Below are positions 1-64,000 of a stretch of 64,000 bases of DNA, in pieces. This DNA comes from Bartonella sp. MM73XJBT.G (lineage in GTDB: Bacteria; Pseudomonadota; Alphaproteobacteria; Rhizobiales; Rhizobiaceae). Position 1 is the first letter of the stretch. Every line of letters begins with the position of its first letter. The stretch spans positions 62,001-126,000 of the forward strand of contig NZ_JAQISW010000001.1 in NCBI RefSeq assembly GCF_028618435.1, read 5' to 3'. The notes beneath the pieces are model-generated. The model was not told the origin of the DNA, did no database searches, and saw nothing but the letters and a program-made list of their open reading frames with translations. A program made the position numbers and the translations under genes.

Positions 1-463
1 AACGCATTCACCCATGTTTCACCAGGTAGAAGGTCTTGTCATTGATAAGACCTCCACTATTGCGCATATGATGTGGTTGCATGAGACTTTTTGTAAAGAA
101 TTTTTTGAAGTTTCTTCAGTAAAAATGCGTTTTCGTCCCTCTTTTTTCCCTTTTACCGAACCATCTATGGAAGTAGATATTCAGTGTGATCGTTCTGGTT
201 CAGAAGTAAAGTTTGGTGAAGGGCAGGATTGGTTAGAAATTTTAGGATGTGGAATGGTACATCCTCATGTGTTGAAAAATGTTGGTTTAGATCCCGATGA
301 ATATCAAGGTTTTGCATGGGGCATGGGCATTGATCGTATTGCCATGTTAAAATACGGCATGCCTGATTTACGGGCGTTTTTTGATGCGGATCTGCGTTGG
401 CTAGACCATTATGGCTTTCGTTTCTTTGATATGCCTGCTTTTTTTCCTAATAGAAATGTGTGA
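1..463 (+). CDS. pheS: Phenylalanyl-tRNA synthetase alpha subunit, C-terminal part (cut by window edge)
   Basis: The reading frame is open from the window edge (first whole codon at base 2) to TGA at 461-463, so about 153 C-terminal residues are seen. They form the end of the class II catalytic core: [15 protein letters not shown] near the start, and motif 3 with [13 protein letters not shown], whose arginine contacts ATP. The enzyme is an alpha2-beta2 heterotetramer that charges tRNA-Phe in the cytoplasm. pheT follows after 32 bases in the same direction, which fits a pheST operon. The start and the N-terminal coiled coil lie outside the window. No oddity is seen. Confidence 0.97.
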
Positions 464-495
464 TCTTATCAGAAGCTTTCATGTGAGGTTTTAAA

Positions 496-2910
496 ATGAA
501 ATTTACTTTGTCGTGGTTAAAAGATCACTTAGAAACAGATGCATCTTTAGATAAAATTTGTGAGAAATTAACAGCTATAGGCCTTGAGGTTGACCATGTT
601 GATGATCGTTCTTCTTTAAAAGGTTTTATGATTGCGAAAGTTTTAACAGCAGATAAACACCCAGATGCAGATAAACTCCAGATTTTATCCGTGGATACAG
701 GCTCTGATACACCTGTTCAAGTTATCTGTGGAGCACCAAATGCACGTGCAGGCCTTGTCGGAGTTCTTGCATTACCAGGCACTTATGTTCCAGGACTCGA
801 TGTGACATTATCCGTAGGAAAAATCCGTGGTGTTGAAAGTTTTGGGATGATGTGTTCATGGGCAGAGCTTGAATTATCCAATGAGCACGATGGCATTATC
901 GAACTTCCAGAAGATGCACCTATTGGAGAGACATTTGCAGCTTATGCTGGTCTAGATGACCCAATCATTGATATTGGTTTGACTCCTAATCGCTCTGATT
1001 GCACAGGTGTTCGCGGTATTGCTCGTGATCTTGCAGCTGCTGGAATAGGAAAATTAAAAGAATTATCCTTACCACAATTCAAAGCGAGTTTTGAGACACC
1101 ACTTGATGTTTCGTTAGATTTTTCGCAAAGCACATCCTTGTGTTTAGGTTTTGCTTGGCGTGAAGTGCGCAATGTTCAAAATGGTCCATCACCGCAATGG
1201 ATGCAACAGCGTTTAAGTGCAATTGGTCTAAGACCGATTAATGCGCTGGTGGATATGACCAATTATATTAGTTTTGATCTTGGTCGTCCGCTCCATGTTT
1301 TTGATGCTGATAAAATTAAAGGAAATTTGTATGTGCGTTGTGCTCGTGCAGGGGAAAAACTTCAAGCACTGAACGGAAAAATCTATCATTTGAGCGTTCA
1401 GGATTGTATTATTGCCGATGAAGAAGGTGTTGTTTCCATTGCTGGTATCATGGGTGGTGAGAGAACAAGCTGTGATGAGACGACGCGGCGCGTTATTATT
1501 GAATCGGCGCTTTGGGATGCGCAAAGCATCGCACAAACAGGGCGCACATTAGGTCTTATCAGTGATGCACGTTATCGGTTTGAACGGGGTGTTGATCCGG
1601 CTTTTATGGAAACAGGGCTTGAAATTGCAACAGAACTCACCTTACGCCTTTGTGGTGGTGAAATATCCAAGGCAAAAATTGTTGGCTATCAGCAACAAGA
1701 AACCAAACAGATCGCTTTTCCTTTTTCTGAGATTAAACGTTTAACACATTTGGAAATAGAGCCTGAAAAAGTCATCTCTATTTTAGCAAAACTTGGATTT
1801 CGCATTGAGGGAAAAGGAGATGTCATTACAGTAAAAGTACCATCATGGCGTCCTGATATTATGGGTAAAGCCGATTTGGTAGAAGAAGTCATGAGGATTT
1901 ATGGGTTAGATAAAATTAAACCTATTCCTTTGGAAAGTTTCGCAGAAAATAAAGATCAAGTTTTAACATGCGTGCAAATTCGTTCACGCGCTAGCCGTTT
2001 GGCTTTAGCGCATCGTGGTATGAAAGAAGCGGTAACGTGGTCTTTTATCTCTGAAAATCAAGCTCTTGCTTTTGGGGGAGGTCAAGCACAGCTTAAATTG
2101 ATCAATCCTATTGCCGCTGATATGTCAGTGATGCGTCCTTCTCTTTTACCTGGTTTGCTTATGGCGGCACAGAGAAATGCTGATCGTGGTTTTTCTGATC
2201 TTGCTTTGTTTGAAGTTTCCAGCATTTATGAAGGTGATACCCCTGATAAACAAAAACGTGTTGTAAGTGGGATTCGTCGTGGCACAGAGAAATTTGAAGG
2301 TGCTGGGCGTTTTTGGAATGAAAATGCAACAGCTGTTGATGTTTTTGATGCCAAAGCAGATGCTTTAGCCATTTTAGAAGCATGTGATATAGATGTTGGG
2401 AAAGTACAAATTGAAGTTGGAGCCCCTGATTGGTATCACCCAGGTCGTTCAGGTGTCGTAAAACTTGGTTCAAAAATTATTCTTGGTTTTTTTGGTGTTC
2501 TTCATCCAGCGACCTTAGAAAAATTAGATATCAGTGGTCCTTTATGCGGTTTTGAAATTTTTCTTGATCAAATTCCAGAACCAAAGAAAAAAACAACGAA
2601 AAGCCGTCCTCCTTTGAAATTATCGCCGTTTCAAATGGTGCGGCGTGATTTTGCATTTATTGTTGACAAGAAAGTTGCTTCTTCTCTTATTGTTCGTGCT
2701 GCTCAAGGAGCTGATAAAAAACTTATTCATTCCGTCCAGGTTTTTGATCTTTTTGAAGAGCAAAGCCTTGGTGAAGATAAAAAATCTGTTGCCATTGAGA
2801 TTGTTATTCAACCGATTGAACGCACTTTGACAGATAAAGACCTAGAAGAAATTGCTGCAAAAGTAATAGAAAAAGTCACTAAAATGACAGGCGCTTATCT
2901 TCGTCATTGA
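496..2910 (+). CDS. pheT: Phenylalanyl-tRNA synthetase beta subunit
   Basis: This 804-residue protein has the usual full length of bacterial PheT. In order it shows an N-terminal tRNA-binding OB fold (about residues 40-150), the B3/B4 domain that holds the editing site (about 210-390), a B5 domain (about 400-480), the catalytic-like core, and a C-terminal FDX-ACB anticodon-binding domain (from about 711, [14 protein letters not shown]). With PheS it forms the tetramer that charges tRNA-Phe and clears mischarged tyrosine. A TGAGG ribosome-binding site precedes ATG 496. It is the second gene of pheST; a weak hairpin with a T-run lies just after the stop. Confidence 0.98.
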
Positions 2911-2937
2911 CTATTTTCAAATGATTTTTATAAAGAC

Positions 2938-2967
2938 AGGAGTACGAATGCTCCTTTATTTTTTAAA
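2938..2967 (+). terminator. Weak hairpin terminator after pheT
   Basis: AGGAG at 2938-2942 pairs with CTCCT at 2951-2955 around an 8-base loop and is followed by TTTATTTTTT. The stem is only 5 bp, so this is a weak intrinsic terminator candidate for pheST. Confidence 0.45.
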
Positions 2968-3714
2968 GGTTCGAATTCTATGGAGTTTTTTGAAAAAGAG
3001 TTTTACGACAATCTATCCACTGATAATTTTTGTCTTAAATAAGAATCCCCAATATTATGAGGCTTATCATTTCAAATCCTCTTTGAATGAATCAAAATCA
3101 TTTATTCTCCTACCTTAAAGTGGAGAAGTTGTTTAGAAACCATAAATAAAGAAAATAATGATACCGCATTTTGTAAAATCAATGATGAAGCTCATCCCTT
3201 TGGGACCTATATCTTTCAGTTCAAGCCCATGAAATGGATATAAGGGGTTGTGTAAAAAAAGTCGCATAAATAACATAATAAGTCTCTGTTTTGAGCGTTT
3301 TATTTTTTTTATGAGAGATGTATATCTCATTAGAAAATGAGAGTAAAAACATGGGACAATAGGCATTCTATGAATTAAAAAGCATTGCTTGAGATTCTTT
3401 ATAAAATCGCAAAAACTGCATAACGTCTGTAAATAACTTGACTAACCTGATCTACTAGAACCACCAATAATAGACTAAAACCCTTTGAATTTTTAAAATT
3501 CATTTAATATAAAGCTGAATTAAAAAGGAAGATCATCGGAAGATGTTTTTTTACTTTATATCTTGGTATTCTCTTCTAAAAAAGCTGCGCTTCATTTCAG
3601 AGATAGACCAAACAGATATACGTAGTATTTTTTCAAATGTGCGCTTTTTAAGAAACATATTTCAATGCTTCTAAGTCTATTTTACGACAGCATCTGTGAA
3701 TAGTGTAATTAAAG
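2968..3714. other. Gene-free stretch, possible traces of old coding DNA
   Basis: No ORF here has a convincing start, length or recognisable motif. A short piece at about 3166-3243 reads NDEAHPFGTYIFQFKPMKW on the plus strand in a less AT-rich context and may be a remnant of a lost gene, but neither strand continues it. The rest is AT-rich sequence with no clear repeat or RNA structure. Confidence 0.4.
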
Positions 3715-4015
3715 TTTATTACGCTTCATTCTCTTTATGCTTAATAAAAAGCAAATTGGCTCCATCATACTTTCTCTTTTCTAGCTTCCATATAATCGAC
3801 TAAACCTTGTATTGGCGAGAGACCATAAAAAGGATTTTCATTCCTTTTTATCGTTTTTGTTCACAGACTTATTCTCTGCTTGTAATGATCAAGTAAAAGA
3901 TAGTCATTGCGTCATAATAAGAAAGTTTAAAATGATAAGCCCCTATGATATTTGGATCATTAACTCAATAAAATGATACGTTAATCCTTATAAATTAATA
4001 TATTATCATTGAAGT
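3715..4015 (-). repeat. Integrase-leader relic (repeat family A), minus strand
   Basis: Read on the minus strand, about 3720-3790 translates as KYDGANLLFIKHKENEA. This resembles the KYNDGA...LLLHKRKDGGA segment of the better preserved copies near 37.8 and 62.6 kb, i.e. the N-terminal arm-binding region of a P4-type integrase. The AT-rich leader found in other copies lies upstream on that strand (3800-4015), ending in a TTATAAATTAATATATTAT block. It is heavily decayed. The family call is inference from similarity among copies in this window. Confidence 0.5.
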
Positions 4016-4284
4016 AAGCTGTTGATTCAGCAGTAACAGAAAAGTCACAGGCTTTATGAAATAAAAAGTGCCATAAAACACAAGCTTACCAGCAACGAAT
4101 GAGAAAGATATCTCAACTTTTTATCAAATACTTTGCAAAACGACAAAGCAATTTTTTTAATTATTCGCTTTTTTAAAGGTGAATTTTCAAGAAAAGAAAG
4201 ATTTTTTTTAAAGGACTTGAAAAGTTAATTTTTGTAAAAATCCTTCATTGCAAATGTAAAAGATAACTGTTATTGCTAAATGAT

Positions 4285-4303
4285 AATGCAAATCATTCGC
4301 AAT
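4285..4303. promoter_or_regulatory. Mur/Fur-type operator dyad upstream of sitA
   Basis: The 19 bases AATGCAAATCATTCGCAAT form an imperfect inverted repeat (15 of 19 positions match their own reverse complement). The dyad lies 18 bases before the chosen sitA start at 4322. Its TGCAAAT / GCGAAT half-sites resemble the sites bound by the manganese-responsive Fur homologue Mur in front of rhizobial sit operons. This suggests repression of sitABCD when manganese (or iron) is plentiful. The assignment to Mur rather than another Fur-family protein is inference. Confidence 0.6.
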
Positions 4304-4321
4304 AAAGAAAAGAGAAAATTA

Positions 4322-5230
4322 ATGAATATAAAAAAAATTTCTACTCTCATTCTGGTAAGTTTTATTTTTCTTACTCCCAATTTAGCGGTATGTGCTGGTA
4401 AATTTAAAGCTGTTACCACATTCACTATTATTGCCGATATGGCGCGAAATGTAGCAGGTGATGTAGCTGATGTTGAATCAATCACAAAACCAGGTGCTGA
4501 AATTCATGAATATCAACCCACCCCTCGTGATCTCATGCGTGCGCAAGGTGCAAATCTTATCCTATGGAATGGGCTAGAGTTAGAACTTTGGTTTGAAAAG
4601 TTTTTTCAAAATATCAACGATGTTCCAAGTGTGGTCGTTTCAAAAGGTGTTGTACCCATTAAAATTGGTGAAGGTCCCTTTAGTGGTAAGCCCAATCCTC
4701 ATGCTTGGATGTCACCCACTTCTGCTCTGATCTACGTTGATAATATTCGCGATGCTTTTGTAAAGTATGATCCTGAGAATGCTGCTATTTACAAAGAAAA
4801 TGCTGAAATTTATAAACAAAAAATTCGTGCGACCATTGATCCCATTAGAGCTGAATTGGCAGAAGTTCCTCAAGATAAGCGTTGGCTTGTCACCAGTGAG
4901 GGGGCATTTAGCTATTTAGCACGTGATTTTGATCTAAAAGAGCTTTATTTATGGCCCATTAACGCTGATCAGCAAGGAACACCACAGCAGGTTAAGCATG
5001 TTATTGATATGGTCCGTAAATATAATATCCATGCTGTTTTTTCTGAAAGCACAATTTCTCCAGCACCTGCTAAGCAAGTCGCAAGAGAAACAGGGGCTAA
5101 ATACGGTGGTGTTCTCTATGTTGATTCTCTAAGTGAGAAAAATGGTGAAGTCCCCACTTATATTGATTTATTACGTGTTACGAGTGGGCGTATTAGCAAT
5201 GCCTTATTAGAGGGAGTAAAAAAACAATGA
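4322..5230 (+). CDS. sitA: Manganese/iron ABC transporter, periplasmic metal-binding protein
   Basis: A cluster A-I (ZnuA/SitA/YfeA-type) solute-binding protein that captures Mn2+ and/or Fe2+ in the periplasm for the SitBCD importer. ATG 4322 is preferred over the in-frame ATG 4280 because it gives a clean signal peptide ([20 protein letters not shown], cleaved near VCAG) and leaves the operator at 4285-4303 outside the coding region. Candidate metal ligands appear in the expected order: His in EIHEYQP, His in PNPHAWMSP, Glu in TSEGAFS and Asp in LYVDSLS. Length is 302 residues, normal for the family. It overlaps sitB by 4 bases (ATGA), so the two are translationally coupled. Confidence 0.93.
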
Positions 5231-6057
5231 CGGAATGTGGAATATTTGCCCAAGGGGTAACGGTAACTTATCGTAATGGACATACAGCTTTACGCGAAGT
5301 GAATTTTGAAAGTCCAAAGGGATCTATTACAGCATTGGTTGGCGTTAATGGATCAGGTAAATCAACATTATTTAAAGCAATTATGGGGTTTGTAAGTCCT
5401 TCAAAGGGGAAAATTCGCATGTTTGATTTGCCCGTTGATGTCGCTTTGAAAAAAAATCTTATTGCTTATGTTCCTCAAAGTGAAGATGTGGATTGGAATT
5501 TTCCTGTTCTGGTTGAAGATGTTGTCTTGATGGGGCGGTATGGTCATATGAATTTCTTTCGCTATGCCAGCGCACGAGATTATGAAGCTGTTCGTGTTGC
5601 CTTGGAGCGCGTAGATATGTTGCCTTTTGCCAAGCGCCAGATTGGAGAACTTTCTGGTGGACAGAAAAAGCGTGTTTTTCTAGCGCGCGCTTTAGCACAA
5701 AAAGCAAAAGCTATTTTATTAGATGAACCGTTTACAGGGGTTGATGTTACAACAGAAGATAAAATCGTTGCTTTGTTACAAGATCTTCGTAAAGAAGGAG
5801 CAGTAATCTTAGTTTCTACCCATAATTTAGGCTCTGTTCCGGAATTTTGTGATCATACGGTTTTAATAAAAGGGACTGTTTTAGCTTCTGGGTTAACAGA
5901 AAAAATCTTCACAAAGGAAAATCTGGAGAAAACTTTTGGAGGATCTTTGCACCACCATATTTTTGATCTTCAAAACACTAAAAAAAATAATGTTTTCATG
6001 GGAAGAAAACAATCCACAGTTTGTGAAAATATTGAAAAAGTGGAGCACGTTGCATGA
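5227..6057 (+). CDS. sitB: Manganese/iron ABC transporter, ATP-binding protein
   Basis: The cytoplasmic ATPase that powers the Sit importer. Walker A is GVNGSGKST (residues 39-47), the ABC signature is LSGGQKKR (near 140), Walker B is [12 protein letters not shown] (near 162), and the switch histidine sits in STHN (near 196). Length is 276 residues; the last ~40 residues, with an HHH run and [10 protein letters not shown], extend past the ATPase core as in SitB/YfeB proteins. It overlaps sitA upstream and sitC downstream by 4 bases each, so it is clearly part of one operon under the upstream dyad. Confidence 0.94.
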
Positions 6058-6920
6058 TTTCTTTTTTGCTTGAGCCACTGAGCTATCAATATATGATAAA
6101 TGCAATGTGGGTTTCTGGATTAGTGGGGTGTGTTTGTGCCTTCCTTTCGGCTTTTTTGATGTTAAAAGGTTGGTCATTAATTGGTGATGCGCTATCCCAT
6201 TCGATTGTTCCTGGTGTCGCAGGAGCTTACCTTTTAGGGTTACCATTTTCACTTGGCGCTTTTTTTTCTGGTGGTCTTGCTGCAGCAGCTATGCTGTTTT
6301 TTAATCAGCGGACAAAACTGAAAGAAGATACCATTATTGGTCTCATTTTTTCTTCCTTTTTTGCTTTTGGATTATTTCTCAAATCATTAAAACCAATGGC
6401 TGTTAATATTGATACGATTGTTTTAGGAAATATTTTAGCAGTCAGTTCATCAGATATTATACAATTGGCTTTTATTGGTTTTTTCTCTTTATTTCTATTG
6501 CTTTTAAAATGGAAAGATCTCCTTGTTTCTTTATTTGATGAGACGCATGCACGTGCCATTGGACTGAACGTAAAGTTTTTAAAGATTCTCTTTTTTACAC
6601 TGCTTGCTGCTTGTACGGTTGCTGCTATGCAAACAGTTGGAGCATTTTTGGTCATTTGCCTTGTGGTAACACCTGGAGCAACAGCTTATCTTCTCAGTGA
6701 TCGTTTTACGAATATCTTGATTATTGCAGTTATAATTGGAACATTCACAAGCGTATTGGGTGTTTATGTGAGCTATTTTTTGAATGCACAAACGGGTGGT
6801 GTTGTTGTGCTTTTCCAAGCATTTTTGTTTATGTTAGCTTTTATTTTTGCTCCTAAACACGGGTATATTGCTGCACGTTTACGGATCAATGCAGCCAAAA
6901 AAGGGATGATATTGTCATGA
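6054..6920 (+). CDS. sitC: Manganese/iron ABC transporter, permease (ABC-3 family)
   Basis: An integral inner-membrane permease of the ABC-3 (ZnuB/SitC) family, 288 residues with about eight hydrophobic segments. The family-typical [20 protein letters not shown] stretch near residue 45 is present, as is the [19 protein letters not shown] region near 195-215. It should form the channel together with SitD. Start ATG 6054 overlaps the sitB stop. Two permease genes side by side are typical of Sit/Yfe Mn-Fe systems and unlike Znu zinc systems, which use one. Confidence 0.92.
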
Positions 6921-7822
6921 TTGATCAATTACTACTTCCTTTTCAATTTTCTTTTATGTTGAAAGGCATGCTTATTGTTATGATCCTTTCTATTCCAATG
7001 GCGATGCTTTCTTGTTTTCTTATTTTGAAAGGATGGGCACTATTAGGAGATGCCATTTCCCATGCCGTTTTTCCTGGTGTTGTTGTTGGTTATATGACAA
7101 CGCCGTGGGTGATAGCATTTTTGACTTCTTTACCATTTGCTTGGCTTCAGCATATGCGTCCAGAGAATATTACAATGACTTTGATTACGTGCGGTGCTTT
7201 TGTTGCGGGTATGGTTTGTGCTCTTACAACAGGTTTTTTAGGAAGCAATAGTCGTATCAAACAGGATACAGTGATGGGTGTTGTTTTTTCATCGATGTTT
7301 GGTTTAGGACTTGTTTTGGCAACATCTATCTATAGTAGCCTAGATTTAAATCATATTCTATTTGGTAACCTGTTGGGCGTTAATTGGCTTGATATTACAC
7401 AGACAGCAATCATTTCTACCATTGTTACTTTTATTTTAGGAGCAAAATGGCGCGATTTTATGCTGTATATTTTTGATTCAGTACAAGGTCGTGCGATGGG
7501 ATTGCGAATATCATTACTTCACTATACTCTCTTAACAATGATTTCTCTCACGATTGTCGCGGCTTTGAAAGCTGTTGGAATTGTGCTTGTTATTTCTTTA
7601 CTCATAGCACCAGGAGCAATTGCTTATCTTGTCACAAAACGGTTTTCTTTTATGTTAATGATTGCGATACTTGTTGCAGCTCTTTCTGGTTTTTTAGGGA
7701 TTTATCTCAGCTTATTTATCGGCTCTGATTCTGCTTCCACAATTGTTTTGATCTTAACGTTGGTTTTTATTGCTATTTTTATGATGATTTTCGTTCGTCG
7801 AAACACAGTTCAAGAAACTTGA
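6917..7822 (+). CDS. sitD: Manganese/iron ABC transporter, second permease (ABC-3 family)
   Basis: Second ABC-3 permease of the operon, 301 residues with about nine hydrophobic segments. It is a paralogue of SitC: both carry a G-W-(S/A)-L-(I/L)-GDA-(I/L)-SHA/S motif near residue 45 and a late TPGA/APGA-I/T-AYL motif. It overlaps sitC by 4 bases. A short hairpin-rich stretch ending in a strong intrinsic terminator follows the stop; it may end the operon mRNA and also carry a small RNA. Confidence 0.92.
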   Translation: MIDQLLLPFQFSFMLKGMLIVMILSIPMAMLSCFLILKGWALLGDAISHAVFPGVVVGYMTTPWVIAFLTSLPFAWLQHMRPENITMTLITCGAFVAGMVCALTTGFLGSNSRIKQDTVMGVVFSSMFGLGLVLATSIYSSLDLNHILFGNLLGVNWLDITQTAIISTIVTFILGAKWRDFMLYIFDSVQGRAMGLRISLLHYTLLTMISLTIVAALKAVGIVLVISLLIAPGAIAYLVTKRFSFMLMIAILVAALSGFLGIYLSLFIGSDSASTIVLILTLVFIAIFMMIFVRRNTVQET

Positions 7823-7894
7823 CTGTGATAAAATTTATGCATATCAGCCATGCATTTTTATACATTGTTTCTCATGTTTATTTTAATTAGAGGT

Positions 7895-8018
7895 TGAATC
7901 GCTAGGTTATTTTTCCTCCTAATGTCTAGCAAATGAATGCAGTACGTTTTCTCCTCCCCCCAACACTGCATTCTTAATTAAGAGGCTGCATTGATTTATT
8001 CTGCAGCCTTTTTATTTT
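7895..8018 (+). ncRNA. Probable trans-acting small RNA, cuckoo/alpha-r14-like (two CCUCC loops)
   Basis: Three hairpins follow each other. H1: GCTAG (7901-7905) pairs with CTAGC (7926-7930), with CCTCCT in its loop (7915-7920). H2: GAATGCAGT (7935-7943) pairs with ACTGCATTC (7965-7973), with CTCCTCCCCCC in its loop (7951-7961). H3 is an intrinsic terminator. A run of hairpins exposing anti-Shine-Dalgarno CCUCC loops and ending in a terminator, about 120 nt in all, is the layout described for the alpha-r14/'cuckoo' small RNAs of Rhizobiales, which pair with ribosome-binding sites. Transcription could start from TTGACT (7819-7824) with TATCAG (7842-7847) at 17-base spacing, from a nearer start, or by cleavage of sitABCD mRNA. 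Family membership is inferred from structure only. Confidence 0.6.
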
Positions 8019-8020
8019 TT
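7983..8020 (+). terminator. Strong intrinsic terminator behind sitD / small RNA
   Basis: AGGCTGCA (7983-7990) and TGCAGCCT (8002-8009) form a perfect 8-bp stem with an 11-base loop, followed by TTTTATTTTTT. It ends the sitABCD transcript and/or the small RNA just upstream. Confidence 0.85.
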
Positions 8021-8246
8021 TACTTTTCTAAAATGTCTTCTTATTTCTTGAAACCATTTAAAATAATTATCATATTGCAAAGCGATTTAGTATCCTGAAG
8101 GAACTTAATGACAGTAAAGACACTTACACATAGAAATGGTAGAGAGGGGAAATAGTAAAGAGGGATTATTCACTCAAAGATATAAACAATGAAACAAATA
8201 CAATTTTTTGTGTAAAGTTTTACGTGGAGGAAAGTAATACGAGAGA

Positions 8247-8633
8247 ATGAAGAAATATTTCAAGATATCACACCCTTTACGTCTCTGCTATTATATAGCA
8301 GGTTGGATAATGGTTATATTAGGCATTATCGGTGTGGTATTACCTATTATGCCAACGGTACCTTTTTTGTTGGTTGCCTCATGGTGTTTTACGCGTTCTT
8401 CTCCACATTTTCATCAGTGGTTGAATAATCATCGTATTTTTGGTCCCCCTCTTAAACGATGGGAAGAAAGAAGAGCTATTTCTCCATTTGTTAAAATTTT
8501 TGCCGTGATGAGTATGACAGGAGGGGGATTATCCTTTTTCGTAATGGTACACCCTCCTTTATGGATTTCTTTACTCGTTGCCGTTATATTATTGTTGATT
8601 GCTATTTATATTGTAACACGTCCATCTTCATAA
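8247..8633 (+). CDS. YbaN/DUF454 family inner-membrane protein
   Basis: A 128-residue protein of the DUF454 (YbaN) family, whose biochemical role is not known. It shows the family pattern: an N-terminal hydrophobic hairpin (GWIMVILGIIGVVLPIMPT, about residues 19-37), then PFLLVASWCFTRSSP, the conserved HQWLNNHRIFGPPLKRWEE segment, and two more membrane segments near 84-125. The start ATG 8247 has a GGAGG-like site in ACGTGGAGGAAAG, about 15 bases upstream, so spacing is long. It stands alone between the Sit operon terminator and pncB on the other strand. Confidence 0.85.
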   Translation: MKKYFKISHPLRLCYYIAGWIMVILGIIGVVLPIMPTVPFLLVASWCFTRSSPHFHQWLNNHRIFGPPLKRWEERRAISPFVKIFAVMSMTGGGLSFFVMVHPPLWISLLVAVILLLIAIYIVTRPSS

Positions 8634-9148
8634 TGATAGAAAAGGCTTTATGAGATGCTCTTTTGATTTATTTGTTAAAACAAGTAAGAGAGACTTTTCC
8701 TTCAAGTTTTACATATAACCTCTCTGTATTCAAAATGCATATGCAATAACAAGATTTTTAAAAGCAATTGATTAATACTATGTTTGTGAAATAATTTTTC
8801 TGAGCAAAGAAAATTATGTACAAACCCCTTAGAGTTCATAAAAAGTTGCTTGGTAAACAATGATAAATTATATTCATTAAGAGGCTTTATTTTGTAAAGC
8901 ATGTAAGCTTCTTTCGCTAAACTTCCTTGGCAGATTAAATTAAGTGCATCGTGCATATTTTTAAGTTTTTCTTATTGCGCCTTGTACAAGTAAAACACCT
9001 TTGTGAAAAGCCAAGTGGAATCTGCTTAACAAAAAGCCAAACGATTTACAAACCTTCAAAGGGTTAAGAGCCCTTTTTCTCAGGGTAGGAAAAAGATTAG
9101 CTTTATAAACAATATGATGAATCAATACATCCGTTTAAGAGCCGAAAA
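8634..9148. other. Gene-free stretch between DUF454 gene and pncB
   Basis: No supported gene. An 84-codon frame on the minus strand (8702-8956) has no recognisable domain and no clear ribosome-binding site. The part at about 9040-9110 (TTTACAAACCTTCAAAGGGTTAAGAG) faintly resembles the edge of repeat family B seen near 54.5 kb. Both ends carry the stops of convergent genes. Confidence 0.4.
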
Positions 9149-10453
9149 CTACATCTTTATAGGTCCAGAAAAGCGCTTTTTATCACCAAAAAAATTGAGA
9201 TAACGTTGTACTTCTTTTGAATTACCAATCGTTTTTTCAGGATTATCTGAAAGTTTTACAGCTAGTCGACCATTGGCATGGGTTACCTTACAAACAAGGG
9301 AAAGAGCATCAAGGGTTGCGATTTCTTGAGGAGCACAGCCTGTAAAGTCATTGGTAAGATCAGTACCCCATCCAAAACTCATGCGCACTTTTCCCTGGAA
9401 ATGGTGATAGGTTTTTTCAATTGTATCGACATCAAGTGCATCAGAAAAAATTAAGAGTTTTTCGCGTGGATCTTTCCCTTTTTCTTTCCACCATTGAATA
9501 ATACGTTCTCCACCTTCAATAGGAGGTGCACTATCCGGTCTGAAACCTGTCCAGTCAGAGACCCAATCTGGGGCATCGCATAAAAATGCTTCTGTGCCGA
9601 AAGTATCGGGCAAAACAATGAGAAGATTTCCACCGTAATAGCGATTCCAATCTTGCAAGACTTTATAGGGTGCTCTGTGTAGATCATCATCATTTTCTGC
9701 AAGAGCAGCAATAACCATGGGTAATTCATGGGCATTGGTTCCAAGAGCTTCTAAATCTGTATCCATGGCTAAAAGAACATTAGAAGTTCCGGTAAAAGAA
9801 TTGCCAATACCTTCTTTTAATGCTTCAACACACCATCGTTGCCATAAAAAAGAATGACGACGCCTTGTCCCAAAATCAGATATTTTAATATCAGGTAATT
9901 TTTTAAGGCGTTCAACTTTACTCCACATTTTTGCTTTAGCGCGTGCATAAAGCACATCGAGAGCAAAACGATCGAGGTTTTTCATAGCGGCACGTGAACG
10001 TAATTCACTGATAATAGCAAGAGCAGGGATTTCCCACATGGAGCTATGAGCCCATGGACCATGAAAATGAAGGATATATTGGCCATCTTTGCGGGTAAGT
10101 TCATATTCTGGGAGTTGAAAGTTTTCAAGCCAATGAAGAAAATCTGGTTCGAAAATTTGTTTACGCCCATAAAATGTATTACCAGCAAGCCAAATCATTT
10201 CTTTTTTTGTAAAGCGCAAGCTCAAGGCATGATCAAGTTGAGCACGCAGCTCATTCTCATCAATATCATCGGCAAGACGTATTGTTTTGCTGCGGTTTAT
10301 GAGGGAGAAGGTAACATTGACATGAGGATAAAGCCCCCAGATCATCTGTACCATAAGAAGTTTATAAAAATCCGTATCGAGCAATGAACGAATAATAGGA
10401 TCAAGTTTCCAGGTATGATTGTAAACACGCCTCGCAATATCTGGATGATTCAT
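9149..10453 (-). CDS. pncB: Nicotinate phosphoribosyltransferase
   Basis: Converts nicotinate and PRPP to nicotinate mononucleotide in NAD salvage (Preiss-Handler pathway). The 434-residue product has the normal length. Family motifs include DFGTRRRHS near residue 190-200, which carries the loop histidine region, and [13 protein letters not shown] near 375, part of the phosphate site. The start at 10453 ([15 protein letters not shown]) is chosen over an upstream in-frame start because GAGGG lies 2-6 bases before it and because homologues begin close to this sequence. It is transcribed away from the DUF454 gene and lies after the glucan synthase gene on the same strand, 150 bases apart. Confidence 0.95.
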
Positions 10454-10603
10454 AACCCTCGTTCTTTCAGTCTCGTAGAATATAAAATCACTTGTGCTCC
10501 AACAAAATCCATATAGGCCAATAAAATACATATAGGAATGAGAGAAACTATAACAACTCTAAGGTTTGGGGCAAGAATAAAAAAACTTTTATCTTTTCTG
10601 TTT

Positions 10604-13600
10604 TTAACGTTTAAGAATGCGTATGATCTCATGTCGTCCGGTTTTTTCCAACTTTATCCCTGCTTGAATATGAGCATATTTTTTCCCATCAACATGAAGC
10701 ATATTTTCAACTCCCCATTTTACGGTAATGGTATAAACAGCCTCATGAAATTTCATTTTTGCTTCATATTCAGACCATGAAGAAGGTAAATGTGGATCTA
10801 AGAATAATTGATCATCTTGACGATTAATTCCAAGAATGGCTTGTGTTGCGGCCCGGTAGAACCAGCCTGCCGAACCTGTATACCATGTCCAACCACCTTG
10901 CCCACGATATGGTTCAATGGCGTAAATATCTGCGGCCATGACATAAGGTTCAACACGATAAATTTCAGGATTTTGTCCATGAGTAATCGGGTTAATCGCA
11001 GAAAATAAAGCATAAGCTTTATCGCTTTCACCCATTTGCGCAAGCGCCAAAATACTCCAAATAGCACCATGCGTATATTGACCACCATTTTCTCGAATAC
11101 CTGGAGGATAACCTTTAATATAGCCGGGTTCGAGAGTTGTTTTATCAAAAGGTGGCCAGAAAAGACGTATAAGACCGCTTTTTTCATCATACAGCTGTTC
11201 AAGCATTGATGCCATTGCTTGTTTTTGTCGCTCAAGCGATGCCATTTGCGAAATAACAGCCCAAGATTGAGCAATGGTATCAATTTTACATTCATCATTT
11301 ATTTGAGAGCCAAGAGGTGTGCCATCATCAAAATAACCACGTCGATACCAAGCACCATCCCAACCGTTTTCTTCTAAGGATTTTGTTAAACGTTCAAGAT
11401 ATGCACTCCATTTTGCAACACGGGTGTTGTCACTCTGTTTTTTGGCAAGGGGGATAAATGTTTGTAGTGTGGTACCAAGAAACCATCCCAACCACGTGCT
11501 TTCACCTTTTCCTTTAATACCTACCAAATTCATGCCATCATTCCAATCTCCGCCTAAAATAAGAGGAAGTCCATGTGGTCCACAGCGTTTGATAGCAAGA
11601 TCTAAAGCCAAAGCACAATGTTCATAAATTGTGGCGACCTTTAAGGATTGTATGGGCTTAAAATAAGCGTCTTGTTGTTCATTGTTGAGAGTATCTCCTT
11701 CAATAAAAGCAATAGGGGTATCAAGAAATATGCTATCACCAGTGGTGTTGACATAAAGCGCTGTGCCATAAGCAAGCCACACAATATCATCAGAAATACG
11801 CGTGCGAACACCGGCATTTGTATCAGGCAACCACCAATGTTGTACATCGCCTTCGAGAAATTGATGTGCTGCGGCGTTTAACAATTGTTCACGCGCCAGT
11901 TTTGGATTCAATAATAATAAGGACAAGCTGTCTTGTAACTGGTCGCGAAAGCCAAATGCACCACTTGCTTGATAAAAGGCAGCGCGTGCCATCATACGGC
12001 AAGCGTAAATTTGATAAGGAAGCCAATGATTGACCATAAGATCAAAAGAGGGGTCAGGTGTTTTAACTTGGAATGGGGAAACAAAATCATCCCATTGCTG
12101 TTTTTGTTGTGTGAGCAGAATTTCAAAATCTCTTGCACGCACGTTGTCTAGTAAATTTTCCGCTTCTTGCCTATTTTCAGCACTGCCAAGATAGAAAATG
12201 ATTTCTTTTGTTTGCCCTGGGTGAAGATCAATATCATAGGAAAATGCTGAACAAGGATCACAGCCTGCTTCAACTGTATTTGAAAGAGCATCTGCGTTAC
12301 GGATCGCGTGAGGATGTGTCACTGTTCCCGTTAGACCGATAAATTCAGTGCGATCAGTAGTCGTACTTGTTGGTATTTGGGAAGCAGACAAAAATGCCAC
12401 TTGTTGAGATTTGTCGATGTGGTAGGGATTTTGGATAAAATGTGCACCACGTATAGGATCATAACAGGGGAGTATGAAAGGTGCATATTTTGTACGGACA
12501 TTACCCAAAACCCATTCAACATAATTATAAAGGCGTAAACTGCGTGTTTTTTTCCCACTATTTTTAAGGGTAAGCCGTGAAAGACGTACAGGTTTTTCTG
12601 GATAGAGTATATGGGTGAGCTCTAAGGCGATCTCTGTATGTGTAGATTTAAAGGTTGAAAATCCAAAACCGTGGCAAGCCTCATAGACAACATTTTCATC
12701 ACATTCAACGGCAGAAACGGGTGAGAACCGTTTTAAAGAAAGGCGGTCTACAAGATAAAGTGCTTCTCCTGGACGGTTAGAAATGGGATCATTACTCCAA
12801 GGGGTTAGTTGATAATCACGGCTATTATTTGCCCAAGTAAAGAGTGCTCCTTCAGCAGAGACATGGAAGCCAAAGTTTTTATGAGCAATGATGTTAATCC
12901 ATGGTTGTGGTGTGGTGGTATGCCCATGAAGACGTATTACATAATGATTATGATGATTAAATCCACCATAACCATTCCAATATTTTAGATCATTTCCCTC
13001 AATGGGGAGAGGTGAAGTTTTTTGTTGACCGATAAGACCAAGAGAAGCAAAAAGGCTTTGCTCCGTTGATATTATACTTTGTCGTTCTTGATTATGTTTT
13101 GGGTCGTTTAATTGATAATAGGATTCTTGATGGCTCTTATGGATGGTGAGATCAAAGTCATTATTGTCAAGGTGTTTAAGTTGTTCAGACAAAGATCCAT
13201 TTTGCGCATCAAGAATGACGCGTGCTGAGGCAAGAAGGGTTTTAAAACTCTGTTCATTCATTTGATCACGCCGAAGTGTGAAAATATGTTGGCGTTCATC
13301 TGTATCATGAATGTGATGGCGATAGGATTCGCATACCCATTCAATAGCATGTTGTGTATTTTGTATGTAGGAAAATGCCTGTTCATTAAGAATGACAAGA
13401 TCAACAATAAGTCCACGCATACGCCAATATTCATGTGCTTTAAGAAGTTCACGTAGAACAGTGATATCTCCCTCATTATCTAATCTGAGAAGACAGAGCG
13501 GAATGTCTCCTGAAAGTGACATTGGCCAAAGATCAGATTGTTTACCAAGATTTTTTGCTAAGTTTTTTGGAGAAAGACGCCATGTTCGATCGAGATAGAT

Positions 13601-16600
13601 AAGTGGTGTTGCATATTTTTGATAGGTAATAGCTTCTTTCAGATCGATACCACTTTGATAGAGCGAGACTTGTGAGCGTGTCCATGCCATTGAAAATTCT
13701 TGCTGGAATATATTGGGTTGCTGATAATGTTTAATATAATTGTGCAGTGTTTCTTTTGCATGAGCAGCAAAAGTCCAAAAAATGAGTTCAATTTTTTCGT
13801 GTGCTGGAATTTTTACACGGCATCGCAGTGAGATAATGGGATCAAGCACACAACCTTGACTGTTGCGAAAATGCGTATTGTTGTCAAATGCAGCAGGTCG
13901 ATGAATAGATCGTCCTCGACCAATAAACAGTAAGCGGTCCGTTTCAGCTTCTGTTTCTTGGATATTATCACCAGTAACAAAATGGGCAATGTGGATTTCA
14001 GGGTCATTGGGAGAGCGTTTGCGCCTTTTAGCAAAAATTGTTCTTCTTCCCTTAGCAATTTCTGTTTCTATAAACAATCGCGAAAAAGCAGGATGAGCTT
14101 GGTCTACATCTATTGTTGCGAGAGCAAGTTCACCATAAGAGGTCACTTCAATGATACGCTCTTTGTTTGTTGTATTAATAAATTGAAGACGTCTACCTTC
14201 ACCGCACCCTTCAGATGTAATAAGACATTCAAGTGTTGATTTGATACCATCAACCATTTTTATATATTCAGCTTTTTCATCTGTAAAAATGCAGACTGCT
14301 TCTTCTCCGACAACACGTGTTGGCTCACCAGTTACAGACCACCAACGACCATTCTCTATATCACGGAGAAAGAACAAAATCCCTTGTTGATCTTCTGTTG
14401 CATCGGGAATAAAGCGCGTAATCGCATAATCATGCCAACGGCTGTAACCAGAACCGTTGGCTGTCAACATTGTAGAATAGGAACCATTGGACAAGAGCAA
14501 AGTTTCACGTGGTTTAAGCAGCGGGTTCTTGATAATACGCAAAGGAGCATCGTTGAATTCTTGATAATTATTACGCATGCGATGAATAACTTTGCTATGA
14601 ATGATGGGAATTTGATGTGGTGCTCTTTCCTGTAATAAAAATTGGATTGCTTCAACAATTGGGTCACGGTGAAAGCGATCACGCATCCGCCCTTGAAAAA
14701 TAACATTGTCGATAGCAAGAATAGACATGCCATGATGATGCGCATAATAATTACGTACCACAGCGTATTTTTCGCCTGTTTTCACGCGTGAAGGGGTAAA
14801 ATCAAGAGAATCGTAATAACCATATGTTCCTAAAGCTCCAAGATTACGGAGATGTTTTAAATTGGTCACGGTTTGGTCAGGGACATATTGTGCTGCTAAA
14901 AGACTAGCATAGGGAGCAATAACGGTATTGCGTGAGAGACCACGTTGGAGACCGAGGCTTGGAACACCAAAATGAGCATATTGGTAATTCATTAACTGAT
15001 CACGAGCGTTAAATGCAGCTTCTGAAATGCCCCAAGGTACTCCACGTTTATAGGCATATTGTATTTGATGATGAATGATCAGTCGATTGGTTTGATCGAG
15101 GAGAGATCCCAAAGGTTCGTGCATAATAAGGGATGGCATGAGATATTCGAACATGGAGCCAGACCATGATAACAATGCACCTTTCCAACCAATGGGGACG
15201 AGGAGTCGACCAAGATGAAACCAATGCTTCACTTTTATATCGCCTTTTGCGATAGCAAAAAGACTTGCAAGGCGCGCTTCTGAGGCGAGTAAATCATAAC
15301 AATTTTCATCGAGTTTATTTTCTTGAACACGATACCCAATAGACAAAAGATGCCGTTCAGCTTGTTCTAAAAAGTCAAATTTCATATCGAAGGCAATTTG
15401 CCGAGCTTCTACAGCCAAACTAGTTAATTTTTGCGATAATTTGTCTCTGTTATAGCCGCTAGTAGCGTCATGGTGGTGAGCTTCACAGGTTTCTAAAAGA
15501 CATTTTGCCCAAGAAAGTGTTTGAGAGGATTTTGTCGTTTGAACTTTTTGATGAAGTTCATCTATTAAGTGGATAAGATCACGAGCGATAAGTGATAGCT
15601 TGATAAGCTGAGAAATGATGGTGTTTGGTGTTTCTACGACAGTACTCATACAATGATCAAAATTGGTGATGTGCTTTTCGATTTTTTGACGTAAGGAATG
15701 TAAAATAGGTTGATTATCCGGAATTTCTTTGACAGTTTCTTCCAAAAGAGCATGAACATCCCGCAAGCCGTCCAGATCACTTTGAATAAAAATATAAGGT
15801 TTTTCAGCCCATTTTCTTAAGGCTGAAGCAAGGGTCAGTAAATGGCCAGCAAGATTTCCTGAATCAACAGTTGATACATAAGTGGGTAAAAGAGGTTTGA
15901 GAGTATCCGTTTCATACCAGTTATAAAGATGCCCACGAAATTTTTCCATTTTTGCAAGAGAGCTTAATGTACTTTCAATGCGGGTAATGGTTTCTTTACA
16001 ACTAATCCAGCCAAAGTCACGCGCAGCAATAACAGAAAGAAGATAAAGCCCAATATTGGTAGGAGATGTGCGTTGTGCAATCAGAGGTTCAGGATCTTCT
16101 TGAAAATTATCGGGGGGCAAATAATTGCTTTGCGCATTGACAAAGGTTGCATAGTAAAGCCATGTCCGTCGTGCAATAGAGCGTAGCGTTTTTTTATCTT
16201 CAAAAGAACTATGAAGAGTATCTTGAAATGTTGAAGGTTGACTCACAATCCATGCAATTAAGGGTGAAAAAAACCATGACAGACCAAACGGTAAGGCAAT
16301 AAAGCTTGCAAAATTATGGGAAAAGAAAGGAAGTGCTATAGCAAGAAGCCCCATAAGTGTTGCTGACCACATTGTAAAGATATAGAAGCTCAGACTATTG
16401 GGAATAGATTTTGTTGCAGCAGAGGTTTTCCATTCAAGCAAGTGCTGTTTTGAAATCGTTATGCGATAAAGTGTGCGGATAATTGCATCAGTCATAAAAT
16501 AAGCTGCATGAGCAAGAAATGTCATTTTAAGAAATATATTTGCGCCTGTCAGGGTCGTTTTATTGAAGATTAATTGAAAATACCCACGTAAAGAATCATC

Positions 16601-19165
16601 AATATTGGATGGAAAAAGCGTTTGTAAGATACTTAAAATTGGTGCAATGAAGAGACTAAAGAGCAAGAATGTTTGCCAAATAATTGCACTCTTTAATGGC
16701 AAAAGAGACCATCCAGCAAAGGCAGCAATGAGCCACATCAGTGGTGTGAGGGAACGGCGCAGATTATCTTGCATTTTCCAACGTGTCGTAGAGCTAATTT
16801 GACGAGGGAAAAAGAGATAAGGCAAGAGTTGCCAATCTCCACGAATCCAACGGTGATAACGTGCAATATCCATATTATAAGCTATTGGATAATCCTCAAT
16901 GATTTCCACATCACTCACCAGTGCGGTACGTGCATATCCTCCTTCTAAAAGGTCATGACTAAGAACAGTATTTTCTTTAATTTTGCCATCAAGTGCTTGC
17001 TGAAATGCATCAAGATTATAAAGACCTTTGCCAATAAAAGTTCCTTCTCCCAAAAGGTCTTGATAGGTATCAGAAACAGCAAAGACATAAGGATCAATAC
17101 CGCGATTGGTAGAAAAAACCCGTTGCAAAATTGATGTTTCTTTTCCTGTGGTAAGAGAAGGCGTAATACGGGGTTGTAAAATGCTATAGCCTTTTATAAT
17201 CTTTTCATGGAGCGGATCAAAAGTATGACGGTTGAGCGGATGGTTCAGTTTTCCAACAAGTTTTGTGACACATTCAGGGGTTAGGCGTGTATCTGCGTCC
17301 AGCGTCATAACAAAACGGCAATCCATGGGAAGATGTGGGTTAGGGGGATAAAAGCTAGTGTTTTTATCACCTCTTAATAACAGATTGAGTTCGTGAAGTT
17401 TACCACGCTTTCGCTCCCATCCCATCCAGCATTTTTCGCTGGTATTATAAAGGCGTCGACGGTGTAAAAGGAAAAAAAGAGGGATATCATCACGATGATA
17501 ACGACAATTAAGTTTATCGATACTCTTTTGTGCATAATACAGCAATTCAAGATCATCTTGCGTTTGTTCTAAGGGAGAATCTACCCAATCTGTGAGAAGT
17601 GCAAAATGGATGGCGCCTTTGGGATTGGAAAGGTAATGCACTTCAAGGTTGCGCACTTGCTCATCAATATAATCACGTGAGGTGATTAAAGTAGGCACAA
17701 CAACCATTGTGCGTGCATGTTCCGGAATCCCCTTTTTATATTCATAACCAATGAGTTGTTTTGAGGGAATAATCCATGAAACAACAGTGTTGAAAAAAGC
17801 AAAAGCAGCATCCATAGCAGGAAACAGCGCTAATGCAGTGAAAAGAAGAGATATCCAGAGTGTTTCAGATGTCTGTAAGAGAGCGTAGATTGTAAGCAAA
17901 AGGATAAGCGTGAGAAAAGAGACAGGAATAGTAATAATGCGTATCTTTGAAGAGCAGAAAAACCGTGCCCATTTTATAAGCAAAGGTGGAGTATAGCCAC
18001 ATGCTTTTTCAAAACTATGCTGCCCATCACCGATAAGGTACCACCCAACAGAGGAGTGCAGAAGTGTATTTTCAGAAGGAGAACGTGCTATTTCTATCGC
18101 TTTTCGTGCAACTTCCCATTCACTAAGGGGTGAAAAGCGAGCAATTTTTTCAATTACTTGTCGATAAATATTGCGTGAATGAGCATCAATTTCGGAAAAA
18201 TCACTATTTTCATGCAAAATAGAGTCTACAGAACTAACAGTTTCAAACCATACTGTCCAATCAACGTCACCAAATGCTTTAAGGGCACGGATAATATTGC
18301 CCATGGTGACACCATCTGTTGCTTGGCGCATATGTTCATCAGTTGTGACGGTTTCTAGGCTGCTACTTTGGTTTTGTAATTGCTGTTCAAGCCAATTTAA
18401 TGCTGTTGTTGAATCGATAGATGCACTGCGCAGACGATAGAATAAATAAGCTGAAAAACTTGAATCAACAGTGAATGGTGCATAACGCGTAAAAAGAATA
18501 TGTAATTTTGTTTCATTATCAGTGAGGAAAATTTTATCAGCAACTTTATAAGCAAGCTGACGCATAGTGCGTGTTTGTTCAATACGCAGTGCAAGACGAC
18601 GGACATTTTCAATGAGCAACATCTGTATAACAGAAGGAAGAGCCCATAATTCACCAATTTTGAGAGCATCAACTTCTTGAAATCCATTGATCATAGTCGT
18701 GAGTGTTTTTTGTGAAAATATGCTGTCCGTATGGGCAATATAAAGCCAAGCTAAAGCAAAGATACGTGGTATGTCTTCCTTTTGTTTATAAAGAGGAAGT
18801 TGTTTAATGAAGGACTTAGATAAATTACGACGGAGTTGTTGTATTGTTTTGTCAATAGTATAATGATTATCAAGCAGCCATTGAGCAGATGGCGCCATGG
18901 TTTCATCGTTTCGAGCAGCAATATAACAGGTGTGAAAGACACGGAGAATAAGTTTAGCATTTTCATCCAACCTTTTGTGAAAATTATTTTCTCCTTTATA
19001 TTCAGGGAGCGAAATTTCTTTGCCAGAAGCTATATCATGCCCTAGGGTATAAAGTTCATCCTGTGATTTATAAATTGCACGAAGAGGAAGAGCCGTATTA
19101 ATAAAATGGTCTTTTTCCTTCTTTTGAGAAAAAAAGTACTTTATGAAAGGTATTGTGTACGCCAT
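10604..19165 (-). CDS. ndvB: Cyclic beta-1,2-glucan synthase
   Basis: A giant 2853-residue inner-membrane protein of the NdvB/ChvB/Cgs family. It starts, elongates, cyclises and length-controls periplasmic cyclic beta-1,2-glucan from UDP-glucose. In order: a soluble N-terminal region; membrane segments near residues 412-480; a GT84 glycosyltransferase domain with MTLDADTRLTPE near 621 (nucleotide-sugar site) and YHRWIRGDWQ near 770; more membrane segments near 808-972; then a long carbohydrate-binding and GH94 phosphorylase-like C-terminal half with GGDWNDGMNLVG near 2540 and WTWYTGSAGWFYR near 2763. Length agrees with Brucella and Agrobacterium enzymes. No frameshift is seen over 8.5 kb, so it is under selection. 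In relatives the product affects osmotic adaptation and host interaction. Confidence 0.96.
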   Translation of the reverse strand: MAYTIPFIKYFFSQKKEKDHFINTALPLRAIYKSQDELYTLGHDIASGKEISLPEYKGENNFHKRLDENAKLILRVFHTCYIAARNDETMAPSAQWLLDNHYTIDKTIQQLRRNLSKSFIKQLPLYKQKEDIPRIFALAWLYIAHTDSIFSQKTLTTMINGFQEVDALKIGELWALPSVIQMLLIENVRRLALRIEQTRTMRQLAYKVADKIFLTDNETKLHILFTRYAPFTVDSSFSAYLFYRLRSASIDSTTALNWLEQQLQNQSSSLETVTTDEHMRQATDGVTMGNIIRALKAFGDVDWTVWFETVSSVDSILHENSDFSEIDAHSRNIYRQVIEKIARFSPLSEWEVARKAIEIARSPSENTLLHSSVGWYLIGDGQHSFEKACGYTPPLLIKWARFFCSSKIRIITIPVSFLTLILLLTIYALLQTSETLWISLLFTALALFPAMDAAFAFFNTVVSWIIPSKQLIGYEYKKGIPEHARTMVVVPTLITSRDYIDEQVRNLEVHYLSNPKGAIHFALLTDWVDSPLEQTQDDLELLYYAQKSIDKLNCRYHRDDIPLFFLLHRRRLYNTSEKCWMGWERKRGKLHELNLLLRGDKNTSFYPPNPHLPMDCRFVMTLDADTRLTPECVTKLVGKLNHPLNRHTFDPLHEKIIKGYSILQPRITPSLTTGKETSILQRVFSTNRGIDPYVFAVSDTYQDLLGEGTFIGKGLYNLDAFQQALDGKIKENTVLSHDLLEGGYARTALVSDVEIIEDYPIAYNMDIARYHRWIRGDWQLLPYLFFPRQISSTTRWKMQDNLRRSLTPLMWLIAAFAGWSLLPLKSAIIWQTFLLFSLFIAPILSILQTLFPSNIDDSLRGYFQLIFNKTTLTGANIFLKMTFLAHAAYFMTDAIIRTLYRITISKQHLLEWKTSAATKSIPNSLSFYIFTMWSATLMGLLAIALPFFSHNFASFIALPFGLSWFFSPLIAWIVSQPSTFQDTLHSSFEDKKTLRSIARRTWLYYATFVNAQSNYLPPDNFQEDPEPLIAQRTSPTNIGLYLLSVIAARDFGWISCKETITRIESTLSSLAKMEKFRGHLYNWYETDTLKPLLPTYVSTVDSGNLAGHLLTLASALRKWAEKPYIFIQSDLDGLRDVHALLEETVKEIPDNQPILHSLRQKIEKHITNFDHCMSTVVETPNTIISQLIKLSLIARDLIHLIDELHQKVQTTKSSQTLSWAKCLLETCEAHHHDATSGYNRDKLSQKLTSLAVEARQIAFDMKFDFLEQAERHLLSIGYRVQENKLDENCYDLLASEARLASLFAIAKGDIKVKHWFHLGRLLVPIGWKGALLSWSGSMFEYLMPSLIMHEPLGSLLDQTNRLIIHHQIQYAYKRGVPWGISEAAFNARDQLMNYQYAHFGVPSLGLQRGLSRNTVIAPYASLLAAQYVPDQTVTNLKHLRNLGALGTYGYYDSLDFTPSRVKTGEKYAVVRNYYAHHHGMSILAIDNVIFQGRMRDRFHRDPIVEAIQFLLQERAPHQIPIIHSKVIHRMRNNYQEFNDAPLRIIKNPLLKPRETLLLSNGSYSTMLTANGSGYSRWHDYAITRFIPDATEDQQGILFFLRDIENGRWWSVTGEPTRVVGEEAVCIFTDEKAEYIKMVDGIKSTLECLITSEGCGEGRRLQFINTTNKERIIEVTSYGELALATIDVDQAHPAFSRLFIETEIAKGRRTIFAKRRKRSPNDPEIHIAHFVTGDNIQETEAETDRLLFIGRGRSIHRPAAFDNNTHFRNSQGCVLDPIISLRCRVKIPAHEKIELIFWTFAAHAKETLHNYIKHYQQPNIFQQEFSMAWTRSQVSLYQSGIDLKEAITYQKYATPLIYLDRTWRLSPKNLAKNLGKQSDLWPMSLSGDIPLCLLRLDNEGDITVLRELLKAHEYWRMRGLIVDLVILNEQAFSYIQNTQHAIEWVCESYRHHIHDTDERQHIFTLRRDQMNEQSFKTLLASARVILDAQNGSLSEQLKHLDNNDFDLTIHKSHQESYYQLNDPKHNQERQSIISTEQSLFASLGLIGQQKTSPLPIEGNDLKYWNGYGGFNHHNHYVIRLHGHTTTPQPWINIIAHKNFGFHVSAEGALFTWANNSRDYQLTPWSNDPISNRPGEALYLVDRLSLKRFSPVSAVECDENVVYEACHGFGFSTFKSTHTEIALELTHILYPEKPVRLSRLTLKNSGKKTRSLRLYNYVEWVLGNVRTKYAPFILPCYDPIRGAHFIQNPYHIDKSQQVAFLSASQIPTSTTTDRTEFIGLTGTVTHPHAIRNADALSNTVEAGCDPCSAFSYDIDLHPGQTKEIIFYLGSAENRQEAENLLDNVRARDFEILLTQQKQQWDDFVSPFQVKTPDPSFDLMVNHWLPYQIYACRMMARAAFYQASGAFGFRDQLQDSLSLLLLNPKLAREQLLNAAAHQFLEGDVQHWWLPDTNAGVRTRISDDIVWLAYGTALYVNTTGDSIFLDTPIAFIEGDTLNNEQQDAYFKPIQSLKVATIYEHCALALDLAIKRCGPHGLPLILGGDWNDGMNLVGIKGKGESTWLGWFLGTTLQTFIPLAKKQSDNTRVAKWSAYLERLTKSLEENGWDGAWYRRGYFDDGTPLGSQINDECKIDTIAQSWAVISQMASLERQKQAMASMLEQLYDEKSGLIRLFWPPFDKTTLEPGYIKGYPPGIRENGGQYTHGAIWSILALAQMGESDKAYALFSAINPITHGQNPEIYRVEPYVMAADIYAIEPYRGQGGWTWYTGSAGWFYRAATQAILGINRQDDQLFLDPHLPSSWSEYEAKMKFHEAVYTITVKWGVENMLHVDGKKYAHIQAGIKLEKTGRHEIIRILKR

Positions 19166-19332
19166 AATGTCCCATTATTATTCAATTACATTGCTTATTA
19201 TTTAAAATGTAAGCATTTTATCTAAATAGTGAACCGTTGATAGACAAAAAACAAACTTTTTGTTTTTTTTATTTGCAAGTAATTATAATAATTTTTAATG
19301 CAATAATTAAAAATTAAGGAAATAATTTCTTT

Positions 19333-19369
19333 AGAAAATAAAAAGGTCACTCCTAAAATGAGTGACCTT
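19333..19369 (-). terminator. Intrinsic terminator of rpsA
   Basis: AAGGTCACTC (19343-19352) and GAGTGACCTT (19360-19369) form a perfect 10-bp stem with a 7-base loop. Read on the minus strand it is followed by TTTTTATTTTCT, so it ends rpsA transcripts. Confidence 0.9.
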
Positions 19370-19399
19370 AATAATACCATTAATTTTAATGATTGATGA

Positions 19400-21100
19400 T
19401 TAATCTTGTTCTTGTTTTTTCAAAGCAGCACCGAGAATATCGCCAAGAGAAGCGCCTGAGTCTGTAGAACCATATTGGGCAACAGCTTCTTTTTCTTCTG
19501 CAATTTCTAGTGCTTTTATAGATACTGAAATTTTACGTGTTTTTTTATCAAATGCTGTGATGCGTGCATCAACCTTTTGTCCAATTGCAAAACGCTCAGG
19601 ACGTTGTTCATCACGATCACGTGCAAGATCAGCACGCCGAATGGTTGTCTCAAGGTTGTGGTCAATAAATTTCACATCAATGCCATTGTCGTTAACAGCA
19701 ATCACTTCACAGGTTACAACGGCCCCTTTTCGCAATTCGCCAGAAGCAGCCGCTTCTCCAACTTTATCACTAGAAAGTTGCTTAATTCCAAGAGAGATAC
19801 GCTCTTTTTCAATGTCAACATCCAAAACCACAGCTTTAACGATATCCCCTTTATTGTAAGTATCAATAACTTGTTCACCAGGACGGTTCCAATCCAGATC
19901 AGAGAGATGAACCATACCATCAACATCGCCTTCAAGCCCAATGAAGAGACCAAATTCTGTTTTATTTTTAACCTCTCCCTCAATTTGTGAATTGACAGGA
20001 AATTTATTGGCAAAAGCTTCCCATGGATTTTCAAATGTTTGCTTTAAGCCAAGAGAAATACGCCGTTTAGAAGGATCAATTTCAAGAACAACCACTTCTA
20101 CTTCTTGTGATGTAGACAGAATTTTTCCAGGATGAACATTTTTCTTTGTCCAACTCATTTCAGAGACATGGATCAATCCTTCGATTCCTGGCTCTATTTC
20201 AACGAAACCACCATAATCAGTAATGTTGGTAACAGCACCGGTGATTTTTTTACCAATCGGATAGCGTAGACTGATACTTTCCCAAGGATCACTTTCAAGC
20301 TGTTTCATTCCAAGAGAAATACGATGCGTATCTTGATTAATGCGAATAATCTGAACTTTAATCGTTTGACCAATTGTAAGCACTTCAGATGGGTGGTTCA
20401 CACGCCGCCATGCCATATCTGTAACGTGTAAGAGACCATCAATCCCACCAAGATCAACAAAGGCACCATAATCTGTGATATTTTTTACTACACCTTCAAC
20501 AATTTGATTTTCTTCAAGATTTTGTACAATTTCTGAACGTTGCTCAGCACGGCTTTCTTCTAAGACAGTACGACGTGAGACCACAATATTGCCACGACGA
20601 CGATCCATCTTTAAAATTTCAAAAGATTGTGCATTATGCATGAGAGGTGAAACATCACGAATGGGACGAATATCAACTTGGCTGCGCGGTAAAAAAGCAA
20701 CAGCACCATCAAGATCGACTGTAAAACCACCTTTTACTTGACTAAAAATAACACCCTCAACGCGTGCACCAGCATTAAATTTTTCCTCTAAACGGACCCA
20801 ACTTTCTTCGCGACGTGCTTTTTCACGCGATAAAACAGCTTCGCCCATTGCATTTTCAATGCGTTCAATGTAAACTTCAACTTCATCGCCAACTTGCAAA
20901 GAACCATCTTTTGCTTTAGCTCCAAATTCTTTGAGAGGAATGCGTCCTTCGACTTTAAGTCCAGCATCAATAATGGCCATGTCTTTTTCGATTGCAATAA
21001 CACGACCTTTAACAACAGATCCTTCATTAAGATCATTGGTTTGAAAAGATTCTGTTAAAAGGGCTTCAAAATCCGCTGTTGTGGGATTGTATTGTGACAT
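19400..21100 (-). CDS. rpsA: 30S ribosomal protein S1
   Basis: 566 residues, the usual length of alphaproteobacterial S1. It has six S1 RNA-binding repeats; the best conserved are DYGAFVDLGGIDGLLHV, DYGGFVEIEPGIEGLIHV and EFGLFIGLEGDVDGMVHL. It binds mRNA leaders on the 30S subunit and helps start translation. AGGAG precedes ATG 21100. The order aroA-cmk-rpsA on one strand is the classical one; the 132-base gap after cmk contains a perfect small hairpin beside the ribosome-binding site that may serve autoregulation. A strong terminator follows the stop. Confidence 0.98.
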   Translation of the reverse strand: MSQYNPTTADFEALLTESFQTNDLNEGSVVKGRVIAIEKDMAIIDAGLKVEGRIPLKEFGAKAKDGSLQVGDEVEVYIERIENAMGEAVLSREKARREESWVRLEEKFNAGARVEGVIFSQVKGGFTVDLDGAVAFLPRSQVDIRPIRDVSPLMHNAQSFEILKMDRRRGNIVVSRRTVLEESRAEQRSEIVQNLEENQIVEGVVKNITDYGAFVDLGGIDGLLHVTDMAWRRVNHPSEVLTIGQTIKVQIIRINQDTHRISLGMKQLESDPWESISLRYPIGKKITGAVTNITDYGGFVEIEPGIEGLIHVSEMSWTKKNVHPGKILSTSQEVEVVVLEIDPSKRRISLGLKQTFENPWEAFANKFPVNSQIEGEVKNKTEFGLFIGLEGDVDGMVHLSDLDWNRPGEQVIDTYNKGDIVKAVVLDVDIEKERISLGIKQLSSDKVGEAAASGELRKGAVVTCEVIAVNDNGIDVKFIDHNLETTIRRADLARDRDEQRPERFAIGQKVDARITAFDKKTRKISVSIKALEIAEEKEAVAQYGSTDSGASLGDILGAALKKQEQD

Positions 21101-21117
21101 AAGAACTCCTAATATAT

Positions 21118-21134
21118 ACCTTACCTTGTAAGGT
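21118..21134 (-). promoter_or_regulatory. Small hairpin just upstream of the rpsA ribosome-binding site
   Basis: ACCTTAC and GTAAGGT form a perfect 7-bp inverted repeat with a 3-base loop, ending about 10 bases before the AGGAG of rpsA. On the minus strand CCTAGCGCT also occurs twice in the leader, about 60-75 bases apart. Such a leader structure could mediate the known translational self-repression of S1. The sequence shows the dyad; the role is inference. Confidence 0.45.
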
Positions 21135-21232
21135 ATGAGCGCTAGGTTAGTGTTAACATAGGCGACTCCTTAGCCTTTTCCCTTGAATAAAGGAGAAAAA
21201 TTAGCGCTAGGCTGGAAACCACCTTTACAACT

Positions 21233-23226
<1,994 letters not shown>

Positions 23227-23310
23227 CTAACTTGTATGAAATTATGCATCCTTTAGCACATGCTTTAAAGGGCGTCATGAAAAAATCTACGTGGAACAGT
23301 GTATTTGTCT

Positions 23311-23339
23311 TTGACAAAGGCATTATTTTTCGATTAAGC
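23311..23339 (+). promoter_or_regulatory. Possible promoter for the TIGR02300 gene
   Basis: A perfect -35 box TTGACA (23311-23316) lies 17 bases before TTAAGC (23334-23339), a poor -10 box. It sits 54 bases upstream of ATG 23393 in the divergent gap with aroA. Only the -35 is convincing. Confidence 0.35.
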
Positions 23340-23392
23340 ACCATAAAATTTATCTTTTAATGGAATAGAGTTAATCAAAAGAGGCACGGTTT

Positions 23393-23773
23393 ATGGCAAA
23401 ACAGGAACTTGGAACGAAACGTGTTGATCCAGAAACAGGAAAAAAATTTTACGATCTAAATCGCGACCCTATTGTATCACCTTATACAGGAATTTCTTAT
23501 CCGCGTTCTTATTTTGAGGTTGCGGCTGCTGAAGCAAACAACGAAGAAGAAGTGGATACTGAAGAGCTTGATACAGCACTTGAAAAGTCTGCTTTTATGC
23601 TTCTTGAAGAGGATGATGACGGTTCTAAAGATGACGATCTTCCCGATCTGGAAGATAGTGATGTCGATCTCGGGGATGACGACGATACATTTTTATCTCA
23701 CGAGGATGATGAGGAGGATGATGACGTTACCGATATTCTTGGAAGCGGCGTTTCTAATGATGACGATGCTTAA
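23393..23773 (+). CDS. TIGR02300 family protein (conserved hypothetical)
   Basis: A 126-residue protein of unknown function that occurs throughout Alphaproteobacteria. The N-terminal 45 residues carry the family signature (ELGTKRVDPETGKKFYDLNR, then DPIVSPYTG). The rest is very acidic, with long Asp/Glu runs such as LLEEDDDGSKDDDLPDLED, and is likely unstructured. The start ATG 23393 is preceded by an AGAGG-type site about 8 bases upstream. It is followed by tRNA-Ala on the same strand, with no terminator visible between them. Confidence 0.88.
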   Translation: MAKQELGTKRVDPETGKKFYDLNRDPIVSPYTGISYPRSYFEVAAAEANNEEEVDTEELDTALEKSAFMLLEEDDDGSKDDDLPDLEDSDVDLGDDDDTFLSHEDDEEDDDVTDILGSGVSNDDDA

Positions 23774-23890
23774 AAGAAGCAAAAGAAGGCATCTTTTTCA
23801 TTGAATGCAAATTCTTCTTGATCTTCAATTTTTCTCGTTTTAAAAAAGTCGAAATTATATACTGTTCTTTTGGAGAAATTTGTTTTTGTA

Positions 23891-23966
<76 letters not shown>

Positions 23967-25305
23967 AAAAGACCAGCTCTTCTCTTAAGGAATCAATTTA
24001 TAGTAAAGAACGTGTAATCAATTTAAAAAGATTATATGCGCTGTAACTATTAATCCATTAGTGCACGCTCCTTTCCGCACTGTAATATACGTGTGATCAT
24101 TTGTTGGATTGTGAAATTTTACTGTCATAAGAATGGAAAGTAAGTGACGTTTTTTATGCTTTGCATAAAAATAAAAATGTGTGTTATTTATCTTACACAT
24201 TGTTTTAAAAAAACAAAATTTTAACTCCCCTTCCGCTACAAAATTTTCGCAAAATCATAATACATCGATTATGGATATCTTGTTAACAGATGTAAGCTAC
24301 TTAGATAAAAGCTCTGGAACAGGATATTCTTCTCGATCATCGCGAATTAAAACTTTTTTCCAGTGTTTTTAGCCTTATCAAATGACCTACCAATTTTAAA
24401 AAATCCCCACTTGAATAATGTTCACCAGCTCATTCCTGAGATATATTAAAGCCTAAAAGCCATATTGATTTATCATAATTAAATTATCTACTCTGTTAAA
24501 TAATAATTCCGAACAGAGTATGCTTTTCTTATCATATCATAAGCCCTCACATATTAAATCAATGAAAATCATTTCCTTGGCGCATCATAAGTAAGGTTGA
24601 GTTGTAACGCTATCACACATTTTTCTAGCTCCCAATGTTACTTCATACTAAAGAAAAATCTTGCCTTGAATATTCATTATATGAAAGCGGTATATAGCTT
24701 CCCCCCTAAACACAATAGAGTCGTACAACAAAATAACTTTTTAATTAATATGAACAGACTTCATTTCATACAATACTAAAGACTATTAGTCTTTTGGGAG
24801 ACTGTAACTATATCTTTATACGAAGCAATGTTTTTATGAAGCAATACTCTTTGATTTAATACATTTCTCATTTTTTATATTGAATGTTCCACCTTTTTTT
24901 ATGATGCTTGAATTACATTTGTTTTAATTGCTCTTTTATACGCTTAACAAATAAATATTCATGTCATAATCAGCCAATAATGCGCATAATGAAATCTAAA
25001 AGTTTCTTTCAACACTCTTAGGTATTTTTCCTAGAGCTAAATGCCAGCATTCAATGGATGATAGTATCCTTTGTAAATTTTTTGAATAAATATACCTTTT
25101 TAAGGGGGACAAAAATATCAAGAGTATATTCAAATAGATTATGTCTTACAAAAACTTTCTGTCGCTTGAATTTATTTAAAAAAATAACGATTTTTTTTCT
25201 TTAATAATCGGAAAAAAGATACTGCCTTATCGCGCCATAAGAAATTTTACTCTTGAACAATTTGATCCCATCAATTCCCTAATTGAGATTTTTAAAAATC
25301 TTCCC
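23967..25305. other. Gene-free stretch after tRNA-Ala, with decayed repeat pieces
   Basis: No gene can be supported in these 1.3 kb. The part at about 24550-24650 has ATTAAATCAATGAAAATC followed by GGCGCATCATAAG on the plus strand, the same leader blocks as repeat family A. Next to it, in the opposite orientation, is a short piece like the integrase codons (GTAACATTGGGAGC... on the minus strand). The copy is thus rearranged. No second copy of the tRNA 3' end was noticed, so an attachment site is not shown. Confidence 0.45.
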
Positions 25306-25893
25306 TTAACGCCATCCACATCTCTTCAATTGATGTTCATAGAGCTTAGACATCCTTGCCATACGCTGTGCTGCCTGTGAAAGCCCGGCATTAACATACC
25401 CTCTACTCCGTGCATAAGCACCATGCCCCATATGATAATTTAAATAAAGGCTATAGGCATCATCAAACCTCACCCCATTGCGTTGAACACTTTGGCGATG
25501 ATACCAAGCAACAAAATCAGCAGCATCTGCAAAATTGGTACGCCGTGCAAAAGATCTACCCGTAGAGCGAAGATACATTGTCCATGTACTGTCAAGCGCT
25601 TGAGAATAGCCATAAGCTGTCGATCGACGCTTCCATGGAATAAAACCAAGTAGTTTTTTACGTGGAGGACGTGCATTGTGACGAAAGCCCGACTCCATAT
25701 TAATGGTTGCAAGAATAATCGGCATAGGAATCCCATAACGCATTTCTGCTCTTTGAGATGCCCTACCCCAATTATCAAAAAAACCATTTTTTTGTGCTAG
25801 AATAGCGCAAGCATTGTTTGTGTGGATGGGAGTGGTTGTTGCACACCCCCCTAGCAAAAACACCAGTGCTCCTAAAAACAAAAGGTGTCGCAT
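25306..25893 (-). CDS. Lipoprotein with lytic transglycosylase (SLT-like) domain
   Basis: A 195-residue putative outer-membrane lipoprotein. The signal peptide ends in a lipobox LLGG-C with Cys17 as the lipidated residue. The rest resembles a small SLT domain: ATINMESGFRHNA places the likely catalytic glutamate at residue 67, and AYGYSQALDSTW and YHMGHGAYAR follow as in goose-lysozyme-like folds. It would cleave peptidoglycan glycan strands from the periplasmic side. It stands alone; no secretion or flagellar genes are nearby, so a general cell-wall role is more likely than a machine-specific one. Confidence 0.82.
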   Translation of the reverse strand: MRHLLFLGALVFLLGGCATTTPIHTNNACAILAQKNGFFDNWGRASQRAEMRYGIPMPIILATINMESGFRHNARPPRKKLLGFIPWKRRSTAYGYSQALDSTWTMYLRSTGRSFARRTNFADAADFVAWYHRQSVQRNGVRFDDAYSLYLNYHMGHGAYARSRGYVNAGLSQAAQRMARMSKLYEHQLKRCGWR

Positions 25894-26271
25894 ATTCCCT
25901 ATCCCTCTCGTTTAAGAAATAAAACAAGATAGGGATACTAAAAAAATATTACCAATCAATAAAGGCGATGATCTATCTTGTGATATAAAAACTTGCCTTA
26001 CTTTACTTTATTTTTCATCAACAAAATACAATGTTTGCGACTGAAAAGATGTTATCGTTTAAGTGTGAGATGTCGGCGACAAACGGTGTGGTGCGGACGC
26101 CAAGTACTGAGCTTGTCGCTGTGGAATGAAGGGTGGGGGGGAATAAGTGGTCTGTATCTAACGCGTTATATTCTTTTGAAATAAATTCACGAATTTAAGA
26201 GCTTGAAGGACTTGATAGGTTCTATTTTTAAAACAAACAATAAGATAGATTAATCTTCGTGGAGAGTGTTT
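25894..26271. other. Gene-free stretch
   Basis: A divergent upstream region between the transglycosylase gene and the broken acetyltransferase. No RNA structure, repeat or convincing ORF is seen. Confidence 0.4.
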
Positions 26272-26746
26272 ATGGAAGTTGCAATTACCCAAACTTTGTT
26301 GTCTGACGCGTCAGAAGTCAGCCGCCTTCTGGTTAAAACTTAGCATGATACTTATGATGCGGTACTTGATGCAGAAGTTGTTACAGCTCAAACAGATAAA
26401 TGGCATAATGTTGAAGCTATAAGTGATCAGATCAAAAAATATGGTACCTTGTTTTTGATAGAAAGATGGGTGGATAAAATTGCTGTCCATATATCTTTTG
26501 ATTTTTCTGATAAGGATAAAGCCTATTTAGCAAGACCTTATGTGTTGCCATCCTATCAGCGTTTAGGAATCGACAAAAAACTACTTGAACAAGTCATAGC
26601 GGTAATAAGATACAGGTAGGATTCATCTTAAAGTGAACAACAAAAATATCAAAGGCCTTTCCTTTTATAAAAAATTAGGTTTTAGAGTAACTGGTCAATT
26701 ACACGAAGACGAAAAAACAATTCTGTCTATAGAGAACGAGATATAA
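26272..26746 (+). pseudogene. Broken GNAT-family N-acetyltransferase
   Basis: From ATG 26272 the frame reads MEVAITQTLLSDASEVSRLL and is stopped by TAG at 26341. It then continues in frame (VVTAQTDKWHNVEAISDQI, ARPYVLPSYQRLGIDKKLLE) to a second stop at 26617. A one-base shift between about 26590 and 26615 restores RIHLKVNNKNIKGLSFYKKL to TAA 26744. The R/Q-x-x-G-x-x/K acetyl-CoA segment appears as QRLGIDKK and the GLSFYKKLGF motif is typical of GNAT enzymes. One nonsense change plus one frameshift make it very unlikely to be active. The substrate is unknown. Confidence 0.82.
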
Positions 26747-26861
26747 AAACTTTTGCTTTTTGAGTCATTAAAAAGGATAATATGTGTCTCTATTTGAATT
26801 TTTTTGCATTAAAAGTTCTAAGCGTGGAATAATATTTGCGTTACACAGATTCCTAATTGCT

Positions 26862-28004
26862 TTAATGCTGCTTTGTTACTTCAGAGTGATTTTCTTTTAA
26901 CTCGAAGGTTTCAATGCGATTTGCCCGTTTCATAATTTTGGATGATGATATTAAAATTCCTTCTATATCTTCACCTGCTTTGTGAAAGTGCTTCTGTAGT
27001 GCGCGAACACGCATATCCATTCGTCCAAAATCTTCCATTAATTTTGCTACTTCTGATTGAATTAAATGTGCTTGTTCACGCATCCGTGCATCTTTCATAA
27101 TGGTTTGTACAACTTGGACAGAGAGCATCAATAAAGACGGTGAAACAATAATCACATGAGCTCTATTGGCTTTTTGTACTAATGGCTCAAAATCCTCATA
27201 AATTGTTGCAAAAATCGATTCCGATGGTACAAAAAGAAAAGCGGTGTCATGGGTTTCTCCAGGAATCAAATATTTTTGTTCAATGTCACGAATATGGACT
27301 TCTATATCGGTACGAAATTGACGCTCTGCCTCTTGACGTTCTTGTGCTGATGTTGCTTTACGCAGTGCATTCCAAGCTTCCAAAGGAAATTTAGCATCCA
27401 CAACAAGAGAAGGTGCTTTATTTGGCATGTGAATAAGACAATCTGGGCGCTTTCCGTTGGAAAGAACAGCCTGAAAAACGTAAGCATTTGTTGGTAAGGC
27501 ATCGGCAATAATGGCTTCCATCCGCCCCTGACCAAAAGTACCACGTGTCTGCTTATTGCTTAAAATAGACTGCAACTGAACAACTTGTCCCGTAAGCGAT
27601 TGAATATTATTTTGTGCTGCATCAATCACTGCTAAACGCTCTTGCAAACGATTCAAATTTTCATAGGTGGATTTGGTCTGTACCTGAAGTGTTTGACCTA
27701 TATTGGCTGTCATGCCATTGAGTTGCTCACTGAGTGATTTATTTAATTCAGCTTGCCGTTGACCAAAAATTTCCGCCATCGTTTGCATTCGCCCTTGCAT
27801 TTCAGCTTGTGTTTTGAGCAAAGTAGCCATCTGCTCTTGTGCCTCACGAGCATGCTTGGCAACTTCACTTTCCAAAAATGCCTTTTTCCGATAAGAATAA
27901 ATCACTATAAAAAGTGCTAAGCAAACGAGTATCAATAAAAGAATAACACTCAATTTCGTAAAAGACTCATCAGCAAGTATAAAAGAAAAAAACGAATCAA
28001 ACAT
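26862..28004 (-). CDS. rmuC: DNA recombination protein RmuC
   Basis: 380 residues. An N-terminal membrane segment ([20 protein letters not shown], about 19-38) is followed by a long coiled coil (about 45-150) and the RmuC nuclease-like domain with [22 protein letters not shown] and [15 protein letters not shown]. RmuC is thought to act on DNA structures and limit inversions at short inverted repeats; the biochemical activity is poorly known. The gene is divergent from def, and their 5' ends nearly touch, so the promoter regions overlap. Confidence 0.94.
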
Positions 28005-28095
28005 GAGAAGTAATATAACGCTCTCATTGCAAAAAAGCGCAAGAATTTATTATTCAATATTGACCCATACACAAGCATTGATTAATCTGTGCTCC

Positions 28096-28626
28096 ATGTC
28101 AATAAGATCTTTAGTTACTTTACCAGATCCGATTTTACGGGAAGTGTCCAAGCCCATCGAGCATGTTGATGCAACCCTCCAAAAGCTTGCAGATAATATG
28201 CTGGAAACTATGTATCATGCCCACGGCATTGGTCTTGCTGCTATTCAGATTGGCATACCGCTACGCATGCTGGTTATGGATGTCTCTCCAAATGATGCAC
28301 CGAAAAATCCGTTTGTTATTATCAATCCAGAGATTCTATGGCTTTCAGAAGAGCGTAATATTCACAAAGAAGGTTGTCTTTCTATTCCTGACTATTTTGC
28401 AGAAGTTGAACGCCCTAAACGTCTGCGTGTTCGCTATCAGAATCGTGAAGGAAAACAAACAGAAATTGAAGCAGATGATTTGTTGGCAACTTGCTTGCAG
28501 CATGAAATGGATCATTTAGATGGGCGTCTTTTTATTGATCATATCTCAAAAATCAAACGCGATATGGTGATACGAAAATTTAAAAAACGCGCAAAAGAAA
28601 AAAATACTCAGGAAGCAATTTTGTAA
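28096..28626 (+). CDS. def: Peptide deformylase
   Basis: Removes the formyl group from the N-terminal methionine of new proteins. The start at ATG 28096 ([19 protein letters not shown]) matches the family N-terminus; an upstream extension to 28003 would overlap the rmuC start and has no family match. With 176 residues it is full length. All three metal-site motifs are present: GIGLAAIQ (44-51), EGCLS (Glu92, Cys94) and HEMDH (from 136). Its stop codon shares a base with the fmt start (TAATG), so def-fmt-truA is a coupled operon. Confidence 0.97.
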
Positions 28627-29555
28627 TGGCATTACGGTTGAGTTTTATGGGAACCCCTAGTTTTTCTGTTCCCATTTTGCGTGCTTTGTTGGAATCTGGT
28701 CATGATGTTGTTGCCGTTTATAGTCAACCTCCTCGCCCAGCAGGACGTCGTGGTCTTAAACTCATTCCCTCACCTGTGCAAAGTGCAGCAGAAGAAAAGT
28801 CTATTCCCGTATTCACGCCCCAAACACTCAAAACAGCCGAACAGCAAGCCCAATTTGCAGCACTTTGTATTGATGTTGCTGTTGTAGTTGCCTATGGACT
28901 CCTCTTACCAAAAGCTATTCTTGAAACACCACGTTTTGGATGTTTTAATGCCCATGCTTCACTTTTACCACGCTGGCGTGGTGCTGCACCTATTCAGCGT
29001 GCCATTATGGCTGGTGATAAGGAAACGGGGATGATGATTATGAAAATGGATGAAGGGCTTGATACAGGGCCTATTGCCCTCTCACGCTCTATTCCCATCA
29101 CGGATACCACCACAACGGATGAACTTTCAAATAAGCTTTCATATATCGGCGCAGAACTTATGATAGAAGCTCTATCAACTTTAGAAAAAGGACAACTCAA
29201 ACTGACCCCCCAATCAGAAGAAGGCATCACCTATGCTGCCAAAATCAAAAAGGAAGAAACCCGCATTGATTGGACAAAGTCTGCTAAATTTATTCATCGA
29301 TATATTCGCGCACTCTCTCCCTTTCCTGGTTGCTGGTGTAACATGATTATCATGGGACAAGAAGAACGCGTAAAAATTCTTGGAAGTCGTTTAATAACAG
29401 GCTCTTCTCTTGAAATTGGTCGAATAGAACCAGATTCTTTGATTGTCCATTGTGGACAAGGGCTTCTTGAAATAACCCATCTGCAGAGATCTGGTGGTAA
29501 AGTCCTTGAGAATGCAACCTTTTTGCGAGGTGCTCATATTTCTGCTGTTTTTTGA
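28626..29555 (+). CDS. fmt: Methionyl-tRNA formyltransferase
   Basis: Formylates Met-tRNA for initiation, using 10-formyl-tetrahydrofolate. 309 residues, normal length. The N-terminal formyltransferase domain carries [14 protein letters not shown] and the catalytic motif [15 protein letters not shown] (Asn108, His110). The C-terminal tRNA-binding domain begins near residue 205 ([15 protein letters not shown]). The gene lies between def and truA with 1-base overlaps or gaps, a common alphaproteobacterial arrangement. Confidence 0.97.
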
Positions 29556-29556
29556 T

Positions 29557-30300
29557 ATGCCACGTTTTAAACTTACTCTTGAATATGATGGATCAAATTA
29601 TGCTGGCTGGCAACGTCAAGCAGATCTGCACACCATACAAGGCGCTCTTGAACAAGTCATTTTTCTCTTTTGTGGACAACAATTGACCATCACAACAGCG
29701 GGTCGAACGGATGCTGGTGTACACGCTATGGGGCAAGTTGCGCATGTTGATTTTGAAAAAAACTGGCAGACGCACACTATACGCGATGCTCTGAATGCGC
29801 ATTTGCAAAAACGGAGAGAAAATATTTCAATCTTAAATGTCGAAAATGTCCCTGATGATTTTGATGCACGATTTTCTGCTATTAAACGTCATTATCTTTT
29901 TAAAATTCTCAATCGCCGCTCTCCACCAGCCTTAAATGCCAAACGCGTATGGTGGTTGCCAAAGCCTCTTGATGCGCAAGCTATGCATGAAGCTGCTCAA
30001 AAGCTTGTAGGACAACATGATTTTACAACTTTCCGTTCAATACATTGCCAAGCTAAAAGCCCTATTCGCACCCTTGAACGCCTTGATGTGAAAAGAGAAG
30101 GGGAAGAAATCTTCCTCTATGCACAAGCACGCTCTTTTCTGCATCATCAAATCCGTTCCTTTGCAGGAAGCCTGATGGAAGTTGGTGTTGGGCGCTGGAG
30201 AGCACAAGATCTTGAAGCAGCTCTTCATGCTAAAGATCGTAAACGTTGTGGTGTTGTTGCTCCCCCTTCAGGACTTTATTTAACCAAAATAGAATATTAA
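29557..30300 (+). CDS. truA: tRNA pseudouridine(38-40) synthase
   Basis: Makes pseudouridine at positions 38-40 in the anticodon arm of many tRNAs. The start ATG 29557 ([20 protein letters not shown]) lies one base after the fmt stop; a longer frame that overlaps fmt is discarded. With 247 residues it has the normal length. The catalytic Asp52 is in [13 protein letters not shown]. In many Rhizobiales dapE follows truA; here dapE lies 24 kb away and an unrelated gene on the other strand follows. Confidence 0.97.
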
Positions 30301-30331
30301 TTATTATGCAAAGTTTCTTCTTAAAGAGCAA

Positions 30332-31201
30332 TTAAGGTAGTTTGTAAAAACAACGGATTTCTTCAAAGGCTTCTGCTGCAGTATTGACAAATTTTACTAA
30401 ATCAATATCGGAGGGAGAAATTGTACCTTGTTCTGATAAATAATCAAAATTGATCACATTGTACCAAAATTCTTTGCCAAACAGTAAAATTGGAACCTGT
30501 TTCATCCGTCCCGTCTGTATCAAAGTTAACGACTCAAACAACTCATCCAAAGTCCCAAATCCTCCAGGAAAAATAGCTAATGCCTTCGCCCGCATGAGAA
30601 AATGCATTTTTCGCATCCCCAAATAGTGAAAATTGAAACACAAATGCGGAGATACATATGAATTAGGCTCTTGTTCATGCGGTAAAATAATATTCAAGCC
30701 AACCGTTGGGGCTCCAACATCACAAGCGCCACGATTTCCTGCTTCCATGATCCCTGGTCCACCCCCTGTGACAACCACAAACTCACGATATTGTGTGGTA
30801 GCGGAATAGCGTGAGCATAAACATGCAAATTCCCTTGCCTCATCGTAATAATGTGACATAGCATGCAAGTTTTTCTTTTGCGTTTCATTTTTTGCTGCCC
30901 AAGCTTCTTGCCCGTGTTCAGGAATACGCGCACCACCAAACAAAACAACTGTTGATTGGATATCATATTCTTTAAGTGTTATTTCTGGCTTTAAAAATTC
31001 AAGACCAATACGTTGTGAGCGCAGCTCTGGACGCATCATAAAATCTTGATCGATATAGGCTAAACGATAAGTAGGTGAACACATTTGTGTTGAATTAGAA
31101 ACTTCATGGATCTGTTGGAGAGCTTCTCTCGTGTGAAGAAGTGGTGTCCAATTTTCTTGTTCTTCTTTTCTTTTTTCTTTACAGCTTTTTTTCATGCACA
31201 T
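30332..31201 (-). CDS. LOG-family protein (TIGR00730; cytokinin-riboside monophosphate phosphoribohydrolase-like)
   Basis: 289 residues with a Rossmann-like fold. The LOG motifs are clear: GGGPGIMEAGNRGA near residue 145 and PGGFGTLDELFE near 212. Members cleave the N-glycosidic bond of nucleoside 5'-monophosphates; older annotation as lysine decarboxylase is wrong. Its ~90 N-terminal residues extend before the core, as in the longer proteobacterial proteins. It is convergent with truA and divergent from dapD. The natural substrate here is unknown. Confidence 0.87.
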   Translation of the reverse strand: MCMKKSCKEKRKEEQENWTPLLHTREALQQIHEVSNSTQMCSPTYRLAYIDQDFMMRPELRSQRIGLEFLKPEITLKEYDIQSTVVLFGGARIPEHGQEAWAAKNETQKKNLHAMSHYYDEAREFACLCSRYSATTQYREFVVVTGGGPGIMEAGNRGACDVGAPTVGLNIILPHEQEPNSYVSPHLCFNFHYLGMRKMHFLMRAKALAIFPGGFGTLDELFESLTLIQTGRMKQVPILLFGKEFWYNVINFDYLSEQGTISPSDIDLVKFVNTAAEAFEEIRCFYKLP

Positions 31202-31301
31202 GTCTTACTTTCTCATCGTTTTATTGACTAAAAACATTTCTTCGCGTAGGTCATAGAGAATAAATCTTGAAGCTTTCAACTTGTTTAACGGAACGCTCGT
31301 C

Positions 31302-32150
31302 ATGACCCATCTCACACAATTTGAAATCATTATCGAAAAAGCATTTGATAATCGCGATTCTATCAATACTACCACAAAAGGCGAAATCCGTGAGAGTGTC
31401 GAACACATATTGAACCTTCTTGATAAAGGTGAAATCCGTGTGGCAGAACGGCAAAAAAATGGACAATGGTATGTTCATCAATGGTTGAAAAAAGCTGTTT
31501 TGCTCTCTTTTCGGCTAAACCCAATGAAAATTATTGCTGGTGGAATCAATGGAACATATTGGTGGGATAAAGTTCCTTCAAAATTTTCTGGTTGGAAAGA
31601 AAATGATTTTCAAAAAGCGGGGTTTCGTTCCGTTCCTGGAGCGATTGTACGTCATTCTTCCTATATTGCGCCAAACGTTATACTCATGCCATCCTTTATC
31701 AATCTTGGCGCTTTTGTCGATGAAGGAACAATGGTTGATACCTGGACAACCGTTGGTTCTTGTGCACAAATTGGCAAACATGTTCACCTTTCTGGTGGTG
31801 TTGGTATTGGAGGCGTTTTGGAACCTCTGCAAGCAAATCCAACCATTATTGAAGATCATTGTTTTATTGGTGCTCGCTCTGAAGTTGTTGAAGGTTGTAT
31901 TATTCGTGAAGGTGCTGTTTTAGGAATGGGAGTCTTTATTGGGAAGTCTACAAAGATTATTGATCGTACAACAGGAGAAATTTTTATTGGTGAAGTACCG
32001 GCATATTCAGTTGTTGTACCAGGGTCTCTCCCTGGAAAACCACTCCCTAATGGTGAAGCAGGACCAAACCTTTACTGTGCTGTTATTGTAAAACGCGTTG
32101 ATCAAAAAACACGAGAAAAAACATCGATTAATGAGCTTTTACGTGATTAA
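31302..32150 (+). CDS. dapD: 2,3,4,5-tetrahydropyridine-2,6-dicarboxylate N-succinyltransferase
   Basis: Succinylates tetrahydrodipicolinate in the lysine/meso-diaminopimelate pathway that feeds peptidoglycan. The start ATG 31302 ([20 protein letters not shown]) fits homologues. The 282-residue protein shows a left-handed beta-helix of hexapeptide repeats (about 105-240), including [20 protein letters not shown] and [10 protein letters not shown]. The next-but-one enzyme, DapE, is encoded at 54.7 kb in this window on the other strand, so the pathway genes are dispersed. Confidence 0.96.
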
Positions 32151-32154
32151 ACAC

Positions 32155-32460
32155 AATGTTGATTGATAATGTCATTTATTGTTTTCAATTTTAATAACAC
32201 TATAAAATAAAAGGATTCTTCTTATTTCAAATCCTTTTATATTGAATTAATTGCTCTCATTTCCTTGCGCATTACAAACGTAAAGAGTGTTTGGGTAAGA
32301 CGTACCTTAATAAAAGAGTGAAAATGTCTTTATTGAACGCTCTTAAAAACCAAGAGCTATCATAACATTTTGAACACGCAAAAAGTATGATGGTAGCACT
32401 ATGCGTCTTTATGACATGTAAAGATGGTCATGCCAAATGGGTTTTATGTTATTTAAGGAA
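32155..32460 (+). repeat. Integrase-leader relic (repeat family A), plus strand
   Basis: It begins with an ATGTTGATTGATAATGTC block, has the TTTCAAATCCTTTTATATTGAAT and CTTGCGCATTACAAACG leader blocks, then ATG at about 32332 and integrase-like codons. The piece ending near 32458 reads KDGHAKWVLCYL, like KDGGAQWIYRYTL of other copies. Several frame breaks are present. The remaining bases to 32744 hold a run of six A and eight G (32538-32551) but no supported gene. Confidence 0.5.
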
Positions 32461-32744
32461 GCTTTAATTATTATCCTTTTGACGAACACCATTGTGAAAT
32501 CGGCTCGGGTACATTGAGAGAGAGATATTTCTTTTTTAAAAAAGGGGGGGGACAATACGCAACATAAATGTATTTTTGTTTAAAGCATTCCATTTTACGT
32601 GAGCAACGTGACACAATGAAAAAGCACACTATCCCCAAAAGCGTGAGGACTGCCCAATTTCCATTTAAGAAACACTCTTTAAAAACCTGAACCAGTCGGC
32701 AAAAACAAAAGCACAATTTAATGAGGAAAATACACCCTTTTTCA

Positions 32745-34550
32745 TTATTTATTCATTTTGAGCGCTTGAATAAAAGCTGACTGAGGAATTTCTACCTTTC
32801 CAAATTGGCGCATCCGTTTTTTGCCTTCTTTTTGCTTTTCCAATAATTTGCGCTTACGCGTCACATCACCCCCGTAACATTTTGCTGTTACATCTTTACG
32901 CAAAGCTCGAATTGTTTCGCGCGCTATGACTTTACCACCAATAGCTGCTTGAATTGGAATCTGAAACATATGCTGGGGAATAAGATCTTTCAGCTTTTCG
33001 CACATGGAACGCCCACGCTTTTCCGCAATCGTACGGTGCACAAGCATGGACAATGCATCAATAGACTCTCCATTTACCAAAATAGACATTTTAACTAAAT
33101 CCCCCTCTGCATAATCCCTCATCTGATAATCAAAAGAAGCATACCCCTTTGAGATCGATTTTAGGCGGTCATAAAAATCAAAAACAACTTCATTAAGTGG
33201 TAAATCATATGTCACCATAGCACGCGTTCCAACATAGGATAAACCAACCTGTACCCCACGCCGCTCTTGGCATAGCTCTAAAATTGACCCAAGATAATTA
33301 TCAGGAGTCATGATTGTCGCTCGAATCCACGGTTCTTCGATAGAAGAAATTCTAACCACATCAGGCATATCTGCTGGATTGTGCAACTCTTTAACTGAAC
33401 CATCATTCATATTCATACGATAAACAACTGAAGGTGCTGTCGCGATTAAATCTAAATTAAACTCACGCTCTAATCGCTCTTGAATAATTTCAAGATGAAG
33501 AAGTCCCAAAAAGCCACACCGAAAACCAAACCCCAAAGCTGCAGATGTTTCCATTTCAAAAGAAAAACTCGCATCATTTAAGCGTAATTTGCCCATGGCT
33601 GCACGCAAATCATCAAAATCGGCAGCATCAATTGGAAAAAGTCCACAAAAGACAACCGGTTGTGCAGGCTTAAAACCAGGTAAAGCATTTTCACAAGGAC
33701 GACGCTCTTCCGTAATTGTATCACCAACCCGTGTATCAGCAACCTCTTTGATAGAAGCAGTGATAAAACCAATCTCACCTGGTCCTAATTCATCAACTTG
33801 TACCATTTTAGGTGTAAACACCCCAACACGCTCAACAGGATATTTTGCGCCCGTACCCATCATACGAATGGTTTGGCCTTTTTTTAGCACACCATCAATG
33901 ACTCGTACCAAAACGATGACACCAAGATATGCATCATACCAGCTATCAACCAACATTGCCTTCAAGGGATTTGCAACATCGCCTGTACGTGGAGGTGGTA
34001 ACTGTGTAACAATTGCTTCCAAAACATCAGGGACACCTAAACCTGTTTTTGCTGATATTTCCACGGCCCCAGAGGTATCAATGCCTATCACATCTTCAAT
34101 TTGTTCTTTAACACGTTCAGGTTCTGCTGCCGGAAGGTCAACTTTATTGAGTACAACAACCAATTCATGGGAATTATCAATAGCTTGATAAACATTTGCC
34201 AACGTCTGTGCTTCGACACCTTGGCTTGCATCCACCACCAACAGAGAACCTTCACAAGCTGCCAATGAACGCGAAACTTCATAAGCAAAATCCACATGAC
34301 CTGGTGTATCCATAAGATTTAAAATATAAGTCTGACCATTCTTTGCTTTATAATGTAAACGTACTGTTTGTGCTTTAATAGTAATTCCACGTTCACGCTC
34401 AATATCCATAGAATCAAGCACTTGTTCCTTCATCTCACGTGTGTCAAGCCCTCCTGTCATTTGAATCAAACGATCCGCTAAAGTGGACTTGCCGTGATCA
34501 ATATGCGCCACGATGGAAAAATTACGAATATAATTACGATCTATTGTCAT
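32745..34550 (-). CDS. lepA: Elongation factor 4 (back-translocase LepA)
   Basis: A ribosomal GTPase that acts on stalled or mistranslocated ribosomes. The start [11 protein letters not shown] at 34550 gives 601 residues, the usual length; an upstream in-frame start would add 12 unrelated residues. The P-loop is AHIDHGKST (15-23), the G3 motif DTPGHVDF near 78, and the G4 motif NKVDLP near 132. The C-terminal domain unique to LepA has [20 protein letters not shown]. No partner gene is adjacent; signal peptidase lepB is not seen here. Confidence 0.97.
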
Positions 34551-34744
34551 ATAAGGCGATTTAGCAAAGAATAACATAAAACGCAAAGACCAATTATGTC
34601 CTATCGAAAACCTTTCAAAAGAATATTAACCCAAAAAGCTTCTCAAAACACAACCTCCCATAACCTGAAAAAATAAGGCTTTTATTTAATAAATTAAATA
34701 CCAAAGAGACTAAAATGATCTTTTCACATCTTGTCTGATGACTC
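34551..34744. other. lepA upstream region
   Basis: AT-rich, without an ORF or recognisable structure; it probably holds the lepA promoter. Confidence 0.35.
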
Positions 34745-35000
34745 CATAGGCTGATAAGCCGCTACCATCACACACTTTACCAACCTCCAATGTTGCAATA
34801 GTCCTTGAGACTTGAAAGAATTTAGAGGAGACATGCCTTTTTATGCAATTTTACCACATGGCCCATCCGCTTATAGCGTGTAATCAAGTGATTTGGATTG
34901 ATTTAACATGAAAAAAATTTACGGTATTCAGGATTCTAATTCAATGTGAAGAATGCTATATTCTCATTATAAATCTATATGTTGTATAAATACAGAGTAG
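34745..35000 (-). repeat. Integrase-leader relic (repeat family A), minus strand
   Basis: On the minus strand it starts with a TATACAACATATAGATTTATAA-like block near 34990, has TTAAATCAATCCAAATC in the leader, and ends in codons reading ATLEVGKVCDGSGLSA (about 34750-34797), matching VATLGAGKYNDGAGL of better copies. At 35230-35300 a further ATAACATATTGATTTATAA leader piece lies in the plus orientation. The rest up to 35339 shows nothing else. Confidence 0.5.
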
Positions 35001-35339
35001 ACATGTATATCACTTAAACTTTCGATAAAACTTGCGAGAAATACTTTTTATTTGTACGCAATAATCTGCTTTTTTAGCAATCTTATATAATAAATGCATG
35101 TCCAAAGGAATAGTTTTTTTAACGTTTAAAACTGTAAAAATAAGTTCTATTGCATAGAGTTTTTATGTACTTTCTATACAACTCCTTTCTGCCTCCATTA
35201 AAGATAAAAACATCAATCCTCTTCGAATAATTATATAACATATTGATTTATAATGATTATTTATTGTTTTGTAATTTAAATAAAAACTCTGTAAGTAAAA
35301 AAACGCATGCAATAAAATCATCATAGGAAAAGTGCATCG

Positions 35340-36254
35340 CTAATCAATCTTTTCAAGAGCTTTATTTTTTTTACGCCATTGTGAAGGTTGTAATTCAGCA
35401 ACAATGATCCCAATCAGAATAAACAAACCACCCAATAAAGCTAAAGAAGATAAATGCTCTCCAGCCAAACGCCCAACAATACCAGCCCATACTGGTTCAC
35501 CTGCATAAATGAGTGTTGCACGTGTAGGGGAAATGGACTTTTGTGCCCAATTCATGGCCAATTGAATAATCGCACTCATTAATGCCAATCCCATACCAAT
35601 AATAAACCATACCCACGAAAATTCAGGAATGCTTTCCCCCATCAAAGGCATACAAGAAAACGAAAAAAAACCACTAAAGAATAACTGAATAATGGTCACA
35701 CGTCGACTATCAACCTTGTTGGCAAAAATTCCGATGAGTATGACTTCTCCAGCAATTGCTAAGGCCCCCAACAAAGTCAAAATTTCGCCTTTTGAAAAAT
35801 CAAAACTTCCCGGCTTTTGTCCTGAAACAAGTACAAGGCCAATAAAAGCAAAAACAATACCAATCCAACAAGCAAAACGGGGAGGCTTTTTAAAAACAAT
35901 CCATTGCAAGATTGGAACCATCGGAACATAAAGCGCTGTGATAAAAGCCGACTGACTACTAATAATCGTTTGAAGTCCAGCTGCTTGAAAAGCATAACCA
36001 AAAAACATGGATAAACCAATTGCCATCCCAGCAAAAACTTCATAAACAGTTATACCTTTTATAGAGCGCCAAAAAATTGCTCCACATATAAGGGATGCAG
36101 CAATAAAACGAAATCCAACAAAAAACAGAGGACCGCTATAGCGTACCGCAATGTGAATGACTAAAAATGTAATCCCCCATAATATTGTTGCAGCAAATAT
36201 TGCCAACTCTGGTTTGCTTAATAAAGGATATTTAAACTGTTTGATATTCGTCAT
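35340..36254 (-). CDS. EamA/DMT-family transporter
   Basis: A 304-residue inner-membrane protein with about ten hydrophobic helices arranged as two EamA repeats. The N-terminal helix contains LAIFAATILWGITFLVIH and the second repeat contains TLIYAGEPVWAGIVGRLAGE, typical of the drug/metabolite transporter superfamily. The start ATG 36254 is chosen because GGAGGAG lies about 10 bases upstream; the longer frame runs back through argB and is not plausible. It lies 32 bases after argB and is probably cotranscribed. The substrate cannot be told from sequence. Confidence 0.88.
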   Translation of the reverse strand: MTNIKQFKYPLLSKPELAIFAATILWGITFLVIHIAVRYSGPLFFVGFRFIAASLICGAIFWRSIKGITVYEVFAGMAIGLSMFFGYAFQAAGLQTIISSQSAFITALYVPMVPILQWIVFKKPPRFACWIGIVFAFIGLVLVSGQKPGSFDFSKGEILTLLGALAIAGEVILIGIFANKVDSRRVTIIQLFFSGFFSFSCMPLMGESIPEFSWVWFIIGMGLALMSAIIQLAMNWAQKSISPTRATLIYAGEPVWAGIVGRLAGEHLSSLALLGGLFILIGIIVAELQPSQWRKKNKALEKID

Positions 36255-36286
36255 GAAAAGCCTTCTCCTCCAATTTTCCGCACAAT

Positions 36287-37192
36287 TTATGAAACAATAA
36301 GTGTTCCAACTCCCTGTTCGGTAAACAGCTCTAGTAAAACAGAATGAGGGGTTTTTCCATTTAAAATGACAACACCTTCCACACCATTTTGAAGGGCTTT
36401 CACACAAGTCTCTACTTTTGGAATCATGCCTCCTGAAATTGTTCCATTTTCGATAAGTTTCTTAGCCTCAGAAACTGTCAATTCTTTTAAAAGTTTACCC
36501 TGTTTATCCAAAACACCAGGAACATCAGTAAGAAATAAAAGACGTTTAGCCTCTAATGCACCCGCAATAGCTCCAGCAAAAATATCAGCATTAATATTAT
36601 AGGTTTTACCATCCCTACCTGGAGCCACAGGAGCAAGAACTGGTATCATTTCAGAACAAGCTAATAGATCCAGCAATGTACGATCAACTTCAATAGGCTC
36701 ACCAACAAATCCCAAATCTAGAACACGTTCAATATGCGAATCAGGATCAATGACAGTTCTATAAGCCTTTTCGGCAAAAACCATATTGCCATCCTTGCCG
36801 CACAACCCTATTGCCCATTCACCCTCAGCATTGATGAGAGCAACTATTTCCTTATTGATGGAACCCGCTAAAACCATTTCAACCACTTCAATGATCCGCT
36901 CATCGGTTACCCGTAAACCGTTTTCAAATCGTGATTCAATCCCCATTTTCATCAAAATTTCAGCAATTTGAGGTCCTCCACCATGAACAACAACAGGATT
37001 AATCCCTGATTGCTTTAATAGAGCAATATCACGCGCAAATGCTCGTCCCAAAGCAGGATCACCCATAGCATGACCGCCATATTTTACCACGACTGTTTTA
37101 TTTTCGTATTTTTGCATATAAGGTAAAGCAGACGATAAAAATGCTGCTTGTTTTTCCAAAACATCGACAGCACTGTTTTTAGCATCATCCAT
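36287..37192 (-). CDS. argB: Acetylglutamate kinase
   Basis: Phosphorylates N-acetylglutamate in arginine biosynthesis. 301 residues, normal length for alphaproteobacterial ArgB. Motifs: [12 protein letters not shown] near 35 (nucleotide-binding Lys), VVHGGGPQI near 68, and [15 protein letters not shown] near 200. The EamA transporter gene follows closely. No other arg gene is in the window. Confidence 0.96.
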
Positions 37193-37619
37193 TAATAGAG
37201 CCTCCTCATCACTTTTTACTATCTCTTAGTGAAATTTAGGAAAAGTGAAAACAATAAAACAAAGCTTTACTCTATCCATCCCCCTGAAAATCGTCAATTT
37301 TCCTTCAAATTACAAAAAAATAATAACCAGATGAAACAAGAAAATAACTTCCTCAATAAACGTAATAGCGAAAAATTAAACAAAATAAGCGTAAAAAACG
37401 TCACTATTTTATGATCTGATGTATAAAATTGAAAAGCAAAACTTTTAAGCTACGCTGTACAATCAACTCATTAGGTTCCCCTTATGGATACTTAACAATG
37501 AATAGGAATATATACAACCATTGATTTTACAAGAATGCACATTATGGAGAATTATAATAAACTGATTTATAGTAATAACTTATCTTTTTATAGCGTAAAA
37601 AAAATGAAATTAGTGTATC
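37193..37619. other. argB upstream region and gene-free DNA
   Basis: No supported ORF. Near 37552-37590 the sequence AATAAACTGATTTATAGTAATAACTTA resembles the outer leader block of repeat family A in plus orientation, abutting the minus-strand copy that begins at 37620. Confidence 0.35.
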
Positions 37620-38000
37620 AACACCATTGATTTGCCAATTCACGGGCTTGTTTTAAAGAGACATCTCTCAAAGCACCCAAACCCATTTCGCGACGGTGCC
37701 CCCGTGAAGGGTATAACGATAAATCCATTGGGCACCTCATCTTTACGCTTATGAAGTAACAAGCCAAGCACCATCGTTATATTTGCCAGCCCCAATGTTG
37801 CGACAAATCTTGCATTAAGACGGTTCACAAGAGCCATTTTTAGTCCTTTCTTATACAAATTTTATTCACACATTCATCCCACTTTTGACGTGCAAATGAA
37901 TGATTTTGATTGATTCAAAATAAACAGCTTTGAAATAAGGGAATCATACGTTATTCGGGACTCTCATTCAACATACAAAACAGTTAATATTATTGTAAAT
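37620..38000 (-). repeat. Integrase N-terminal relic with leader (repeat family A, best-preserved copy), minus strand
   Basis: Read on the minus strand: a leader with TTTTGAATCAATCAAAATC (about 37895-37915), ATG at 37837 (MALVNRLNARFVATLG), then, with frame shifts, GKYNDGA, LLHKRKD, GAQWIYRYTLHG and RREMGLGALRDVSLKQAREL, ending near 37624. This is the arm-DNA-binding (DUF4102) N-terminus of a P4-type tyrosine integrase; RYTLHG-RREMGLG is typical. Codons lie in all three frames, so the gene is dead. No catalytic domain follows. The integrase identification rests on known family motifs. Confidence 0.72.
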
Positions 38001-38179
38001 CAAAGTATTATTCGAATAAAAGCTTCCATATTTTAGAGCAGGCTGTGGTTAAAACTATATGAAAATAGCACCTTATACAATCGATCATGAAAGGTTATAT
38101 TATTGAGAATAAGAGACAGATTGCCCAACAGCTTTTTTAGCATCATCTGATAAGATTTTGCCATTTTAAAACTTTATGT

Positions 38180-38410
38180 TGGAGCTTTTAAAAGGGATTT
38201 TGTCTGTAAAAAAATCTGGATTCTTACTGGGTTGGTTCTACCTGATGATTAGCTTATATGATTTATTCACATAAGACTCTACGAACAAGCCTAATAACCT
38301 CGCACTTCTAAAAACGCTTTATGTGTACAAGAGGCTTACATTTGTATTACCGCCTTAAATGACGATCTTTTGTGGTACAAAAGATAAATGGCCGTTACAC
38401 TAGAAATATT
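38180..38410 (+). repeat. Repeat family B, copy 1
   Basis: About 230 bases that resemble the stretches at 54420-54640 and 61990-62220. Shared pieces include TTTGTCTGTAAA near one end and CCTTAAATGACGATCTTTTG...ACAAAAGATAA-GGC at the other. In this copy ATCTTTTGT-GGT-ACAAAAGAT is a perfect 9-bp hairpin (about 38364-38384). No reading frame is conserved between copies. The nature of the repeat is not known. Confidence 0.45.
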
Positions 38411-38593
38411 ATCAATCATTCAGTGCATCTTTCTATGGATAAGCCCCTTTTAAAATATTATAAACATTAAAAAGTAAAACTTATCCATAAAATGTAAAAA
38501 ATTCTGTACAACAGGAACTTACAATAAATCAATCGTCTCTCTTTTTTCTTTTCAAAGATAATAAGACAATCGAAAGTTTAATAAAAATAACCT

Positions 38594-38628
38594 TCCAAAA
38601 ATGTTTTCTCATTTACTTTGAAAACATT
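38594..38628 (-). terminator. Intrinsic terminator of dnaJ
   Basis: AATGTTTTC (38600-38608) and GAAAACATT (38620-38628) form a perfect 9-bp stem around an 11-base loop. On the minus strand the stem is followed by TTT, extending the T-run to five. It lies just after the dnaJ stop. Confidence 0.65.
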
Positions 38629-38636
38629 CACCTACT

Positions 38637-39779
38637 TTAACCAGAAATATTTTCAAAAAATTCTTTCATCCGTGAAAAAAAACCATGTGATTGTGGTGAA
38701 TTCTCATGATTTGAGAGCTTTTCAAATTTTTGCAATAGTTCACGTTGCTCGTGCGTGAGCTTCTGTGGTGTCTCAATCGTGATATGAATGTACAGATCAC
38801 CTCTTAGCTGCTGACGGCGCAACATGGGCATGCCTTTACCTTTAAGGCGGAATTGACGTCCATTTTGTGTCCCTTCTGGGATCTTAACACGTGCTTTAAC
38901 ACCATCAAGGTCAGAAACTTCAAACTCTCCTCCTAAAGCCGCTGTTACCATCGAAATAGGAACGCGACAGTGAAGATCTGCTCCTTCTCGCTGAAAAAAT
39001 TCATGCGGTTTAACGGAAAGGAAAATATAAAGATCACCATTGGGACCACCACGAACACCAGCATCACCCTCACCAGAAAGACGAATACGCGTCCCATCTT
39101 CAATACCAGCTGGAACATTCACGCTCAACGAACGTTTTTTCTCTATACGCCGTGTACCCTGACATTTGGGGCATGGATCTGTAATCGTTTCACCACGTCC
39201 GTGACATGTATGACATGTTCTCTCAATAGAAAAAAAACCTTGTGCAGCACGCACACGACCAGACCCATGACATGTCCCACAAACTTGTGGACTAGAGCCC
39301 TTTCTCGCTCCTGAACCTTCACAAACATCGCACGTAACAGAACTAGGAATATTAATTTCTGCAGTTTTTCCTGAAAAGGCCTCTTCTAAGGTCACTTCCA
39401 TATTATAACTTAAGTCTGCACCACGTTCGCGACCATCACCACGCTTACGGTGTGCGCCTCCCATAATCTCACCAAAAAAATCTTCAAAAATATCAGCAAA
39501 TCCACCACCGGCAGCAAAACCGCTAAAGGGATTGCCTCCCCCTTGACCACCGCTATTTTCAAAGGCCGCATGACCAAATCGGTCATAAGCAGCACGCTTT
39601 TGGGGATCTTTAAGAACTTCATAGGCTTCGCCAATTTCTTTGAATTTTCGCTCTGCCTCTTTATCCCCGGCGTTGCGATCAGGATGATATTGCATTGCCA
39701 ACTTACGAAAAGCAGATTTCAATTTTTTATCATCACATTCACGAGTCACGCCAAGAATTTCATAATAATCAACCTTCAT
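38637..39779 (-). CDS. dnaJ: Chaperone protein DnaJ
   Basis: Hsp40 co-chaperone that delivers substrates to DnaK and stimulates its ATPase. 380 residues from [11 protein letters not shown]. The J domain has the HPD motif in YHPDRNAG near 33; a Gly/Phe-rich linker follows (about 75-105); then four zinc-binding motifs [24 protein letters not shown] and CPKCQGTR (about 150-215); and a C-terminal peptide-binding domain. ATG 39779 is preferred over ATG 39782 because its spacing from AGGA is better (7 against 4 bases). dnaK lies 158 bases upstream on the same strand with a hairpin between, so dnaJ may be made partly by readthrough. Confidence 0.97.
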
Positions 39780-39869
39780 CATGTATTCCTGATAGTTTTT
39801 CTATTATCCATCTTTATGGATAATATCTCTTTTAATTTATATTTTTAGCAACAAAGTTGCAACTTGTCT

Positions 39870-39910
39870 CAAATAATAAAGCCCAGCCTTATATTTCAAA
39901 GGCCGGGTTT
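39870..39910 (-). terminator. Intrinsic terminator between dnaK and dnaJ
   Basis: On the minus strand CCCGGCCTT pairs with AAGGCTGGG (one G-U pair) around an 8-base loop, followed by CTTTATTATTT. The T-run is broken, so some readthrough into dnaJ is likely. Confidence 0.65.
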
Positions 39911-39937
39911 ATAAATTAATCAACACATATGCTGACA

Positions 39938-41830
39938 CTATTTCTTCTTATCATTAACTTCTTCAAAATCAGCATCAACAACATCATCATTCTTTGTCTC
40001 TGTTTCAGTGTCAGCGCTTGCTGCTTGTGACGCTTCATACATAGCCTGTCCAAGCTTCATACTGACTTCTGCTAATTTTTGCATCTTTGTTGTTACTTCT
40101 TCCGTATCACTGCTTTCAAGCGCAGATTTCAAATCAGATATTGCTGTTTCAATCTGCCCCTTTTCTTCAGCTGATACTTTATCGCCATATTCATTGAGTG
40201 ACTTTTCCGTCGAATGAATAAGAGCTTCCGCTTGATTTCTAGCTTCAACACCTTCACGGCGTTTTTTATCCTCAGCGGCATGTTCTTCTGCATCCTGTAC
40301 CATTTTTTCAATATCAGCATCACTTAAACCACCTGATGCCTGAATACGAATTTGATGCTCTTTACCCGTTCCTTTATCTTTGGCTGAAACATTAACAATA
40401 CCATTCGCATCAATATCAAAAGTAACTTCGATTTGCGGTACACCACGCGGTGCTGGGGGAATACCAACAAGATCAAATTGAGCCAATAATTTATTATCAC
40501 TCGCCATTTCCCGTTCACCTTGGAAAACACGAATCGTTACAGCACTCTGGTTATCATCAGCTGTTGAAAAAACTTGCGATTTTTTTGTCGGGATAGTGGT
40601 ATTGCGCTCAATGAGACGTGTGAAAACGCCTCCCAATGTTTCAATCCCCAAGGATAAAGGGGTGACATCTAGAAGCAACACGTCTTTGACATCGCCTTGT
40701 AAAACGCCCCCTTGAATAGCTGCACCCATTGCAACCACTTCATCGGGATTAACACCTTTATGTGGATCTTTGCCAAAGAAGTTCTGCACAACTTGCTGAA
40801 TCTTAGGCATACGTGTCATACCGCCCACTAAAACAACTTCATCAATCTCACCAGCCTTTAATCCAGCATCTTTCAATGCAGCTTTACAAGGCTCGATGGT
40901 ACGTTGCACTAAATCATCAACGAGTGATTCAAATTTTGCCCGAGTCAATTTCATTGTTAAATGCTTGGGACCCGATTGATCAGCCGTAATAAATGGTAAA
41001 TTGATTTCTGTTTGCTGTGATGAAGAAAGCTCAATCTTTGCTTTTTCTGCCGCTTCTTTTAGGCGCTGTAAAGCAAGTTTATCATTCTTTAGATCAATAC
41101 CTTGTTCTTTTTTGAATTCATCGGCAAAATAACCGACCAAGCGCATATCAAAGTCTTCACCTCCTAAGAATGTATCTCCATTAGTTGATTTAACTTCAAA
41201 AACGCCATCTCCAATTTCAAGGACTGAAATATCAAATGTACCGCCACCAAGGTCGTAAACAGCAATTGTTTTTCCGTCCTTTTTGTCCAAACCATAAGCT
41301 AAAGCAGCAGCTGTTGGCTCATTAATAATCCGTAAGACTTCAAGTCCAGCAATTTTACCCGCATCTTTAGTCGCTTGACGTTGGGCATCATTAAAATAAG
41401 CAGGAACAGTAATAACTGCTTGTTCAACTTTTTCACCAAGATAAGATTCAGCTGTTTCCTTCATCTTTTGCAAAATCATCGCTGAAATTTGCGATGGAGA
41501 ATATTTCTTACCTGCTTCTTCGACCCATGCATCGCCATTGTCACCTTTAACGATTTTATAAGGCACAAGTGCTTTATCTTTTTCAACCATAGGGTCATCA
41601 AAACGCCGCCCTATCAAACGTTTCACTGCAAAAACTGTCCCTTCAGGATTTGTTACTGCCTGACGTTTAGCAGGCTGTCCTACAAGCCGCTCTCCCCCAT
41701 CCGTAAAGGCAACAACAGAAGGTGTTGTTCGCGCTCCTTCTGAGTTTTCGATAACCTTTGCGTTTTTGCCATCCATAACAGCCACACAAGAGTTCGTCGT
41801 CCCCAAATCAATACCAATTACTTTTGCCAT
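39938..41830 (-). CDS. dnaK: Chaperone protein DnaK (Hsp70)
   Basis: ATP-driven folding chaperone. The start [20 protein letters not shown] at 41830 has GGAGATTATAAT directly upstream; a 7-codon longer frame is discarded. 630 residues. The N-terminal ATPase domain shows [22 protein letters not shown] and LVGGMTRMP; the substrate-binding domain starts near 390 ([17 protein letters not shown]); the C-terminal lid ends with an acidic tail [16 protein letters not shown], typical of proteobacterial DnaK. A heat-shock-type promoter candidate lies about 150 bases upstream. No CIRCE element is seen. Confidence 0.98.
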
Positions 41831-41976
41831 ATTATAATCTCCATTCAGCAAGCTACCTCAGCCTTCATAAAGCATCTTTTTAAGATAGCTCCTCACAACA
41901 CTCAAAGCCCGTATCCTGCTTTAAGCAACATAAATAATAATAAATCGCAAGTCGCCAACAAGCCTCGCTGCCTCGT

Positions 41977-42005
41977 ATATAAGAACACGATTTTATTGCT
42001 ACAAG
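41977..42005 (-). promoter_or_regulatory. Possible heat-shock (RpoH-type) promoter of dnaK
   Basis: On the minus strand CTTGTA (42000-42005) and TTATAT (41977-41982) are separated by exactly 17 bases, about 150 bases before the dnaK start. CTTG in the -35 box is the hallmark of sigma-32 promoters in Alphaproteobacteria; the -10 box lacks the CCCAT part, so a sigma-70 reading is also possible. Confidence 0.45.
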
Positions 42006-42399
42006 AGAATAATGAGAGAAACATCTCCAAAATAAAAAAATTCTTTCAAAGTAGGCGCTCTAATAATCCATAAATACCATATTTATGAAAGGGTTAAGAT
42101 CATAATATATTTTTCTTTCAATCCTCAACAAACAGATCTATCTATAAAAATAAAATCATTGAACACGCGCTCTTGATCTTTCATCATGAATTAAGAAATA
42201 CTGATATAAAAGCTTTTTAAAAATACCGTTTAAAGGCGAATAATTTATATCATAAAACGTTATAAACCTTCCTTAAAGACTAAAACAGCTCGCATATCTT
42301 ATGAACCTGTTTTTATGATCCTTCTTCAAGTATTAAACAGTGCTTTTCTAAATGTTCATATTGATAACAATATCATTGATCTATCTCCTCTCAACAATT

Positions 42400-42800
42400 C
42401 TTCTTCTAATAGCCTTATCGTTCATTGCTATTTGAAAGCAGTCTTTTAAATTCATCAAAAAAGCTTTTTCTTAACTATATTCTTCTTAAAATTCGAAAGA
42501 TAATGCCTCTGTATAAACGCTTTAAAATACCAAAAGCTGTTATAATACTAAGAGTTGATCAATTTTATGATCTTTTTGTATTGTATCTTTATTCAGTAAA
42601 GGAGTGGCAGACCATAGAATTTTATCACTTACAAATACTTTTGTGATATGAATAATGATGAGAGATACTTTGTCTTTGTAAACCTTACTGTTTTCCTTTA
42701 AAATCGAAGAATTCTATGACTTTTCTTCTCATAATTTAAATCAATTTTATTTTAGTAATTCTTTGCTTTTATTTTAAATAAAAATTCTGCTAAATAAAAA
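42400..42800 (+). repeat. Decayed integrase-leader pieces (repeat family A), plus strand
   Basis: Around 42503 ATGCCTCTGTATAAACGCTTTAAAATACCAAAAG... parallels the ATG and first codons of the copy at 58990 (ATGCCTCTTATAAAGAGTC then GTGCCAAAAATTTG). At 42770-42800 a TTTTAAATAAAAATTCTGC block matches 35275-35295. The rest of the dnaK to PCuAC gap (41831-42838) holds the dnaK promoter region and AT-rich DNA without a supported gene. Confidence 0.4.
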
Positions 42801-42838
42801 ATATTCAGAGTATGAATCTTATTAAGGAGGGTAAATTA

Positions 42839-43393
42839 ATGCTGGCATATATTATCAAGAAAATAACGAAACTCAACTATAAGAATACAATATATGCGCT
42901 ATATCCATACAAAAAGGCTATCGCAAATATCATTTGTGTTTTTCTTTTTGCTAGTATAACCTTACCAGCAAATGCTCAGCAATACAAACTTGGTGACATA
43001 GAAATTCTTAATCCTTGGGCACGCGAAACACTTAAAGGTGCAAAAGTTAGTAGTGGTTATTTTTATATTATTAATCACAGTAATATTCCAGATCGTTTAG
43101 TTTCTATTTCCACAGACAGCGTAAAAACAACAGAAATGCACACTATGACCGTTGTTAATGATATTATGAAAATGGAAAAAATGCATAATGGCATTGAAAT
43201 CCCGGGAAATGGCGAAGTCACACTTAAGCCCGGTGGTAATCATATTATGTTTATGGGACTTTCAAAACCCTTCAAACTAGGTGATAAAGTTAGTGCAAAA
43301 TTGACATTTGAGCATGCAGGAACCATTGATGTTGATTTCTCTATAAAAGCTATGAAAACAACTTCACCTTCCAAACCTACTCCTGCTCACTAA
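42839..43393 (+). CDS. Periplasmic copper chaperone, PCu(A)C family
   Basis: A 184-residue exported protein. The start ATG 42839 is fixed by a perfect AAGGAGG eight bases upstream; an in-frame ATG 9 codons earlier would bury that site. It has a long basic n-region, a hydrophobic core IANIICVFLFASITLPANA (about 36-54) and probable cleavage after ANA. The copper site appears as TTEMHTM...MKMEKM and, ~30 residues on, HIMFMGL, matching the H-M-x(n)-M-x(n)-H-x-M pattern. Such proteins hand Cu(I) to the CuA centre of cytochrome oxidase. No Sco or oxidase gene is adjacent. A strong hairpin follows. Confidence 0.85.
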   Translation: MLAYIIKKITKLNYKNTIYALYPYKKAIANIICVFLFASITLPANAQQYKLGDIEILNPWARETLKGAKVSSGYFYIINHSNIPDRLVSISTDSVKTTEMHTMTVVNDIMKMEKMHNGIEIPGNGEVTLKPGGNHIMFMGLSKPFKLGDKVSAKLTFEHAGTIDVDFSIKAMKTTSPSKPTPAH

Positions 43394-43430
43394 GCCCTTT
43401 TTATTTAATTATTATAAACACACATTTTAT

Positions 43431-43469
43431 AAAATGAAGAAGTGTGAAATTTTTACGCTTCTTCATTTT
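43431..43469. terminator. Bidirectional terminator between PCuAC and BON/LysM genes
   Basis: AAAATGAAGAAGTGT (43431-43445) pairs with ACGCTTCTTCATTTT (43455-43469): 15 bp with one G-U pair and a 9-base loop. The A/T arms supply a T-run in both directions, fitting the convergent genes on either side. Confidence 0.8.
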
Positions 43470-43506
43470 GTTTAATGCCATAACATAAGCAAAAAACTAT
43501 TCTCTT

Positions 43507-43968
43507 TTATGCGTAAATATGGTCAACTTCAGGAATACGCAAAACTTGTCCAGGATAAATTTTATCAGGAGATTTTAGCATTGGTTTATTGGCTTCAAAA
43601 ATAAATGTATTTTTATCACCTTGCCCTTTTCCATAAACCTCTTCAGCAATTTTCCAAAGATTATCACCAGACTTAACCTCATAAAAACGAGAAGATTTTC
43701 TAAACGTTGTATCTATAACCTTTAATTGCTCAACATCCACAGAAGAAATGCCTTGTGAATTACCAACAACCAAAAGTGCTTTTTCCAGTGTTTCCCTATC
43801 TGGAACCTCACCGCTTAAAATAGCTTTACCGTCTTCAATTTGAATATTAACTTTTTCTGTATCGAGTTGAAAATGATCAAATGCGGCCTTAAAGTCTTTT
43901 TCTTTTGGTTCATGGTCCCCCATACCTAGCTTTTCACCTACGGTTTTAATAAAATTAAAAAATCCCAT
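43507..43968 (-). CDS. BON and LysM domain protein (YgaU/Kbp-like)
   Basis: A 153-residue cytoplasmic-type protein without a signal peptide. The N-terminal half holds a BON domain (about 25-90, VNIQIEDGKAILSGEVPD), the C-terminal part a LysM domain (about 97-150, YEVKSGDNLWKIAEEVYG and IYPGQVLRIP). The closest known family is YgaU/Kbp, a potassium-binding protein in E. coli. The start at 43968 is fixed by a perfect AAGGAGGT six bases upstream. It is convergent with the PCuAC gene and divergent from batR. Confidence 0.87.
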   Translation of the reverse strand: MGFFNFIKTVGEKLGMGDHEPKEKDFKAAFDHFQLDTEKVNIQIEDGKAILSGEVPDRETLEKALLVVGNSQGISSVDVEQLKVIDTTFRKSSRFYEVKSGDNLWKIAEEVYGKGQGDKNTFIFEANKPMLKSPDKIYPGQVLRIPEVDHIYA

Positions 43969-44355
43969 TATGACCTCCTTATCGTATAGCAGAAACAAAT
44001 TTTTGTGCATATATTGCCACATTCTTGTCTTTGCTCTTAAAACACATAGGCGGATTTTCTAAACTTCAACAATCAAAACTAAACATGTTCAATTTTGAGA
44101 CAAAAATAAGAATAAACTTCGCAATAAATTTTAATAAAAAAAGCCTTTATGCAAATTTTCTCTCAAACGAAGGGATCTTAATAGACGTAGAAACATTATA
44201 AATTATGAAAGCAAAACAAGATTTTACAAGAATGACAACAGGTTTTTTACTTTGCTACAATTTGTATCATATTTGTTTTGCAAAAAAAATGTGAACTCCC
44301 ATATAAATAAGTGTGGGTAATTTGCTACCACAGCAATAGAAAGGTCTAAGAAACC
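43969..44355. other. Divergent control region between BON/LysM gene and batR
   Basis: 387 bases with no ORF. It should contain the batR promoter; no confident -35/-10 pair or operator could be picked by eye. No family A or B repeat was recognised. Confidence 0.35.
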
Positions 44356-45078
44356 ATGAAAGATACACCAACAATCACGCAAACGATTGTACTTGTTGAT
44401 GATGATCGCAATATTTTGACATCTCTATCTTTTGCGCTTGAGACAGAAGGATATCGGGTTGAAAGCTATACAGATGGAGCATCTGCACTCAAAGGTCTCA
44501 CACTTCACCCCCCACATTTAGCTATTTTTGATATTAAAATGCCCCGAATGGATGGGATGGAGCTCTTGCGTCGTTTACGTCAAAAATCTGACCTTCCAGT
44601 TATTTTTCTGACGTCCAAAGATGATGAAATTGATGAATTATTTGGTCTTAAAATGGGAGCTGATGATTTTATTACAAAACCTTTCTCCCAACGTCTTCTC
44701 ATTGAGCGCGTAAAAGCTATTTTGCGCCGTTCCAATGCTCGTAACCAACCGCTTTCCACAGGAACTGCTTCCACCTCTTCCCTCAAACGTGGAGATCTTG
44801 TGATGGACCAAGAGCGTCACACCTGTACATGGAAAGATAAACCTGTTATTTTAACTGTTACGGAATTTTTGATTCTGCAAACCCTCGCACAAAGACCAGG
44901 CGTTGTAAAAAGTCGTGATGCTTTAATGGATGCTGCCTATAGTGATCAGGTCTACGTAGATGATCGCACCATTGATAGTCATATTAAACGTCTGCGTAAA
45001 AAATTTAAACAAGTGGATGATGATTTTGCAATGATTGAAACACTTTATGGTGTGGGTTATCGTTTTCACGAGGTGTAA
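44356..45078 (+). CDS. batR: Two-component response regulator BatR (ChvI/BvrR homologue)
   Basis: An OmpR-family regulator of 240 residues. The receiver domain has the acidic triad Asp15-Asp17, phospho-acceptor Asp59 in [13 protein letters not shown], and the conserved Lys in DDFITKPF. The C-terminal winged helix (about 145-240) ends with [11 protein letters not shown]. BatR/BvrR/ChvI regulators control envelope, acid response and host-interaction genes in Rhizobiales; in Bartonella BatR is tied to virulence genes at host pH. The kinase gene follows after 24 bases, then hprK and PTS genes. Confidence 0.93.
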
Positions 45079-45102
45079 AACTGCTTTGTCGCAAAAATTT
45101 GA

Positions 45103-46902
45103 ATGGCAATCAAATCGATGACAGAAAATTCTCAACTGGAAACTCTAAAAAAAATAGCCCCTAATGGTATATCCTCAGCACCATTTCTTATGTTTACTCA
45201 TTTACACCTTCGAATACAACGTCTCTTTAGACAATTGCTTTTTTCCAGTCTCACACGCCGCATTGTTATATTAAATATTGCTGCCCTTGCCGTTCTGGTT
45301 ACAGGCATTTTATACCTTAACCAATTTCGCGATGGTTTAATTGAAGCAAAAATTAAAAGCTTATGTACCCAAGGAAAAATTATTGCCGGAGCTATTGCAG
45401 CTTCCGCCACAGTAGATACAAACTCTATCCTCATTGACCCCCAAAAACTCTTAGAGTTACAGACTGGTGAAAGCATTACACCCGCCCCTCAATCAACAGA
45501 CTCTTGGGACTTCCCCATTAATCCTGAACAAGTTGCCCCTCTTCTACGACGTCTCATCACACCTAAAACGACAAGAGCACGTATCTATGATCGTGATGCT
45601 ACTTTACTTCTTGACTCACGGGTTCTTTATTCTAGTGGAGACGTTTTTAAATATGATTTACCCCCACTTAAAACAGAACAAAATATATGGGATCGCTTGA
45701 CTGCATGGTATTCAAACACATTTTATGGAAAAGGTATTGCTTTTGATAGAGAACAAACAAAAAACCGTGATATTGCTTATCCAGAAGTATACCGAGCATT
45801 AAATGGATCTCTTGCTACCGCAAAAAGACGCAACAGACAAGGTGAACTTATCGTTTCTGTTGCCGTTCCTGTTCAACGCTATCGCGCAGTGGTTGGCGCC
45901 CTTCTTCTTTCAACAACTGGCTCCGATATTGATAACATTGTAAAGGCCGAAAGACTGGTTATATTTAAAGTCTTTGTCGTTGTAGGCAGTGTACTTTTGG
46001 TTCTTTCGCTCTTTTTAGCCCATACGATTGCCCATCCATTAAGCAAATTATCTGCCTCTGCTAACCGAGTGCGGAATGGCAATAATCAGCGTGTAGAAAT
46101 TCCTGATTTTTCAATGCGTGAAGATGAAATTGGTCATCTCTCAACCTCTATTCGTGACATGACCAATGCTCTTTATATGCGTATTGAAGCCATTGAACGC
46201 TTTGCGGCTGATGTAAGCCACGAATTAAAGAATCCCCTCACTTCTCTCCGTAGTGCTGTTGAAACCCTCCCTCTGGCTAAAAATGAAGAAGCACAAGAAA
46301 AGTTGCTTGAAATTATTCAACATGATGTGCGTCGTCTTGATCGGTTGATTACAGATATTTCTGATGCATCACGGCTCGATGCAGAGCTTGCACGAGAAAC
46401 CGCAGAGATCGTTGATATGACACCGCTTTTGGAAAGTCTTGTTCATGCCGTTCAGGAAGTATACCGCAATGCACAAACCATCGATGTAAGCTTGAATATT
46501 ATCCCACGTCCTTATGGAAAACCTTATCTTGTGTTAGGACATGAGCTCCGTTTAGGGCAAGTGATTTCCAATCTTCTTGAAAATGCGCGTTCCTTTATTC
46601 CCCGTAATCGGGGAAAAATTTGCATTACTATGAAAAGTCATGTTTCAACTCTTATTCTAACCATTGAAGACAATGGCCCTGGTATTCGTTCAGAGAATAT
46701 TGAACGCATTTTTGAACGTTTCTATACTGATCGACCAAATGAAGATGCTTTTGGACAAAACTCTGGACTTGGCCTTTCTATTAGTCGGCAAATCATTGAG
46801 GCCCATAATGGAACAATTACAGCCGAAAATATTATTGATCCAGCACTTGGAAAATGTAAAATTGGTGCACGTTTTATTATTATGCTTCCCCTCGTTAAAT
46901 AA
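45103..46902 (+). CDS. batS: Sensor histidine kinase BatS (ChvG/BvrS homologue)
   Basis: An inner-membrane sensor of 599 residues. It has a first membrane helix (ILNIAALAVLVTGILYL, about 57-73), a periplasmic sensor region of about 210 residues, a second helix (VFVVVGSVLLVLSLFLA, about 290-306), HAMP, HisKA with phospho-acceptor His373 in DVSHELKNPLTS, and an HATPase domain (NLLENARSF, IEDNGPGI, SGLGLSISRQI). It phosphorylates BatR. The N-terminal start is not certain: ATG 45103 has a poor ribosome-binding site, and ATG 45118 is an alternative. It is part of the batR-batS-hprK gene run. Confidence 0.92.
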   Translation: MAIKSMTENSQLETLKKIAPNGISSAPFLMFTHLHLRIQRLFRQLLFSSLTRRIVILNIAALAVLVTGILYLNQFRDGLIEAKIKSLCTQGKIIAGAIAASATVDTNSILIDPQKLLELQTGESITPAPQSTDSWDFPINPEQVAPLLRRLITPKTTRARIYDRDATLLLDSRVLYSSGDVFKYDLPPLKTEQNIWDRLTAWYSNTFYGKGIAFDREQTKNRDIAYPEVYRALNGSLATAKRRNRQGELIVSVAVPVQRYRAVVGALLLSTTGSDIDNIVKAERLVIFKVFVVVGSVLLVLSLFLAHTIAHPLSKLSASANRVRNGNNQRVEIPDFSMREDEIGHLSTSIRDMTNALYMRIEAIERFAADVSHELKNPLTSLRSAVETLPLAKNEEAQEKLLEIIQHDVRRLDRLITDISDASRLDAELARETAEIVDMTPLLESLVHAVQEVYRNAQTIDVSLNIIPRPYGKPYLVLGHELRLGQVISNLLENARSFIPRNRGKICITMKSHVSTLILTIEDNGPGIRSENIERIFERFYTDRPNEDAFGQNSGLGLSISRQIIEAHNGTITAENIIDPALGKCKIGARFIIMLPLVK

Positions 46903-46926
46903 ATCTTTTACCACAAAATAAAAGAC

Positions 46927-47391
46927 ATGAAAATAAAATGTGAAATACTCCACGCAAATTGTCTTCAACTGGGAGGAAAGGGGCTGTTGATTATAGGTCC
47001 ATCGGGATCAGGGAAATCAACCATTACCCTTGCTTTGCTCGACCGCGCTGAGTGGTCAAAACGTGAAGCAAAACTTATCAGTGATGATTATACAATGCTA
47101 CGTGTGAAAAATGGAAAACTTCATGGATACACGCCTGAAGACTTACAGGGCGGTATCGAGATTCGTGGTGCTGGTCTCTACATGATAGAATTTCAAAAGC
47201 AAACAATTATCGATTGTATTATTTTTCTTGGCCCTGAATACGAACGTTTTTCCACAAATAAAACTTTTCAATTTGAAGATTTGCACATTCCTCTTTTAAA
47301 ACTTCCCTCTCTTCACGAGGCCGATTGTACAGCCATTTGTCAAGCTATTGAAGCATTTTTGTTCAGAAAAATATGGCATAAAACTGTTTAA
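46927..47391 (+). CDS. hprK: HPr kinase/phosphorylase, short alphaproteobacterial form
   Basis: 154 residues, which is the C-terminal kinase domain only; the short form is normal in Alphaproteobacteria, where the N-terminal domain of Firmicute HprK is missing. The P-loop is GPSGSGKST (24-32), followed by LISDDYTML with the catalytic Asp pair and the signature GGIEIRGAGLYMIEF near 78. It phosphorylates and dephosphorylates the regulatory serine of HPr. The target HPr is encoded 0.5 kb downstream and keeps that serine. It begins 24 bases after batS. Confidence 0.92.
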   Translation: MKIKCEILHANCLQLGGKGLLIIGPSGSGKSTITLALLDRAEWSKREAKLISDDYTMLRVKNGKLHGYTPEDLQGGIEIRGAGLYMIEFQKQTIIDCIIFLGPEYERFSTNKTFQFEDLHIPLLKLPSLHEADCTAICQAIEAFLFRKIWHKTV

Positions 47392-47446
47392 TTTTTTCCA
47401 AAGATAAAAAAATCACACTTTTTTGCCTTTTTTTTGCAAATTTTTC

Positions 47447-47474
47447 TTGGCAGCAAGACAAAGCCTTGTAAAAT
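47447..47474 (+). promoter_or_regulatory. Possible sigma-70 promoter for manX-ptsH
   Basis: TTGGCA (47447-47452) and TAAAAT (47469-47474) are separated by 16 bases and lie about 50 bases before the EIIA start, in the gap after hprK. This would allow the two PTS genes to be made independently of batRS. Confidence 0.5.
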
Positions 47475-47526
47475 ATCCTTCCCACCAATATGGTTGGATC
47501 TTATTAGTTAACAGGAGTTTGCGTAA

Positions 47527-47925
47527 ATGATTGGACTCGTGCTTGTAACGCACGGTGAGCTAGCTGTTGAATTTTTACATGCCGTGGAACATGTTGTTGG
47601 AACACAAGAAAAGTTCGCAACAATATGTGTTTATCCCGATGACGATATAGATCAGCGCCAAGGTGATATTATAGCCGCAGTAACCGATACAAATACAGAT
47701 AATGGCGTCATCATATTAACAGATGTGTTCGGTGGGACACCATCAAATATAGCTATTCCTGTTATTGAAAAAGGACGCGTTGAAATGATTTCGGGGGTTA
47801 ATTTGCCCATGCTTATTAAATTGATTTCTATTCGCAAATGTCCTGATATCTCATTATCAGACGCGTTAAGAATAGCACAAGAAGCAGGGCGTAAATATAT
47901 TAATGTACCAAGTATGATTTTATAG
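47527..47925 (+). CDS. manX: PTS EIIA component, mannose family (regulatory)
   Basis: 132 residues, the EIIA domain alone (no IIB, IIC or IID). The phosphorylated histidine is His9 in MIGLVLVTHGELA; VILTDVFGGTPSNIA near 60-75 is the usual second motif. Alphaproteobacteria commonly encode this protein beside hprK and HPr in an incomplete PTS that regulates rather than imports sugar. An ACAGGAG site precedes ATG. ptsH follows after 17 bases. Confidence 0.92.
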   Translation: MIGLVLVTHGELAVEFLHAVEHVVGTQEKFATICVYPDDDIDQRQGDIIAAVTDTNTDNGVIILTDVFGGTPSNIAIPVIEKGRVEMISGVNLPMLIKLISIRKCPDISLSDALRIAQEAGRKYINVPSMIL

Positions 47926-47942
47926 CGGATGATAAAATACTG

Positions 47943-48239
47943 ATGCTTCCCAAAGATACCCTCCCCTCTAAACTTAGTCGTCATTTTAATATCTGTAATA
48001 AACGTGGGTTGCATGCAAGGGCTTCTGCAAAATTTGTACAAACTGTTGACAATTTTAATGCCACTGTTGAAGTTGAAAAAGATGGAAAAATCGTTGGTGG
48101 AACATCAATTATGGGACTCATGATGCTAGCGGCTTCATCCGGTTGCAACCTCACTATTCGTGTTTGGGGACCAGAAGCAACAGATGCCCTTAATGCTCTT
48201 GAAAAGCTCATCAATAACAACTTTGGAGAGGAAAACTAG
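47943..48239 (+). CDS. ptsH: Phosphocarrier protein HPr
   Basis: 98 residues with the HPr fold. The EI-dependent site is His24 in NKRGLHARAS, and the HprK target is Ser55 in GTSIMGLMM; their spacing equals His15/Ser46 of B. subtilis HPr. About nine extra N-terminal residues precede the core. With EI (PtsP, not in this window) and the EIIA upstream it forms the phosphorelay. Neighbouring batRS suggests joint control of metabolism and host adaptation. Confidence 0.94.
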   Translation: MLPKDTLPSKLSRHFNICNKRGLHARASAKFVQTVDNFNATVEVEKDGKIVGGTSIMGLMMLAASSGCNLTIRVWGPEATDALNALEKLINNNFGEEN

Positions 48240-48894
48240 CCCTTTCTCATAATAAAAAAGAATGATGATCCTTGAAGAATAAGAATTTTCTATCATTATC
48301 TTGAATTTTGATTTCTTCTCTCATTTTTATGCCAAGATTCATATCCACTGTAGATTGGCACAATTATTATAAATGTGACAGCTTATCCTAATTGTATTAT
48401 GCAGAATTTTTTGTTTGCTATTTTAACATTATTGGGCCTATTTAAATAGTTATTGTGTATTATGGTTTTTATCTAACTTAATCATATGATTTACATCTTT
48501 ACAGAAAAGGGAATTTTGACTTGGATTGAATATGTTTGCTTTTAAGCAAAATAAAAATAATATCAAGATAATTTCACAAATCAGAAATTGATAAACTTTC
48601 TTTATTTTCTGCTCACTTTGTAGCCTTTATAATACAAAAGCAATCCCCGCCTTCAGATCATTGTGATGCATATTATGAAAACGCAATTTTTATTTTGATC
48701 GATATCATAACCATTTTCTTAAAACAAATAATCTTCGTACATTTATAATTATGGTAAGCATTTTTTAGACATTATTTTTCTATACTATTGCCTTATCTTA
48801 TGTGACATTTTTTACTTTCAATTTATCTGTTATTGCACTTTTTATCTTTTATTGCACTTGGGATAGCATCTTTTCATTATAAGGAGATAACATT
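48240..48894. other. Gene-free stretch between ptsH and thpR
   Basis: 655 AT-rich bases without a supported ORF. No terminator with a good T-run was found after ptsH. TTATTGCACTT occurs twice within 25 bases near 48830-48855, just before thpR; its meaning is not known. Confidence 0.35.
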
Positions 48895-49434
48895 ATGGAC
48901 CGTTTATTTAGTGCCCTTCAGATTCCTCAACAAACAACACAACAACTTGTATCGTTGCAAAATGGCTTACCAAATGCACAGTGGATTAATCCGCAGAATT
49001 TTCACATCACTTTGTCTTTTTTCGGTGAAGTTGAAAGTGATACAGAAGATGCACTTAGGCATGCCTTTGACATAATAAAGCTCCCTCCTTTTATGCTACA
49101 AATGAAGGGTTTTGACGTTTTTGGTTCAGAAAACGCTCCACATTCTCTTGTTGTCCGCATTCAATCTTGTGAAGCTCTCAATCTTTTACACGAAAAGATG
49201 CAATGTATTCGTAGCCACTTGAGGCTAGAACCTGATAAAAAAGAATTTACACCGCATATTACTATTGCGCGACTGCTCGATATTAAACCTGAAGATCTTC
49301 CTCCTTATCTGTCCTCTCGGAGTGATTTTTCATTTCCTCCCTTTGATGTTGATCATTTTGTTTTATTTTCATCGCCATCTCCCTCAAGCGATGCTCCATA
49401 TATTGTAAAAGGAAGTTGGTCACTTCAAAGATAA
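48895..49434 (+). CDS. thpR: RNA 2',3'-cyclic phosphodiesterase (2'-5' RNA ligase family)
   Basis: 179 residues of the 2H phosphoesterase superfamily. Both catalytic motifs are present: HITLSFFGE near residue 41 and HITIARL near 121. Members open 2',3'-cyclic phosphates on RNA ends and join certain tRNA halves in vitro. The start ATG 48895 has AAGGAG nine bases upstream. An overlapping 80-codon frame starting earlier is a shadow. It is convergent with grpE, with a hairpin in between. Confidence 0.92.
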   Translation: MDRLFSALQIPQQTTQQLVSLQNGLPNAQWINPQNFHITLSFFGEVESDTEDALRHAFDIIKLPPFMLQMKGFDVFGSENAPHSLVVRIQSCEALNLLHEKMQCIRSHLRLEPDKKEFTPHITIARLLDIKPEDLPPYLSSRSDFSFPPFDVDHFVLFSSPSPSSDAPYIVKGSWSLQR

Positions 49435-49456
49435 AAGGGTGTTTGTAACACCCTTT
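49434..49456. terminator. Shared hairpin terminator between thpR and grpE
   Basis: AAAGGGTGTT (49434-49443) and AACACCCTTT (49447-49456) form a perfect 10-bp stem with a 3-base loop. On the minus strand it is followed by TATCTTTG after the T-rich arm, so it suits grpE; on the plus strand the T-run is short. Confidence 0.65.
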
Positions 49457-49539
49457 AAAACTCTTTGAGGAAAGACCCCATATACGCGAAATCACAGGAA
49501 ATGCTGAATTTTACGCTGGAGACTTGTTATTAATATGTT

Positions 49540-50199
49540 TTAAGCCGAATCAGTTTCAACAGAAGCTTCTTTTGTTCTTCCTTTGGCCACACCCACTATC
49601 GCTGGACGTAAAACCCTTTCTCCAATAATATAACCAGCCTGAACCACTTGTTGAACAGTGTTATCGGGAACATCGGCATTAGGAATTTCAAACATCGCTT
49701 GATGAAAATGAGGATCAAATTTTTGTCCCTCTGGATGAATTTTCTGTACACCATGACGCTCTAATGCTGCCATCATGGCACGTTCAGTCATTTCAACACC
49801 TTCTGCCAATGATTTTAAACCAGCATCACTTTCTCGTGCACCTTCTGGAATCGCTTCCAAAGCACGATTGAGATTGTCAGAAACAGATAACATATCCCGT
49901 GCAAAATTAGCAATAGAATAAGCCCTTGCATCCGCTACATCACGCGCAGTACGGCGTCGAAGATTTTCCATATCTGCTGCAAGACGTAAAAGCTGATCTT
50001 TCAAATCTTTGTTTTCATCCTGCAAAGCCGCTAAAGGATCAACCTCATTACTTTCTTCTTCAACCTCTCCATGTGCTTCTGTTTTATGTGTTTTTAAAAA
50101 TTCATCCGCTGCTTGTTTAAGTGTATTACGATCAGCTGGTTTTTTTAAATCGCAATTTTCAAATGAAGCGTCAGTAAATTTGTTTTTTTCATCAGACAT
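49540..50199 (-). CDS. grpE: GrpE, nucleotide exchange factor of DnaK
   Basis: 219 residues. An acidic, flexible N-terminus is followed by the long dimerising coiled coil ([20 protein letters not shown], about 60-110) and a beta-rich head containing [20 protein letters not shown]. It releases ADP from DnaK. In this genome it lies next to hrcA (124 bases away, same strand) but 8 kb from dnaK/dnaJ. Confidence 0.96.
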
Positions 50200-50323
50200 A
50201 AAAATTCTATTCCTTCATAAGATTTGTTATTCTCGATATCGAAATTTTACAGACAAAAATCAAGGGGTATAGATGTATATAATACAATGAGCTTTTATAG
50301 TACAAATACTTAACCGTATCATT

Positions 50324-51397
50324 TTAACGCAATAACTGTGACATAAGTTGAGCTGTATAATCAACCATAGGCACAATCCTTGCATAATTAAGCCGTGTAG
50401 GACCAATAACGCCTAAAGCACCAATGACTCTTTGTTGTGAATCACGATAAGGTGCTACGACTAAAGAAGAACCAGAAAGTGAAAATAACTTATTTTCCGA
50501 ACCAATAAAAATTCGAACCCCTGACCCTTCATCCGTTAAATCGAGAAGCTGGGCCATACTTTCACGTGTTTCAAGATCATCAAATAAATGGCGTAACCGT
50601 TCTAAATCTTCTTCTGCTTTCACATCTTCAAGCAAATTACTGCGTCCACGAACAATGAGGTGCATTTTATGATCAGCACCTTCTCCTCCCCAAAGAGCTA
50701 ATCCCGTTTCAACAAGATGATGTGATAAATCATCAAGTGCAGCCCGTGTTTGTGCACATAGACACGCAATTTCCCCTTTAGCTTCACTCAATGTACGCCC
50801 TTGAATATGGGCGTTTAGAAAATTCGTCGCTTCTGTCAATTGTGCATGGGTAACCCCTTCTGGCAAATGAACAATACGATTTTCAACCTCACCTTGTTGA
50901 GTCACTAAAACGGCAAGAGCGTGCTCCCTATCAAGGCGCACAAATTCAATATGTTTCAATGTTCCTTCTTGTTTTGTTGCGAGAACAAGCCCTGCCCCAC
51001 GGGAGAGGTCTGAAAGAACTCGGCTTGCTTGAACAAGAAAATTTTCAACCGATTGTGCATGACCTGCCTCTTTGACTTGCATTTCAATATTTTCTCGCTC
51101 TTCGTTTGGCAAATCACCGGCTTCCATAAATGCATCAACAAAAAAGCGTAAACCCGATTGGGTTGGCATTCGCCCTGCTGAAACATGCGGTGCATAAATC
51201 AAACCGAGATGTTCAAGATCACTCATCACATTGCGAATCGTCGCAGGTGATAATGTCTGTTGCAAAAGTCGCGAAAGATTGCGTGACCCTACAGGTTCAC
51301 CATCATTAAGATAGGCTTCAACAATATGGCGAAAAATATCACGCGAACGCTCATCAAGATATTTTAGTTCATTATCAATAGATTTGTGCTTCATCAC
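50324..51397 (-). CDS. hrcA: Heat-inducible transcription repressor HrcA
   Basis: 357 residues. The N-terminal winged helix (YLDERSRDIFRHIVEAYLND and SPATIRNVMSDLEHLGL, about 10-75) is followed by the GAF-like and dimerisation parts, ending with a typical RLNYARIVPMVDYTAQLMS. HrcA blocks chaperone genes through CIRCE elements. No CIRCE dyad (TTAGCACTC/GAGTGCTAA) was seen before hrcA, grpE or dnaK; the likely target, groESL, is outside the window. ATG 51397 or the next ATG (51394) may be used. Confidence 0.95.
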   Translation of the reverse strand: MMKHKSIDNELKYLDERSRDIFRHIVEAYLNDGEPVGSRNLSRLLQQTLSPATIRNVMSDLEHLGLIYAPHVSAGRMPTQSGLRFFVDAFMEAGDLPNEERENIEMQVKEAGHAQSVENFLVQASRVLSDLSRGAGLVLATKQEGTLKHIEFVRLDREHALAVLVTQQGEVENRIVHLPEGVTHAQLTEATNFLNAHIQGRTLSEAKGEIACLCAQTRAALDDLSHHLVETGLALWGGEGADHKMHLIVRGRSNLLEDVKAEEDLERLRHLFDDLETRESMAQLLDLTDEGSGVRIFIGSENKLFSLSGSSLVVAPYRDSQQRVIGALGVIGPTRLNYARIVPMVDYTAQLMSQLLR

Positions 51398-51862
51398 AAT
51401 TGTTTCACTACTAAAAAAATGCTCTTCTCTTATATAAGTTTTGCCAATGTCTGGTCAAATAATCTAAAGTAGTATAAAAATATATTATCCTATTGAGCCA
51501 TAAAACACCACATTTTATAGTGATGATATAAACGTATAAATTATGTATGAGGTGTTTTTATTAGAGCGTGTCATTGGATATTTAAGATAGGAATTGGTCT
51601 CTTTAGGAGCTTGTTTATTTATAAACCACCGGGAGTATAAAATTAGATTTTTATCATAAGAAAGCTTTCATAAAAAAATCGTTTCTCATGTCTTTTTAAT
51701 CGTTGTCTTCACAAAATACGAAAAATTTTATTTGAATAAAATATCATAAAACGTGTAAAATAACCCTATCATATAAAATCAAGCAGAATATGTGTGTATA
51801 TGAGCATTTAAGCTGGTTCCTAGCGCAAAAATAGTTCCCCTTTCATTTTTGGAGAAATCTAT
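51398..51862. other. Divergent upstream region of hrcA and rdgB
   Basis: 465 AT-rich bases without a gene. The rdgB ribosome-binding site (TTTTGGAG) is at its right end. No operator or repeat was recognised. Confidence 0.35.
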
Positions 51863-52510
51863 ATGAGAAGTATAGCAGATAAAAGACTTGTCATTGCGAC
51901 ACATAACACCAGCAAATTACATGAGATCACCACCTTGATTGCACCTTTCGGTTTAATAATACAATCAGCAAAAGAGCTTGGCTTGCCAGAGCCGAAAGAA
52001 ACAGGAACAACATTTGAAGAAAATGCTTACATTAAAGCTTTTGCAGCAGCAAAAAAAACAGGACTTCCTGCTCTCTCTGATGATTCAGGCTTAGAAGTCG
52101 ATGCATTGGATGGTGCACCGGGCGTTTATACAGCTGACTGGGCGATTCAAGCCGATGGTACACGTGATTTTCCAAAAGCGATGCAAAAAATAGAAGATGA
52201 GCTTCAAAAAGTCGGAGCGCGAGAAAAAAGCCAACGAAAATGCCGTTTTGTATCCGTCATTTGTATCGCGTGGCCTGACACTCATGCAGATTATTTCCGC
52301 GGATACGTTGAAGGAACATTCATTTGGCCTCCACGGGGAAATAAAGGCTTTGGCTTTGATCCTATTTTTTTACCAGATGGATATGAAAATACCTTTGGAG
52401 AAATGTCAACAGAGCAAAAACACGGCTGGCAATACAATGATATTCCCCCTCTTTCACATCGCGCACGGGCTTTTAAACTTTTGACAGAAAACCTTTTGGC
52501 ATTCTCATGA
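51863..52510 (+). CDS. rdgB: Non-canonical purine NTP pyrophosphatase (XTP/ITP)
   Basis: 215 residues of the Ham1/RdgB family, which removes ITP, dITP and XTP from the nucleotide pool. Family motifs are [13 protein letters not shown] near the start, [20 protein letters not shown] near 67-87 (with the metal-binding Asp), GFGFDPIF near 165, and a C-terminal SHRARAF. GGAG lies before ATG. It overlaps hemW by 4 bases; rdgB-hemW is a common pairing in Rhizobiales and the two are probably coupled. Confidence 0.96.
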
Positions 52511-53706
52511 ATGAACCTTTTGGCATTTACATTCATTGGCCCTTTTGTGCTGCTAAATGTCCCTATTGTGACTTTAATTCACATGTTCGTATCCATGGTG
52601 TTGATCAGCCGCGTTTTGTCACCGCCTTTGAGCGCGAAATAGAAACGCAATATCATAAAATAGGTCCACGCCATATTACGAGTATTTTTATTGGTGGGGG
52701 AACCCCCTCTCTTATGGAGCCGCAAACTGTTGATGCCCTTTTGCAAGCACTTGCAAGAAAGTGGATACTTGATGATAAAGTTGAAATTACGTTGGAAGCT
52801 AATCCATCCAGTGTGGAAGCAGAACGTTTTCGCGGATACCGCGCTGCAGGTGTTAATCGGTTATCTTTAGGAATACAAGCACTCAATAATAAAGCATTGC
52901 GCAAACTTGGCCGACTCCATAATGTAGAGCAAGCTCTTTATGCCATTGATTTAGCAAGGAAAATTTTTCCACGCTTATCCTTTGATCTTATTTATGCTCG
53001 TCCCGAACAAACCCTTGAACAATGGAAATCTGAACTTGTACAAGCCATTGACTTGGCAGCAGACCATCTTTCTCTTTATCAATTGACAATCGAAGAAGGA
53101 ACCGCCTTTAAACGACTTCATGATGCAGGAAGGCTTATCCTTCCTCCATCAGAGCTCGCAGCAGATCTGTATCATCTTACCCAAGAAATAACAGCTCTGT
53201 ATGGACTTCCCGCCTATGAAATCTCAAACCATGCCATGCCTGGTGCTGAATCAGCACACAACCTTCTTTATTGGCGTTATCACCAATATGCAGGCTTTGG
53301 TCCAGGAGCACACGGTCGTTTTATTGAAAATGTATCAAATCATTCTTCCACCTTTTCAAAAACATCTTTATCACATCTTGAAAACCATGAACGTTATGTC
53401 ACAATCAATGAAAAGAATCCCGAGCAGTGGCTTGCATTAGTCGAAAAAACAGGACATGGCTGTATTGAAACAGAACGATTAACTCTTCAGCAACAGGCGA
53501 ATGAAATGCTCCTTATGGGGTTACGCCTTTGTGAAGGCTTGGAACTTACACGCTATGAAACTTTAAGCCCAAAACGCATCCCAATGGAAAAACTTATCGA
53601 TTTACAACACCAAGAATTGGTAGAAATGGTGGATAACCAACGTCTAAAAGTGACAACCAAAGGACGTATTATTCTTGATCATATTATCAGCCAACTTGCA
53701 AACTAA
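52507..53706 (+). CDS. hemW: HemW, radical SAM heme chaperone
   Basis: 399 residues. The radical SAM cluster motif is C-x3-C-x2-C (Cys14, Cys18, Cys21 in [13 protein letters not shown]). GGGTPSLM near 62 is the SAM-binding glycine motif and the C-terminal HemW domain begins near 290. It is often misnamed as oxygen-independent coproporphyrinogen III oxidase; the missing fourth cysteine of HemN (here Phe23 follows) supports HemW, which delivers heme to respiratory enzymes. It is coupled to rdgB. Confidence 0.93.
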
Positions 53707-53717
53707 AGCCTTTATAA

Positions 53718-53960
53718 CAACATATTGATTTCAATAATAATTATTATTTTTTATAGCAAAAATGAAACTAAAATATTGTAAGACTTTTTTCAAAAGTTTT
53801 ATAATATATTAATTCTTACTTTTTTTAAAAATAGCGGAGTGTGTGGATACAAACTATACAAAAGACGTATAAAAATGCTTTTTATGACTATTTTCAAGCA
53901 CCTAAAATTATCGAAATATTTTGAGATAGAAAAGTATATGATAGTCTAACTTTCTTTTTC
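53718..53960 (+). repeat. Integrase-leader relic (repeat family A), plus strand
   Basis: It opens with AACATATTGATTTCAATAAT just after hemW, has the GTGTGTGGATACAAACTATACAAAAGAC leader part, and then ATG near 53875 with ATGCTTTTTATGACTATTTT and GAAAAGTATATGATAG, aligned by eye to the first integrase codons of other copies. Frames are broken. The following bases to 54420 hold no supported gene. Confidence 0.45.
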
Positions 53961-54419
53961 ATAAGTGTAAAGAGAGTGATACGCCGGAGATTTTATATTA
54001 TACTATTCATAAGTTCCGTTGCATATAACAAACATTGAAGAGAATTTCTTTGCTAAAAAAGCTAATGTGATGCTATAAAAGATTTTTCATATATCTTTAT
54101 TATCAGAAATATTAAAATTGATTGAACAAGCTTACCTTCTACTTTATCATGATTTTTTCTGTAACGCAGATTCTTTTGAGTAAAAAGAGCATGATAAAAT
54201 AAACTGGAAGTGTGTTTCTATGGATTTTCTTCTAATAAAGAATCATTAAAACAAAGAATTTTTTGCGTGAAAACATATTAAGGCATATAGCGAAAATGAA
54301 TGCATTTACGTTGTAGAAACTTTTTAGAAAAGTGACCTATTTTTATGTGTCTTTATGGCTTCAACTTGTCATCATATCAATTGTGATATAACGTTCATTC
54401 CTTCAATGAATTGCACGCT

Positions 54420-54640
54420 AATTGTTTCCCTGCACCTTAAAGGACGAACACTCTTAACCCAATCCGGTCTGTAAACGGCTTTACTTCTTAAAACAGGTTC
54501 CACTTGATTTTCCACTGATGTGATTCACTGAACTGAAGGCTTTACGAGCGAAAGTTCCAGTTTATACTCACCATCTACTCTAAAACCACTTAAGATGTTA
54601 AAACCTCAAACGACAATGTTTTATGGTAACAAAAGATAAC
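54420..54640 (+). repeat. Repeat family B, copy 2
   Basis: Parallels 38180-38410 and 61990-62220. Marks include GTCTGTAAACGGC, a central TGTGATTCAC piece, and AACGACAATGTTTTATGGTAACAAAAGATAACGGC at the right end. It lies just beyond the dapE stop. No conserved ORF. The 9-bp hairpin of copy 1 is not kept here. Confidence 0.45.
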
Positions 54641-54672
54641 GGCATTATTTATTGAACCAAGCAATTATTTCT

Positions 54673-55845
54673 TTAGGCAAAAAAATCAACAATAAAACGC
54701 TCATAAACAGCCGTAAGCGTTTCTAATGCATCAAGGGCAACACATTCATCTACCATATGCATCGTTTGCCCTGGTAAGCCAAATTCAACCACGGGGCAAT
54801 AGTCCTTAATAAATCTCGCATCTGAAGTTCCCCCAGACGTAGAACATTCTGGTGTATTCCCTGTTACACTTTTAATAGCATTGGATAAAATTTGAATAAG
54901 TTTATCATTTTTGGTCAAAAAAACATCCCCTAAACTTGGAATCCATTCAAGCTGATAAGAGGGATATTGACCACTGTTATTTTTTGACTGCACCAAAGCA
55001 AGACACTTTTCAATTTTCGCCATCAAGGTTTCTTTTGTCCAAAGATCATTGTAGCGTATATTAAAACGAACCGTTGTCTGCGCTGGAATAACATTGGCCG
55101 CCAAATTACCAGTATCAATGGTTGTTAGCTCTAAATTACTGGGTTGAAAATTCTCTGTCCCTTGATCTAAATCCGTTTGTGTTAATGCTTGAATAAGTTT
55201 ACTTGCTAAAGGCAAAGGATTGGCAGCCCGCTCTGGAAAAGCAACATGACCTTGAAGACCTTTCACAGTAATGATCCCAGAAATCGATCCGCGGCGACCA
55301 ATTTTGATAACATCACCAACAGCCTTTACGCTTGTTGGTTCACCCACAAGAGCTGCAGTCCATTTTTCACCTCTGTTTTCTGCCCATTGGAGAAGTTTCA
55401 CCGTGCCATTAATAGCAGGCCCCTCTTCATCACCAGTAATCAAAAGGCTTATTGTGCCTTTAATGGATTGTTTCTCAAGAACCCGCGCTAGAGCGGCAAT
55501 AAAACAGGCGATACCGCCTTTCATGTCAACAGCCCCCCGCCCATATAATTTCTCCTGATCTATAACAGCTTCAAAAGGTGGATAAGCCCAATCTTCTAAT
55601 GCACCTGGCGGTACAACATCCGTATGACCTGCAAACATAAGATGGGGTCCTTCGCTTCCCATTTTTGCATAAAGATTTTCAACATTATCTGTATTTTTAT
55701 CCGTAAAAATAGGACGCTCAACATGAAATGCCATTTTTTTCAAAAATTTTTCCAACGTTGATAAAGCCCCTGCTTCACGAGGTGTAACAGAAGGACAACG
55801 AATAAGTGCCTGTAATAGCTGAAGTGGATCTGTAAGAACAGACAT
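54673..55845 (-). CDS. dapE: Succinyl-diaminopimelate desuccinylase
   Basis: Releases succinate from N-succinyl-L,L-diaminopimelate on the way to meso-DAP and lysine. The 390-residue protein starts at 55845 ([20 protein letters not shown]) with GGAAGGGG upstream. Zinc ligands and catalytic residues of the M20 family are visible: [11 protein letters not shown] (His), [10 protein letters not shown] (Asp), TGDEEGPA (Glu-Glu), and a late [12 protein letters not shown] (His). It is separated from truA and dapD, its usual neighbours in Rhizobiales. Confidence 0.96.
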
Positions 55846-56076
55846 AAAAACCCCTTCCCATTTGTTATGAATCATCAGAACTTAAGATTATTACGTTGAA
55901 TGGCAAAAAAGATAAAGCAAAAACATTGAAGACACTCAGCAAACCAAGCAGGGGAGGACAATCGTGCTGAGAGCTTCAATGGCTTCCTCATTATGCATGA
56001 CGAAGCAAACATACAACGAAACACTCAAAAAAAAGTTCCGTTAAATATTGCTCTTATCTGCATATTTGCAAATTTT

Positions 56077-56865
56077 TTACGCCTCTAATTTATATGAAGC
56101 GAAATTAATAGCGTGTAGTCTATGAGCATTTTCTTTCAACCAGGCGCGATACGTTTTACTATCAGGGTAAAGTTTTTCACAAAGAGCCCAAAATCTTGGT
56201 CCATGATTCATTTCAACAAGATGAGCAACTTCATGAGCGACAACATACTCAACAACTTCTTTTGGTGCCATAATAAGGCGCCAAGAAAAAGAAAGACGCT
56301 TATCGATGGAACAAGATCCCCAACGACTTTTTGTATCTTTATAACAAATGGATTTGACTTTACGCTCTACCTGATGAGCATAATGTGCCACTAAAGGCGT
56401 TATAATAAGCGCTGCTTGTTTTTTTAAAACATCAGCAACGCGTCTTGGAAGATATTCTAATTGACCATAAACAATAATTTTAGGCCCTTGCTCCGCATCT
56501 GCTGTAACAATTTTTGTTACTCCACGTCCTTTTTCATGCTTTATGGTATGAGAAATACCCAAGAAAGGAATTGTTGCACCCTCTTTGAGACAGATATTTT
56601 CATGAGACATGTGTATACGCTTAAGGCGCGCCTCAATCCAAGACCGATGTTTTTCAATAAAACTTTCAATCACATAGGAATTTATCGCTGGTGGTGTTGT
56701 TACACAAATCTCCTGGCTTCTGGCATCCATACGTAAGGTAAAACGGCGCGCGTGCTTATTTTCCCGCACGCGTATAGGGATAGCACGATCAGAAAAAATA
56801 AAACGCTTTTCAGAAATGCTCATATGTTTATCTTCATCATCAATAAATAGCCCCTTATTTTGCAT
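56077..56865 (-). CDS. YgjP-like (DUF45/M48-type) zinc metallopeptidase
   Basis: 262 residues. The C-terminal half carries HExxH in VVAHEVAHLVEMNHGPRFW with a downstream third ligand His, preceded by the family motif DTKSRWGSCSIDKRLSFSWR. This matches the YgjP/WLM-related metalloprotease family, whose substrate is not known. The start is uncertain: ATG 56865 overlaps the hydrolase gene upstream by 11 bases, while ATG 56823 (MSISEKRFIF) is an alternative. It is probably cotranscribed with the hydrolase gene. Confidence 0.85.
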   Translation of the reverse strand: MQNKGLFIDDEDKHMSISEKRFIFSDRAIPIRVRENKHARRFTLRMDARSQEICVTTPPAINSYVIESFIEKHRSWIEARLKRIHMSHENICLKEGATIPFLGISHTIKHEKGRGVTKIVTADAEQGPKIIVYGQLEYLPRRVADVLKKQAALIITPLVAHYAHQVERKVKSICYKDTKSRWGSCSIDKRLSFSWRLIMAPKEVVEYVVAHEVAHLVEMNHGPRFWALCEKLYPDSKTYRAWLKENAHRLHAINFASYKLEA

Positions 56866-57634
56866 TAATCTGATTAATTAAAGATCTCAAGGCTGTTTCT
56901 AGACAATCTAAATCCTGTGGACGAGAAAAACGGTGATCTGCATCACGAACAAGTGTCATTGTTACATCATGGAGAGGCAAATGATCAAGTAAAGTCAATG
57001 TATGCTGATAGGGTATCTCCACATCTTCCATCCCTTGTAGAATATGGATTGGGCACCCAACATCAATGCATCCCTCCATGACACAGTTATTTCTGCCATC
57101 TTCAATAAACGCTTTTGTAAAAGGAACAGGCTCTGTATAACTAATTGCGGATCGTTCAATATGCTCTGCTTCTTCCAAAATTTTCCACTTCTTCACCCCT
57201 AACCCTGATTCTATCAATGTTTTTGTAAAATCAGGTGCTGGAGCAATCAATATCATGCCAGCAAGCTTTTTATTTTTCTGCGCTAGCAACTTAGCAAGCC
57301 TTAAAGCAATCCATCCCCCCATAGAGGAACCAACCAAAATTTGTGGCCCCTCACAATAGGTTTCAAAAACCGCTAAACTTTCGCTCACCCAACGTGAAAT
57401 CGTTCCTTGAAAAAAATCACCGCCTGATTCTCCATGCCCAGAGTAATCAAAACGTAAGCAGGACAAATCATTCTTCTGAGCAAAATTATCAACGAACACC
57501 GCTTTATCCGCTAACATATCCGATAGATAACCATGAAGCCAAACCAAACCTGGAGAGTAGCGACCTTTGCGATGACGCACTGCAAGAGCAGTATCCTCAA
57601 ACGAAAAAAACTGGCAAGGAATATTTTGATTCAT
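56855..57634 (-). CDS. Alpha/beta hydrolase
   Basis: 259 residues with an alpha/beta hydrolase fold. The nucleophile elbow is GSSMGGW (Ser near residue 104), LVWLHGY near 32 forms the oxyanion region, and DADHRFSRP near 232 holds the likely catalytic histidine. FDYSGHGESGG near 75 is typical. The substrate is not known; members act as esterases or thioesterases. An AGAAAAAG-type weak ribosome-binding site precedes ATG. It overlaps the YgjP-like gene downstream. Confidence 0.85.
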   Translation of the reverse strand: MNQNIPCQFFSFEDTALAVRHRKGRYSPGLVWLHGYLSDMLADKAVFVDNFAQKNDLSCLRFDYSGHGESGGDFFQGTISRWVSESLAVFETYCEGPQILVGSSMGGWIALRLAKLLAQKNKKLAGMILIAPAPDFTKTLIESGLGVKKWKILEEAEHIERSAISYTEPVPFTKAFIEDGRNNCVMEGCIDVGCPIHILQGMEDVEIPYQHTLTLLDHLPLHDVTMTLVRDADHRFSRPQDLDCLETALRSLINQINAK

Positions 57635-57808
57635 AATTCTTTTTCTCCATAAAACAATTTCTTTAAATCAAGAGAAAAACTTTTATAATCTAAATTCTTA
57701 AAAAAGTAACAAATCAAATAATGAAAAATACACGAATTATAGTTGTTTTTATGTGTATAATTGTATATTAAGTAACCATAGTTGGATCAAAATTAAGGAG
57801 CATAAACC

Positions 57809-58345
57809 ATTCGTAGACCGTTTAAAATGACACCTACCCAAAAAGATGGGCCGCGTTCAAATCATGATATTCGGGTGCCTCATGTTCAGCTTATCAATGA
57901 TGAGGGACAACATCAAGGAGTTGTTGCGATACAAGAAGCTCTTGCTATGGCCGCAGAAGCTGGGCTTGATTTGGTTGAAATTGTACCAAATGCGGAACCG
58001 CCCGTGTGTAAAATCATCGATTTGGGCAAATTAAAATATCAAACTCAAAAAAAAGCTGCTGAAACACGCAAAAAACAAAAAGTCATTGAAATCAAAGAGA
58101 TTAAAATGCGTCCGAATGTTGATGTCCATGATTATGGAGTCAAGCTCAGGGCTGTTCATCGCTTTATTGACCATGGTGATAAAGTAAAGATTACTTTGCG
58201 TTTTCGTGGTCGTGAGATGGCTCACCAGGATCTTGGATTAAAGCTTCTTCAGCGTATAAAGGAAGATACAAGTGGTATTGCCAAGATTGAATTGGAGCCA
58301 AAGCTTGAAGGGCGGCAAATAATGATGGTGATAGCACCTAAATAG
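57809..58345 (+). CDS. infC: Translation initiation factor IF-3, ATT start codon
   Basis: Keeps 30S subunits free and checks start-codon pairing. The chosen start is ATT 57809: AAGGAG lies 8 bases upstream, and the codons ATT CGT AGA CCG TTT AAA restore the N-terminus (M)[17 protein letters not shown], which matches alphaproteobacterial IF-3 proteins. ATG 57827 has no ribosome-binding site. A rare ATT/AUU start allows IF-3 to repress its own mRNA, as known in E. coli. 178 residues: N-domain (about 15-80), lysine-rich linker, C-domain with [13 protein letters not shown]. The usual rpmI-rplT do not follow; 1.5 kb of decayed repeats does. Confidence 0.93.
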
Positions 58346-58499
58346 TTTTTCATTGAAATAATGTCTGTATGCAACTTGTAAAGATAAGCGGATGGATATT
58401 AGTTAGGGGCGTTACGGAGAGCTTTGTGGTGCTTTTGAGGTTTTGTAAATCTGTATAGTCCCTTTTAAAAATTTAATAATGCTTTCTCGACTTATAAGA

Positions 58500-58785
58500 A
58501 GAATGTGTTTTTTTGCATATTATTTTTTGTATATTAAATGAGAGAGCATAAACATCGTGAGATCTTCTTCATTTTGAGATCTCTTATTTGTGGAATCCGG
58601 CAAAAAAATTATTTTCTTGAACATCACAAACAGAAATAATACATAAAATATTAAGAAAGTAGAAATGTCTTTTATGAACTATTTCAAATGGCAAAGCCTA
58701 TAGCAATATGGAAAAGGGTAAAGGAATGAGGATGTTAACTTGAACTTTAATAATCGTAAAGATAATGGTGCCCATTAGTACAATC
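58500..58785 (+). repeat. Integrase-leader relic (family A), first of four behind infC
   Basis: Leader with CATCGTGAGATCTTCTTCATTTTGAGATC, TTTTCTTGAACATCACAAAC and a start-like ATG at 58665 (ATGTCTTTTATGAACTATTT), followed by codons that end near AATCGTAAAGATAATGGTGC (58755-58775), i.e. NRKDNGA like HKRKDGGA. Frame breaks are present. Confidence 0.45.
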
Positions 58786-58804
58786 ATTCTCATCTGTTAC
58801 TCGT

Positions 58805-59110
58805 AATAGCAATATACTGATTTATAAAAATAATTCATTGTTTTGCATGTTGAGTAAGAGTCTCAAAGATCGTAGGATTCTTTACATTTCAAATCTGTTC
58901 CATGTTGAATCAATCAAAATCTCTTGCTTTGCACATCACAAAGGGAGAAGCCTGCGTGAATAAAAACGGTACAAGAAAAGAGTAAAAATGCCTCTTATAA
59001 AGAGTCTCGAGTGCCAAAAATTTGTCGCAGCACCCATGAGCTTGCAAGTGTGTGATGGTGCTGACTTGTTCCTTCATAAGCGTAAAGATGTAGGTGCTTA
59101 AACAACACTT
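58805..59110 (+). repeat. Integrase-leader relic (family A), second of four, well readable
   Basis: It opens with CAATATACTGATTTATAA, has the leader block TGTTGAATCAATCAAAATC (about 58902-58920) and ATG at 58987. The codons read MPLIKSLECQKFVAAPMSLQ and then VCDGADLFLHKRKDVGA before TAA near 59092. This gives the longest single open integrase-like run in the window (about 35 codons). Confidence 0.6.
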
Positions 59111-59319
59111 TACAAAACAGTATTCAATATGCCAGTGGGCAACCTGTGTTTATTTTTTTTAATAAGAGAGCATCTCCTCAGTACAAATTTTCCCTTATTA
59201 TCCACTCTATTGTCAGCATTCCCAGTAACTTTAGCCACTATCTCTTTTAAAGGGAAATCGTTTTGTTGGTTTAAAACCAAAGCCTTTAAAATTTTTTTAT
59301 TCCTTTAATATAACCTTTT

Positions 59320-59690
59320 GAAGGTTATAGGATAAAGCGGATATGCAACATTATAGAGTGAAAATGATGTATTTATAAATGCTCAAAGCATTAAAAATTT
59401 CTTGCGCGATATTTTACATTTGGAGCGGAATAGAATAACATATTAATTAATAATGATAATTTATATTTTTTCTCTTCAAATAAGAGAAGTAAATATCGTA
59501 GGTTTCTCTCATTTCAAATCTTTTCAATATGAAATCACACAAAAATATTCGCTTGCGCGTCATAAGTGGTGGTATCATATGCATAGAAAGAAGCCATAAT
59601 CCTTCTATGAACTTTTTCAAGCGTCTAGGGGACAGTTGCAATATGGGAATGCCAATTAGAGTAATGATATCAGCTTATATCTTATATAAA
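59320..59690 (+). repeat. Integrase-leader relics (family A), third and fourth of four
   Basis: 59366 onward (ATGATGTATTTATAAATGCTC, AAAAATTTCTTGCG) mirrors the first codons of the copy at 58987. A further copy begins with AACATATTAATTAATAAT (59438), has TTTCAAATCTTTTCAATATG and CTTGCGCGTCATAAG leader blocks and a start near 59605. Both are badly decayed. Bases 59691-59870 before the exporter gene show no clear feature. Confidence 0.4.
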
Positions 59691-59870
59691 TGAAATAGTT
59701 TTGCACAGACCATTTATGGGAGGATTTTACATTATACGAGACACTGTCACATGGAAGAGTATGACACATATTGAAAGAAGAAGACCCTTTTTATAAAAAA
59801 GATTAAGGGGCTTTTGAATTAAGAGCGCTTCAATCTTGCATAAAACAACAAGAAAATATAGAAGCACTTC

Positions 59871-61637
59871 ATGGCCAAAAAACAACTTTCCTCTTTTGAT
59901 AAACATCTCATTATTCGCCTTTTGCGAGAAAATTTTCATAAACATGCGCGTTGGTACAGTGCAGCTATTATCTCAATGATCATTATTTCCTGCACAACTG
60001 CAACCAGTGCATGGATTATGCGTGATGTTGTTAATTATATTGTTGATGCGCAAAATTTTGCTATGATCGTTTTGATTTCTAGCTTCATTGCCTTTATCTT
60101 TATTCTTAAAGGGATTGCAACTTTTGCCCAAACTTACTTTTTAAGCAAAGCAGGCAACAGTATCATTGCTGAACAACAGCGCAAAATTTATGCGCGTCTC
60201 ATGGAACAAGGTGTCTCTTTTTATCATAATAACACGTCATCTGATCTGCTTGTTCGCGTAACCCATAATGCGACAGCTGTACGTAATATCATTGATACTA
60301 TTATCACAACTTTTGTGCGCGATTTGCTTTCCGTTAGTGGTTTGTTGCTTGTCATGTTCATTCAAAACTTTGTGTTAATCTCCATTACTTTAATCGTAGG
60401 ACCACTGGCTTTTTTGGGTGTTCGAATGGCTTTAAAACGCGTTCGCCGCCTTATGGAAAAAGAGCTTTTTTCACTTAGTGAAATTATAAAAATCGTACAG
60501 GAAACGGCTGTTGGCATTCGAGTTATTAAGGCTTTTTCACTAGAAGAAGTCATGAAAAAAAGGATGGACAAAGCCATTTGTGATGTTGAAAAACAAACAA
60601 ACAGTATTGCAACACTTGAAGCGATTACCAATCCGATTATGGAAACACTCACAGGTGTCGCCATTGCTGGTATTATCTGTTTTTCTGGATACCTTGCAAC
60701 CCAACGCGCAGGTGTTCAAGGTGAGTTTATGTCCTTTATTGTTGCTTTACTTTTAGCTTATGAACCCGCAAAAAGACTAGCAAATGTCCGTGTCAAAATT
60801 GAATCTGGCTTAGTCAATATCCGCACGATGTTTGAAATACTTGATCGTCCCATTACTGTTACAGAACATAAAGAAGCTAAAGATCTGAATAAAACGCAAG
60901 GAGCTATTCGTTTCGAACATGTTTCTTTTGCATATACTGATAACAAAATGGTATTAAAAGACATCAATCTAGAAATAGAAGCCGGAAAAATGACCGCATT
61001 AGTAGGACCATCCGGCTCAGGAAAGTCAACACTTATCAATCTTATTATGCGCCTCTATGACCCCACAAAAGGACGCATATTGATTAATGATCAAGATATC
61101 CGCTACGCAACATTTCGTTCTCTGAGAAACCTGATGGCCTATGTAGGGCAAGATACTTTTCTCTTTCAAGGGACCGTTAAATATAATATTGGGCTTGGAA
61201 AAGAAGGCGCTCGTGATAACGAAATTATCGCAGCAGCAAAAGCAGCAAATGCTCATGACTTTATTATGAATTTGCCAAATGGTTATGATACACAAATAGG
61301 CGATAATGGCTGTAATCTTTCAGGGGGACAAAAACAACGACTCGCTATTGCTAGAGCAATGATTCACGATAGTGAAATTCTCATTCTTGATGAAGCAACA
61401 AGTGCGCTCGATTCACACACCGAAGCACAAATTAATGAAGCCATTCATCATCTTACCAAAGGGCGTACAACAATCATTATTGCTCACCGTCTTTCAACGA
61501 TTGCTCGCGCTCATAAAATTGTGGTCATACAAAATGGACAACTGATTGAACAAGGAACTCAGAAAGAATTGCTCGCAAAAGAACATGGATTTTATAAAAA
61601 ACTTCATAATATCCAGTTCAAAAAACACACGCCCTAA
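59871..61637 (+). CDS. ABC exporter, fused membrane and ATPase domains (MsbA-like)
   Basis: A 588-residue half-transporter that works as a homodimer. Residues 1-310 hold six membrane helices of the ABC type-1 exporter fold. The ATPase half shows Walker A GPSGSGKST (379 on), Q-loop AYVGQDTFLF, signature LSGGQKQRLAIARA (483 on), Walker B ILILDEATSALD and switch His in IIAHRLSTI. It resembles lipid A/lipid flippases of the MsbA group; the substrate cannot be fixed from sequence. No efflux partner or LPS gene is adjacent. Confidence 0.9.
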   Translation: MAKKQLSSFDKHLIIRLLRENFHKHARWYSAAIISMIIISCTTATSAWIMRDVVNYIVDAQNFAMIVLISSFIAFIFILKGIATFAQTYFLSKAGNSIIAEQQRKIYARLMEQGVSFYHNNTSSDLLVRVTHNATAVRNIIDTIITTFVRDLLSVSGLLLVMFIQNFVLISITLIVGPLAFLGVRMALKRVRRLMEKELFSLSEIIKIVQETAVGIRVIKAFSLEEVMKKRMDKAICDVEKQTNSIATLEAITNPIMETLTGVAIAGIICFSGYLATQRAGVQGEFMSFIVALLLAYEPAKRLANVRVKIESGLVNIRTMFEILDRPITVTEHKEAKDLNKTQGAIRFEHVSFAYTDNKMVLKDINLEIEAGKMTALVGPSGSGKSTLINLIMRLYDPTKGRILINDQDIRYATFRSLRNLMAYVGQDTFLFQGTVKYNIGLGKEGARDNEIIAAAKAANAHDFIMNLPNGYDTQIGDNGCNLSGGQKQRLAIARAMIHDSEILILDEATSALDSHTEAQINEAIHHLTKGRTTIIIAHRLSTIARAHKIVVIQNGQLIEQGTQKELLAKEHGFYKKLHNIQFKKHTP

Positions 61638-61989
61638 TTTCTAGGTATTTAAAGAATATTTAAAGTAAAAAATGAATAGAAGCTAACGCTCTATTTGTGA
61701 AAAAGTATTATTTCAATTAGGAATTGGCAAAAATTTATGGTTTATCGAAAATAAACTTATTGGATTTAGATGAAAACCTTTTCTTTTATTTTGTTGAATG
61801 TCATTGAGTTTTAATCACGCAATGAGAACAATCACCTTCTTCTCTCTTTAAGAAAGTGATAAAATATTCTTCAATTTTACCAATCCTAAAAAGAGGATAC
61901 CATCAAGTTCTGAAAAAACTTCCACGAAGGATAAGGAATCTAGATTGATACTACCTTTATCCATATTTATCTTTATGCTAAAAACTTTT
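61638..61989. other. Gene-free stretch after the ABC exporter
   Basis: AT-rich, no supported ORF or strong terminator. Pieces such as TTTTGTTGAATGTCATTGAG (about 61790) faintly recall the family A leader. Confidence 0.3.
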
Positions 61990-62220
61990 TCTCTTTACAC
62001 CTTAAAAGTACAAAGATTCCTACTCAATCTAATTTGTAAATAATCCAGATTTTTATCGAATTCATTCTACTCTATAATGATTTATGTGATTCACGTATAC
62101 AAGGCTTAACGAATAAAACCGCCCCTAAATATCCATCCACATACTTTCAAAATACTTGGTCAAAGGCTACATGCCTTACTATCACTACCCCTAAAATGAT
62201 AGTTTTTTATGGATAACAAG
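61990..62220 (+). repeat. Repeat family B, copy 3
   Basis: Resembles 38180-38410 and 54420-54640: ACACCTTAAAAGTAC at the left, ATTTGTAAATAATCC, a central TGTGATTCACGTATACAAGGC, and CCCCTAAAATGATAGTTTTTTATGG...ACAAGATAA at the right. It abuts an integrase relic on the opposite strand. No conserved ORF. Confidence 0.45.
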
Positions 62221-62339
62221 ATAAGCTATCAATTACGCTGCAAATTATAGATATACTCAGCGTAAAAGAAAAAGATTTAAAAAACAAGAAATGATTCATT
62301 CTAAAACTTTTGATTATCGTAAATTGCTTTAAATGTGTT

Positions 62340-62850
62340 TGAAAATAAAATCGATATTTTATAAATTCTACACTTGCCTCATGCTTTTGTTTATCGCGTT
62401 CTTTAATGAGCGCACGCCCTTCATGTGAAACAGAATGGCATTCTGTTGCAAATTCACTGGCTTGTTTTAAAGAGACATCTCTCAATATTCTTCCAAACTC
62501 ATTTTGCGACAATATCCCTGAATTGTATAACAATAAATCCTCTGAGCACCTCCATCTTTACGCTTATGAAGGAGCAAGCCAGCACACCATTCACACTATT
62601 TTGTCAGCTCGTAGGTGTTACGACAGCCCTTAGTTCTTGAGATGATTCATAAGAGGCATTTTGAGGCATTTCTTAATCGCTTTTACTACGCAAACTTCTT
62701 CACTTGTAATATACAAGCAAATGGTTTTGATTGCTTTAATATGAGAGAGATTTTCAATGAGAGTAGCTTACGGCATGCAAAATTTTAATTCAAGGTAAAT
62801 AAAGATAAATTAACTTTATAAATCAATATGTTGCATACAATACACTCTTT
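62340..62850 (-). repeat. Integrase N-terminal relic with leader (family A, longest copy), minus strand
   Basis: On the minus strand the leader ends near 62660. Codons then read, with frame shifts, LLLHKRKDGGAQRIYCYTIQG, CRKMSLEEY, RILRDVSLKQASEFATE and ALIKERDKQKHEA, reaching about residue 90 of a P4-type integrase N-terminus (the last piece matches the DPIKERD..KHEA motif of DUF4102 proteins). After that the frame runs into unrelated sequence near 62340. A 108-codon open frame over this region is a chance extension of the relic. Confidence 0.68.
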
Positions 62851-62971
62851 AGTCAACAGCATAAAATGGGATTAAGAATAAGGTTTAAGTATTTTTCTAG
62901 TCTAAGCTTCCTTACCGGCCCGAGAAATGAGAGACAAAAAATAAAGAATTTGTTTTTTTAAACTTTAATCT

Positions 62972-64000
62972 TTAGTAGTCTCTTTCATAAAAGAGACCAA
63001 TACTCGAGTTTTTTTCATTTCCTATAGAACCTTTAGCTTTAAGGTGACGCGAAATATCCAAATTAATTGTCCCTTTCGTTGTTCCATCAGATCCTGCTTC
63101 AAAGCCTAAATAAATGTTATTGTGTATGTAGCGTCCAATGCGTAAACCTGTATTACCCTTTTCATTAACGATAACATCAAGATCATCAAGTCCAATTTTA
63201 GTTCGTAAAGTGTTCAATAAAGATGTGTTAGAACCACCCGCAAGATCAGCGGCTGCTGCCGCAAGTTGAGCAATCTGAAATGGTGATAGTTCATTAAGAG
63301 AGCGTTTAAAAATCAAACGTGCCAAAATCTCATCCTGTGGCAAATTTGGTTGTGAAGAAAAATTAATATCAAGATTATCAATCGTTCCACTTACGGTTAC
63401 AGTTACGTGAATATCACCACTGTTATTATTGGTTACAAAATAAACCGTAGGATTAAGATTACCGCTAAAACTCGCTTGTCCTTGATCAAAATTAAGACGT
63501 TGTGAAAGAATATCAAAACGCCCACGAATCATTCTAAATTCACCCACTGGATGCACATCATTTAATGGACCTGCTAAATTAATGCGCCCTCCCAGTTCAG
63601 CATCTAACCCTTTTCCCCGTACAAAAAATTGATTGCGTGCTGTAATACGCATATTTGATAACACAACAGATGATGATTCCTCTGTGACACTAGGGCTTTT
63701 ATTCGTGCTCTTAACATCAGCACGTTCAAGTGTTGTTTGAATTGGCTTTGTTAAATTCTTATTTTTGACATCAAGAAACTTAGCATTGTGAAAATGATCA
63801 GGAACCAGAATTTCAGCCTTTTCAACGATGATATCTCCACCAATAACAAGATCACTTAGAAAATGACCTTTCATTGTCATATCACCTGACAATGTCGCAA
63901 GAATCATAGAACCATCATTATAATTGGCATTATCAAGATGAAAGATCAAATCTGTCTCTAGATCATTAGAAATACGACCTGAAGCAGAAATTCTTCCTCC
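62972..64000 (-). CDS. tamB: Translocation and assembly module protein TamB, C-terminal part (cut by window edge)
   Basis: The frame is open from the window edge (GGRISASGRISNDLETDL) to the stop at 62972, about 342 residues. The TTG at 63949 is internal, not a start. The sequence is beta-rich with the DUF490 end typical of TamB: GGRINLAGPLNDVHPVGEFR, RGRFDILSQRLNFDQGQASF, LPQDEILARLIFKRSLNELS, and a C-terminal NIYLGFEAGSDGTTKGTINL ending in FYERDY. TamB is a periplasm-spanning lipid/protein transport factor that works with the outer-membrane protein TamA, whose gene usually precedes tamB and would lie outside the window. Confidence 0.93.
   Translation of the reverse strand, partial: GGRISASGRISNDLETDLIFHLDNANYNDGSMILATLSGDMTMKGHFLSDLVIGGDIIVEKAEILVPDHFHNAKFLDVKNKNLTKPIQTTLERADVKSTNKSPSVTEESSSVVLSNMRITARNQFFVRGKGLDAELGGRINLAGPLNDVHPVGEFRMIRGRFDILSQRLNFDQGQASFSGNLNPTVYFVTNNNSGDIHVTVTVSGTIDNLDINFSSQPNLPQDEILARLIFKRSLNELSPFQIAQLAAAAADLAGGSNTSLLNTLRTKIGLDDLDVIVNEKGNTGLRIGRYIHNNIYLGFEAGSDGTTKGTINLDISRHLKAKGSIGNEKNSSIGLFYERDY

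Follow-up and report, generated by a model that had tools for sequence, protein, structure and literature searches.

What is the structured stretch that follows the manganese importer genes in a Bartonella genome, and under whose control does it stand? The window, meaning the whole stretch of 64,000 nucleotides of Bartonella sp. MM73XJBT.G that was analysed, carries at 4280..7822 (+) a manganese/iron ABC importer operon, the upstream syntenic context outside the RNA gene; we take its open reading frames (ORFs), by recognition, to be sitABCD. Only 78 nt lie between the stop codon of sitD and the first of three hairpins. Judged by sequence, the RNA formed by these hairpins is a reduced member of the ar14/cuckoo RNAs, which carry anti-Shine-Dalgarno (aSD) loops, and not a new kind; it is probably controlled by the LysR-type regulator LsrB (VtlR). 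New here are the family assignment, the regulator circuit, the genus-wide loss of seed loops and a correction of earlier inferences on metal and Hfq.

The original prediction described three hairpins, two with CCUCC loops and the last a terminator, and this holds. Read directly in the window, CCTCCT occupies 7915-7920 and CTCCTCCCCCC 7951-7961, exactly as predicted. Folded by itself, 7899-8013 forms the three hairpins, leaves both CCUCC stretches unpaired and reaches a minimum free energy (MFE) of -32.2 kcal/mol, compared with a shuffled mean of -16.9 (sd 3.2; z -4.83); none of 200 shuffles equals it. Hairpin 1 (7901..7930, +) presents CCUCCU in its loop (7915..7920, +). Hairpin 2 (7935..7973, +) has a loop with CUCCUCCCCCC, in which the aSD motif (7951..7961, +) continues into a C tract. 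The third hairpin (7980..8012, +) is an intrinsic terminator whose loop lacks the motif of deep-branching Bartonella. Together with the ar14 match and the conservation described below, the fold defines a small RNA gene of about 114 nt at 7900..8013 (+), the start of which would lie some 7 nt after the -10 element, uncertain by a few nucleotides. The folding check suggested for 7850-8025 came out divided: this wider stretch is also more stable than its shuffles (z -2.99), but other pairing displaces hairpin 1 from the MFE structure. Hairpin 1 is thus the weakest of the three and depends on where the transcript starts. A simple terminator scan of 7600-8300 listed no terminator and missed the RNA's own as well, probably since the loop left by its unbroken stem exceeds the length that such a scan accepts.

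At gathering thresholds, Rfam reports only a tRNA in the whole window. With relaxed thresholds the ar14 model (RF02344) matches 7895-8015 from end to end (model positions 1-123 of 123; 34.8 bits, E 6.8e-5), so the proposed covariance-model search found the family, though below its gathering score of 58.8 bits. The own genome has two matches, at 34.8 and 24 bits. Among 61 relatives 40 match at E <=1 and nine exceed the gathering score, eight of them Bartonella; of the 37 Bartonella genomes searched, 26 match and 11 do not. The eight that pass score 72.7-87 bits, and in all eight the RNA lies behind sitD. Across 150 genomes of the order, 46 match at E <=0.001 and 21 exceed the gathering score. 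Specificity is low when the cut-off is loose: of 14 control genomes, 9 match the model at E <=10, 1 at E <=1 and none at E <=0.001, the latter two counts having been made with stricter filters.

Membership can be summarised as (i) three hairpins, the last a terminator, are present; (ii) the aSD motif of the CCUCCUCCC type, expected in all three loops, is found in loops 1 and 2 only; (iii) the place behind sitD and the promoter box are shared with accepted ar14 members; (iv) the RNA does not lie directly behind a DUF1127 gene, the place of cuckoo/CcsR RNAs (CIN1 locus). Synteny and promoter tie the window copy to copies that pass the threshold and so show its descent from ar14; its low score would follow from loop reduction and A+T-rich stems. 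The Rfam threshold passes over most Bartonella members, as only 8 of 37 genomes reach it.

A search with a sitD profile gave at least 80 loci, at least 49 of them from Bartonella (L044-L091 and L122; two come from one assembly and have identical RNA). The prediction of a Bartonella aSD RNA of the ar14/cuckoo type is borne out here, since every one of the 49 named Bartonella loci among the matches listed has the RNA behind sitD. The strict pattern of the upstream box is present in 43 of these 49 and degenerate in the remaining six, the count of 49 of 49 coming from a box pattern widened after the six misses had been seen. The terminator pattern is found in 48 of the 49; B. phoceensis has one stem base changed and still folds. 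Over 40 rows, namely the window and 39 loci of the non-deep lineage to which it belongs (the window lineage), mean pairwise identity is 82% for the RNA, 81% for the final 150 nt of sitD and 49% for the DNA 30-180 nt beyond the RNA.

The helices are paired in 99.2% of cells in these 40 rows and in 99.1% of cells in 48 distinct genus-wide rows. Covariation among the 40 rows is modest: 3 of 27 pairs are doubly changed, a count equalled by 2 of 500 shuffles. Genus-wide, in an alignment that had been fitted to the model, 6 of 27 pairs are changed on both sides, with 27 doubly changed cells where shuffles give 4.1; the number of further pair types there does not exceed that in shuffles, 191 of 500 of which reach it. 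These helix counts use alignments A3 and A5 because in the MAFFT alignment A2 the 3' arm of hairpin 1 is one column out of register between the lineages; alignment A4, which mixes in chance matches, was left out. A covariance model (R1) was built from the 40 sequences, the window included, so that its matches to those 40 are by construction. It finds 12 outside matches at E <=1e-6, namely nine loci of deep-branching Bartonella, L020, L021 and a second copy in B. bacilliformis. This second copy stands in tandem (L076 4680-4855) with its own degenerate box. No match at E <=1 was obtained with R1 in 5 of 31 non-Bartonella sitD loci; of 10 other aSD-RNA loci it picks up three at weak E values (0.013-0.054), and it misses both L002 and L161.

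The loops have fared differently in the two lineages. All nine deep rows (B. apis, B. apihabitans, B. choladocola, B. tamiae and relatives) carry the motif in all three loops, whereas CTCC in the terminator loop, present in 9 of 9 deep rows, occurs in 0 of 40 non-deep rows. Within the 40 window-lineage rows, CCTCC is intact in loop 1 of all but one (39 of 40); for loop 2 the figures are 39 of 40 with CTCC, 12 of 40 with CCTCC and 28 of 40 with six or more consecutive C. In B. vinsonii berkhoffii loop 1 reads CATCC and the hairpin-2 stem is altered; B. queenslandensis AUST/NH15 has a loop 2 without CTCC. In this alignment of the sitD downstream region, put forward as a check on stems and loops, the stems and loop 1 are kept and CCTCC in loop 2 mostly is not. 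The locus illustrates how a three-seed RNA loses seeds while its promoter is retained.

Upstream of the RNA lies a putative LsrB/VtlR-like palindromic box, ATGCATATCAGCCATGCAT, of the T-N11-A type (7837..7855, +). A -35 element TTGTTT follows (7865..7870, +), its TTGT invariant in 51 rows and always 9 nt past the 19-nt box (A2), and 17 nt past it comes a candidate -10 TAGAGG (7888..7893, +), with an invariant TA (A2) and a weak match to consensus. A sigma-70 scan listed no promoter at the RNA start and did not pick up this -10. Box and -35 are 86% identical between rows; the stretch from there to the RNA is 64% identical. The two sites of the own genome served to derive a pattern of the box, 10 free bases and ATTGT, which with at most one mismatch occurs at 91 sites in 56 of 61 Bartonella genomes; its reverse has no match in the 61. 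Sorted by sequence, 55 sites (54 genomes) are of the type found before this RNA and 36 (36 genomes) of the type found before an AbcR-like RNA, with no third type. At one mismatch the pattern has no match in genomes G009, G022, G036, G195 and G201, and G020 and G187 have the AbcR-type site only. Seven other places in the own genome that fit the box with two mismatches gave no meaningful RNA-family match. At ar14 loci of other genera, the 200 nt upstream contain a box of this sort in 4 of 28 cases, with 0.07 expected. A single genus supplies three of these four, the strongest ar14 match (L128) lacks such a box, and some of the loci had been seen before the pattern was picked.

LsrB is a redox-responsive regulator. 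The own genome has one LysR-type gene that we could find; it follows an ORF that we take by recognition to be thioredoxin-reductase-like and matches PDB 9HH1 over its whole length (E 4e-134). That entry is deposited as A. tumefaciens LsrB, and lsrB and trxB are described as an operon across Rhizobiales (PMC11975290). In the accessible text of PMC10746234, LsrB is the indispensable activator of NfeR1, the ar14 founder, in S. meliloti. The Bartonella genome thus encodes an LsrB orthologue and has an LsrB-like box upstream of the RNA, with a spacing unlike that given in the same source.

Beside lsrB itself is an AbcR-like (ar15) RNA (L037 1340-1456, -), which matches ar15 at 28.1 bits against an Rfam threshold of 40 and has the second-type box about 45 nt upstream; box and spacing are common to both RNAs. 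Of nine further AbcR-type loci scanned, seven have a weak ar15 match, all under the Rfam threshold. We take atu1667 of A. tumefaciens and its Brucella orthologues to be small DUF1127 proteins. The only DUF1127 match of the own genome is at C1:282311-282421, and a two-mismatch box lies on the opposite strand about 73 nt before its likely ATG. VtlR binds and activates atu1667, which is orthologous to VtlR-activated Brucella genes, and the VtlR binding consensus is drawn from the abcR1 and atu1667 promoters (PMC7486931, accessible text). With one LysR regulator and two sibling aSD-type RNAs in small genomes, Bartonella offers a compact test bed. A different layout is seen in three honeybee-type Bartonella loci (L161, L162 and L163), where a further ar14-like three-hairpin RNA stands directly behind a DUF1127-like ORF (ORFs were listed at L161), which is the ccaF1-CcsR arrangement.

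We consider it likely that the locus is a free-standing RNA gene descended from ar14/cuckoo, with its own LsrB-activated promoter and with aSD loops that block ribosome entry on target mRNAs. LsrB, the sole LysR-type regulator found, would bind the palindromic box at 7837-7855 and activate the RNA's own sigma-70-type promoter. The resulting RNA of about 114 nt would show CCUCC in the loops of hairpins 1 and 2, and these would pair with the Shine-Dalgarno stretch of target mRNAs in Bartonella and keep ribosomes out; the third hairpin would now serve as terminator only. Silencing of target mRNAs by the aSD loops has been described for NfeR1 in S. meliloti (PMC10746234, accessible text).

The nearness of sitD invites the view that RNase E cuts the RNA out of the 3' UTR of the sit mRNA, in the manner of CcsR, and that the level of the RNA follows manganese regulation of sit. 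We regard this as unlikely. The 78-nt distance would suit it, as would the failure to find a terminator between sitD and the RNA, albeit by a scan that missed a real one too, and CcsR is reported to be cut from the ccaF1 transcript by RNase E (PMC10253847, accessible text). Yet the RNA is preceded by its own conserved box and -35, and all nine deep loci keep the box with the RNA at 0.9-1.2 kb behind sitD. In two of these, the deep loci L080 and L086, for which ORFs were listed, an ORF of 265-274 aa that is presumably glycosyltransferase-like stands between sitD and the RNA. This ORF (L080 4423-5247, L086 4492-5289) is absent from the short gap of the window lineage. The suggestion that the RNA is processed from the manganese operon or co-regulated with it accordingly gives way to a genus-wide promoter of the RNA's own. 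Read-through from sitD is possible, because the scan found no terminator in between, yet missed the one at the RNA's end.

Another view dispenses with a regulator altogether: the palindrome at 7837-7855 with its T run would be the sit terminator and the later hairpins ordinary stable 3' structures. By itself the palindrome does fold, at -4.1 kcal/mol in the window and at -7.9 kcal/mol in B. clarridgeiae, and TTTTT comes next, but 22 and 19 of 200 shuffles, respectively, reach these energies, the deep lineages have no T run after the box, and the AbcR-type box folds poorly (-1.6 kcal/mol) and has none either. As the TTGT spacing is also retained at both types of site, loop 1 is so constant, ar14 matches the RNA and a transcript is reported for a probable orthologue, this view seems very improbable to us. 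The absence of a fold in the AbcR-type box, and of a T run in the deep rows, favours the activator-site reading; since a weak hairpin does precede a T run in the window lineage, sit transcripts might also stop at the box there, and a double role as activator site and weak terminator is possible. It could be argued instead that the RNA is decaying in the window lineage and retains little regulatory action, the terminator-loop motif being gone and loop 2 mostly poly-C, with the changes in B. vinsonii berkhoffii and B. queenslandensis as further signs. Loop 1, stems and box are nevertheless as conserved as coding sequence and B. bacilliformis carries a tandem extra copy, so that decay appears doubtful.

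For a free-standing, LsrB-activated gene, the place behind the importer would be an inherited position with no functional tie to manganese. The claim that the RNA ties metal status to translation lacks support, as the promoter points to LsrB and pairing with the sit genes does not exceed that with shuffled starts. A manganese loop acting on the sit genes was rejected: over 48-49 Bartonella loci none of sitA-D beats shuffled starts, with real/shuffled duplex medians of -5.4/-6.9, -9.9/-10.7, -8.3/-10.0 and -5.8/-9.1 for sitA, sitB, sitC and sitD. Within the window alone, sitD comes second and sitB third among 38 ORF starts by duplex energy, a score that ignores accessibility and uses mechanically set ORF starts. 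The DUF454 gene behind the RNA pairs slightly better than shuffled (-11.1/-9.1; 39 loci). Support from a single motif was dropped, the genome having 72 CCTCCTCC sites, so that one motif is not rare. Among the 38 window ORFs, the strongest duplex with loop 2 belongs to 21233-21880 (-), which has an upstream GGGGGGA and a TTG start that was set mechanically. Pairing through Hfq, also part of the original prediction, sits poorly with the description of NfeR1 as Hfq-independent in the accessible text of PMC10746234; the genome does encode Hfq.

A transcript of this kind is already on record. BbsR14 of B. bacilliformis has two stem-loops with nearly identical TTCCTCCTAA, and its RNA-seq level is higher at pH 8 than at pH 6 (PMC7717549, accessible text). 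At the locus of B. bacilliformis Ver097 (L076) there are exactly two TTCCTCCTAA loops, 35 nt apart. The motif occurs six times in the Ver097 genome and so does its reversed control; the argument is therefore carried by the pair, the sole one so close, and not by the motif. The L076 RNA is most likely BbsR14 and a direct orthologue of the window RNA, an identity that rests on a motif match in a strain other than the published one. No family assignment for BbsR14 was found in the accessible text of PMC7717549; so far an RNA-seq transcript, it gains a probable family, regulator and promoter. A 2011 survey contains CCUCCUCCC multi-hairpin models, SmelA075 and SmelA099, and names Bartonellaceae for a group of seven models, model unspecified; four of the seven are placed elsewhere, which leaves SmelA075, SmelA099 or SmelB053 by exclusion (PMC3927594, accessible text). 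A Bartonella member may thus have been counted already in that survey. Beyond these two papers, in literature outside most subscription journals, nothing was found that joins Bartonella with cuckoo RNA, ar14, NfeR1, LsrB or r14. The review PMC7143759, as far as its accessible text goes, treats Bartonella and such RNAs separately, and PMC5596092, which turned up in the same search, is a Mesorhizobium study in the part accessible.

A second conserved RNA lies outside the window (G000:C66:48431-48556; L002 1501-1626). Its single C-rich aSD loop contains CCTCCTCC and then an extended run of C; it has a strong terminator, and no LsrB box was seen by eye. DNA like L002 occurs in 48 of 61 Bartonella genomes, and the 13 without it include deep-branching ones. 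The length of the C tract in the seed loops of the window RNA and L002 varies even between close relatives. A speculative thought, to which we give little credence, is that Bartonella shrank a multi-loop aSD network to a minimal LsrB circuit made up of a single LysR regulator, a pair of aSD-type RNAs whose promoters are laid out identically, and a single DUF1127 gene, and that the window-lineage seed loops of this RNA and L002 are now C tracts whose slippage could retune or switch targets in the manner of a translational contingency locus.

Set beside known systems, the window RNA shares with ar14/NfeR1 of Sinorhizobium meliloti three hairpins, aSD loops, a terminator as the last hairpin and an LsrB-type box upstream. 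It differs in scoring below the family threshold, in having two aSD loops instead of three (the CCUCCUCCC-type motif is unpaired in all three NfeR1 loops), in the shorter CCUCCU of loop 1 and the poly-C of loop 2, and in box spacing, since its box is TGCA-N10-GCAT centred near -54 and the published NfeR1 site TGCA-N6-GCAT at -72 to -57 (PMC10746234, accessible text). S. meliloti has six NfeR1 copies (PMC7143759, accessible text), compared with two ar14 matches in the window genome. BbsR14 likewise has two stem-loops with TTCCTCCTAA, as at the L076 locus, but its loop 2 reads UUCCUCCUAA where the window has CUCCUCCCCCC (PMC7717549, accessible text). The cuckoo RNAs CcsR1-4 of Rhodobacter sphaeroides, which accompany the DUF1127 protein CcaF1, are also of the aSD type (PMC10253847, accessible text); the window RNA has its own promoter and no DUF1127 gene ahead of it. 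AbcR1 and AbcR2 (ar15, RF02345) are the LsrB/VtlR-controlled aSD-type RNAs of relatives, and their Bartonella homologue shares box and spacing with the window RNA. Its architecture and Rfam family are different, however, which makes it a sibling and not the same gene.
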